IMG/VR virus record: IMGVR_UViG_3300045999_005676
Coordinates: 1 to 36,680 of that record
Source of the DNA: a virus
DNA: 36,680 bases
Reading direction: 5' to 3' (one strand)
Below are positions 1 through 36,680 of the stretch, one piece after another. Numbering within the stretch: the stretch's first letter is position 1; each line of letters opens with the position of its first letter. The position numbers and the translations under genes were made by a program. The notes under the pieces were generated by a model, which saw only the letters and a list, made by a program, of their open reading frames with translations, made no database searches and had not been told where the DNA came from.

Positions 1-87
1 GTTTTGGGGCATTTTTACGCATAGAAGTCTCCTAGTTAGCTTGCGTAAGTCGTTAATAGCCTTTTCACGATTTTCTTGTGTTTTCAT
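1..87 (-). CDS. Small basic protein, 5' part (runs off left edge)
   Basis: An open frame starts at ATG (85-87) and stays open for 29 codons to the edge. It begins MKTQENREKAINDLRKL and is rich in Lys/Arg. If the window ends are joined, this frame continues exactly into the open frame at 36680-36591, giving a 58-aa basic protein whose TGA overlaps the ATG of the methyltransferase gene. The Shine-Dalgarno for this ATG is weak. A competing start at ATG 20-22 has a good GGAG six bases upstream, but lies in another frame and would give only about 19 residues after joining. Function unknown. Confidence 0.35.
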   Translation of the reverse strand, partial: MKTQENREKAINDLRKLTRRLLCVKMPQN

Positions 88-108
88 GCCTAAGTCGCAT
101 ACCCACTT

Positions 109-612
109 TTAGAGTTTGCCCCCGGCCTCAACCCAAGCATCCACGATTGGGCGAGCCTCACGAACAAACTCCAAACGTTGCGCCTCGCTCCATTGCTGGG
201 GACTCTTGCGTGCTAGCCATTGTGCGGCCTTGATGGGGTAGGTCAGCCAATGGGCTTCGGGTCTTGGCTCGCTGGTGCTGGTGATGGGGTCGGGTAGGAT
301 GCCCGCCCATAATGCCAGTTGCTTAAGCTGGCCGGGCTCTGGGTTGGTCAGGGATGGCCTTGCCTTTGCTACCCGCTCAAGCCGCCTACCCTCCTCACCG
401 TTTAAGCCAGCCACCTCCAAGATGCCGTCCACATCCAATCCCTCTGTGCGTGCGGATAGGATAATGTCCCCAGCGTCCGCCGCTAGGCTGATAGTCTCGG
501 CCATGCTTTTCACGGCCTCCTCACGTTGTTCCTGTAAAAGCCTCACCGTTTTTTTAAGTTCCATTCCGATGCTTTTTTCGTTGTTATCTAGGGTAGCGAT
601 TGCCTTGCTCAT
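109..612 (-). CDS. Hypothetical phage protein, 167 aa
   Basis: This is the last complete gene of the left-hand early/regulatory block. The start is well supported: AAGGAG stands upstream of the ATG, followed by the GAAATCC start-associated sequence (617-623). The N-terminal 60 residues are predicted helical with charged heptads (MELKKTVRLLQEQREEAVKS), so possibly coiled coil. The C-terminal half is Trp-rich (LALWAGILPD, AAQWLARKSPQQW). There is no signal peptide, membrane segment or catalytic motif. The helical N-terminus resembles DUF3102-like phage proteins only loosely. Function not recognised. Confidence 0.75.
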   Translation of the reverse strand: MSKAIATLDNNEKSIGMELKKTVRLLQEQREEAVKSMAETISLAADAGDIILSARTEGLDVDGILEVAGLNGEEGRRLERVAKARPSLTNPEPGQLKQLALWAGILPDPITSTSEPRPEAHWLTYPIKAAQWLARKSPQQWSEAQRLEFVREARPIVDAWVEAGGKL

Positions 613-630
613 TTTGGGATTTCTCCTTGT

Positions 631-963
631 TTATGCCTCGGCCTCGACAAGCTCCTCGGCCTGTTCGTGTTCCTCGGCGGGTGGTTCGATCTCTCTAAAA
701 CGCCATTCTGCAAAGCCTCTTTCCGGGTGAGGTGGCACGGATGAACATGGGTTTTGCATTCCCTCCAAATAAACCACGATTTCACCGTGTTCGCCTGTGC
801 TGGAAAGCCCAACGCCCATATCCCTCACTTTATAGACCTTGTCTTTTAAGGGTAGGCAGTTGTAATAGAGAAGCAGTTCTGGCGGGAACCGATCATCCAC
901 ACAGACAACTTTTGAGCCTGTTCTCACCGTTTTTTGCCTCGCCTTTTTAAGCCCTTTTGCCAT
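631..963 (-). CDS. Small conserved-type phage protein, about 110 aa
   Basis: A basic N-terminus (MAKGLKKARQKTVRTGSK) is followed by a compact beta-rich core, VVCVDDRFPPELLLYYNCLPLKD then VYKVRDMG. This is reminiscent of small uncharacterised phage proteins with a VCVDD..F...P.KG.VY.VR pattern. The C-terminus is very acidic (EPPAEEHEQAEELVEAEA). I chose the ATG at 963, which has AAGGA just upstream though with short spacing. In-frame ATGs at 978 and 987 are possible and would lengthen the overlap with the upstream gene. Function unknown. Confidence 0.65.
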   Translation of the reverse strand: MAKGLKKARQKTVRTGSKVVCVDDRFPPELLLYYNCLPLKDKVYKVRDMGVGLSSTGEHGEIVVYLEGMQNPCSSVPPHPERGFAEWRFREIEPPAEEHEQAEELVEAEA

Positions 964-1457
964 GCGTCCTTGTTCCATTTTGGGCATTCTTTTCGCCGTC
1001 TTTCGTGAACCCGCAAGGCTCGTTCTTTATAGATTTGCCTGACTCGCTCGCTCCGTTGAACTCTTAAGACAAGCCCTGTCCTTTGAGTTAGCTCCGATAG
1101 CCGTGCAGATAGGGCGGCTCTTGTGTATGGGCGGTTTGTGTTTGGGTTAAGGTAGCGTTTGGCAATGCTCGTTAGGCTGTCTGGGCTTCGGTTGGTTGCT
1201 AGGGCTAGGAGGGCTTCGTCCAAAGTGTCGTCCCTTTTTGTTCGGAGCATCGGGCTATCAGCCTCGGTCTTGATGGTTTCTTCGATGATCTGTGCCGTTG
1301 CCCTTGCCAGTTCGTCCAAATTCATGGCCGGATTTTGGGCTTTGAGGTGCGCCAGCCTTTCCCTAACCACATCCTCCAGCTTGTCCACTTGGTCGGCCAT
1401 ATCGACCGTGTAGGATGCGGCTATGCTGTCCGCTGGGTCTTGTCCGTCAGTTCTCAT
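924..1457 (-). CDS. HTH-like DNA-binding candidate, 177 aa
   Basis: The N-terminal two-thirds is helical and acidic (DKLEDVVRERLAHLKAQNPAMNLDEL). The C-terminal part holds a likely helix-turn-helix: SPDSLTSIAKRYLNPNTNRP then YTRAALSARLSELTQRTG, in which the second helix would be the recognition helix. It ends in a strongly basic tail (RVHERRRKECPKWNKDAW, KGLKRRGKKR) suited to nucleic-acid binding. The start overlaps the stop of the preceding HTH gene by 11 nt, so the two are probably co-translated. The role is inferred only from fold-like features; a regulator or replication accessory protein are both possible. Confidence 0.7.
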   Translation of the reverse strand: MRTDGQDPADSIAASYTVDMADQVDKLEDVVRERLAHLKAQNPAMNLDELARATAQIIEETIKTEADSPMLRTKRDDTLDEALLALATNRSPDSLTSIAKRYLNPNTNRPYTRAALSARLSELTQRTGLVLRVQRSERVRQIYKERALRVHERRRKECPKWNKDAWQKGLKRRGKKR

Positions 1458-1755
1458 CGGTTCCCTTTGCCCAAATCCAATGGGAGTGTTTGCTTGGCCG
1501 TATGATTTTGCCCTGCTTTTCCAGCCATCGGGCGTGGTATTGAATAACTGGTTGCTCCATCTTTAGGGTCTTGGCTATTACCGCCGTTGGGATGGCATTC
1601 AGCAATAGCCTTTCGATGACTTGCCGTAGCATCTTGATCCGTTCCTGTGATCGTCCGCCTTTCGTGATTTTGCGAAGTTCGTAGTTGTCCGGGCATAGCT
1701 CAATCAAAAGCCTCTCGGCTCTTAACTGGTCGGACTCGATGGGAGCGGTCTCCAT
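1447..1755 (-). CDS. Small helix-turn-helix protein, 102 aa
   Basis: The central region, LRQVIERLLLNAIPTAVIA then KTLKMEQPVIQYHARWLEKQ, has the helix-turn-helix spacing of sigma-factor/resolvase-type DNA-binding domains. It is followed by a short basic wing (GKIIRPSKHSHWIWAK). The start ATG is preceded by AAAGAAATCCTA, carrying the GAAATCC start-associated sequence. A TTGACA motif sits 29 nt upstream in a 53-nt gap, one of the few real gaps in this block, so transcription could restart here. Probable small transcription regulator; the target is unknown. Confidence 0.7.
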   Translation of the reverse strand: METAPIESDQLRAERLLIELCPDNYELRKITKGGRSQERIKMLRQVIERLLLNAIPTAVIAKTLKMEQPVIQYHARWLEKQGKIIRPSKHSHWIWAKGTDEN

Positions 1756-1808
1756 TAGGATTTCTTTAGGCTGTGTTTATTCTATGTCAAAGGCTGGTCG
1801 AATCTTGT

Positions 1809-2081
1809 TCAAAGATAGTATTGGGCAATCTTCTTTCCGTTCTCCGTCTGAATGTCTCGGCTTTGGATGGTCAGCCCCGCCTTTTTCAAGTCATGGATTC
1901 GAGAGGCCAAACGAAATATTCCGTAAAGCCTCAACGCCTCAAGTGCCGTGATCGGCTTGCCGCTCTGCAAGTGGGATAGCACTTGCTGGCATTGCTTGGA
2001 GCCGATGGGCTTGATTGGGTGGTGTGTTTCCGTTGGCTCAACGAAGTCCATGGTTAGTTGGGATGCAAAATGGAAGCTCAT
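1809..2081 (-). CDS. Helix-turn-helix protein (HTH_39-like), 90 aa
   Basis: The core QCQQVLSHLQSGKPITALEA then LRLYGIFRLASRIHDLKKAG matches the pattern of the small phage/prophage helix-turn-helix family known as HTH_39: a helix, ITALEAL, (L/F)G-FRLASRI-DL, then a wing with TIQSRDI. Such proteins occur next to replication genes in phages and are presumed DNA-binding, without known targets. The ATG overlaps the TGA of the upstream gene (ATGA, 2078-2081), indicating translational coupling. Confidence 0.8.
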   Translation of the reverse strand: MSFHFASQLTMDFVEPTETHHPIKPIGSKQCQQVLSHLQSGKPITALEALRLYGIFRLASRIHDLKKAGLTIQSRDIQTENGKKIAQYYL

Positions 2082-2641
2082 TTTTTTGCCGACTTTCTTT
2101 TGTTCGGGTAGTTGTGCCTAGCTTGTTTGCTTGGCTCCCATCCCTGCTTTTTGGCGTGGCAGATTGAGGCATGGTCGCAACCCCAAGCCCTAGCGATAAC
2201 CGTCATTGGGATTCCGGCCTCGTATTGAGCCTTCCACAATGCCCAACGCTTCTGGACGACTTCAACCTTGCGATTCTTGCACTTTCCAAATTTGCCCCTT
2301 AAAACCCTTAATTCGTGTGGAACGATGATTTGTGGCAAGTCTATCGGTTCGGCGGTCTTAGCCCTTTCTAGGCCTAAATGCGCTTCAATTTGGCCTATTC
2401 TGGAGCAAAGCGGTGCAAGGTAGGCTTTCACCGGGTCGGCTTCCTTGGCATTACGCATAATCTGAAGGCTCAATTCAAGGCTATTGATCCGCTCCTCAAG
2501 CTCTTGGATTCGCTTTGGCATAGTGACCGCCTTTTCAAATTCCATTGCTTGATCAGCCAGCGATTTGTATTCGGGTTGGATTTTGCGATATGGCACAAAA
2601 CCCCGATCCACAGTTCTTTCAAATGATTTAAGTAGGCTCAC
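2078..2641 (-). CDS. Coiled-coil plus helix-turn-helix protein, about 187 aa
   Basis: The frame is open from 2812, but its first part is a shadow of the replication gene. The most plausible start is GTG at 2641, which forms a GTGA junction with the upstream stop; ATG at 2545 (MEFEKAV) is an alternative. Residues about 40-70 form a coiled coil (MPKRIQELEERINSLELSLQ). The C-terminal 65 residues hold a helix-turn-helix (YEAGIPMTVIARAWGCDHAS, ICHAKKQGW) and a basic tail ending KRKSAKK. It is likely DNA-binding, perhaps a replication or origin-binding partner of its neighbour. Function inferred. Confidence 0.65.
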   Translation of the reverse strand: MSLLKSFERTVDRGFVPYRKIQPEYKSLADQAMEFEKAVTMPKRIQELEERINSLELSLQIMRNAKEADPVKAYLAPLCSRIGQIEAHLGLERAKTAEPIDLPQIIVPHELRVLRGKFGKCKNRKVEVVQKRWALWKAQYEAGIPMTVIARAWGCDHASICHAKKQGWEPSKQARHNYPNKRKSAKK

Positions 2642-2745
2642 GATGGGAACCCCGCTTTCTGCCAATCGTAGTATGAGGCAAAGCCCATCCGCCGATAGAG
2701 CGGAGCAGACTCGCACGATGATTTTGGTTGCGGTTTTGGTTGCAT
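2638..2745 (-). CDS. Possible in-frame internal start product, 35 aa
   Basis: Inside the replication gene an ATG at 2743-2745 is preceded by AAAGGGAACCACACA, almost identical to the ribosome-binding region of the strong gene at 4907 (AAAGGAACCACACA). Translation from here would give a free 35-aa C-terminal peptide (MQPKPQPKSSCESAPLYRRM, then GFASYYDWQKAGFPS). The sequence allows it, but there is no independent evidence that it is used. Confidence 0.3.
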   Translation of the reverse strand: MQPKPQPKSSCESAPLYRRMGFASYYDWQKAGFPS

Positions 2746-3396
2746 TGTGTGGTTCCCTTTTTGGTTTGTGGTTTGGTTTCTTCTGAAACAATTTCTTGCG
2801 GCGGCTTGCCAATCCTTAACAGGCGCACGGCCTCCGACCTTCCATCCGTTGCTTTCATAGTGGTCGAAGGCTCCTTGAACATCTTTGCCAATCCATCCGA
2901 TGCTCTTTGCGTAATCCGACCATTGCGAAAGCGTGGGGCGCACTTGCGCCCTCTCTCTATTATTCTGGCCTCTAGCTTCTGTAGCCTCTAGCTTCTGCGG
3001 CGTTACATTGCCGTTACAAGAGCGTTTCATTTGCGTTACAGTAGGCGTTACATCGGCGTTACGCCAACGCAAAATCCTTTCCCTGTTAGACTTACGGCCA
3101 CGCTCATCTTTCACCATTCTGCGTGAAAATATGCAATCATTCTCGACTGAATAGACACCTGCCTGTGCCAATTCAACGAGCAAGCCGCTAGTTGTTTCTA
3201 GGCTTTCGCCAAAGATTCTGGCTATATGCTCTGCCCCCATTGGGCTATCTCCAGCCATTAGATAGCCATGCCTTTTGGACTTTGCCATAAGGCAAATCAT
3301 ATCGACCCAGAGACCTCTTGCCGCCGGGGAACAACCACGAAGGGCTTCATCCGAAAGCCAATCAGCCGGATAGAATTTAAGCCAAGGCAACTTCAC
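2638..3396 (-). CDS. Replication-initiation-type protein (DUF1376/DnaD-like)
   Basis: The N-terminus (LPWLKFYPADWLSDEALRGC, then SPAARGLWVDMICLMAKS) is the characteristic opening of phage replication proteins with a DUF1376/winged-helix-like domain. After a Lys/Arg-rich linker with likely winged-helix residues, the C-terminal part (LSQWSDYAKSIGW, then AFDHYESNGWKVGGRAPVKD, WQAAARNCFRR) matches the short helical C-terminal element of such proteins, which is thought to recruit the helicase loader or helicase. The start is GTG, overlapping the upstream stop (GTGA). The last 35 codons can be initiated separately at 2745 (see that entry). It probably marks the replication module, but no helicase or polymerase is in the window. 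Confidence 0.75.
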   Translation of the reverse strand: MKLPWLKFYPADWLSDEALRGCSPAARGLWVDMICLMAKSKRHGYLMAGDSPMGAEHIARIFGESLETTSGLLVELAQAGVYSVENDCIFSRRMVKDERGRKSNRERILRWRNADVTPTVTQMKRSCNGNVTPQKLEATEARGQNNRERAQVRPTLSQWSDYAKSIGWIGKDVQGAFDHYESNGWKVGGRAPVKDWQAAARNCFRRNQTTNQKGNHTMQPKPQPKSSCESAPLYRRMGFASYYDWQKAGFPS

Positions 3397-3602
3397 TTTT
3401 TACCGCTCTCCAAGTCACGCTTCTGGTATTTCTTGGCTCGATCCAAAAGCTCCTTTGCCATCACCTCGGCCAAGTCTGCGTGAGCAAGAATATCCTTGTA
3501 ATTCTTTTCTTGTGCGTGAGTCCAATCCTTTCGCATATCCTTAAGCCTTGCGGTTGTATAACGAAGCAACTGCTTTAAGTATGTAAGCCTTTTAACGCTC
3601 AT
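3393..3602 (-). CDS. Small helical hypothetical protein, 69 aa
   Basis: Basic and almost entirely helical (RLTYLKQLLRYTTARLKDMR, AKELLDRAKKYQKRDLESGK). ATG overlaps the stop of the preceding small membrane-protein gene (ATGA), and its own stop overlaps the GTG of the replication gene (GTGA), so it lies in a tightly coupled string. No membrane segment or motif. Function unknown. Confidence 0.65.
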   Translation of the reverse strand: MSVKRLTYLKQLLRYTTARLKDMRKDWTHAQEKNYKDILAHADLAEVMAKELLDRAKKYQKRDLESGKK

Positions 3603-3739
3603 TTATTTAGCATCCTTTCCAACTTGTCCCACGCCCAGCCAGCGAGAAGTGCCAAGCCTACCAACCCTGCGAATATAAATCCCACAGCTAGGCCAATGAG
3701 AACCATCAATTTCCCAAGTTCTAGTAATGTTTCTTGCAT
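3599..3739 (-). CDS. Small single-span membrane protein, 46 aa
   Basis: The start is ATG 3739, supported by a good GGGAGA seven bases upstream. An earlier in-frame start at 3784 would overlap the upstream gene and lacks such a site. A hydrophobic stretch of about 25 residues (MVLIGLAVGFIFAGLVGLAL, then LAGWAW) is flanked by acidic and basic ends (MQETLLELGK, DKLERMLNK), consistent with one transmembrane helix. Such short proteins in early phage regions often modulate host membrane functions, but nothing here identifies a role. Confidence 0.65.
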   Translation of the reverse strand: MQETLLELGKLMVLIGLAVGFIFAGLVGLALLAGWAWDKLERMLNK

Positions 3740-3747
3740 AAATCTCC

Positions 3748-3966
3748 CTATGAGATAGGAGCCTTCGGCCACGGCGACCAACAACGAACCGAACTAGCTC
3801 TTGTCCAGTTGTCCATATAAAATTCCCCGCGGTGGAAGCGAGCCACCATAACGCTGATTCCAATAACAACAAGGCATCTATCATTTTCCTGCGGCTTATC
3901 ATCTGTGTCCCTCCATTCAATTAGTCCAAACTTTGTTTTTGGTATTTGAACATCAATACTTGGCAT
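3748..3966 (-). CDS. DUF551-like small protein, 72 aa
   Basis: The pattern IEWRDTDDKPQENDRCLVVI, then VARFHRGEFYMDNWTRASSV and RCWSPWPKAP, fits the small phage/enterobacterial DUF551-type layout: W.....P..g..vLv, a central A.f..g.f, and a terminal W.PlP-like tail. The start ATG at 3966 has AAGGA nearby and overlaps the preceding gene by 14 nt; the longer frame to 3996 is less likely. A competing frame (3603-3920) overlaps it and was rejected. Biochemical role of the family is unknown. Confidence 0.65.
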   Translation of the reverse strand: MPSIDVQIPKTKFGLIEWRDTDDKPQENDRCLVVIGISVMVARFHRGEFYMDNWTRASSVRCWSPWPKAPIS

Positions 3967-4153
3967 TTGGCATCCTTCTAATGGCTGTTGCCACATCGTT
4001 CAGTAGGTCTTTGCGAACTTGATCCTCCTCGGAGTCGGCCATCTGCTGAACCAACTCCGCACAGGCTTCTCGCTCTTTCTTCGCCACGGTATTTGCCAGC
4101 GAAGCCAAAGACCTATCAATTTGGGTTAGGGCAGATTCAGAAGGGGATGTCAT
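3953..4153 (-). CDS. Small helical hypothetical protein, 66 aa
   Basis: Predicted almost all helix: MTSPSESALTQIDRSLASLA, then KKEREACAELVQQMADSEED and a basic end. The C-A-E-L-V and A-T-A-I-R-R segments resemble short helical phage proteins often seen beside recombination genes. ATG at 4153 is preceded by GAGGAT at proper distance, located in the 3' end of the upstream gene. Function unknown. Confidence 0.6.
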   Translation of the reverse strand: MTSPSESALTQIDRSLASLANTVAKKEREACAELVQQMADSEEDQVRKDLLNDVATAIRRMPNAKY

Positions 4154-4907
4154 CTTTTTTATCCTCATCAATTACAGATTTAATTACTGCCCGAAGCTGG
4201 ACATCCTTTTTGTAGGGCTGTCCGTCCGGGGCGTTCTTCATGGGCTGTTCAATCAGCCACATAAGCCAGCCAAATCCTTCCGATGATCTAGCAATCTGGC
4301 GGACGGTCTGGCCTTTGTATTTGCCAAACCCAACGACCATATCCTTAATCTCGGAGTCCTTGGTTTTCTTTTCCTCAACCAGCTTTGCCGTTATCTCTTT
4401 GATCTCTGCCTTCGAAGGCTCTTCGTATTTCTCGGTATTGAGTTGCTTGGCATCTTCAAAACCACCGAAGGGAACTTCTTCCGCTGGGGTGGTTGAGAGG
4501 TTGCGGTCGATCAATACAACGACATGGGCGAAGGCCGATCGGCAAGCCCGACTGATCGCCCTTGTCTGGCACATTGCCCGCTGTGCATAGGTCGGACGCT
4601 TTGCCCACATATCCTCATCGAAGCCAAGGAATCCCTCGGCGGTTGCGATTGTTTGGCCGTTGTCCATTCGGCGAACTTCGCCAATGCACTTCCAGCCTTC
4701 ATCGGTGCGCTCGACATCCCTTGCCGAAGCTACGCATCCGTGCGCTACTGCAATGGATTGCCAGCCCTCTACCCGAACATAGTCACGATTGCCAATCCGT
4801 TGTGCGGTGGCCTTGACGATTTCTCGGCAAGCCCCCGCAACATCAGTCGCCTGTCGGATATGTTGGGCAACTCCGTTGTTAATTGTTGCTAATTGTGTTT
4901 CGCTCAT
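4137..4907 (-). CDS. SSB-tipped DNA recombination/replication accessory protein
   Basis: This 256-aa protein has three visible parts. Residues about 25-150 (YVRVEGWQSIAVAHGCVASA, then WAKRPTYAQRAMCQTRAISR ACRSAF split by spacing) resemble uncharacterised phage proteins located in recombination modules. Residues about 188-245 (GFGKYKGQTVRQIA, then GWLMWLIEQP) match the short C-terminal module found in exonuclease X-like proteins. The last residues, DEDKKDDIPF, reproduce the acidic tip of bacterial single-stranded-DNA-binding proteins (DDDIPF), known to dock replication and repair partners. ssDNA binding or annealing is inferred; no canonical SSB OB-fold motif was recognised. The ribosome-binding region is AAAGGAACCACACA-ATG. 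Confidence 0.7.
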   Translation of the reverse strand: MSETQLATINNGVAQHIRQATDVAGACREIVKATAQRIGNRDYVRVEGWQSIAVAHGCVASARDVERTDEGWKCIGEVRRMDNGQTIATAEGFLGFDEDMWAKRPTYAQRAMCQTRAISRACRSAFAHVVVLIDRNLSTTPAEEVPFGGFEDAKQLNTEKYEEPSKAEIKEITAKLVEEKKTKDSEIKDMVVGFGKYKGQTVRQIARSSEGFGWLMWLIEQPMKNAPDGQPYKKDVQLRAVIKSVIDEDKKDDIPF

Positions 4908-4931
4908 TGTGTGGTTCCTTTCTTTTTTGGT

Positions 4932-5297
4932 TTACTCGTTAGGAAGTCTTTGGCGGTTGTTATGGAAGGCGATCTCCAAATTTTCTTTGCGGTATTCCCA
5001 ATAGCCGGGAAGCCCGCCGATGAATGATGGCTCATAAGGAACCTTGTTCATTATGCAAAAATATTCCCTATCTAGTTCCTTCTTTAGCCTCTTAAAATGT
5101 CCTTGAGGATTTTCGTGCGCCCATCCGTTGTAGGTCTTGAGCCATTCCGCATTGTCGGATTGTTCCTGTTCACCATCGGTAGCCTTACGATCCGCCCAGC
5201 TATCTTCGACCCGCAAGACCCTTTCTCGCCAATCCACAAATGATTGATGTCGGATATCGTCTGCCTCTTTCTGGTATTCCTCAAAGAAGCTAGCCAT
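4932..5297 (-). CDS. Hypothetical protein, 121 aa
   Basis: Charged, Trp- and Tyr-rich soluble protein (ASFFEEYQKEADDIRHQSFV, WLKTYNGWAHENPQGHFKRL) with no recognised domain. The start ATG has an excellent GGGAGG upstream and overlaps the end of the nuclease-like gene by 8 nt. It lies between the nuclease and the SSB-tipped gene, which suggests a DNA-metabolism context but does not prove it. Confidence 0.7.
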   Translation of the reverse strand: MASFFEEYQKEADDIRHQSFVDWRERVLRVEDSWADRKATDGEQEQSDNAEWLKTYNGWAHENPQGHFKRLKKELDREYFCIMNKVPYEPSFIGGLPGYWEYRKENLEIAFHNNRQRLPNE

Positions 5298-5631
5298 TTT
5301 GGGCCTCCCTCTTTAGGCGCAAATAAGAATCCGATCCACCCCTATAAATTGTTTCGATGATAGGGGTAAGCCATTTGGCCGTGACTTGGTGGGCTGGGAT
5401 TCTGAAAAGCAAGATGCCACGCTCCGAAAGGGCATTATATTTTTCCATATCGGCCATAAAGCCGGAGCCTCTTGTATGTCTGCCCTTCGTCCACACCGAA
5501 CCCTCCACTTCGATTGCTACTCCAGACTCATGCCAGTAGTCAATCCTCCAGCGGCGGGTCGGGTGGAATTTGTATTCCGCTGTGAGCTTCGGGCCGTTCA
5601 ATGCCCGCCAGACAATTTCAAACTTACTCAA
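5290..5631 (-). CDS. PD-(D/E)XK-type (VRR-NUC/DUF559-like) endonuclease
   Basis: The core EYKFHPTRRWRIDYWHESGV, then AIEVEGSVWTKGRHTRGSGF and MADMEKYNALSERGILLFRI, shows the catalytic signature of small PD-(D/E)XK nucleases found in phage replication regions: a D in RIDY, then the E-V-E strand, then a K/Y helix. The R-H-T-R-G motif is typical of that phage subfamily. I place the start at TTG 5631, making a TTGA junction with the upstream stop and having GGGAG at good distance; the open frame continues to a TTG at 5646. A role in resolving or nicking DNA intermediates is inferred from the family. Confidence 0.75.
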   Translation of the reverse strand: MSKFEIVWRALNGPKLTAEYKFHPTRRWRIDYWHESGVAIEVEGSVWTKGRHTRGSGFMADMEKYNALSERGILLFRIPAHQVTAKWLTPIIETIYRGGSDSYLRLKREAQNG

Positions 5632-5837
5632 TTTCGCATCTCCCAAATTGAAGGGTTTCGGCTCTTGGCCTCGGCTTGCTTGGTTTCCTCGGTCGCCTTC
5701 TCCAAGCGATCCAATTCGGCGGCAACCATCAAATAGAATCTTCTCCGCTCATAGTCCCTTTGCTCTAAATATTTGCAAAGCTCTCGGCCTCCAAAGAAAA
5801 TAAACATCACGATAAAAATCAAAAGGGCTTCGATCAT
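5628..5837 (-). CDS. Small membrane-anchored protein, 69 aa
   Basis: ATG 5837 overlaps the ligase-like gene stop (ATGA). Residues 1-20 (MIEALLIFIVMFIFFGGREL) form one membrane helix, followed by a long charged helix (RRRFYLMVAAELDRLEKATE, ETKQAEAKS) that may be coiled coil in the cytoplasm. The shape is like an anchored adaptor, but no family was recognised. Confidence 0.65.
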   Translation of the reverse strand: MIEALLIFIVMFIFFGGRELCKYLEQRDYERRRFYLMVAAELDRLEKATEETKQAEAKSRNPSIWEMRN

Positions 5838-6382
5838 AGAATCCTCCACTTGTGCCAGTCCAGCGAGCAGTAAGAAGGATTCGTGACGAAGGGGTAGCGG
5901 TCATCGTTCTTCATAACAAAGCCTTCCCAAACCAGCCCGCCACGATTCTGGAAATTCATCTCCTCCCAAATGGCCTTGAGCTTTTTGTGATTGAGGCGGG
6001 GCATACGTAGCAGGGCGTTTTGTTTTAGCTCAAAGGATGCGGGTTCGATCTCCTCAAACTCCTTGACCCTCTGAGCATAGGGCTTGGGGTTGTCGGGATC
6101 GAAAGCATCAATCACGATGATAGTTCCGATGCCTTTCTTTTCCCGCATCCCCATAATTTCGCAATCAATAAACCGAGACTTAATCCCCGCAGTTGCCAAA
6201 CGCTCCAAGATCAGCGGGGCGTTGGATGCGATCTTTCCGTGGCGGTTATAGGCTATGCCTTCTTTTTGATCGAACCAGCCTCTCCAACCATTCGCCTTTG
6301 GTTCGATTGCCCACTCGCTGTAAGTCTCCGACCAAGGGGCATCAGCGGCTCCGACTGGTCTTGCAGGGTAATAGGATTTCAT
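5834..6382 (-). CDS. Minimal ATP-dependent DNA-ligase-like nucleotidyltransferase
   Basis: The nucleotidyltransferase motifs of ATP-dependent DNA ligases are visible in order. Motif I is K29-A-N-G-W-R34, with Lys29 the candidate adenylation site. YNRHGK (45-50) fits motif Ia, FIDCEIMG (71-78) motif III, EGFVMK (153-158) motif IV, and a weak WHKWR (176-180) motif V. At 182 aa it stops where the OB-fold would begin, so it is far shorter than usual ligases. Asn replaces the usual Asp in motif I. It could be a stand-alone adenylating domain, an RNA-end or nucleic-acid-modifying homologue, or a decayed ligase. The start is preceded by a GAAATCC sequence at longer spacing. Confidence 0.7.
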   Translation of the reverse strand: MKSYYPARPVGAADAPWSETYSEWAIEPKANGWRGWFDQKEGIAYNRHGKIASNAPLILERLATAGIKSRFIDCEIMGMREKKGIGTIIVIDAFDPDNPKPYAQRVKEFEEIEPASFELKQNALLRMPRLNHKKLKAIWEEMNFQNRGGLVWEGFVMKNDDRYPFVTNPSYCSLDWHKWRIL

Positions 6383-6421
6383 TAGTTGGGTTGTAGGATT
6401 TCTGGGTATTGCTGTAAAGTT

Positions 6422-6517
6422 TTATTTGGTCAGTAAAAGCTCTAGCCAATCCCCAAGAGATAGGCCAACGAGGATGCCGACCATCACGGCGATGTAGATT
6501 TTGAATGCTTGTTTCAT
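6422..6517 (-). CDS. 31-aa single-span membrane peptide
   Basis: A short frame, MKQAFKIYIAVMVGILVGLS then LGDWLELLLTK, lies in the gap between the ligase-like gene and the next gene. It has a clear ribosome-binding region (AAAGGAAATCCTAAT before ATG) with AAAGGA at good distance and the GAAATCC start-associated sequence. The middle 18 residues are hydrophobic, so one membrane helix is predicted. Function unknown. Confidence 0.6.
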   Translation of the reverse strand: MKQAFKIYIAVMVGILVGLSLGDWLELLLTK

Positions 6518-6537
6518 ATTAGGATTTCCTTTCTATT

Positions 6538-6879
6538 TTATTCGATGTTGGTTGCGACTAGCCAACTGCCACAACAGTTATAAACTTCAAAGCCCTTCCA
6601 AACCCCTTTTTCATAGGGCTGGAAATAATCCCTTGAGCCGCCGACAAACCAAAGCCTATGCTTGCTTTCAAGAATCTCGTTAACATTAGCTGGCTTCCAT
6701 TCCTCATCTACCTTGCTTACGCAATCAATCATTCCATCAAATGAAGTTTGCGTTTTTGTCCAAAGCCTATCAGCGTTTTTACGGATAAAGCTTTTGACCG
6801 TTGCAAGGGTGATTTTCTTTTTCTTTTGCTCGCCCGCTTGAACCGGGGCTTGTTCGGTTGTGGTTCCGTTGTTCATCAT
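6538..6879 (-). CDS. Hypothetical early protein, 112-113 aa
   Basis: First gene after the operator-like palindromes, so probably under that control. A low-complexity polar N-terminus (NNGTTTEQAPVQAGEQKKKK) precedes a globular part with conserved-looking SFIRKNADRLWTKTQTSFDG, then RLWFVGGSRDYFQPYEKG and a Cys-Cys pair (YNCCGSWLV). Two adjacent ATGs (6879, 6876) are possible starts. It resembles anonymous phage early proteins; function unknown. Confidence 0.7.
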   Translation of the reverse strand: MMNNGTTTEQAPVQAGEQKKKKITLATVKSFIRKNADRLWTKTQTSFDGMIDCVSKVDEEWKPANVNEILESKHRLWFVGGSRDYFQPYEKGVWKGFEVYNCCGSWLVATNIE

Positions 6880-6886
6880 GGAACCA

Positions 6887-6918
6887 GTTTAAGGTATCTT
6901 AAACCTTTGTAAAGGTTT
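6887..6918. promoter_or_regulatory. Two overlapping operator-like palindromes
   Basis: GTTTAAG-GTAT-CTTAAAC (6887-6904) is a perfect inverted repeat with 7-nt arms. It overlaps by four bases a second perfect one, AAACCTTT-GT-AAAGGTTT (6901-6918), with 8-nt arms. They lie immediately upstream of the gene starting at 6879, in one of the few true intergenic gaps (6880-6951). The geometry is that of dimeric-repressor operators. No clear -35/-10 pair can be assigned; TTTACA and TAAGAT occur in the minus strand but with wrong spacing. Confidence 0.65.
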
Positions 6919-6951
6919 TCCTTAAGTTATTTCTCTTTGACTATCAACGAC

Positions 6952-7248
6952 TTATGCCTTGCCGCTGATTTTGTAGTGGGTGATTGCGGAGATTCTGCGA
7001 CCAGAAAGATCGAAGATTCGGAAGTCTTTTTTGAGCAGAAAACCAGCCTCGACCATTTGATTGATAAGCTTGTTGCAACTGCCCCCTGTATGCTTGGCAT
7101 TAAATCCCATGGCCTTCAATGCGGCATCGGTGCGAAGCCATCCACTAGGAACTTGTTCCTGTTGTCTCTCCAAATATTTTTTTAGGGTCTGCGCCCATTC
7201 GCCTTTGAATCCTATCTTGTTCCAGCTTTTATTGTGATGCGGCTTCAT
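6952..7248 (-). CDS. Winged-helix-like small protein, 98 aa
   Basis: ATG 7248 overlaps the phosphoesterase stop (ATGA) and has GGAGG upstream. The body (EWAQTLKKYLERQQEQVP, then WLRTDAALKAMGF, CNKLINQMVEAGFLLKKDFR, and a beta-hairpin FDLSGRRISAITHYKIS) fits a winged helix with helix, recognition helix and wing. It is the nearest upstream gene to the operator-like palindromes, making it a candidate regulator of them. This is inference from position and predicted fold. Confidence 0.65.
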   Translation of the reverse strand: MKPHHNKSWNKIGFKGEWAQTLKKYLERQQEQVPSGWLRTDAALKAMGFNAKHTGGSCNKLINQMVEAGFLLKKDFRIFDLSGRRISAITHYKISGKA

Positions 7249-7976
7249 ACCGGGAACCTCCACTCGCCATCGCTGGTTGGGGATAGAACATTCACGATGC
7301 AGTTCTTGTCGTTGTATTCTCCCCACGCAATGCCGTGTTGCCATCGAGTCACGGAACGATTGCGCCTTGCGTAGTGCATCGAATCCACATTTGCCAAACA
7401 TCCAATCGTCCAGCCTACAGGCGCACCGACCGATCTCCCGGCGGCTCGATCTACCCGGTGAAGATGCCCGATGACGACAGGCTTCTTCATCATTTCACAA
7501 TGGTCACGAACAGCGTTCTCGTTGAACATCCAGCCATGGCCGAACATTGTTCCGCCAAACTCCCTCCATCCTTTTACAATATCGTATTGTACAATCTCTG
7601 CCTTGATGTCTTTGCAAAGCTGATGAATGTCCGCAAGGCAAGAAGTAGCGCAATGAGCTAGGATTGCGTTTGGGGAATATTGATGTTCGTAGGCTCGATG
7701 TTCGTGGTTGCCTATGAAAAAAACATTTGGCTCTAAAAGCTGTAAAAAGTTTATGCCCGCGCGGAAATCCTCAGTGATGCTTGCGGCCCTATCCGCAGAA
7801 TCGGGAGAGCGCATCGCTCCAGCCCGAAAAGCGGCTAAGTCGATTGCGTCCCCAAGGTGAAGGATAAGGTCGGGCTTCCAGCGTTTCTTAAATTCTAAAG
7901 CCGCCTTGGTTGCCTTCGCATCGGCCAAGTGGCCGTGAGAACAGGAGACAGCCATAAACTTTTTCCACTTGGTCAT
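7245..7976 (-). CDS. Calcineurin-like metallophosphoesterase
   Basis: The metal-binding motifs of metallophosphoesterases appear in order: SCSHGH (11-16, taking the place of DxH), GDAID (42-46), GNHEH (89-93), a central GHGWMF, and GHLHRVD near the C-terminus. The first motif lacks the usual first Asp, as in some divergent members. Length 243 aa is typical of a single domain. Substrates in phage homologues include phosphoproteins, nucleotides and DNA ends; the sequence does not decide. The gene is coupled to both neighbours by ATGA overlaps. Confidence 0.85.
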   Translation of the reverse strand: MTKWKKFMAVSCSHGHLADAKATKAALEFKKRWKPDLILHLGDAIDLAAFRAGAMRSPDSADRAASITEDFRAGINFLQLLEPNVFFIGNHEHRAYEHQYSPNAILAHCATSCLADIHQLCKDIKAEIVQYDIVKGWREFGGTMFGHGWMFNENAVRDHCEMMKKPVVIGHLHRVDRAAGRSVGAPVGWTIGCLANVDSMHYARRNRSVTRWQHGIAWGEYNDKNCIVNVLSPTSDGEWRFPV

Positions 7977-8320
7977 TTTTCATGGCCAGTAATTGTGAAC
8001 CAAATGGCTCTACAATTTTCTCTGGCAGTAGTGGCACAAACAGAATCGTCATTCATGCCTTCATGGGCAAGCTCCATTATGATTCTCATGCTTTGCCTCA
8101 ACGATAATAGGTAGGTGATTTGGTCTGTGGCTTCCTCAATGGCATTCTCAACTTGTCTGGCCGCTGGCATTGACCAGAGGCTACCCCCATGGTTTTTCTG
8201 CCCGGCCCTATATTTTCGATCCAGCAAATCACAAGTGGCTAATTTTATCTGCTCAAGGTGGGCTTCGTGCGCCTCCGTCATTTCGTTGTTGGGCTTGAGC
8301 ACAACCTTATTCGTTGTCAT
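7973..8320 (-). CDS. Hypothetical phage protein (MazG-like layout), 115 aa
   Basis: The frame opens earlier (8359), but ATG 8320, just after the endolysin stop, is the likely start. The segment KYRAGQKNHGGSLWSMPAAR followed by NAIEEATDQITYLLSLRQSM has an E-E-x-x-D helix reminiscent of small all-alpha NTP pyrophosphohydrolases, and matches a common anonymous phage family with Y..G...HGG.L. Enzymatic activity is not proven by these residues alone. Its stop overlaps the phosphoesterase start. Confidence 0.65.
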   Translation of the reverse strand: MTTNKVVLKPNNEMTEAHEAHLEQIKLATCDLLDRKYRAGQKNHGGSLWSMPAARQVENAIEEATDQITYLLSLRQSMRIIMELAHEGMNDDSVCATTARENCRAIWFTITGHEK

Positions 8321-8324
8321 TTGA

Positions 8325-8840
8325 TTAACGACTAGCCCACGAATTCTTTTTTGAAACAATTTTCTTAGCGGGTTTTGGGTTATTCACTTGTTCTTTTTGC
8401 GGTGACACAAGCTCCCGCCATCCCGAAACGCTGGCATCTTCTAGGTGAGGTTCCTCCCAATCGAGCCTACGTAAACCCCCAACGCTCTCGGCGATTTTGT
8501 GGGCGATGGCGTAGGTCTCGTTATCATCCCAACCCGCAATGAAGGAGCCTGTCGCAGTCTCAACCAGCGGGACAAAATCAATCGCCCTTTTGTAGCAGTG
8601 CATGGACTGGCACTCTGGGTAGCCCCTTGCATTCGTAACCTTTGGCCCCGGATGCCCCGGCACTCGCCCCTTTTTGTAAAGCTCTTCTTGCTCTTCTGCC
8701 GTCCTGTTCGAGCAATAGACTAGAACATAAACCTTCTTCGCCCAGCACTCGGAAAACCACTTGGCTACCTTCTTCTGGAACTTCGGCTCAAGGCTCTTTA
8801 TATGGCCCTCAGAGCGTTCTAAAGCCTGTTTAAGCGTCAT
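8325..8840 (-). CDS. M15 peptidase endolysin (L-Ala-D-Glu/VanY type)
   Basis: Cuts the peptide stem of peptidoglycan during lysis, by family. The zinc-site pattern is visible: S79-M-H81-x6-D88 (SMHCYKRAID) and the distal P-H132-L-E (EEPHLE). Upstream, GPKVTNARGYPECQSMH follows the phage M15 pattern GP-VTNA-----S-H. There is no signal peptide, so a holin is needed for release. The ATG overlaps the stop of the o-spanin-like lipoprotein (ATGA). The C-terminal 35 residues are basic and low complexity (PKPAKKIVSKKNSWASR), possibly a cell-wall-binding tail. Confidence 0.88.
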   Translation of the reverse strand: MTLKQALERSEGHIKSLEPKFQKKVAKWFSECWAKKVYVLVYCSNRTAEEQEELYKKGRVPGHPGPKVTNARGYPECQSMHCYKRAIDFVPLVETATGSFIAGWDDNETYAIAHKIAESVGGLRRLDWEEPHLEDASVSGWRELVSPQKEQVNNPKPAKKIVSKKNSWASR

Positions 8841-9121
8841 TTGTTTTCCGCCCTAGCCCTCCACCTTTCCCCCTCGGCGATGGCGTTGGAAAGCTCTACA
8901 AGGGCTTTGGAGTATTGTTCTCGGAGTTTGTTGTTGAATATCTTGGTCTCTTGTTCCACCCTATCCCACTCCATCATTAGGTGCAGAATGTCGGAGGAGG
9001 TGGGGTAAGAGTAGGTTATTTCTTGGGTAGTAGTGGCGCAACCGCTAATCCCGATCAACCCACCAGCTAGTCCCGCCCACGCCACGAACCCAACCATCAA
9101 TCGCTTTTTTACGCTTGTCAT
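8837..9121 (-). CDS. Lipoprotein, o-spanin (Rz1-like) candidate
   Basis: A positively charged start (MTSVKKRLMVGF) and hydrophobic stretch lead to a lipobox GISGC ending at Cys28, so a lipoprotein is predicted, likely in the outer membrane. The mature part is Thr-rich, then helical (VEQETKIFNNKLREQYSKAL). The gene overlaps the upstream membrane-protein gene by 77 nt in another frame, as Rz/Rz1 pairs do, and lies between holin and endolysin. It differs from classical Rz1 in lacking a proline-rich mature region; this weakens the assignment. Confidence 0.65.
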   Translation of the reverse strand: MTSVKKRLMVGFVAWAGLAGGLIGISGCATTTQEITYSYPTSSDILHLMMEWDRVEQETKIFNNKLREQYSKALVELSNAIAEGERWRARAENK

Positions 9122-9236
9122 TCCTTTGTTCTATCTCTTCATCACTTTTTTGCAAGCGGGTCTTGGCTCTATTCTTTAACCACCATACCCACGCTCCCAA
9201 CAATGCCCCTGCAACTGCAAGGACTCCTTCAATCAT
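9045..9236 (-). CDS. Inner-membrane protein, i-spanin (Rz-like) candidate
   Basis: Sixty-three residues with an N-terminal hydrophobic helix (MIEGVLAVAGALLGAWVWWL) and a charged, helical remainder (RAKTRLQKSDEEIEQRNDKR, KKAIDGWVRG). This is the minimal layout of an i-spanin, though short. The ATG overlaps the holin-candidate stop (ATGA), and the 3' end runs 77 nt into the lipoprotein gene in a different frame. An alternative is a second small holin or antiholin. Confidence 0.55.
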   Translation of the reverse strand: MIEGVLAVAGALLGAWVWWLKNRAKTRLQKSDEEIEQRNDKRKKAIDGWVRGVGGTSWWVDRD

Positions 9237-9403
9237 TTGCGGGAAAATTTAGAGAGGAAATCAAGAACGGCTTGTAAGCTTTTCTCCGGCTGGTCTCCGG
9301 GGACAAGCTGGGCGATAGCGATAACCGCCCCAAGCAAGGCCGTGATTGCGCCAAGCCAAGCAAGCCAATCCTGTGAGGTGATAAGGGAGATGATGGTTTC
9401 CAT
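9233..9403 (-). CDS. Holin candidate, 56 aa
   Basis: This short gene is METIISLITSQDWLAWLGAI, then TALLGAVIAIAQLVPGDQPE, KSLQAVLDFLSKFSRK. It has one strongly hydrophobic helix (about residues 12-33), a turn with PGDQPEK, and an amphipathic basic C-terminal helix, a layout common in small phage holins. AAGG precedes the ATG and TTGACA lies 13 nt upstream. The stop overlaps the next start (ATGA). Position at the head of the lysis genes supports membrane-permeabilising function; topology is inferred. Confidence 0.7.
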   Translation of the reverse strand: METIISLITSQDWLAWLGAITALLGAVIAIAQLVPGDQPEKSLQAVLDFLSKFSRK

Positions 9404-9422
9404 GGCCTTGTATTAGTGTCAA

Positions 9423-10064
9423 TCAGATGATTTGTCCAGTTTCCTCATTGTAAAGACCGCCGTAAGACCAGTAATTTTTGGCGGCTATCGTAAATTGTGC
9501 ATAATTGTTGGCAAGGTCTGGAAACTTTGTAATCTTAAATGGGGCGATTCCTATGTCTGCGATTTGTATGGAAAGGGTTTCTTCTATTGCTTCTTCCCCA
9601 AGCTCGGATGCAACATGGCCAGAATAAATAAATCCGCCCTCAGAGCCGTCATCGGCTCCATAATAAAGAGTTTCAAAAGCATAGTTAAAAGAATTGTTGT
9701 TATCCAAGGATGTTACAGAATAAAACAAATTTGGAAACAGACTAAAAAAAGAAAAAGAGTGTTCTTGGAAAAAGCCTATGTTTGATAAAAAGGATTTCTC
9801 AATAAATTGCGGGGCGCAAACAAGCCCTTCCTCTGTGCTGGCATCGAATCCGTAAACCCCGGTTGCCGTGACGGTTCCCCCTCCCTCCTCCTGACTTTGA
9901 TAATTTATTTCCCATTCTCGCACCCTCCAATACAACGCCATCATAAGCTCAAGCGAGGATGCCTCTCCTGAATATCGTGCCTGCAAGTCCTGTATATTTG
10001 GCAATTCGGTCTGAATGCAAGTAGGAAAATATCCGCTATAACTAGCATGAAGAACCTTGCCCAT
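9423..10064 (-). CDS. Late structural or host-recognition protein, 213 aa
   Basis: Last gene of the tail region before lysis. Helical N-terminus (SLELMMALYWRVREWEINYQ) then aromatic, beta-rich, Gly/Asn/Ser-rich sequence (FSFFSLFPNLFYSVTSLDNN) with a C-terminal WSYGGLYNEETG. No signal peptide or membrane segment. The ATG is preceded by a GAAATCC start-associated sequence (10069-10075). A role in tail tip or adsorption is suggested by position only. Confidence 0.65.
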   Translation of the reverse strand: MGKVLHASYSGYFPTCIQTELPNIQDLQARYSGEASSLELMMALYWRVREWEINYQSQEEGGGTVTATGVYGFDASTEEGLVCAPQFIEKSFLSNIGFFQEHSFSFFSLFPNLFYSVTSLDNNNSFNYAFETLYYGADDGSEGGFIYSGHVASELGEEAIEETLSIQIADIGIAPFKITKFPDLANNYAQFTIAAKNYWSYGGLYNEETGQII

Positions 10065-10085
10065 GTTAGGATTTCTGGTTTGGCT

Positions 10086-11861
10086 TTAGTAGCCTATGAC
10101 GGTGATTCGATAAGTTGCCGTGGCTGGTGTAATGTTTCCATTGGTTGCGTTGATACAATCTAATTCAAGGCCGTTTGCGGTTGTTACATGTCCAGCAAAA
10201 GCAAGCCCATTATCCATACTTGCGGGAAGCCCAAGAAGAACAACATCATTTAGATTGCATCCAGTAACCACAACACTAACAGAATTTGTGCTGTTTGAAT
10301 TTACGGTTCCAAAATAAATCGATGCGGTTGTGGTTAAGGTTTTTATTGATCCGGGCAAAACCCCATAAGTTGCAGATGATGGGATAAGCCCAAGGGAAAT
10401 AACATTTGAAACCACATTGGCTTGGGTTGGTTGCGTGAACGAGATAATGCCGCTTTTTGTTATGGAGTTGGCTATATTTATCCCAGAGCCTTGTGCTGTT
10501 GGGGAGGTTCCGAAGAATCCCAAATTCCCAGAGACGGCCATCCCGCCCCCAAAACTAACAGCCCCGCCAACGGTCAGGGTCGAATTAACATAAAGCGGGT
10601 ATGAAGAAATTGTGACCCCGGAGCCAGAAAGATCAAGCGCACCATTGCCGAACAACGACTGCTCGTAATCAACAACGGTTGTTCCGCTTGAGTTTTTTAG
10701 CCTTCTATTTGTGGCATCTACATTCGCCGTGGAGTCTTCAACATATTGAGCCGCAATTTCAGTTGCCGTTAGGTAAGCCGCTTGGTTGGCTGGAACCGCA
10801 GAGCCAGTAACAATAAGGTCGTTTTGATTAAATGTTACTGCGGTTGAGAGGACTGTTTGAGGCTTTCCTCCATCCGATATTTCAATCTCTAAACTTAACC
10901 CGGTAACTCCAGAGTTTAGAAAGTTCTCAATCTGTGCCGTATTGAAAGTTACCGTAGCTGTTTTATACGGCGGGCGGAACAATGCAGAGTCATTTACAAG
11001 AAACGCCGTGGCAATGTTTGTCTGTGATAGGTTTCCAACAAAGGCAATACCAAATTTCCCATTTGCGCCAGAAACCCTAACATTGGGCTGGCTGACCCCG
11101 CTTACATCTAAGTATTCGCCGATAGATGTTAGCTTGGCAAGCTCTGTCTGTATTTGTTCGGCGGTGGCATTGTAGGCAATTCCAGCGGTCTGATTGCCGA
11201 AAAGAAGGTTGTATTGACCCGCATAAACATTGTCATCAATTTCTAGGGAATATGTCTCACTTTGTGTCGCCGATCCCTGCTGTGTAAGTGAAAGAGTTGC
11301 ACCGCCAGTGGTTTGGGAGTTTGCCCAAACATCTTGAAATACTGCGGGGCTTTGAATAAGGCGGACAATTTGCCTTAAAGCAACCCCGGCTGTTGCGCTC
11401 CTTGTCGTGTTGATGATAACAGAGGATGCCGGGTATAGGGAAAAGGAATCCCCGCCAAGGCCAGCCGTTGTCCCTGCAAAAACCCCTGCCGTTGTTGCTG
11501 TAATTTGATAAGCAGAATTGACCCCTGCAACCGTTGTGACTGATGCCGAAATTGCATTGGCAATCGCTGTTTGGACAGAGGCCGCAGAAGCATTATAGCT
11601 GATGGCTGATGATGTTACTCCATTAAAGGTTAGCTTAAATTCTCCATCTGTGGGAGTAGCCGCATTAACCCCAATTCCAAACTTTATTGCTGAATTTTGA
11701 AAGTTTAAATAATCGTATTCAATGCCATTATATTTAAGAAAACCTATTTCAAAATTAGGCGCATCGCCTCGGTCTAATCTTGGAAGAGTTGAGGTTCCGC
11801 CAAAGCGATTTGCCAAAAGTTGTTTAGCATCAACATCAATTAGAAGTGTAAAAACATTCAT
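10086..11861 (-). CDS. Tail fibre / receptor-binding-type protein, 591 aa
   Basis: Long, Ser/Thr/Gly/Asn-rich protein with many beta repeats. Two divergent copies of a domain that reads F..G..T..I.YNA(S/T)A..(I/V)QT.(I/L) are visible (about residues 73-105 and 218-245), as seen in phage tail appendages. The second half has LTVGGAVSFGGGMAVSGNLG-type strands of the kind forming trimeric fibre shafts, then a C-terminal globular part (VTGCNLNDVVLLGLPASM, then TPATATYRITVIGY). A host-binding function is inferred from position at the end of tail genes and composition. Confidence 0.75.
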   Translation of the reverse strand: MNVFTLLIDVDAKQLLANRFGGTSTLPRLDRGDAPNFEIGFLKYNGIEYDYLNFQNSAIKFGIGVNAATPTDGEFKLTFNGVTSSAISYNASAASVQTAIANAISASVTTVAGVNSAYQITATTAGVFAGTTAGLGGDSFSLYPASSVIINTTRSATAGVALRQIVRLIQSPAVFQDVWANSQTTGGATLSLTQQGSATQSETYSLEIDDNVYAGQYNLLFGNQTAGIAYNATAEQIQTELAKLTSIGEYLDVSGVSQPNVRVSGANGKFGIAFVGNLSQTNIATAFLVNDSALFRPPYKTATVTFNTAQIENFLNSGVTGLSLEIEISDGGKPQTVLSTAVTFNQNDLIVTGSAVPANQAAYLTATEIAAQYVEDSTANVDATNRRLKNSSGTTVVDYEQSLFGNGALDLSGSGVTISSYPLYVNSTLTVGGAVSFGGGMAVSGNLGFFGTSPTAQGSGINIANSITKSGIISFTQPTQANVVSNVISLGLIPSSATYGVLPGSIKTLTTTASIYFGTVNSNSTNSVSVVVTGCNLNDVVLLGLPASMDNGLAFAGHVTTANGLELDCINATNGNITPATATYRITVIGY

Positions 11862-11869
11862 TCTATGAT

Positions 11870-12253
11870 CTATGTTCTTGTTGTGTCAATCTGAAGATAT
11901 GAAAATGGCTGATCTTTATCATAAAACGCAAGAGGCTTGGTTGTAACGGCAATAAACATCACTTGCCCGGTATATGTATTAAGCGGATCATTTTTTAATA
12001 TAGTAATTTCGTCTGGCTGTCCATTTGAGCACACATTTAGTGTTACAGCAGTATATAAAAGATATTGGCAAGTTGCACCATTAACCAGTCCTATTTTTGC
12101 GCCCTCATCTGTCCGAGTGATTGAAATTCCACTTCCGGCAAGCGGGGTTCTTGTCTTTACAGAATCTTCCAACTCATGCAAATATTTAATAGTTAGAACA
12201 GAGCCATCATCAAAACTAGGAACAGCCCCCTTTATTTTTTCACCTTCTCTCAT
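11870..12253 (-). CDS. Tail-associated hypothetical protein, 127 aa
   Basis: Acidic/polar, beta-rich (GSGISITRTDEGAKIGLVNG, CQYLLYTAVTLNVCSNGQPD), with LAGSGISI..T..G resembling segments near fibre proteins. ATG overlaps the upstream stop (ATGA). The end of the gene carries one of the TTGACA motifs (11884-11889). It is likely a fibre-linked structural or chaperone protein; evidence is positional. Confidence 0.65.
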   Translation of the reverse strand: MREGEKIKGAVPSFDDGSVLTIKYLHELEDSVKTRTPLAGSGISITRTDEGAKIGLVNGATCQYLLYTAVTLNVCSNGQPDEITILKNDPLNTYTGQVMFIAVTTKPLAFYDKDQPFSYLQIDTTRT

Positions 12254-12855
12254 AGAGGCAAAAATCCTTTTGTTGCCGTAGCCCTAACACGCCAAAGCCC
12301 CCCTGCCTTTTCTATTGAAGATCCGGTAATCCTAACATCGCTTGTGTTAATTCGCTTCCCGCCATTAACATTTGATGGCCTATTTTCTAGAATTTCAACA
12401 CTCATCGAGTTTACAATTTGAGTTGCTATTCCCCTTGCCGCTCCATCGCTTGCAGAGCCTGAATTTGTGGTAACGGTTACAGAGGGGGAAAGCCATTGTA
12501 GTTTATATTGAACTTGGACTTGTGCCAATGGCAGGGTTATAAGACCGGGTTCAACGCTTTCGTTATACGAATATGATGCCTCGCTATAATAAATAGAGGA
12601 CGGAGTGCCGCCTTCTGCTGAAATTTTTAATCTCTGTAATCCATCAACAATATTTTCAACATTTCTTCTAACCACCCTAAACGAGCCGGATGGCTGACCC
12701 GGAACTCCGCTTATTGTTGAATCTAGTCCGTAAAGTCCAGAAACAGAACGACCAACAACGCTGAATTGAAAAGCCGTAATTCCATCTCTGCCATTATCGG
12801 AAATAATTTCTGGCTCAAACTCCGCACTATTTCCACCTATGATTGTTGCGCTCAT
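12250..12855 (-). CDS. Tail structural protein candidate, 201 aa
   Basis: Beta-rich, Ser/Gly/Thr-rich protein following the tape measure gene (GRDGITAFQFSVVGRSVSGL, VQVQYKLQWLSPSVTVTTNS), ending in WRVRATATKGFLPL. Location between tape measure and fibre fits a distal tail or baseplate component. No defined family recognised. Confidence 0.65.
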   Translation of the reverse strand: MSATIIGGNSAEFEPEIISDNGRDGITAFQFSVVGRSVSGLYGLDSTISGVPGQPSGSFRVVRRNVENIVDGLQRLKISAEGGTPSSIYYSEASYSYNESVEPGLITLPLAQVQVQYKLQWLSPSVTVTTNSGSASDGAARGIATQIVNSMSVEILENRPSNVNGGKRINTSDVRITGSSIEKAGGLWRVRATATKGFLPL

Positions 12856-12858
12856 AAA

Positions 12859-14196
12859 TTATTGTGGAACTGCGGACGGGATTTTCTTTGAAAGATCATC
12901 AATGGATTTTTTTAAGGACTCAAAAACTCCGCCAAATGATTCCTTTGGCCCCATCCCCCTAGTTCCTTTCTGCGCCCTAGCACCAGCCGCAACCATCTCT
13001 GGGCTTATCCCGGCTTCTTGTGCCATAACCTTTTGCGCCATTGACGGCATTTCTGCCGCCGCCTGCTGAGCCGCAAGCCTTTTTCTAATGTCTTGTTTTG
13101 TTAGCGTAACACCCTCTTCTGCACTGGCTTTTTTTGCGAGATCGGCAAGAGTGGCCTCACGCAATCTAAAATTCTCTCTAGTTGTTTCGATTTGTTGCCT
13201 TTTTCTTGCAACGGCTAGGGCTTGTTCCCCGGCCCTTCCTTGTAGCAAAAACTCAGCCCCTTCGCCTCCCCTTTGGAATGATTCTTGTTGAGCCTTTTTT
13301 TGCTCTGCCGCTTGTAGCTTTATAAGACTTAGTTGCGCTTGCTTAAGTTTTATATTTTGTTCTGTAATAGAATTTTGGCTTCTATTTATAATTTCAATAT
13401 CCTTAGTTCTGTCTGCAACGCTCCTTAACTCTTTGTCTTGGATTTTCAATAAATTAAGGGTCTCTGCTTCTTGTGTAACAACCTGCTCTGCAAGTGATAT
13501 TTCTTCTGATTTGCCGCTAAGAAATTTTGCCTGTGCGGGATTTTTTGCTTGAAGAATTTTCAAGCTTAAAAGCTCGTCTTTTTGGCTTTGGTCAACAACG
13601 GATAGTTGTTGCGACTGAAATTTGATTAAATTTGAAATTGTTGAAAGTCGCTCTTTTTCTACCTTAAGAAGTTTAACCTCTGCCTCTCCTGCGGCAATAA
13701 GGCCTTCTTCTGGCGCAAGACCAAGATCAGTTTTAAATATACTTTCAAAAGCCCTATTGATTGCCCTTGGAAGGCTAAAACCCTCTGTTTTTTTCTGAAG
13801 CCTATCTATTTCGGATGTGATATTTTCTATTGATGACTGAACTCCCTCAGGGGTTGTTGCCGCAAGCCCAGCCCTAAATGCCTTATCCAAGCTCTTTCCG
13901 CTTGCCTCTGCCTCTCCGGCAATCCTTGTTAGGGCATCACCGAGAGCAATCCCGCCTTTAACAGCCCCAGCACCAAAAAGCCCAAGTCCACCTGTTCTTC
14001 CAATAAGTTGTAATGCCTTTGAAGTGGCAGATGCCTGACTATTGATTGACAATAAGCTTTTTGCCAAACTAGAGGCCGATCGCCCAGATTGATCAAAACT
14101 TCTTGAGGTTGCCTTGGCTTCTCTCTGAATGCCCTTTAGGACGGCAGTTCCCTTCCGTCCGTCAATCTCAATTTCTCCTCTTAATACAAAGGCCAT
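12859..14196 (-). CDS. Tape measure protein, short, 445 aa
   Basis: Helical, Gln/Ala/Lys-rich and repetitive along most of its length (QSISTQ-like segments: IEIINRSQNSITEQNIKLKQ, AQLSLIKLQAAEQKKAQQES). It has a Gly/Ala hydrophobic patch (LGLFGAGAVKGGIALGDALT, about residues 70-90) and a charged start typical of tape measures (GRKGTAVLKGIQREAKATSR). It lies two genes after the frameshifted chaperone, as in lambda (G-T-H). At roughly 0.15 nm per residue the tail would be near 65 nm, short for a siphovirus. A coiled-coil inner-tail protein is the alternative. Confidence 0.75.
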   Translation of the reverse strand: MAFVLRGEIEIDGRKGTAVLKGIQREAKATSRSFDQSGRSASSLAKSLLSINSQASATSKALQLIGRTGGLGLFGAGAVKGGIALGDALTRIAGEAEASGKSLDKAFRAGLAATTPEGVQSSIENITSEIDRLQKKTEGFSLPRAINRAFESIFKTDLGLAPEEGLIAAGEAEVKLLKVEKERLSTISNLIKFQSQQLSVVDQSQKDELLSLKILQAKNPAQAKFLSGKSEEISLAEQVVTQEAETLNLLKIQDKELRSVADRTKDIEIINRSQNSITEQNIKLKQAQLSLIKLQAAEQKKAQQESFQRGGEGAEFLLQGRAGEQALAVARKRQQIETTRENFRLREATLADLAKKASAEEGVTLTKQDIRKRLAAQQAAAEMPSMAQKVMAQEAGISPEMVAAGARAQKGTRGMGPKESFGGVFESLKKSIDDLSKKIPSAVPQ

Positions 14197-14197
14197 T

Positions 14198-14965
14198 TTA
14201 TCTATTTGCCTTGTTAAGAGCCTCTTGTTCCTTGCGCTCTATATATGGGATCATATCTAATTGTTCTTGCTTCAAGGCATCTTGCAAAGCCCTTTGGCCT
14301 ATTTTCCCGGCCCCTTTTGCGGCGTTTACAAATATGGCTTTTATCTTGTCCCCTGCTTGAATTGCCTCAATTCCAAAGCCTTGCCCAGCGCTTCCCTTTA
14401 ATGTCTTAAAGAACTTATCTAATCCTCCCGCAATCTTTATTGTCTGGCCTTTGGCAAGCTGAGAAAAATGCCGAAAGGCTGGCAACCATCCGGCGGCTAT
14501 ATAACCAGAGGACGATCTGGCCCTTTTTACAAATCTTTGGTAAAATGCGCTGGCAGTTCCTCCGCTATTGCCCCTGCCCGGCCCTGCAAAATTCTTTGGA
14601 AATTTGGAATAGAATCCCATTCTCTTACCCCTTTGAAGCCTAAAGTTTGCGATGGCAAAGGCTTCTGCCTTGCCCATATACCCAACCGTTGATTTGCCTT
14701 GCGTGGTTCTTCCCCCTTTGCCAAGTGCAACTGATTCGCCCTTTCTTTTCGTCACCTTCACATAAGAGGCCATCACGGTTTCAATAGCCTTCATATCCCT
14801 AACGATTTGATCTGGGCTTGCCCTAGGAGTAAGATTTGCCGCCCTAGCACAAATATTTGCCGCTCTTCGGTTTAATTCATTTACTCTTTCTCTACGAGAA
14901 AGCTCAAGGTATTTGTCTATCGTCTGATTGAATTCAGTTGCGTCTAGTTTAAAAATGGTTGCCAT
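14198..14965 (-). CDS. Tail protein between chaperone and tape measure, 255 aa
   Basis: Basic, mostly helical N-terminus (DKYLELSRRERVNELNRRAA, CARAANLTPRASPDQIVRDM) and central Gly/Lys-rich region (VALGKGGRTTQGKSTVGYMG). It resembles anonymous tail-completion/minor-tail proteins (gpZ or gp10-like type) in which N-terminal RRxxNELNRRAA-type helices occur. Starts 3 nt after the T-frame stop. Function by position only. Confidence 0.65.
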   Translation of the reverse strand: MATIFKLDATEFNQTIDKYLELSRRERVNELNRRAANICARAANLTPRASPDQIVRDMKAIETVMASYVKVTKRKGESVALGKGGRTTQGKSTVGYMGKAEAFAIANFRLQRGKRMGFYSKFPKNFAGPGRGNSGGTASAFYQRFVKRARSSSGYIAAGWLPAFRHFSQLAKGQTIKIAGGLDKFFKTLKGSAGQGFGIEAIQAGDKIKAIFVNAAKGAGKIGQRALQDALKQEQLDMIPYIERKEQEALNKANR

Positions 14966-14968
14966 ATA

Positions 14969-15546
14969 TTATCTTAAAATATTATCTATAATTTTATCGG
15001 CATTTTGTGTTCGCCTTTTAACATCTATTCCCTTGTTAATTAAGATGGCGTGCTCAAGTTGGAATAACTCTGCCTCGCCCATCTCCCATAAGACATAATC
15101 CTTGTTCCAGCCAAACTCCTTGGCAAAGAGCCAGACGGTTGCCGCTACTCCGCCGGGCTGTTCTATTTTGGGTCTCCACCCCCATCCTTGGCGACAACCC
15201 TAGAGTCTGAAATTTCCTTAAAAACTTCTTCCACAATCTTAACTGCTTCAATAAAATCCTCCTCTACAAAGGGATCGGCCCAATCCAATACAGCGCACCT
15301 AAATTTGTTCTTATCCCACCCAAGCTCAACCAGCTTTTCTTTTTTGGTCATAAGGCAAAATAAGGTGCTCCAAATAAAAAACTCGGTGGAGTCACTTTCT
15401 TCCCTTACTTGATTAAGAATGATTCTATGCCCAAGTGTGAACTTATTTAGTTTCTGCCCTTTAAATTGCCTTTCTCCAAGTGCAAAAGTTTTGTCTAAAT
15501 TCTTATTTAATGCCTCATCGTCTTTTACAAAATCTAGGTCGTTCAT
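14969..15546 (-). CDS. Tail assembly chaperone gpGT-type -1 frameshift fusion
   Basis: The G frame (15163-15546) runs to ...GGGDPK and stops at TAG (15163-15165). Directly before it sits the slippery heptamer CCCAAAA (15166-15172), which fits X-XXY-YYZ in the G frame. A -1 shift continues in an open frame of 65 more residues (IEQPGGVAATVWLFAKEFGW, NKDYVLWEMGEAELFQLEHA) to TAA at 14969, just before the next gene. This is the organisation of lambda G/T. The 192-aa fusion would be made in smaller amount than G and chaperone the tape measure and tail tube. The T part has no plausible start of its own. Confidence 0.85.
15163..15546 (-). CDS. Tail assembly chaperone gpG-type protein, 127 aa
   Basis: Non-shifted product of the frameshift gene pair. 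Acidic, helical protein (DEALNKNLDKTFALGERQFK, LNKFTLGHRIILNQVREESD, LFCLMTKKEKLVELGWDKNK). Ends GGGDPK immediately after the slippery site. ATG overlaps the preceding stop (ATGA). Position before the tape measure gene is that of gpG in lambda-like phages. Confidence 0.8.
   Translation of the reverse strand: MNDLDFVKDDEALNKNLDKTFALGERQFKGQKLNKFTLGHRIILNQVREESDSTEFFIWSTLFCLMTKKEKLVELGWDKNKFRCAVLDWADPFVEEDFIEAVKIVEEVFKEISDSRVVAKDGGGDPK
15166..15172 (-). promoter_or_regulatory. -1 ribosomal frameshift slippery heptamer
   Basis: CCCAAAA on the minus strand, read C-CCA-AAA in the zero frame and followed at once by TAG. Both P- and A-site tRNAs can re-pair after a one-base slip (CCC, AAA). The adjacent stop codon could promote pausing. 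No strong downstream hairpin was recognised by eye. Confidence 0.85.
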
Positions 15547-15932
15547 AGATATTTACTTATCCTTTTCTTTAGGTCAGGGCTGGCGTTTTTGCTGATGAGA
15601 AGGGTAGCCTTCCCAAAGCTCTTTTTGACCAAGGGCGTTGCGTTGTTCATTGCATCTAAAAGCCTTTCCCTGTTTTCTAGAACGGCTCGCATATAAGCCA
15701 GCGGCTCTTCCGGGTCTTTGATGGCTTCCCAGCCCCTCTCCCAAACATTAACAATTTTTCCGCCAAGACCATCTGCCGTATCACTAAAGAAAAAGGTTAC
15801 GCTCCTTTGATTGTTTTTATCCGCATCCTCAACAACGGAAAAAGGACGCTCTTTTCTAAATGGAATGCCAAGCGTAGCTAGGACTGAAGCGAGTTTTAGA
15901 TTTTTAGTAAAAAGGATTTTTTCTTGGCTCAT
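15543..15932 (-). CDS. Tail-region hypothetical protein, 129 aa
   Basis: Soluble protein with NLKLASVLATLGIPFRKERP and FFFSDTADGLGGKIVNVWER, a Trp-containing core and a basic C-terminal helix (SPDLKKRISKYL). ATG is preceded by a GAAATCC start-associated sequence (15935-15941), and the stop overlaps the chaperone start (ATGA). Lies where phages place tail-tube-associated or chaperone genes. Function unknown. Confidence 0.65.
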   Translation of the reverse strand: MSQEKILFTKNLKLASVLATLGIPFRKERPFSVVEDADKNNQRSVTFFFSDTADGLGGKIVNVWERGWEAIKDPEEPLAYMRAVLENRERLLDAMNNATPLVKKSFGKATLLISKNASPDLKKRISKYL

Positions 15933-15951
15933 AGGGATTTCAGAAAAGCCG

Positions 15952-16305
15952 TTAGGCTATTCCATCGTAGATGACTGCGCTGTAGCTGACCTGCTCAAAA
16001 TTGTCTGCACTTCTTGTTCGGGTGATTTCAGTCACATAAGCCGCCCCCGAAAGGCCAAATGTTTCGCCTCCGGCAACGGTGATGTCTGTTCCTACGGAAT
16101 CAGAAAAAGTGGTATAAGCCCCTTCAACGGTATAGGTCACACGCTTGTTGCGAAACACCACAGAAGTTGTGTCGCCAGACCTGTTCTTTAGCTCAACGGC
16201 ATCGGAGGAATTTGCGTGGGTGATGGACTGAACGACCATCCCTGTTTGTGCGTCTGCAACGCCAAAGGCTAGATCGGTCGAATTTCCAATAATTGTTGCT
16301 GGCAT
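15952..16305 (-). CDS. Tail tube-like protein paralogue B, 117 aa
   Basis: Beta-rich (MPATIIGNSTDLAFGVADAQ, VELKNRSGDTTSVVFRNKRV, FGLSGAAYVTEITRTRSADN). Clear relative of the adjacent gene at 16310-16660: both start with a (T)IG-ST--(F)G pattern, then TG-VVQ, a central VVF/AVAFSNKK strand and a terminal T(R)SADNF/TSDGF strand. Size and content fit a small tube- or decoration-type tail protein. Only 4 nt separates the pair. Confidence 0.65.
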   Translation of the reverse strand: MPATIIGNSTDLAFGVADAQTGMVVQSITHANSSDAVELKNRSGDTTSVVFRNKRVTYTVEGAYTTFSDSVGTDITVAGGETFGLSGAAYVTEITRTRSADNFEQVSYSAVIYDGIA

Positions 16306-16309
16306 AAAA

Positions 16310-16660
16310 TTAGGTGCTTAAGAACGGAAACTTGGTTGCAGAAATATCAAACGAATTAAATCCATCCGATGTTTCCGTATAACTCGTGTCTGTTACATGG
16401 TAGGTTCCAGAACAAACGGCAGTTGCGTTGGCCGCAAGGGTAAGGGATGCCCCAACGCTTCCTATTGAATCATTACAATTTCCAGATAGGCTTACATTTA
16501 TCTTTTTATTAGAAAACGCAACTGCTGAAAAGGTTCCGTCATGCTTTGAAATTTCAGTTGTTTCAGCAGTTTCAGTTGAGGTAAAATTCTGAACAACAAC
16601 GCCAGTTTCAGCGGAAAGCCCAAAGACTACCGTGGAAAGACCAATAGAAGTTGCGGCCAT
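16310..16660 (-). CDS. Tail tube-like protein paralogue A, 116 aa
   Basis: Paralogue of the next gene, sharing layout (IGLSTVVFGLSAETGVVVQN; ISKHDGTFSAVAFSNKKINV; TETSDGFNSFDISATKF). Starts after AAGGAATATCTT and a TTGACA 18 nt upstream. Being the first of the pair with strong start signals, it may be the more abundant tube subunit. The assignment as tail tube is by size, beta content and position only. Confidence 0.65.
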   Translation of the reverse strand: MAATSIGLSTVVFGLSAETGVVVQNFTSTETAETTEISKHDGTFSAVAFSNKKINVSLSGNCNDSIGSVGASLTLAANATAVCSGTYHVTDTSYTETSDGFNSFDISATKFPFLST

Positions 16661-16687
16661 AAGATATTCCTTGTTTTATGTCAAATT

Positions 16688-16921
16688 TTAGGGATGCCCA
16701 AGAAGTCTGCTTTTGATAATTTCCCAAGCCGCCGCCAGCACACCAAACACAATGGTTGAAACAAGCCAAACTCTGCCCTTAACGCTGTGGGCTTCCTGTT
16801 CGATCCTATCCATCTTTGTCTTGTGGTCTGTTAGAAGCTCAAGAATATAGGCTTGCCGTGTTTCCATTCTGGCAACTTTTTCTCTGATTTCTATTAGAAC
16901 GCTGTGGTCGTCTGCACTCAC
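16688..16921 (-). CDS. Coiled-coil, C-terminally membrane-anchored protein, 77 aa
   Basis: Start is GTG 16921, overlapping the upstream stop (GTGA). A helical, charged N-terminal part (VLIEIREKVARMETRQAYIL, TDHKTKMDRIEQEAHSVKGR) is followed by a single membrane helix (VWLVSTIVFGVLAAAWEII). This resembles XhlA-type haemolysin/holin accessory proteins and could be a second holin-like or antiholin protein, although it lies in the tail region. Confidence 0.6.
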   Translation of the reverse strand: MSADDHSVLIEIREKVARMETRQAYILELLTDHKTKMDRIEQEAHSVKGRVWLVSTIVFGVLAAAWEIIKSRLLGHP

Positions 16922-17052
16922 AAGTCTTCAGCCCCATCACAAATCCTAACCATTTCCTCGCCTTTTTCATTTACAAATCTTTCAATAAATCCTTCTTGCT
17001 CAAGGTAAGACAACGCCGATAAAAAATCAGCGTAGGTGTAGGCGGTGGCCAT
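16918..17052 (-). CDS. Small hypothetical protein, 44 aa
   Basis: Frame MATAYTYADFLSALSYLEQE, then GFIERFVNEKGEEMVRICDG and AEDL. Its TGA overlaps the GTG of the next gene. No obvious ribosome-binding site, but the frame fills the space between two genes with coupled junctions. No motif; predicted helix-loop-helix. Confidence 0.5.
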   Translation of the reverse strand: MATAYTYADFLSALSYLEQEGFIERFVNEKGEEMVRICDGAEDL

Positions 17053-17055
17053 GGG

Positions 17056-17367
17056 TCACAGGCCGGACGGCACGGGCGGGGCGACAAACTGGACGGCATC
17101 GGCCTCATCGTTGGTTTGGGCGGCAAGAATCAGATCCTTGCACCGCAGGTATTCGTTGCGGCAAGCAGAGATGTAGGACTTGATGGCCTCGCAACGTTCT
17201 GGCGAATAGATGCCAAGGGCGGCGTTTTGTTGGGTGGCTTCGTCTAAGCCAGCGGATTGAATTGAGTGACTTGCAAGCTGTCTAATTCGATCAATGTTTT
17301 GGGTTTGAGTTTCTTCAATAGAACGCTCATCCACCCTTACTCCGTCGATAAAGCAAAGATATTTCAT
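17056..17367 (-). CDS. Tail-fibre-linked hypothetical protein, 103 aa
   Basis: ATG 17367 overlaps the stop of the preceding gene (ATGA). Helical, Cys-containing sequence (MKYLCFIDGVRVDERSIEET, CEAIKSYISACRNEYLRCKD). It ends in a Pro/Val-rich tail (FVAPPVPSGL). Its location after glycine-rich structural genes suggests a fibre chaperone or cap, unproven. Confidence 0.6.
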   Translation of the reverse strand: MKYLCFIDGVRVDERSIEETQTQNIDRIRQLASHSIQSAGLDEATQQNAALGIYSPERCEAIKSYISACRNEYLRCKDLILAAQTNDEADAVQFVAPPVPSGL

Positions 17368-18089
17368 CGTATGCCCACCCAAATCGCTTCGTTGCTCTTT
17401 AAGGCCAAGTATCCAGCAGCGGAGCCAGTATTTTGCGCCCGAATTGCAGTAGGCAGGGTTGAGGCTGGAGTTGTGTAGGAAGAATCATGTCCAACAGCAA
17501 CCCTCCCAAAAGATGTATCTTCAGTTAATCCAAATATTAAATTAAAAACCGTATTAGAACCAGCCGCGACAGAAAGAAATCCCATGTTCGTTGCGCTTCT
17601 GACAAGGCCAGTCCAATATATGCCCCGTGTAAGTGTCAGGCTTGATGTCGTATGCGTGTAATTTGCGGCTGACTGAGCTATAACTATTTCTCCAGAATTA
17701 TACAAAAGACTGTATGGTAATGACCCCGAATCTGAGTAAATTAGTGCCTTAACTCCCTGAGTTCCGGCTACAGAATGACCCGTGCATCTGAAATAAATTG
17801 TCGGATTGACTACTCTTTTAGGGATAAAAATTGGCAACAAATATATTACACTATTAAAACCAGTAGCAAATGTAGAAGGAGTTCCAGTAATAAAGTATGT
17901 TGGAGTCGTGTCGTATGCTGGGCTTGGGTTGTTTGGAATGAAGTCGTTACTAAAACTAGCTCCGCCTGTTAAAAGTCTTTCCTGATCCCCCGCCGCCGGA
18001 GCGGGAACCAAGCCAGCCGTGCCTGCGGCTGAACTTGTAGCACCACCCATGTTTGCGGGAGCCGCCCCGCCGCCGCCGAAGAAGCCCAT
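17364..18089 (-). CDS. Glycine-rich structural (fibre-like) protein, 241 aa
   Basis: Starts with a flexible Gly/Ala/Pro segment (MGFFGGGGAAPANMGGATSS), then a beta-sandwich-like domain rich in T/S/Y (FTYRCTG-type strands; SLPYSLLYNSGEIVIAQSAA, TLTRGIYWTGLVRSATNMGF). AAGGG precedes the ATG. It looks like a virion surface or fibre protein with carbohydrate-binding character, inferred from composition. No family recognised. Confidence 0.65.
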   Translation of the reverse strand: MGFFGGGGAAPANMGGATSSAAGTAGLVPAPAAGDQERLLTGGASFSNDFIPNNPSPAYDTTPTYFITGTPSTFATGFNSVIYLLPIFIPKRVVNPTIYFRCTGHSVAGTQGVKALIYSDSGSLPYSLLYNSGEIVIAQSAANYTHTTSSLTLTRGIYWTGLVRSATNMGFLSVAAGSNTVFNLIFGLTEDTSFGRVAVGHDSSYTTPASTLPTAIRAQNTGSAAGYLALKSNEAIWVGIR

Positions 18090-18092
18090 GGC

Positions 18093-18800
18093 CTACCCTT
18101 CTAGGATCGAGAAATTCGATCCTGTGGTGGACGACAGCCACCAAACCCCGCCGGTAGGTGTGAACGCATCGAAGGTCAGCCCCGCTCCGGCGGTTAACTG
18201 GATGCCTTGGGTTGTGGTGGGGGCAAAGCCGATCCCGATCGTCACCGTGCTGGTGGCGATGTTTTGGACGAGGAGGTATTTGCGGGAAGCGTTAGTCACC
18301 GCACTGGTCAGCTGGGCGGTGTTGGCCGTGGTGACGGAGCCGAAGCGGGTGGTTAGTGCGCCGGAGGGGTTATTCGCCGTGACCGTGCCGGAGATGGGCT
18401 GTGTATACGGAAGTGCGACAAGCAAATTCCCGTCACCATCTAGGTTTATATTTGAAACATTTGCCGTCACCGTGCCGGAGATGGGGATATTATTTTCAGG
18501 AGCAAGATAGCTATTTAAGTTGTTTACTAGCGAGTCGCTTGCAAAAAGAGCATCACCTATCTGATTAGCAAATAAAACATTTGTTGGGTCGTTGATATTC
18601 GCCGTCACCGTCCCCGCAATGGTCTGGGTGGACGGGAAGTTGGAGATGGATACAACACTTCCGCTAACTGCACTCCGCATATCTGTGATGGCTTGGGAAC
18701 CCAAAGACACAACCGTATGGGCGGGAATATGTTGCCCCCCTGTCACAATAGTTGAAAGGGTGGTTGCTGACTGGTTGCCGTCTAAAATTGGAAGAGCCAT
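18093..18800 (-). CDS. Repeat-containing virion protein, 235 aa
   Basis: Strong AAGGAG precedes the ATG. Three copies of the peptide I(A/S)GTVTAN occur, in DNA at 18374-18398, 18461-18485 and 18600-18625. These resemble the P-x-S-G-T-V-x-V spaced strands of phage surface proteins. The C-terminal part (YLLVQNIATSTVTIGIGFAP, GAGLTFDAFTPTGGVWWLSS) matches a small beta-domain common in phage decoration or tail-appendage genes. The DNA here is more GC-rich than the flanking genes. Surface adsorption or decoration role inferred. Confidence 0.65.
   Translation of the reverse strand: MALPILDGNQSATTLSTIVTGGQHIPAHTVVSLGSQAITDMRSAVSGSVVSISNFPSTQTIAGTVTANINDPTNVLFANQIGDALFASDSLVNNLNSYLAPENNIPISGTVTANVSNINLDGDGNLLVALPYTQPISGTVTANNPSGALTTRFGSVTTANTAQLTSAVTNASRKYLLVQNIATSTVTIGIGFAPTTTQGIQLTAGAGLTFDAFTPTGGVWWLSSTTGSNFSILEG
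18374..18625 (-). repeat. Three dispersed copies encoding I(A/S)GTVTAN
   Basis: Near-identical DNA units (GCCGTCACCGTGCCGGAGAT or close variants on the plus strand) at 18374-18398, 18461-18485 and 18600-18625 encode the same octapeptide. Spacing is irregular (about 87 and 139 nt). They look like remnants of tandem expansion in the gene. Confidence 0.6.
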
Positions 18801-18817
18801 TTTCTCTAGTCTCCTTG

Positions 18818-19309
18818 TTAAATTGTGGCAATGTAAAAACTATTAAGCTGGTCGCTAAAGTCATAGTTTCTCAGGCCATCTTCGTCCTCTTGTGGGGTTG
18901 CAAAGATATTGAGAGTCAATCCCCTCTGCCAAGCCCTTTTGTCTGTTCTTATGGTTGGGGCTTGGCTCGTTATCCTAGCCATATACACCTTTGTATTGAT
19001 GATTCTATTTTGAATCTTGGCGGCTAGGGTTGGGGTTTCCTCGTATAGAGACTCAAAGATTTGGCAATATTCAGAATCAAAATCTTCTTGGGTGATCTTG
19101 GAGGCCGTATCGCTATAATTGACCGCCACGGTTAAGTCATACAAGCCTGTATAGTTTCCCAAAAGCTGTCCATTGATAGTTGCCGAAATAGTCACATAAG
19201 GGAATAGCCTTTTGCCTGTCCTATTCGTTGTATAGGCATTGAGGCCAGAATAGTCCGCAATAAGCCTTGCCAACGCATCTTCAACCTCAAATGGGGTGGA
19301 TTGGTTCAT
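18818..19309 (-). CDS. Tail terminator/joining-like protein paralogue B, 163 aa
   Basis: Paralogue of the next gene, with shared pattern: an N-terminal helix, then P-Y-T---R---R-(F/L)P----A-INGQLLG--TG, a middle helix (FDSEYCQIFESLY, FDQKFQSIMAELY) and a final beta strand block (KVYMARITSQAPTIRTDKRA; KIYVAKVTGESPQVIATNRT). This layout fits lambda gpU-like tail terminators or gpZ-like joiners. It has a longer C-terminal extension than its paralogue. ATGA overlap with the upstream gene. Confidence 0.65.
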   Translation of the reverse strand: MNQSTPFEVEDALARLIADYSGLNAYTTNRTGKRLFPYVTISATINGQLLGNYTGLYDLTVAVNYSDTASKITQEDFDSEYCQIFESLYEETPTLAAKIQNRIINTKVYMARITSQAPTIRTDKRAWQRGLTLNIFATPQEDEDGLRNYDFSDQLNSFYIATI

Positions 19310-19722
19310 TGCTTATAGGTGGCGTTTATATCTAGCGTAATGGTTTTGGCCCAAGTCCTATTTGTTGCTATCACTTGGGGGCTTTCCCCGGTGACTTTTG
19401 CAACATAGATTTTGCAACTGGTCACATTGGTCATGTAGGAAGCTAAGTCTGGGTCTCTGTAAAGCTCTGCCATTATGCTTTGGAATTTTTGATCGAATAG
19501 TTGCTTTGTGTTGCCATCAACCCTTGCCGTGTAGGTAAGGGTCGCAGGGACGCTAAAAACCCCTGTAAATGGCCCGAGAAGCTCCGCACCTATCTGGGCT
19601 TGGGCAACTAGGCTTGGGAGCGTTCTTGGCGATCCTCGTTCACTTGTGTAGGGATTAACGCCAGTTATGCCAGAAACGGCATTAAGAAGCCCATTTTCGA
19701 CCTCTCTTTCAATTGAGGCCAT
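19306..19722 (-). CDS. Tail terminator/joining-like protein paralogue A, 138 aa
   Basis: Shares the architecture described for the gene at 18818-19309 (VENGLLNAVSGITGVNPYTS, RTLPSLVAQAQIGAELLGPF, TGVFSVPATLTYTARVDGNT). The pair probably arose by tandem duplication. Position after head-tail joining genes and before tail tube genes is consistent with a terminator or neck role. Weak start signal; coupled to the upstream gene four bases away. Confidence 0.65.
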   Translation of the reverse strand: MASIEREVENGLLNAVSGITGVNPYTSERGSPRTLPSLVAQAQIGAELLGPFTGVFSVPATLTYTARVDGNTKQLFDQKFQSIMAELYRDPDLASYMTNVTSCKIYVAKVTGESPQVIATNRTWAKTITLDINATYKQ

Positions 19723-19726
19723 CGCT

Positions 19727-20044
19727 TTAGGTGGTTATATCGGCAAGGTCGATTGTGTAGGAAATGCCGTCTGGGGATAGGCTAAAGCCCGCAATCATCC
19801 TCTCATTGCCACCTAGCGTGACCAAGCCGCCGATTGATGGGGCTGAAATTACCCCGGCGCAAACCACTAGGCTTTGGGTGATCCTAAAAACCTCGCCTCC
19901 TACATCCAACTCCGATGAAGTCGCCAAGTCTGTGACAGAGGCAGATACAGCGTTTGTGGCAAGCCCTGTCACGCTTGTCCAAAGGTCGTTAATGACATAA
20001 GACAAGTCGTTGCCAAAATAGGAAGTAGAAATAGCCCCGCCCAC
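19727..20044 (-). CDS. Head-tail joining candidate, 105 aa
   Basis: GTG start at 20044 with GAGGTGG five to seven bases upstream and TTGACA 14 nt upstream. Small beta-rich protein (YVINDLWTSVTGLATNAVSA, RITQSLVVCAGVISAPSIGG, GISYTIDLADI). First gene after the accessory cassette and before the terminator-like pair, the place of gpFII-like or adaptor proteins in lambda. Similarity to a defined family not seen. Confidence 0.6.
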   Translation of the reverse strand: MGGAISTSYFGNDLSYVINDLWTSVTGLATNAVSASVTDLATSSELDVGGEVFRITQSLVVCAGVISAPSIGGLVTLGGNERMIAGFSLSPDGISYTIDLADITT

Positions 20045-20060
20045 AAAACCACCTCTTATG

Positions 20061-20744
20061 TCAATCCATCCTTATAAGCCCCTCAAACAATGGAACATTG
20101 TCTGATTCAAACTCTCCTTTTTGCCCCCAAAATTTGCTTTCCTTTCCCCGCCTTACCGTAGAGGCCAAAATGATAGGAGATGAGTTAATCGCCCAGAATT
20201 GGTCTGCGTCCCTTATAGCCTTAGCCATTTGTTCAACGCTTGGAGCCGTATAGGTAGCAAGCCCCTCAATGCGGATATCTCTTGGACAAAGAACAATGAT
20301 ATTATCTTTACCCAATTCCTTTGCCGCCTCTTGAATGATTTTAAGTGGGCTATGCTGTGTGTTTTGAGAAATTCCAAAAGGGGCAATCAGATGATACTTT
20401 TCTGGAAGTCCTTCCGCTTTTTCTTCCCCAAGCCTGTCCAGAATAATGTTTGTTTTGTCTGCGTCTTTGATCCTTGGGTCTGAATAAACAAAATCAGTCC
20501 AAGTCTTTCTGCTCTTTCTGTAATCAATATATTTATTAGGCCATACCTCAAGATCAATAATATCTGCATTGAATGGGATTGCTCCCATTGGCTTCGTATA
20601 AGATACAATATCAAACACTCCATAATATTGCTCGAAACAATCAAACAAAACCTCATGGCCTTGGTCGGCTAGATATTTACAGGCGGGGAGGCATCGAAGA
20701 ACATCGCCCAGCCTTTGTTGGTATTTTATGACTTTAGGTTGCAT
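20061..20744 (-). CDS. GT9/heptosyltransferase-like protein, 227 aa
   Basis: ATG 20744 overlaps the upstream gene by 11 nt with GGTGGAC ahead. The fold pattern is that of GT-B heptosyltransferase-like enzymes: K-x-QQRLGDVLRCLPACKYLA at the N-terminus, a strand/turn (HLIAPFGISQNTQHSPLKII) in the middle, and a C-terminal QMAKAIRDADQFWAINSS then PIILASTVR, which corresponds to the donor-binding S-P region. At 227 aa it is shorter than full GT9 enzymes, so it may be a reduced version. Substrate unknown. Confidence 0.65.
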   Translation of the reverse strand: MQPKVIKYQQRLGDVLRCLPACKYLADQGHEVLFDCFEQYYGVFDIVSYTKPMGAIPFNADIIDLEVWPNKYIDYRKSRKTWTDFVYSDPRIKDADKTNIILDRLGEEKAEGLPEKYHLIAPFGISQNTQHSPLKIIQEAAKELGKDNIIVLCPRDIRIEGLATYTAPSVEQMAKAIRDADQFWAINSSPIILASTVRRGKESKFWGQKGEFESDNVPLFEGLIRMD

Positions 20745-21501
20745 CGTCCACCACGCTTCGGTCTTGGACATGGGCAAAATATCTATTCAGCCGAACAGGG
20801 CCGTGGGTCTTTTGTAATTCTTCCCAAGATTTTAGAAGTCCGGCATAGCCATAAAAACTTTCCTTAAATTCGACTTGTTGGCGGACAGAGTAGGCGAAGT
20901 GGTCAAACACGAGCCCCATCTCCTCTGTGATTCCTCTTGGGATTCTGATGGGCTGATGGTTCAAGATGGGCGGTTCATGGCTGGTAAAATGAATACCCTC
21001 TCCCCATTTCCAAGCTCGATACCACTCATAAGGGTAAGAGCCTAGCCCGCTTCGGCTAACCACAACCTTTTTACCTATGTGATAGTTGCAATGAAATTGC
21101 GCGGTCACTCCGGGGGTGCGGTCTTTTAGCAAATCATAAACCGCCGTCATCTGCTCTGTAGTCCAGAATTCATCAGCGTCTTGCTCCATCACTACACCGC
21201 AATCCACTCCCTCAAGAGCTTTGTTCACCATTTCAATCTTTCCGTTAAAGGGCTTATTCTGGGAATAGATTTTTACCTTATCGTGTTTTAGATTTTTTAG
21301 ATATTCATGCGTTCCGTCTATGGATCGAAATTCCTTGTGCCATTTGTCTGGGACTTGCTTACACCATCTTGTGCAGTTGGTCGGCTGGCTTACGCCCTCG
21401 ACAATCTGCCATTGCCAAGGAATTTGTAGCTTTTGGTAGGCTTCTATCTTTTTGCTTATGAATGGCTCACCATTTAGCACTATCGTGAATATGGTCAGCA
21501 T
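20734..21501 (-). CDS. GT-A-type glycosyltransferase-like protein, 255 aa
   Basis: Begins MLTIFTIVLNGEPFISKKIE, the opening of family-2-like glycosyltransferases. The segment VVMEQDADEFWTTEQM contains the D-A-D metal/donor motif at about residues 107-109. Later GYAGLLKSWEELQ fits an acceptor-side helix region. No membrane helix, so a soluble cytoplasmic enzyme. GGAG precedes the ATG; it overlaps the epimerase gene by 7 nt. Confidence 0.75.
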   Translation of the reverse strand: MLTIFTIVLNGEPFISKKIEAYQKLQIPWQWQIVEGVSQPTNCTRWCKQVPDKWHKEFRSIDGTHEYLKNLKHDKVKIYSQNKPFNGKIEMVNKALEGVDCGVVMEQDADEFWTTEQMTAVYDLLKDRTPGVTAQFHCNYHIGKKVVVSRSGLGSYPYEWYRAWKWGEGIHFTSHEPPILNHQPIRIPRGITEEMGLVFDHFAYSVRQQVEFKESFYGYAGLLKSWEELQKTHGPVRLNRYFAHVQDRSVVDDAT

Positions 21502-22379
21502 CTTAATATCTCCTCAAAAATCTGCATTTTTGTAATTGCAGGTTCCCAGCCCCATGTTTTTTTTGCAAGAGAATTATCTAGAACAATTTCCTTCATATCC
21601 ATTTTTCTCTGTTCAAAGTAATTTACTTTTCTTTTGCCAAGCCTTTCTCTGCAAAAATCAGAAAGCTCGTTTAATGTAAAGGAGTTGTTGATTCCACCAG
21701 AAACATTGCAAAGTGTTTTTCCTCTTGCAAAAGACGCTTTTGCTACTAGCGGGATAAGGTCTTTGGGGTGAAAAACATCTCTTTTTTGATTGCCTCCAAA
21801 CCCATAAATATTCATTTCTTTTTTATGTTTCCATGAGTTAATCCAATAGGATATAATGCCTTGGTCGCTCTTGCCAAATTGCCCTGCCCCGGCCATAAGC
21901 CCGCATCGGAAAATGTGGCTTGGGAAATCAAATTCGCTAATTATCAATTCTGATGCATATTTAGAGGCTCCATAATGGCTTCTTTTCCCGACCATTGAAC
22001 AATTTTCTGTTATAGGGGATATTGACTCAAGCGGGTAAACTCTGCTTGATGAAATATATATCAAAGTTGCACCCCATTCTTTTGCAAGCTGACATATTTT
22101 GACGGTTCCCCACAAATTTGAACTATAAACGGTTTCGGGGGCTATTTCGTTATATCCCGCCATCACGCTTGGATTGGCCGCACAATGAATTATTACATCG
22201 TGAGGCTCTTTCTCATGAAAATTCTGAACATCGCAAATAAATAACTTTCTTCCTTGCTTTCTAAAAATTTCTGCATTTTGAGATGTTCCTTCTCTTGATA
22301 GATTGTCCAAAAGGGTCGCGTTTTTGAAATAGTTGGAAATGATGAATCCGACAAATCCACAAGCTCCTGTTATGAGCAT
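21495..22379 (-). CDS. NAD-dependent epimerase/dehydratase (extended SDR)
   Basis: Short-chain dehydrogenase signature: LITGACGFVGFIISN (GxxGxxG) at the N-terminus, then CAANPSV for the NAD pocket and Y-G-A-S-K-Y (YxxxK) at about residue 142, with S-S-S upstream. DVFHPKDLIPLVAKA and FTLNELSDFCRERLGKRKVN fit the substrate domain of nucleotide-sugar enzymes. Likely makes or modifies a nucleotide sugar for the cassette's glycosyltransferases. ATG 22379 has GGGGGG just upstream. About 294 aa, normal for the family. Confidence 0.85.
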   Translation of the reverse strand: MLITGACGFVGFIISNYFKNATLLDNLSREGTSQNAEIFRKQGRKLFICDVQNFHEKEPHDVIIHCAANPSVMAGYNEIAPETVYSSNLWGTVKICQLAKEWGATLIYISSSRVYPLESISPITENCSMVGKRSHYGASKYASELIISEFDFPSHIFRCGLMAGAGQFGKSDQGIISYWINSWKHKKEMNIYGFGGNQKRDVFHPKDLIPLVAKASFARGKTLCNVSGGINNSFTLNELSDFCRERLGKRKVNYFEQRKMDMKEIVLDNSLAKKTWGWEPAITKMQIFEEILRC

Positions 22380-23008
22380 ATATCCCCCCATTCTTCTTTT
22401 GCCACCGCAACATCAAGCGAGCCATCTTTTCTAATTGTATCGAAAAGGGCGGAGGTTCTTTTGATTGGCAATGGATGAATGGCGTAGGCCAAAAAAGTTT
22501 CTGGATGAAAAATTCCGCCCCTTGAAATATATTCGTCCAATCTTGCAAATCTGTTGAAGTAGGCATCCATCCAGCATCTTTTCCCAAAGGCAAATCTGTC
22601 GTTATATCCCCAGTAATTGCAAAACTTGGGGATATAAATTGCGTCATCTTGGGGTTCTTCGGGAAGTATTCTGAATGCCAAATCCGGCCTCAACCTAACA
22701 ACGCAATCCGCATCAATGCCGCTTTTGTCGAAAATTTGCCAAACTCTTTGCATTGCCCAAAGTTGCCGAAGAACGCTTTGGATGCCGTGACAACCCCTGC
22801 CAATTTGCCAAGCATATTCCCTTTTCTCATCAATATAAGGCTGTTCCTCGATAACAAGAATATTCGGATTGAGCAAAAACGCTTTTTCGGCATCCTCATC
22901 TTTTGCGGCGTGTATTACCCAAGAGGCTTCTGGATACAGGCTTTTTAATTGTTTTGCGGTCTTGTCCAAGCTCCGCATCTGCCCAGAAACAAGGACTGCG
23001 GTTTTCAA
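22370..23008 (-). CDS. Glycosyltransferase-like protein, 212 aa
   Basis: The sequence VVRLRPDLAFRI near position 104, after the AVLVSGQMRSLDKTAKQLKS start, is characteristic of a group of glycan-related phage and bacterial proteins with an (R/M)RPDL core. A Cys-Trp-rich middle (CNYWGYNDRFAFGKRCWMDA) and EHIHP-like C-terminal segment (ETFLAYAIHPL) follow. The start is TTG 23008, overlapping the radical SAM stop (TTGA), with the overlap to the epimerase being 10 nt. Donor and acceptor are not predictable. Confidence 0.6.
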   Translation of the reverse strand: MKTAVLVSGQMRSLDKTAKQLKSLYPEASWVIHAAKDEDAEKAFLLNPNILVIEEQPYIDEKREYAWQIGRGCHGIQSVLRQLWAMQRVWQIFDKSGIDADCVVRLRPDLAFRILPEEPQDDAIYIPKFCNYWGYNDRFAFGKRCWMDAYFNRFARLDEYISRGGIFHPETFLAYAIHPLPIKRTSALFDTIRKDGSLDVAVAKEEWGDICS

Positions 23009-24309
23009 GATGTTTTTAATTCCTGCACCAATGCCTTAAACTTCTTATGCCCATCTGATTCGAGAATATAGGAATCATCAATTTTTGCCCCATCGTATTT
23101 TTCGAGATGCCCTTCTTTGCGAAGTGTCGCCAGCGGGGTTCCCTCGATTTCCGCCGTGCCGGATAATTGATAAGAGTCGAACGGAAGGCTTTTGATGAAT
23201 TTGATTGTTTCCTGTCTTTGTTCTGCCGTTTCGCCGGGAAGCCCGACCGTGAATGTTCCGTGAACAGTCATTCCGATTTCCTTAAGATGCCGAACAACTC
23301 CGGCTCCCTCATCAAGATTAAGATGCTTGTTCACGATATGATCCACAACATATTGGCTCCCAGACTCGAATCCTAGTTTTACCCCAAAGCATCCAGAATC
23401 CTTCATAATTTTCCAAGTCTCAATCGGGATGGTGTCCGCCCTGCACATGGCAGACCAAGGGAGTCCTATCTTGCCCATAATCTCGCACATTTCTAGGGTG
23501 TGCTTATTCCCAAGGTTAAAGGTATCATCATCAAAATAGATGCTTTTGAATGGGAATCTTTTGATGAGATAACCCAAGAAATTCTCCATATATTCTGGCG
23601 TGTAATAGCGGACGGTTCTTTTGCCTTTCCCATCTGGGTCGTTCCCGGTCATGGCCGCAGGCCAAACACAAAAGATGCACTTGAAAGGGCAACCTCTCGA
23701 TGCCCAGACTTGGGCGTGAGGAAATTTTTGCCCCCTTGGTTGATGGTCGCAATAATGATCCCAGCATTCGATGGGATATTCTGGGAAGGGTGCTTCGTTC
23801 ATTTCCTTTTGGCTTAAAAGTTCGGCTTCAATCACCCCGCCCTTTTCGACTGCCCTTAAAACCCCTTTTTCATATTCGCCCTTAACCACGGCAAAAACGC
23901 CTTTCTTTTCAATAATTTCCTGCGGGGACACCGCCGAGATTGTGCCTGTTAGGATTATCTTTATGTCGGGAAGAATCCTTTTGATTTCTTGGATGACTTT
24001 TTGATCATGCGCCCAGCTTGGCGTGGCGGTTTCAATGACAAGAAATTCCGGGTCTGTTTTTTTAAGCCACGCAAAATAGGACTGATAGGATTCCCTAGTG
24101 GCAATCGAGTCCCGAAGCTCTGCCTTGTGTCCGGCCTTCCTTGCGTAGCTTGTTGCATATCCCATAAAGAATGGGAATGGTATGTATTCTCCGAATTGAA
24201 AATTGTCGGGGCGATTGAATTGGGCTGTATATGTGTGCGGCCAGCGGGAGCCAGCCCTAACCCCGCAAACATTATTCTCCCACCACGGAGGATTTGAAAA
24301 GACAATCAT
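23005..24309 (-). CDS. Radical SAM enzyme with cobalamin-binding-like domain
   Basis: Cys207-x3-Cys211-x2-Cys214 (RGCPFKCIFC) is the radical SAM [4Fe-4S] site. The N-terminal 45-165 region has the Rossmann-like pattern of B12-binding domains (FMGYATSYARKAGHKAELRD, then FLVIETATPS, IILTGTISAVSPQEI). The His of the usual DxHxxG is absent (DSIAT), so a base-off ligand is not confirmed. C-terminal GLPGETAEQRQETIKFIKSL is typical of these enzymes. Members of this class methylate or rearrange unreactive carbon atoms. Here the context is a glycan cassette between capsid and tail genes. ATG overlaps the methyltransferase stop (ATGA). Confidence 0.85.
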   Translation of the reverse strand: MIVFSNPPWWENNVCGVRAGSRWPHTYTAQFNRPDNFQFGEYIPFPFFMGYATSYARKAGHKAELRDSIATRESYQSYFAWLKKTDPEFLVIETATPSWAHDQKVIQEIKRILPDIKIILTGTISAVSPQEIIEKKGVFAVVKGEYEKGVLRAVEKGGVIEAELLSQKEMNEAPFPEYPIECWDHYCDHQPRGQKFPHAQVWASRGCPFKCIFCVWPAAMTGNDPDGKGKRTVRYYTPEYMENFLGYLIKRFPFKSIYFDDDTFNLGNKHTLEMCEIMGKIGLPWSAMCRADTIPIETWKIMKDSGCFGVKLGFESGSQYVVDHIVNKHLNLDEGAGVVRHLKEIGMTVHGTFTVGLPGETAEQRQETIKFIKSLPFDSYQLSGTAEIEGTPLATLRKEGHLEKYDGAKIDDSYILESDGHKKFKALVQELKTS

Positions 24310-24905
24310 TTCCTAAAAATGGCAGAGCCATTCCTCCAAGATTGCGACTCCCATAAAACAGGATGTCCCGCTGTTTTCAGCCATTGGTAATTGCCGTGAT
24401 TCTTAATATCATTCACATCATCCAAGGCTATGATTCCTCCCTCCTTGACCTTCGGAAAGAAAACCATAAAATCCGCCCTTCCAGAAAACACTCCGCCATC
24501 CAGCAAAAGAAAGTCAATCTCATCTTTTAGGCTGATGTGTCCCCAAATATATTTAGACGCGACCCTAAATTCTTCCTTATGCCATTCAATAATTTGCTCA
24601 AGGGGATATTGATTCAGCTTGGTTTGGGTGGTTCTATAAAAATCCTCGACTTGCGATATGCTCATCCAAAGCATCGGATTGCTGGAAAGCTGGTTAATGG
24701 CAAGCCCTCCCTGCCGTGAATCAAGGTTATATTTGTGGCGGCCTATGCGGTCGGGATGAATCTCAAAGCTAAATAATTCCCTTGTTCTAATACATTGAGT
24801 TGAGCCGTCCCCGGTTCCTCCCCCTATCTCAACTCCAAGGGCAAGCCCCTCGCTGTATTTTGCTAGGGCTTGGCCGAATGGGTCTTGAATGGTTATTTCT
24901 TGCAT
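24306..24905 (-). CDS. SAM-dependent methyltransferase, class I, 199 aa
   Basis: The SAM-binding strand-loop LALGVEIGGGTGDGSTQCI (about residues 21-39) is motif I of class I methyltransferases. FLLLDGGVFSGRADF, then PKVKEGGIIALDDVNDI, give motif IV/VI-like strands including D-x-x-G and the C-terminal ALDDV, as in methyltransferase_24-type small-molecule and O-methyltransferases. It may methylate a sugar. Overlaps upstream by 13 nt and downstream by ATGA. Confidence 0.75.
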   Translation of the reverse strand: MQEITIQDPFGQALAKYSEGLALGVEIGGGTGDGSTQCIRTRELFSFEIHPDRIGRHKYNLDSRQGGLAINQLSSNPMLWMSISQVEDFYRTTQTKLNQYPLEQIIEWHKEEFRVASKYIWGHISLKDEIDFLLLDGGVFSGRADFMVFFPKVKEGGIIALDDVNDIKNHGNYQWLKTAGHPVLWESQSWRNGSAIFRK

Positions 24906-25174
24906 TTTGGTTTTGCCGAATTTTTTAAGGCATGAACAATCACATAGTTAATGACTGCTTCCTTGTCCTTGGCAAGCAATTTTATCCCAATCCTATAAAG
25001 TTCTTTCCCTGCCTTTTCGTCATACTCAATATCAACAAGCACATATTTGGTTTTGTCTGGGCGCGATTTGCCAAATTTAATCATACCAAGCCCATTGGTA
25101 TCCTCGCCTTTTTTGGCTGGCCTAATTCCAATTTGCGGCTTTTCTTTTCTCATAAATGGCTTTGCCCTTTTCAT
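24893..25174 (-). CDS. Small basic hypothetical protein, 93 aa
   Basis: The ATG at 25174 (GGAG upstream) overlaps the glycosyltransferase gene by 53 nt. A shorter start at 25153 is possible. Very Lys-rich (KRAKPFMRKEKPQIGIRPAK) with a beta/helix core (YVLVDIEYDEKAGKELYRIG; KDKEAVINYVIVHALK). The end NSAKPKCKK is positively charged. No recognised domain; possibly a nucleic-acid or glycan-binding partner. Confidence 0.55.
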   Translation of the reverse strand: MKRAKPFMRKEKPQIGIRPAKKGEDTNGLGMIKFGKSRPDKTKYVLVDIEYDEKAGKELYRIGIKLLAKDKEAVINYVIVHALKNSAKPKCKK

Positions 25175-26783
25175 AAAACTCCGGCTTGTTGTGATGTTTG
25201 ATTAGATCATCCGGCTTCCCGCCTGTAAAGAGCGGGTTCTCATGCTTGAATTGAATATGCTTGGCCTCAATCACAACTCCATCACCATAAGCTCTTTCTG
25301 TAAATTCATTGTCTGAATAGATGCCATCGCTCTCTTGGTATTCGGGGTGGAACATATAACCCCCTTGTTTTTCAAGCCTCTTTTGCGTCATAATCGCCAT
25401 ACAAAGGAGTTTATCGGTTCTAAGCCCATCAGATATTGCCAAGACTTTCTCCTCGTTTGTAGCCCCAATAGCGGTCGAAATTAGAGCATCCCAATGTCTA
25501 GGCGGACTCCAATCGTCCGACATTTGAACCAGAATATCTCCTTTCGCCATTTTTGCCCCATAATTCCAAGCGTTGACGATCCCGCCGGGTTTGCATCGGA
25601 TGGCTTGATGGGGAGTGTAATCTTGGGGATCATCGTGATCCACCACAAAAATCCACTCAACCTCAAGAGGGCTTTTTGCCAACATCAGCCATTGTTGCCT
25701 TCGTTGCCAAGCAATCTGTGGCCTCCCCTTGGTTGCATGAATGATTGAGATTTTGGGGGCTGGCCTTGACTTCTTAATCTTTTCGGCTTCCTCTTTTTTG
25801 CCGACACAAACAGAGGCAGTTTCATAAATATCCAAACATTGCCATTGGTATATTGCCTCAACTAGGTTCCAGTAATGGGCGGTTGGCCTTGGTAGGCTCA
25901 TCGCCGCCCTTGCCGCTCCCCATGCCTTTACCCATTGTCCCCTTGCAGAGTATTCAACCGCCATCCAATAGTGAGCTTCCCTTCGATCCGGCTGAATGGC
26001 GATAGCCTCCCCAAGATATTTTAGCTTTTCCTCGCCTGTCGGGGCGCATCTTCCCATGTTGCAAAGAACATCGTATCGAAGCGTATCCTCTAGCTCTTGA
26101 AATTGAATTGCCAGCTTACCATACTTTAAGCAGTCCGCCCAATTCTGGGTTAAAAAATGCTCTTGTTGGGTATAGTAAAGGGCGTTGGGGGTTGGATCTA
26201 GGGTGTCTTTAAGAATTTCAAAGTTCCTGTCGGCGGAAGTCTTTTTGTAGCCCTTGGGATTGTGAACCCTAACCACCTTGTCGATTCCAAAAATCTTTGA
26301 CTGATCCTCGGCTACAAGCATTTCGTGAACCCGATTCTTCCACTTGCATTTTCCTTTTAAGGAAACCATCTCCCTTAGTGGGATCAACCCAGCGTTAGCC
26401 ACGAAATACCTAAACGCAATAAGCTGTGCGCCCCTTTCCTCTGCCTTAGTTATAGCTTCATCAATAACCGCCTCTGCCCCCGGTTGCATCTCATCATCGG
26501 CATCCACCCACATTGCCCACTTCTCGGAACAAGCATCCAAGGCCGTGTTCCTTGCGGCGGCAAAGTCATCTATATGAGGCCAATCCGTTCTTTGATTCTT
26601 ATAATGAACAACTCTAGCACCGTGAGCCAGTGCAACTTTTTCCTCCTCGGCTGTCGGATTGCTCCCCCCAGCCAAGCAAACAACAAACTCCTTCGCAATG
26701 GGCTTGAAGGAGCTAAGGCATCTTTCGAGATATTCGGCTTCATTGCCGCCACAAATAAGGTAAACAGACAGAGGATTTCTCAT
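25122..26783 (-). CDS. Two-module glycosyltransferase with central helical repeats, 553 aa
   Basis: The N-terminal 1-210 region is a GT2-type domain (SVYLICGGNEAEYLERCLSS, and WAMWVDADDEMQPG holding D94-A-D96). Residues about 210-330 look like TPR-type helices (NALYYTQQEHFLTQNWADCL, CLKYGKLAIQFQELEDTLRY, REAHYWMAVEYSARGQWVKA). The C-terminal part starts ISIIHATKGRPQIAWQRRQQ and includes DILVQMSDDWSPP, so a second GT-A-like module. ATG 26783 is preceded by GAAATCCTTT and TTGACA 23 nt upstream. First gene of the cassette, just after the terminator. Confidence 0.75.
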   Translation of the reverse strand: MRNPLSVYLICGGNEAEYLERCLSSFKPIAKEFVVCLAGGSNPTAEEEKVALAHGARVVHYKNQRTDWPHIDDFAAARNTALDACSEKWAMWVDADDEMQPGAEAVIDEAITKAEERGAQLIAFRYFVANAGLIPLREMVSLKGKCKWKNRVHEMLVAEDQSKIFGIDKVVRVHNPKGYKKTSADRNFEILKDTLDPTPNALYYTQQEHFLTQNWADCLKYGKLAIQFQELEDTLRYDVLCNMGRCAPTGEEKLKYLGEAIAIQPDRREAHYWMAVEYSARGQWVKAWGAARAAMSLPRPTAHYWNLVEAIYQWQCLDIYETASVCVGKKEEAEKIKKSRPAPKISIIHATKGRPQIAWQRRQQWLMLAKSPLEVEWIFVVDHDDPQDYTPHQAIRCKPGGIVNAWNYGAKMAKGDILVQMSDDWSPPRHWDALISTAIGATNEEKVLAISDGLRTDKLLCMAIMTQKRLEKQGGYMFHPEYQESDGIYSDNEFTERAYGDGVVIEAKHIQFKHENPLFTGGKPDDLIKHHNKPEFYEKGKAIYEKRKAANWN

Positions 26784-26826
26784 AAAGGATTTCAAGATGG
26801 GATTTATGTCAATTCATAAAAGAAAG

Positions 26827-26857
26827 AGGGGCTAGAGTTTTTTAGGCTCTAGCCCCT
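26827..26857 (-). terminator. Rho-independent terminator after capsid gene
   Basis: Perfect 11-bp stem, AGGGGCTAGAG (26827-26837) and CTCTAGCCCCT (26847-26857), with a 9-nt loop. On the minus strand it is followed by the T-rich tail CTTTCTTTT. The tail occurs only in the minus direction, so it terminates transcription coming from the capsid gene. It separates the head genes from the accessory cassette. Confidence 0.85.
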
Positions 26858-26881
26858 CGGAGGAACCACACAATCTATATT

Positions 26882-27850
26882 TTAGCTTGCCGAGTAGTCG
26901 GTGGTGATACGAACCGCCGCATTGGGGTCGATCACAACTTCGTCCGTGTTCATGCGAACCCGCAGAACATTGGAACGGCGAGCCTCATCGCGATAGCTCT
27001 CGGAGACGAATCCGGCCGCATCAGCCGCCCAAACCAAGGTGCGTCCGATACCACCAGCGGTGAACTCACCGCCAGCGATCTGACCCACAACGATCTTGCT
27101 GTCCGGCACGATGAACGAGCCGGAGTAGCTCTTGCCCTTGTTGGCGGTGTTGTAGGCCGCACGCCCAACGGCGAGGGTCTGCACGCCCAGAGCCGCCGCG
27201 ATCTCGGCTTCGGAGAGCAAGCGAGCCCCGGTGTTCGAGATCACTCCGAAGAACTGATTCTGGAGGAGGGTCGAACGACGGATCAACTCGAACACATTGG
27301 CCGACATCGCGATGCAATTCGGCTCGTAACCGAGCTTATTGAGGGCGAGTTTGGCGGCCGCCACATCACGGGCAACATCAACGGTGGCGATGTTCGTATT
27401 CGTGTAGGCAACGGCGCGAGTCTGGTCAGCCGTGGTGAAGGGGGTCGAGCCAGCCCAGAGAAGGTCGGAAACCCGCTTCTCATGGCCGAGCTTGATCTGA
27501 CGAAGGAGGAAGCGAGCGGTCTCGCTTTCCACCGCGAAAAAGCGATTCAAGTCCTCAACGCTACCGTCATCAAGCAATTCCTCTAGGCCGAACTCCTCGG
27601 TGGAGTAGCTCGCGCTAGTGAAGGAACGGATGCCCCTCTGGTATTCGCTACCAGCGGAACGGATCGCCGAGTTGTTGGAGAGGAGGTCAGCCGCCGCCAA
27701 CTGAACCTTGAGATAGGTTCCGGCTTTGGCCGAAACATTCTGCAAGGGGAGAAGGGTTGCGCCGATCAAACCCACATCAGCTTGGGGGGCTTCGATCAGG
27801 GCTTGGTTGATGTCTGCACGGATAGTCGTGCCGCCTGCGATATAGCTCAT
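26882..27850 (-). CDS. Major capsid protein (HK97 fold, gpE-like)
   Basis: 322 aa. N-terminal helix and hinge (TIRADINQALIEAPQADVGL), then EEFGLEELLDDGSVEDLNRF with charged P-domain-like helix, long spine-type helix AVESETARFLLRQIKLGHEK, and beta strands in the A-domain-like region (ALGVQTLAVGRAAYNTANKG, KIVVGQIAGGEFTAGG). This pattern fits capsid proteins of lambda-type phages. GC content and codon use are higher than in most neighbours, as is common for abundant proteins. Preceded by AAGGATAAATAG and followed by a strong terminator. Confidence 0.85.
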   Translation of the reverse strand: MSYIAGGTTIRADINQALIEAPQADVGLIGATLLPLQNVSAKAGTYLKVQLAAADLLSNNSAIRSAGSEYQRGIRSFTSASYSTEEFGLEELLDDGSVEDLNRFFAVESETARFLLRQIKLGHEKRVSDLLWAGSTPFTTADQTRAVAYTNTNIATVDVARDVAAAKLALNKLGYEPNCIAMSANVFELIRRSTLLQNQFFGVISNTGARLLSEAEIAAALGVQTLAVGRAAYNTANKGKSYSGSFIVPDSKIVVGQIAGGEFTAGGIGRTLVWAADAAGFVSESYRDEARRSNVLRVRMNTDEVVIDPNAAVRITTDYSAS

Positions 27851-27881
27851 TTTCTATTTATCCTTGGTTAGTTGTTAATCT

Positions 27882-28247
27882 TTAGTCAACCTTCAGCGGA
27901 ACGGCGATCTCGATCACCGCACCAGTCTCGGTGGCCGCTTCGAGAGCGATGCCAGCGGAAATGGTGTTGGAAGCCGCCGTGGTCACGAGGCCAGAAGCAT
28001 CGAAGGAGAGCGAGTCTCCAACGGCCGCCACGCCCGAAACCGTTGCAAAGTAGGTCGGGTGGAACAGCTTGACCGTGCCGGAGTCACCAGCGGCCACATC
28101 TTCCTGTGTAAAGCCGATGCAAAGAGTAGCACCAGTCACAGAGGCTTGAGCCGCACCAGCAGTCGAGGTAGGCTGAACGCCACGATAAGCACTAATCGCC
28201 GAAGCGAAAGTGAAGGTTTTGAAAAATCCGTCAACTTGAGTTCCCAT
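27882..28247 (-). CDS. Head decoration protein candidate (DUF2190/gpD-like)
   Basis: Small 121-aa protein directly before the capsid gene, as gpD in lambda. Sequence CIGFTQEDVAAGDSGTVKLF then GDSLSFDASGLVTTAASNTI, GIALEAATETGAVIEIAVPL, matches the beta-rich DUF2190-type scaffold: G.v...D.aaG..v.v, then A.e.a...G.v.eV. Predicted to trimerise on the capsid surface. AAAGGATACAAATACA precedes ATG. Confidence 0.75.
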   Translation of the reverse strand: MGTQVDGFFKTFTFASAISAYRGVQPTSTAGAAQASVTGATLCIGFTQEDVAAGDSGTVKLFHPTYFATVSGVAAVGDSLSFDASGLVTTAASNTISAGIALEAATETGAVIEIAVPLKVD

Positions 28248-28264
28248 TGTATTTGTATCCTTTG

Positions 28265-28669
28265 TTAGATGTTCTTAATACCACGGGCAAGAGCCTCGCG
28301 ATATTCGTTGGGGTTGGAGAGCATGACCGCCTTCATGGCGTTCAGCTTGGAAGTCTTGTATTCGGGGTGAGCCGACACAAGGGCTTCAAAGTTCTTCGGC
28401 TCCTCTTTCTTTGCGGGAGCCTCCTCGATCACCGGGGAAGCGGGGACAGGCTTGATGCCGAACTCGGTGAGAACCTTTTTCACAACCTCGGACATCTCCT
28501 CGGTCTTGGGCTCTTCCTTTTTCGCCATTTCCTCTTTCGGCTCAACCTCGACTTCAATCTTGGGAACCGAATCCTCTTTTTTCTCTTCTTTGGGAGACAT
28601 GGCCTCTTCCAGTTTGGCGAGGCGCACCTTGATATCTTCCACTTCCTTACCGTAATCTTTGTTTTCCAT
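28265..28669 (-). CDS. Scaffolding protein by internal in-frame start, 134 aa
   Basis: Within the protease gene an ATG at 28667-28669 is preceded by AAAAGGAGAAAACACA, a near-perfect ribosome-binding site, and by a TTGACA 15 nt upstream. The product starts MENKDYGKEVEDIKVRLAKL, a coiled coil, then a Lys/Glu-rich acidic linker (EEKKEDSVPKIEVEVEPKEE), ending with helices (FEALVSAHPEYKTSKLNAMK; PNEYREALARGIKNI). This mirrors lambda Nu3 made inside C. Scaffold function is inferred from position, composition and analogy. Confidence 0.75.
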   Translation of the reverse strand: MENKDYGKEVEDIKVRLAKLEEAMSPKEEKKEDSVPKIEVEVEPKEEMAKKEEPKTEEMSEVVKKVLTEFGIKPVPASPVIEEAPAKKEEPKNFEALVSAHPEYKTSKLNAMKAVMLSNPNEYREALARGIKNI

Positions 28670-29380
28670 TGTGTTTTCTCCTTTTGTCAAACCTTCGCCC
28701 TCAACTTCGGCTTCGGGCAGATCGGTGGGAATCGGCTTGCCGCCAACCATATATCCCATTTTGATTGTTTCTCCAGAGCATTTGGTCTGGGTCTCGGCAA
28801 ATTTCTGCATGAACTTAACCATCTCTTCAAAAAGTCCGTTCGTTGCCGCAGGGCTACTTACTAGGTCGGCGGAAGCGATGGATTGGGGTCGGATATAGTC
28901 CTTGCCGTTGATGGTCTCGGACTCGTTCACGAAAGCCAAGGAAACGCCGAACTGGTCTGGAGCTTCTGCGGCCATCTCTTTAATAAGGCCGTAGTGCGGG
29001 GAGTTGCGGAGAAGGCGAAGGTCGGCAACCAGCTTATTGCCCTCGATGCGGGGGTTGCGGGCAAACGCCACTACTGCGTCTAGCCCAGAGCCGTGGTTCA
29101 TCTTTACCTTAACGCCATTCTTTGCAGACTTCATAATTTCGAGGGCGGCTTCTAGGCTTTTTCTATCTACAAACAGATCATGTCCTTTGGCCTCCCCCAC
29201 TTCCAAAATGCTGACTCCACCTAGTTCCAATTCCTCCATCTCTTCGTCCCTATATGTATTATAGGCAACTGCCGCCCTTTGTTTTTCATCGGGAAAATCG
29301 CTGATGGCTTGTTCGTTAGCCATAAACCTTCCAACAAAATCTTGTTCCGATTCGTCTCCTCTGGGGGTAGGTAGTGGCAT
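28265..29380 (-). CDS. Prohead protease fused to scaffold (lambda C-like), 371 aa
   Basis: Start is ATG 29380 (MPLPTPRGDESEQDFV), 14 nt after a TTGACA. The open frame from 29446 overlaps the portal and lacks a good start. Residues 1-48 match the small phage motif MPLP.P..GE...DF...---FPD..QRVAV.Y..(W/Y)RDE. Residues about 50-190 look like an S78-type protease fold: NH96 in KMNHGSGLD, S147 in FGVSLAF, and SADLVSSPAATNG. These are candidate catalytic residues, not proven. The C-terminal half doubles as a scaffold that is also made separately. Confidence 0.75.
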   Translation of the reverse strand: MPLPTPRGDESEQDFVGRFMANEQAISDFPDEKQRAAVAYNTYRDEEMEELELGGVSILEVGEAKGHDLFVDRKSLEAALEIMKSAKNGVKVKMNHGSGLDAVVAFARNPRIEGNKLVADLRLLRNSPHYGLIKEMAAEAPDQFGVSLAFVNESETINGKDYIRPQSIASADLVSSPAATNGLFEEMVKFMQKFAETQTKCSGETIKMGYMVGGKPIPTDLPEAEVEGEGLTKGENTMENKDYGKEVEDIKVRLAKLEEAMSPKEEKKEDSVPKIEVEVEPKEEMAKKEEPKTEEMSEVVKKVLTEFGIKPVPASPVIEEAPAKKEEPKNFEALVSAHPEYKTSKLNAMKAVMLSNPNEYREALARGIKNI

Positions 29381-29396
29381 AGAATATTTTTTTATG

Positions 29397-32192
29397 TCAA
29401 AGAAGGTCGCCGTCTGCCTTGCGATAGGATTCTTTGACCTCTCCACCGCCAGCCATCTTTAGAAACTTGTTCACCCTAGCCATCGCCCAAGCGTTGCGTG
29501 AGTTGGGCTTACCCCCGGTAATCGTTGGCCTAAAGCTAGTGGAGAACGCACCCGCCCCCCTGCGAAACACTTTCTTTAATGCTCCAAGGGTGGGGGCTTT
29601 CCTTGTGGGGTGCTTGTCCTTGAACTCGGCAATCTTGTTCTTCAATGCTTCCTCGTTCTCGGCTGAAATCTCTATGTCGCCAGCTTTGCTTCTGGTGGAT
29701 GCTGTTCCTTCTGGGTTCTCCTTGGAGCCTTTGATTCGCTCCTTGGGAGGTGCGGGAGTTTGTGCCGCAGACTTGGGGCCGGGTCGGGCTAGTTCCTTTG
29801 CCTTCTCATCAGTCATTGGGCCACCCACAATCCAAGCGTCACAAGTTCTTTTGGCCGCACATTTAAAATCAAAAATCTCGCAGTAACCTAGATTGCCACC
29901 AATAGCGACTTCATTTGCATCCTCGCCGATGCCCTTCTTAATACACCCAAGAACTTTGCTCCTCTGGTCAAAGGCCGCACAATTACCGCAAAGCATTTTC
30001 TTGGCTGTGCCTACATCGCCTTGGAACTCGTCTGCCTTGGCTTTCCAGTAATCTTCGTTTGGCTCGTTAGGATTGGCTGGGCCGTAGTTCGCATCGTCCA
30101 CCGCTGTCTGCCTATTGGCTAGATTGGTTTTGATGTCTTGAGTTGCGATTGGGCAAGAGGCTGGTTCTGCTAGTTCTTTCTTGTCCCTTGCTTCCATCTG
30201 CCCAACCACTTTCCTTGCCCAAGCATAACCAGCATCACCACCCCATCCGTGCCACGCTTGCCATCCCTTGCCCTGTTCGTCCCAAGTTGCACCTTTCTTA
30301 TCGACTTCATGGCGATCAAAGAAGGCTTTCATTCTGCGGACGGTATCTGGGGAGAGGTTCACACCATTCATTAAATCCCTTGCTCTGGAGATGCCGACCG
30401 GGGTCATTCCCCTTTGGCTTGCTGGCTTGCCTTCCCTCACATCCAAAGCTCTTTTAGCCGCATCCCTAGCTCCTTGTGGGGGCGTGAAGTCTATCCCATC
30501 GTATTTCCCTAGCTCGATACCGCCCATCATCCCTTGAATCAGCATCTTAATAGATGCGGGGTCTAGCTTTGCTAATACCTCTTCAGTATCTTTTTTTTTA
30601 ACTTCTAAATTTTCCGAAGAAGGCTCAATCGGTTCATCTGGTTCTGGAGCATTGTCTGGTTCCTCGCCATCGTCTTGTTCGTCCTCATCGGGTTTCGGTG
30701 CTGGTTGTGGCTTTGGTGCTGGGGCGGCTGGAACTGGTTTTTCTGGCGGGACAACATCGCTGATTGTCTCTGGGGGAACGCCATATTCTTTAGCCAAGTC
30801 TTGAATTGCCTTGGCCTCGATTGCCCTTTGACGCATCGAAGCCTCCCAATCGGCTCCACGCTCTGCGTAGATGTCGGAGCCTGTGCGAAGCCCGCTCTTA
30901 AATTCTGCGATGGCACTTGCAGATTCCCGCCCAAGATCAATCGAGACATTCGCCCCGAAATTGAAGATGCCTCTAGTAGTTTTCCCGCCCTCGCTCGTTT
31001 GGATCATTCCCCTAGCAACTGCGTCTGCAATTACAATGTTCTTGATGGGGCGAAGCACCTTGTCATTCAAAAGATTCTGGTAGCGTTTGAAGGTGCGCCC
31101 TGCCTGTTGCATTTCTAGGCGAGCAGTTGGGCCGGACATGGCAGAAGGATCAACCGCAAAGGAATATGGGATTCCAAGTCCAAGACAGATATTCCGCATT
31201 AGAACTTTGTGAAACTCGATAAACGCTCCGCTAGGACGACTTGGGCCGTTGGGGAAAATAATATCCTCGCCCGGTTCTAGGTAGGAAATTTTGCCAGACT
31301 CAATCGTTTCTAGCTTGATCTGATTCCCGCTAATGTCCTCTTCGGTTGAAAGCGTGGAAAGGTCGGCGGCATTGTTGTTGTTGCGCTTTACGATCCCGCT
31401 CTGGGAGCTTGCAACCTTGGCCGCCATCTTTTCAAAGCTGGTAAGTTCGTGAATGTCGGTTGCATCATTGATGGCAGTGTGGAATGCTGAAACTCCCCGA
31501 TATTGGTCGATCCGAAGTGGATCAAAAAGGTGGAAGGCTTGGCTTGAGGGAATGGTGATTTGGTAGCTATAAAAATCCCCGATGCTTCGGTTGTAAATAT
31601 CGTAAGCCGTGGGTGCACCTGTGTTGCGATCGATATGGATTCCGCCGATAAGCTCTAGGCTGGTATAAACTTTAAAAGGGTCACCAAGTCGGTCGGCCTC
31701 AATGCCTTGGATTTTTAGATCGCCATTGGAATCACGAACCAAAACAAAAAGGAAGTCACCATCCCGCAACATCGACATAACCGCCACTTGCATAAGGGTT
31801 GATCCTGTATGCCTTGTGGAGATATCGCACTTGTCCCACCATTCGTTCCAATAGGCTTCGACATCGGTGTTTACTTGCGGATTCTGCGTCCTTGCTTGGT
31901 AGCTGATGGTTCCCGCAACATGACCTGCAAACTTCAAAAGGATTGAGCGAACCAAGCCGACATTCTCGGCCAAGTCCCTCGCCCGCTTCATCAACTCTAC
32001 ACGATCATAGTTGGAGCGATAATCTTCAGCCCCAGAAAGTGAGCTTGGCCCCTTGCGCTCCCGGCTATATTTTACGGCATCATATTCGAAGTTCTTGAGC
32101 TTCTGGCGGGCAAGAAGGCGATCCACCGCTCCCTGCGGATTGACGAAGGCAATAGCCTTGTCGATCAGATTCAATTCGGCCTTTTTCTTCAT
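29397..32192 (-). CDS. Portal protein (lambda family) with long multi-domain C-terminus, 931 aa
   Basis: Residues 1-480 are a lambda-type portal (SLSGAEDYRSNYDRVELMKR, DGDFLFVLVRDSNG, IPYSFAVDPSAMSGPTARLE, QQAGRTFKRYQNLLNDKVLR). A Pro/Asp/Glu-rich linker (485-530) follows. Residues 565-670 hold PPQGARDAAKRALDVREG, then SPDTVRRMKAFFDRHEVDKK and GWGGDAGYAWARKVVGQME, a module common in marine and freshwater phage proteins. Cys735, 738, 750, 771, 778, 784 form a zinc- or cluster-type site. The last 60 residues (KKVFRRGAGAFSTSFRP, NSRNAWAMARVNKFLKMA) match another phage-only small domain. Lambda B is about 530 aa. ATGA junction with the gpW-like gene. Confidence 0.85.
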   Translation of the reverse strand: MKKKAELNLIDKAIAFVNPQGAVDRLLARQKLKNFEYDAVKYSRERKGPSSLSGAEDYRSNYDRVELMKRARDLAENVGLVRSILLKFAGHVAGTISYQARTQNPQVNTDVEAYWNEWWDKCDISTRHTGSTLMQVAVMSMLRDGDFLFVLVRDSNGDLKIQGIEADRLGDPFKVYTSLELIGGIHIDRNTGAPTAYDIYNRSIGDFYSYQITIPSSQAFHLFDPLRIDQYRGVSAFHTAINDATDIHELTSFEKMAAKVASSQSGIVKRNNNNAADLSTLSTEEDISGNQIKLETIESGKISYLEPGEDIIFPNGPSRPSGAFIEFHKVLMRNICLGLGIPYSFAVDPSAMSGPTARLEMQQAGRTFKRYQNLLNDKVLRPIKNIVIADAVARGMIQTSEGGKTTRGIFNFGANVSIDLGRESASAIAEFKSGLRTGSDIYAERGADWEASMRQRAIEAKAIQDLAKEYGVPPETISDVVPPEKPVPAAPAPKPQPAPKPDEDEQDDGEEPDNAPEPDEPIEPSSENLEVKKKDTEEVLAKLDPASIKMLIQGMMGGIELGKYDGIDFTPPQGARDAAKRALDVREGKPASQRGMTPVGISRARDLMNGVNLSPDTVRRMKAFFDRHEVDKKGATWDEQGKGWQAWHGWGGDAGYAWARKVVGQMEARDKKELAEPASCPIATQDIKTNLANRQTAVDDANYGPANPNEPNEDYWKAKADEFQGDVGTAKKMLCGNCAAFDQRSKVLGCIKKGIGEDANEVAIGGNLGYCEIFDFKCAAKRTCDAWIVGGPMTDEKAKELARPGPKSAAQTPAPPKERIKGSKENPEGTASTRSKAGDIEISAENEEALKNKIAEFKDKHPTRKAPTLGALKKVFRRGAGAFSTSFRPTITGGKPNSRNAWAMARVNKFLKMAGGGEVKESYRKADGDLL

Positions 32193-32425
32193 GGCCCGAA
32201 TTTAGCGTAAGTCGTCAGCACCCTAGAACCATCTGCCAGCTTGATGGCATAAGTCAATTCTTCAATCGTGTCTCTGACTTCTCCAAGATTGGCTCGGCTA
32301 AAAGACCTTCCCCCGATTGAATAAGACGCTCCGGCTACCGCAATCGCTTCTAGGCACTCAAGATACTTTGTGCGGAGACTCGTTAGGGTAGCTATGGGAA
32401 GCCCGACAAATGAACCCCTAGCCAT
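32189..32425 (-). CDS. gpW-like head-tail joining protein, 78 aa
   Basis: Start ATG 32425 with GTGGGGA and TTGACA 15 nt upstream. MARGSFVGLPIATLTSLRTK, then YLECLEAIAVAGASYSIGGR, SFSRANLGEVRDTIEELTYA fits the gpW pattern: helix, small hairpin with Y-S-I-G-R, helix. It lies between large terminase and portal as W does in lambda. The in-frame GTG at 32437 is less likely. Confidence 0.75.
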   Translation of the reverse strand: MARGSFVGLPIATLTSLRTKYLECLEAIAVAGASYSIGGRSFSRANLGEVRDTIEELTYAIKLADGSRVLTTYAKFGP

Positions 32426-32448
32426 AAAAATCCCCACTTATGTCAAAA

Positions 32449-34215
32449 TTACTCAACGATTTCCTCTTGGTTAAGATCACTAGCTGTGACCTTTAACTTG
32501 CCATGCAAAGCCGCCCCCACGATGTTCATGCACTCAGCATCCATTAAGTGATTGTTTTTGCCGACTTGCTTCCAAACCATGCGTTCCCTTCCTGTAAGGG
32601 GATTCTTTACCCTAACCTTGGCCTCTGCGTTGATATGCTCAAAATAGACTAGGGGAGTATCCTCGGCAACCCATCCCTCTGTTTTTAGGAAGTTTGCCAA
32701 GATGTCCTTGATGGCCGGGTTCGACCAACGCCACACAGGGCAGAGCTTCCATTTCCAGCCATCCTTCGACATGGTTTGCTTGCCGCTGAATGGGTCTCCG
32801 TTGGCGATTCTGGCGTATGGGCGTTGAACCTTTGCGTTGCCCACGATTTCGGAGAAGCTGGCCTTGTCGGAGCCTACAAGCGCAATCCAACCGTTCTTAC
32901 AACAATTCAAATAAACGTCCCTAGTCTGATCCCCCGAATCGCAAAAGACGGCGGCGGCTTTAACTGAAAACTCCTCGGCCTTGGCTTGAATATCTCCCCA
33001 AGTCTCAAGCCTTCCCGCCCATATAAGCCTAGACTTTCCTTCGGTGTCCCAAGTCCGAACAATTGCCCAAGCGTGGAAGCCCCCTGCCTCTTGGATGTCG
33101 CAACTCATTACAGGGAACTCGCCCATGCGAATCTCTCCCATCTTGTAGGCTCCCGGCTTTATGTCGATTCGCTCGCTCTCATGCTCTAACCAAGGTTCGG
33201 CCAAGATGCGGTTAACAAAATCCTGCAAACCCAAGATTCCATTTTTGTCTTGTAGCCATTTGACCGCCAAGGAGCCGAAAGTAACCCAAGGAGCGTATAG
33301 GCCGTTGAGGTGGTAGCTTCTGCGCCCCGGCTCGCCCTTTGGGTTTGTGGCAATCCATTCCCCATCCCGAAGCATCTTTGTCTTTTGTCCGTCTCGAATC
33401 TGTCCCCTGCACTCTACGCACTCATAAAAGGCTGATGATTTTACCAGCCCAAAATCCCATTCTGTGTCGCTTAGTTTTGCGGCCTTGTCCCATTTGACCT
33501 GTTCCCAAAGTAGCTTCTGCTTGTGTCCGCAATGGGGGCAGGGAACAAAATAGAACCGCATATCCCCCTTTAGCCATTCCGCCCATATAATTGAGTCTGC
33601 GGTTGTGGGGGTGCTGGTTGAGATGATTAGGTGGTTTGGATAGGTGGCAACTCTAGCCTCTGCCAACTGCAAGGCTCCGGCTTCTTTCGATGAGGAGCCA
33701 TCGGAAAATTTATCAACTTCGTCCAAGCAGAGAAGCGAAATACTGCGAGATGCAAGACTGCTAGGCGAGTTCGACCCGGTGAACCAAAGAGATGACCGCT
33801 TAAAATGCTGTTCCAAAATCTTAATTTTATCCGTATCAATCGGCTTCTCTTTTGCTAGGGCGGGACAATCATCCACAAGGGGAAGCCATCGGGTTTCTGA
33901 AAAAGACCTTGCCAGCATTTCGCTAGGCATAACCCACAAGGCTGGGCATGGTTCTTCGGCTATTTTGTAAGCCAATCCCGCAAGGATCGTGGTTGTCTTG
34001 GATGTCTGCGCTCCCCAAACCAAAGTGACTCGCCGAATCGAATCATTCCCAAAGGCTTCAAGCGGCTCCCGAACATAGGGCGTTAGCGCAGTTGAATATG
34101 GGCCGGGTATGTTTGTGACCCTAGCCGATAGGGTTAAGTTTTCCTCGCACCATTCTGGGATAGAAAGTTTTTTCCTTGGAAGGAATAGCTCTTGAATGAA
34201 GGATTCTGTTTTCAT
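32449..34215 (-). CDS. Terminase large subunit, GpA type
   Basis: 588 aa, close to lambda A. N-terminal ATPase with Walker A-like GAQTSKTTTILAG (68-80), Walker B LLCLDEVDKF (161-170), and a typical SARVTNIPGPYSTALTPYVR start motif. A zinc-type C-x2-C pair (CPHCGHK then CVECRGQ) lies between the ATPase and nuclease parts. VMSCDIQEAGGFHAW begins the nuclease domain. DNA translocation into the prohead and end cutting by family. Follows the HNH gene with the ATG overlapping its stop region. Confidence 0.92.
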   Translation of the reverse strand: MKTESFIQELFLPRKKLSIPEWCEENLTLSARVTNIPGPYSTALTPYVREPLEAFGNDSIRRVTLVWGAQTSKTTTILAGLAYKIAEEPCPALWVMPSEMLARSFSETRWLPLVDDCPALAKEKPIDTDKIKILEQHFKRSSLWFTGSNSPSSLASRSISLLCLDEVDKFSDGSSSKEAGALQLAEARVATYPNHLIISTSTPTTADSIIWAEWLKGDMRFYFVPCPHCGHKQKLLWEQVKWDKAAKLSDTEWDFGLVKSSAFYECVECRGQIRDGQKTKMLRDGEWIATNPKGEPGRRSYHLNGLYAPWVTFGSLAVKWLQDKNGILGLQDFVNRILAEPWLEHESERIDIKPGAYKMGEIRMGEFPVMSCDIQEAGGFHAWAIVRTWDTEGKSRLIWAGRLETWGDIQAKAEEFSVKAAAVFCDSGDQTRDVYLNCCKNGWIALVGSDKASFSEIVGNAKVQRPYARIANGDPFSGKQTMSKDGWKWKLCPVWRWSNPAIKDILANFLKTEGWVAEDTPLVYFEHINAEAKVRVKNPLTGRERMVWKQVGKNNHLMDAECMNIVGAALHGKLKVTASDLNQEEIVE

Positions 34216-34518
34216 TCATCTTAAAAGCATATAGCCCTTCGCATAGGCTTCCATTGGGTTTTTATGAATCCAATCATGGCAAGCCATACAGATTGCCATA
34301 AAATATTCCTTTTCATTTAGCCTTGCCCCGAATCTTCCCCGCTTATGGTGAATCTGTGTTGCTTTCTTTCCACAGATTTCGCAAGCGGGATTCTGCTCTA
34401 AATACCACTCTCGAAGCCAAGTATAGGCACGATTTTCCCTTGCTCTTTTTTTAGAGACTGGCCGGAGCCTTCCTCCCCTTTTTAGTGGGGTTTTTCTTTT
34501 AAGTGGGGAGCGTTTCAT
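34216..34518 (-). CDS. HNH endonuclease, 100 aa
   Basis: C-x2-C (CEICGKK), H-H (IHHKRGRFGARL), then C-x2-C-H (CMACHDWIHKNP) form a zinc-finger-supported HNH site. Basic N-terminus (KRSPLKRKTPLKRGGRLRPV). HNH proteins next to terminases assist packaging cleavage in cos phages. ATG overlaps the upstream stop (ATGA). Confidence 0.9.
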   Translation of the reverse strand: MKRSPLKRKTPLKRGGRLRPVSKKRARENRAYTWLREWYLEQNPACEICGKKATQIHHKRGRFGARLNEKEYFMAICMACHDWIHKNPMEAYAKGYMLLR

Positions 34519-34688
34519 TTTTCAGAATCCCTAATATAAAAAACATACATCAAGCAGTAAATAGCATCCCAAACATCAAACTTTTTCCATTCAAAAGCAG
34601 TTGCCACAATATGCCAAATAAAAAGCGGAGTCCAAATCCAGCTTAATTTCTTATATAAAAAATCAGCAAATTGGATTATGGCGTTCAT
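34515..34688 (-). CDS. Small membrane protein, 57 aa
   Basis: ATG 34688 overlaps the preceding tiny gene (ATGA). MNAIIQFADFLYKKLSWIWT, then PLFIWHIVATAFEWKK and AIYCLMYVFYIRDSEK give two likely hydrophobic segments. Function unknown; placement between terminase small subunit and HNH is unusual for a membrane protein. Confidence 0.6.
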   Translation of the reverse strand: MNAIIQFADFLYKKLSWIWTPLFIWHIVATAFEWKKFDVWDAIYCLMYVFYIRDSEK

Positions 34689-34756
34689 TCTGTCATTGAA
34701 AGGAGAACACAAGCTAAGGCAAACATACCAAGAAAAATAACAAGTGGATCATTCAT
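34685..34756 (-). CDS. Tiny membrane peptide, 23 aa
   Basis: MNDPLVIFLGMFALACVLLS then MTE. The ATG overlaps the small terminase stop (ATGA) and its own stop overlaps the next ATG (ATGA). AAGGAG lies eight bases upstream. The coupling on both sides and strong ribosome-binding site support translation; a single membrane helix is predicted. Confidence 0.55.
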   Translation of the reverse strand: MNDPLVIFLGMFALACVLLSMTE

Positions 34757-35349
34757 TTAAAAGCTCCTTCTGCCTTTTGAATCGCTAGGAATATCTGATT
34801 CACTCCGTCCTCGATGGCTTGCTTGGCGCATTCTGGGTCGCTTGGGTTTGCTCTTGAACAGATACTTGCTGGCATTGCATCCAATAATGCACGAATCCCG
34901 CCAAGGTATTTCGTGAAAGTTTCTTGAACTTCGTCAGTCGAAAGTGTTTGTCGAAGATGAGCTTGTTCCTCATTGTGGTCTATCTCGGCTTGCCGAACAA
35001 CTTTTTGCGCTCGCTCGTAAGCATGAATGGCGGCTCTGGTAGCAATCGGGTTTGATTCTTTCGCCGCTCGCACCATAAGCCTAAATGCCGCAACCTCCAT
35101 CCGTTGCGCCCGAAGGAGCCTTCCCAGCGTATTAAGAGCGGACAAGTCCTCATCAGAAATACTTTGAGATTCTGGTTCTTCTGATTCTGGTTTTAGTGGG
35201 GGCGGGGTTCTTGCAATGGCTTGTTGGTTTTCCATCCTCCATCGCATCGCATCGGCCTCGGATGTTAGAGGCATTCCCCTTGCGACCATCTTTGAGATTT
35301 GGCCTTTGGACATCCCCCACTTTTCCACAAGCTCTGTTTGTCTTATCAT
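34753..35349 (-). CDS. Terminase small subunit candidate, Nu1-like
   Basis: N-terminal HTH (ELVEKWGMSKGQISKMVARG, MPL) then residues ADAMRWRMENQQAIARTPPP, as in Nu1-type DNA-recognition proteins. Middle helical regions (LGRLLRAQRMEVAAFRLMVR; AIHAYERAQKVVRQAEIDHN) could form the oligomerisation core. It directly precedes the large terminase block (with two small genes and an HNH between). Binds packaging sites by family. Confidence 0.75.
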   Translation of the reverse strand: MIRQTELVEKWGMSKGQISKMVARGMPLTSEADAMRWRMENQQAIARTPPPLKPESEEPESQSISDEDLSALNTLGRLLRAQRMEVAAFRLMVRAAKESNPIATRAAIHAYERAQKVVRQAEIDHNEEQAHLRQTLSTDEVQETFTKYLGGIRALLDAMPASICSRANPSDPECAKQAIEDGVNQIFLAIQKAEGAFK

Positions 35350-35382
35350 TGGTCAGTTTTACGGCTGAAGGATAGTCCTCAT

Positions 35383-36594
35383 TCATTTGGCAAGGACGGC
35401 CTTTTTGCCTGTTAGGTTTTCCCATCGCTTCACAATCACATCGCAGTAGTTGGGGTTGATTTCCATTCCGTAGCATTTTCGGCCTAGTTGCTCGGCGGCG
35501 ATTAGGGTTGTTCCGCTTCCTAAATATAAATCTGCGATAAGATATAATTCATTCCCCCATTTTTTTATAAACCAATTAACTAGCTCAATAGGTTTTTGTG
35601 TTGGGTGAACTCTTCCTTTTGTGTCTTGTGATGGCATCCCAAATATTCCCGCCCATTTAACTCTTGCGATTTCTCTTTTATGCTTGTTCTTGCTCCAACA
35701 CAACTCAAATGTGCTTCCATACATTTTGTCTGAACTTTTATCTTCCTCAAGATTATCGTTATTATTTGCTCTCTTATCCCACACTATCCAGCTTCCATCG
35801 TTTTTGTTTGGTAATAATTCAGCAAAATAATCTGCACCCCAAATAAAAATTTCTTTTACATCAGCAAAGTTGCTGAATATTGTGCTGATTAATTCATTTG
35901 TAAAATCATTGTGATCTCCTTTTACATTATCGTATTTCTTGCCGCCTATCCCGCCTTTTAATATTTCACTTTTCATACCACTATAATCAGCATTTAATTT
36001 CATCCCGTAGGGAGGGTCGGTGAAAACCATATCCGCTTTCTCACCATTCATAAGCCTAGACACATCTGCCTCGCTTGTTGAGTCGCCACAAAGCACTCGG
36101 TGTTCCCCAAGAATCCACAAGTCACCCGGCTTGGTAATTGCATCAACTGGAACTTCTGGAATTTCGTCCTCCTCGACTTCTGGCTTGGTTTGCTCCATAA
36201 GGTCGGCAAGTTCGTCCGCCCCGAAGCCTGTAATATCTAGGTCGATTTCTCCTGTATCAATTTCTTCAAGAATGTCTTTAAGAGCTGGCAAATCAAATTC
36301 TCCGCTCAATTTGTTTAGGGCTATGTTAGCCGCTTTTTCTTGTGCCTCATCAAGCCAAACCGCCCAAACCTCAACCTCTTCTTTTTGAAGTGCTGAATAG
36401 CACTTTAGCCTTTGATGGCCTCCAACAATGTTCCCGGTCTTTGCGTTCCAAGTGATCGGCTGAAGATTCCCAAGCTCGCTTAAACTTTTCGTGAGCCTTC
36501 CCAACGCATCGGAAGAAATTTTTCTTGGATTGTATGAAGCGGGCTGAAGCTCGCTGATTTTTTTTGTGATGAGGCGAGGATATTTTTCGTTCAT
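35383..36594 (-). CDS. ParB-like / DNA methyltransferase chimera, 403 aa
   Basis: Residues 1-100 are ParB/Srx-like (PASYNPRKISSDALGRLTKS, NIVGGHQRLKCYSALQKEEV). The C-terminal two-thirds is a beta-class N6-adenine/N4-cytosine methyltransferase: DPPYGMKL (193-200), HPTQKPIEL, then LYLGSGTTLIAAEQLGRKCY as motif I. Such fusions are frequent in phages and may combine site sensing with self-DNA methylation. No restriction partner is visible. ATG overlaps the small upstream frame (ATGA). The target sequence cannot be deduced. Confidence 0.85.
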   Translation of the reverse strand: MNEKYPRLITKKISELQPASYNPRKISSDALGRLTKSLSELGNLQPITWNAKTGNIVGGHQRLKCYSALQKEEVEVWAVWLDEAQEKAANIALNKLSGEFDLPALKDILEEIDTGEIDLDITGFGADELADLMEQTKPEVEEDEIPEVPVDAITKPGDLWILGEHRVLCGDSTSEADVSRLMNGEKADMVFTDPPYGMKLNADYSGMKSEILKGGIGGKKYDNVKGDHNDFTNELISTIFSNFADVKEIFIWGADYFAELLPNKNDGSWIVWDKRANNNDNLEEDKSSDKMYGSTFELCWSKNKHKREIARVKWAGIFGMPSQDTKGRVHPTQKPIELVNWFIKKWGNELYLIADLYLGSGTTLIAAEQLGRKCYGMEINPNYCDVIVKRWENLTGKKAVLAK

Positions 36595-36680
36595 TGTATT
36601 TTTATTTTCTTGACTTCTCGTAACTTTGTTTCCCTGAGCGTTTTACAGGAAACTCGCACAAAAAAATTGCGTCCCTCCTT
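36591..36680 (-). CDS. 3' end of a small basic protein, 29 codons visible
   Basis: Open frame KEGRNFFVRVSCKTLRETKL then REVKKIKIQ to TGA, which overlaps the methyltransferase ATG (ATGA). Strongly basic. It enters from the right edge in the frame that matches the frame leaving at the left edge (1-87). See the joining hypothesis. Confidence 0.4.
   Translation of the reverse strand, partial: KEGRNFFVRVSCKTLRETKLREVKKIKIQ

Follow-up and report, generated by a model that had tools for sequence, protein, structure and literature searches.

A probable programmed −1 frameshift at a conserved CCCAAAA heptamer in a putative tail-assembly-chaperone gene of uncultured phages

Introduction

Does a small gene in the tail region of an uncultured phage encode one protein or two? 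The gene lies in IMG/VR record IMGVR_UViG_3300045999_005676, of which positions 1 to 36,680 (36,680 nt) form the window analyzed here. In tailed phages, the G/GT frameshift known from lambda is widely conserved and is the usual route to tail-assembly chaperones (PMC5009743). A sequence-only reading of the window had proposed a programmed −1 frameshift of this type, with a different slippery heptamer and with a stop codon directly behind it. Judging from the comparison of related sequences, the gene almost certainly makes a short and a longer protein through a −1 slip at CCCAAAA. Furthermore, we consider it highly probable that programmed −1 ribosomal frameshifting yields two tail-assembly chaperones from this one gene.

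Results and discussion

Anatomy of the overlapping frames

All features of the window given below are on the minus strand. The G frame (15163–15546) starts with an ATG at 15546–15544, encodes a zero-frame protein of 127 aa in 127 codons, and ends with GGA GAC CCA AAA TAG. The slippery heptamer, C_CCA_AAA, is found at 15166–15172, and the zero-frame stop TAG (15163–15165) abuts it. In the −1 direction, the T frame (14969–15172) reads CCC AAA and then ATA GAA CAG, and stays open for 65 codons past the heptamer, until a TAA at 14971–14969. The next gene starts at 14965, three bases past the T-frame end at 14969. The predicted GT fusion has 192 aa, composed of the 127 codons of G and the 65 added codons, and its G–T junction peptide contains GGGDPKIEQPGG. 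When the minus strand was reread, the end of G and its coordinates proved to be as first described, and so did the claim that a one-base slip opens 65 codons which terminate just before the next gene.

The presence of the motif alone is weak evidence and proves nothing, because CCCAAAA occurs at chance frequency in the window (14 matches, compared with 14.7 expected). With the downstream bases shuffled, the −1 frame stayed open in 0.95% of the trials.

Conservation among relatives

The comparative set consisted of 32 sequences, the window and 31 IMG/VR loci, which contain 27 distinct fusions and form nine clusters at 85% nucleotide identity. The number of relatives retrieved from IMG/VR grew from six, with the fusion as query, to eight with an alignment, and to 31 with an alignment of G. 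A search with the T alignment independently gave 32 loci, nearly all of them on the contigs found with the G alignment. The close relatives of the fusion are uncultured phages only. Against named phages, tblastn of the fusion gave one chance match (E 0.5), and a scan of the GTDB genomes with the fusion gave no match. For the terminase, the GTDB genomes returned only matches of 30–35%, in alphaproteobacterial genomes.

The CCCAAAA heptamer is identical and in the same X_XXY_YYZ register in 32/32 sequences, and this comparative evidence is decisive in indicating that it is not there by chance. Its conservation goes beyond the needs of the protein. In 72 columns, the 27 distinct sequences share one degenerate amino acid, but only four of these columns are also invariant at the codon level, and two of the four are the adjacent CCA (Pro) and AAA (Lys) of the heptamer. 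Elsewhere in G, AAA accounts for only 38% of the Lys codons. Past the heptamer, the −1 frame is constrained as a coding sequence: the T proteins of the relatives are 57–99% identical to that of the window, and most substitutions fall on T-frame third positions (125 vs. 55 and 39). As NG86 dN/dS was saturated for most pairs, constraint was judged from codon-position counts and codon invariance. The programmed −1 frameshift of the G/GT type, as first proposed, is strongly supported by this conservation.

The same data bear on simpler explanations of the split frame. A sequencing error or a decayed gene would be suggested by the split itself and by nothing else, and is refuted by the relatives: the identical split is present in the 31 other contigs, with both parts under protein-level constraint, which leaves this explanation a negligible probability. 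Transcriptional slippage was rejected, because the run of A is only four bases long. In several relatives, a −1-frame stop is located 9–30 nt upstream of the heptamer, so that the slip must take place at or very near the heptamer, the only plausible site.

Another route to T would be its synthesis as a separate protein by termination and reinitiation, for example at the AUA that overlaps the stop (AUAG), with the help of the Shine-Dalgarno-like stretch found upstream. Both elements are present, the overlapping AUA even in 32/32 sequences, but AUA is a poor start codon, and the Shine-Dalgarno-like stretch is about 15 nt away from it. An ATG, GTG or TTG near the T start is absent in nearly all sequences. 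Usually, no start codon appears in T before codon 26–30, with the exception of a GTG at codon 8 in one relative (L019), and in another (L020) there is none anywhere in T. Moreover, reinitiation offers no reason for the invariant CCCAAAA. We therefore regard it as very improbable.

Proposed mechanism and possible stimulators

In programmed frameshifting at this site, most ribosomes would read C CCA AAA and terminate at the UAG, releasing the 127-aa G. We infer that, in a minority, tRNA-Pro and tRNA-Lys re-pair on CCC AAA, which takes the ribosome back by one base. These ribosomes would then translate 65 more codons and produce GT, the fusion of 192 aa. An anti-Shine-Dalgarno-complementary stretch upstream and a hairpin about 6 nt downstream probably promote the slip.

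The upstream candidate is a purine-rich stretch at 15174–15189, which the alignment places about 9 nt away from the heptamer, and which doubles as code for a Gly-rich linker. Its pairing with the anti-Shine-Dalgarno amounts to −9.3 to −11.6 kcal/mol in 27/27 distinct sequences, and it ranks among the strongest 0–9% of positions in each gene. The candidate hairpin (15129–15159) begins 6 nt past the heptamer in the window, and 4–7 nt past it in 10/10 representatives, with 90% of cells paired. In these ten representatives it belongs to the most stable 0.7–4.5% of the 40-nt windows of each gene, and it contains one compensatory pair; compared with dinucleotide shuffles, its stability was no greater. 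Both elements recur in the relatives and are likely, though unproven, stimulators.

The adjacent stop codon

The TAG directly follows the heptamer in 29/32 sequences. The other three (L021–L023) form a single lineage, whose stop is displaced downstream by one codon (CAA TAA). In every lineage, the displaced one too, a T-frame ATA (Ile) codon forms the stop. The persistence of the adjacent stop is compatible both with selection and with inheritance combined with T-frame constraint.

The sequence-only reading had further suggested that the adjacent stop could stimulate slipping. This idea is not supported, given the three relatives with the later stop, and given that a stop at the equivalent HIV position lowers −1 frameshifting (PMC4373837). 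Placed directly after the HIV heptamer, a stop cut frameshifting in bacterial as well as in human systems, with the release factor competing with slipping (PMC4373837). Natural stops directly after the heptamer do occur in the Rous sarcoma and barley yellow dwarf viruses (PMC4373837). The likeness to our phage is confined to this position, as both are eukaryotic RNA viruses whose genes, heptamers and stimulators differ from those of the phage. A selected role can still be imagined, in which the stop fused to the heptamer is part of the signal, with the UAG in the A site while the P- and E-site tRNAs slip. Competition with release factor 1 would then determine the G:GT ratio, which would vary with the RF1 activity of the host. 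We consider such a selected signal unlikely; a release-factor-sensitive G:GT ratio is possible, but not supported.

Genomic neighborhood and identity of the products

Family matches identify the terminase, the portal, the head–tail adaptor and the major capsid among the genes of the phage. The portal gene (29397–32192) has 931 codons, of which only residues 3–511, approximately, match portal families. For residues 563–670 the match is to another PHROG, of unknown function, which suggests a fused C-terminal part. The structural region also contains sugar and cofactor genes in one block (20061–26795), located between the gene of the major capsid and the tail genes, with two family 2 glycosyltransferases, an NAD epimerase, a B12-binding radical SAM protein and unassigned ORFs.

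The neighbors of G/GT were placed by position. In order, they are two tube-like paralogues, a 129-aa gene, G/GT, an extra gene and a tape-measure-like gene. The 129-aa gene (15543–15932), just upstream, overlaps the G start in an ATGA, and its place in the gene order is conserved. Ahead of it, two tandem paralogous genes of 117 and 116 aa (15952–16660), tail-tube-like by position, are 34% identical to each other, and have only a weak match to the PHROG “major tail protein” (E 0.1). These two paralogues, at 15952–16305 and 16310–16660, remain adjacent in the relatives that were examined. On the other side of T, gene order places a 255-aa gene (14198–14965) before a 445-aa gene (12859–14196), which is, by position and length only, a probable short tape measure protein. 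In the relatives, T is followed by a gene of 233–267 aa (two genes in some), and then by a gene of 430–485 aa at the tape-measure position.

The slot that separates T from the tape-measure-like gene (14198–14965 in the window) holds differing, apparently unrelated proteins across the relatives. An additional gene of 247–249 aa is present in the same slot in L036 and L046 (about 4575–6029). Possibly, this slot is a swap point inside the tail operon.

Searches of Pfam and PHROG with G, T and the tape-measure-like protein gave no family match, those with neighboring genes gave no usable one, and sequence and fold searches of the PDB gave no confident match to any named protein. A fold search of BFVD matched G to one uncharacterized phage protein, A0A6J5S158 (TM 0.71, E 0.0019). 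In hhalign comparisons, T aligned weakly with lambda T (E 0.035, probability 1.5%), in the corresponding region directly behind the slip site, and no homology was seen between G and lambda G (E 0.47). Structure predictions of moderate confidence show both G and T as small and helical.

The slip could extend some other virion protein instead of a tail-assembly chaperone, as it does for the head and tail proteins of Lactobacillus phage A2, which uses CCCAAAA for this purpose. This would agree with the lack of homology to known chaperones in Pfam, PHROG and the lambda profile comparison. However, the small helical predictions for G and T do not resemble capsid or tube folds, and the position, directly preceded by the tube-like genes and with the tape-measure-like gene downstream, fits a G/GT pair. 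An extension of another virion protein is thus quite improbable, and by gene order G and GT are most likely a tail-assembly-chaperone pair. We infer this chaperone function from gene order and architecture, and not from homology.

Comparison with known frameshift systems

The likeness to lambda G/GT first proposed for this locus is one of architecture: a −1 slip near the end of G, a T extension that reaches the next gene, and tube-like and tape-measure-like flanks. The two arrangements are similar but not identical. In contrast to lambda, T and the tape-measure-like gene are separated by a 255-aa gene (by two genes in some relatives), the heptamer is CCCAAAA instead of GGGAAAG, and the stop follows it after 0 nt instead of 15 nt. 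By analogy of architecture, the G/GT of the window would work like that of lambda, while its G and T are not demonstrable homologues of the lambda proteins.

The heptamer had been taken as another slippery sequence, which is correct in that it differs from lambda GGGAAAG, yet it is already known, from A2 orf5 and orf10 and from gene G of Vibrio phage HY01. In Escherichia coli, C_CC.A_AA.A gives frameshifting above 0.10% without stimulators (PMC4066793). In A2, −1 frameshifting at orf5 and orf10 is established (PMC5009743), and both sites, taken from the A2 genome record, have CCCAAAA in the same register, with a stop within one codon. They differ from our site in that the slips extend the major proteins of head and tail rather than a chaperone, and the stop comes one codon later. 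Gene G of HY01 carries an in-register CCCAAAA with a TAA one codon on, and a lambda T homologue is next. This locus is related to lambda T by sequence, unlike the T of the window, and its G is annotated only as hypothetical. In the HY01 locus (L083), this lambda-type G gene is found at 110–592, with CCCAAAA one codon before the TAA, and it probably carries an unannotated frameshift. CCCAAAA was also encountered in papers on Burkholderia phages, where it occurs only in the ribosome-binding-site column; this candidate was rejected.

Conclusions

The site is not new in kind, as CCCAAAA has already been measured in E. coli and is present in A2 and HY01. The understanding of phage tail frameshifting is unchanged by this solid but ordinary case. 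What it does provide is a reliable annotation, a predicted 192-aa GT fusion, for a group of uncultured phages with tail genes that lack family matches. Furthermore, it offers a conserved example of a stop codon directly on the heptamer, with which one could examine whether the frameshift ratio of a phage is determined by release factors.
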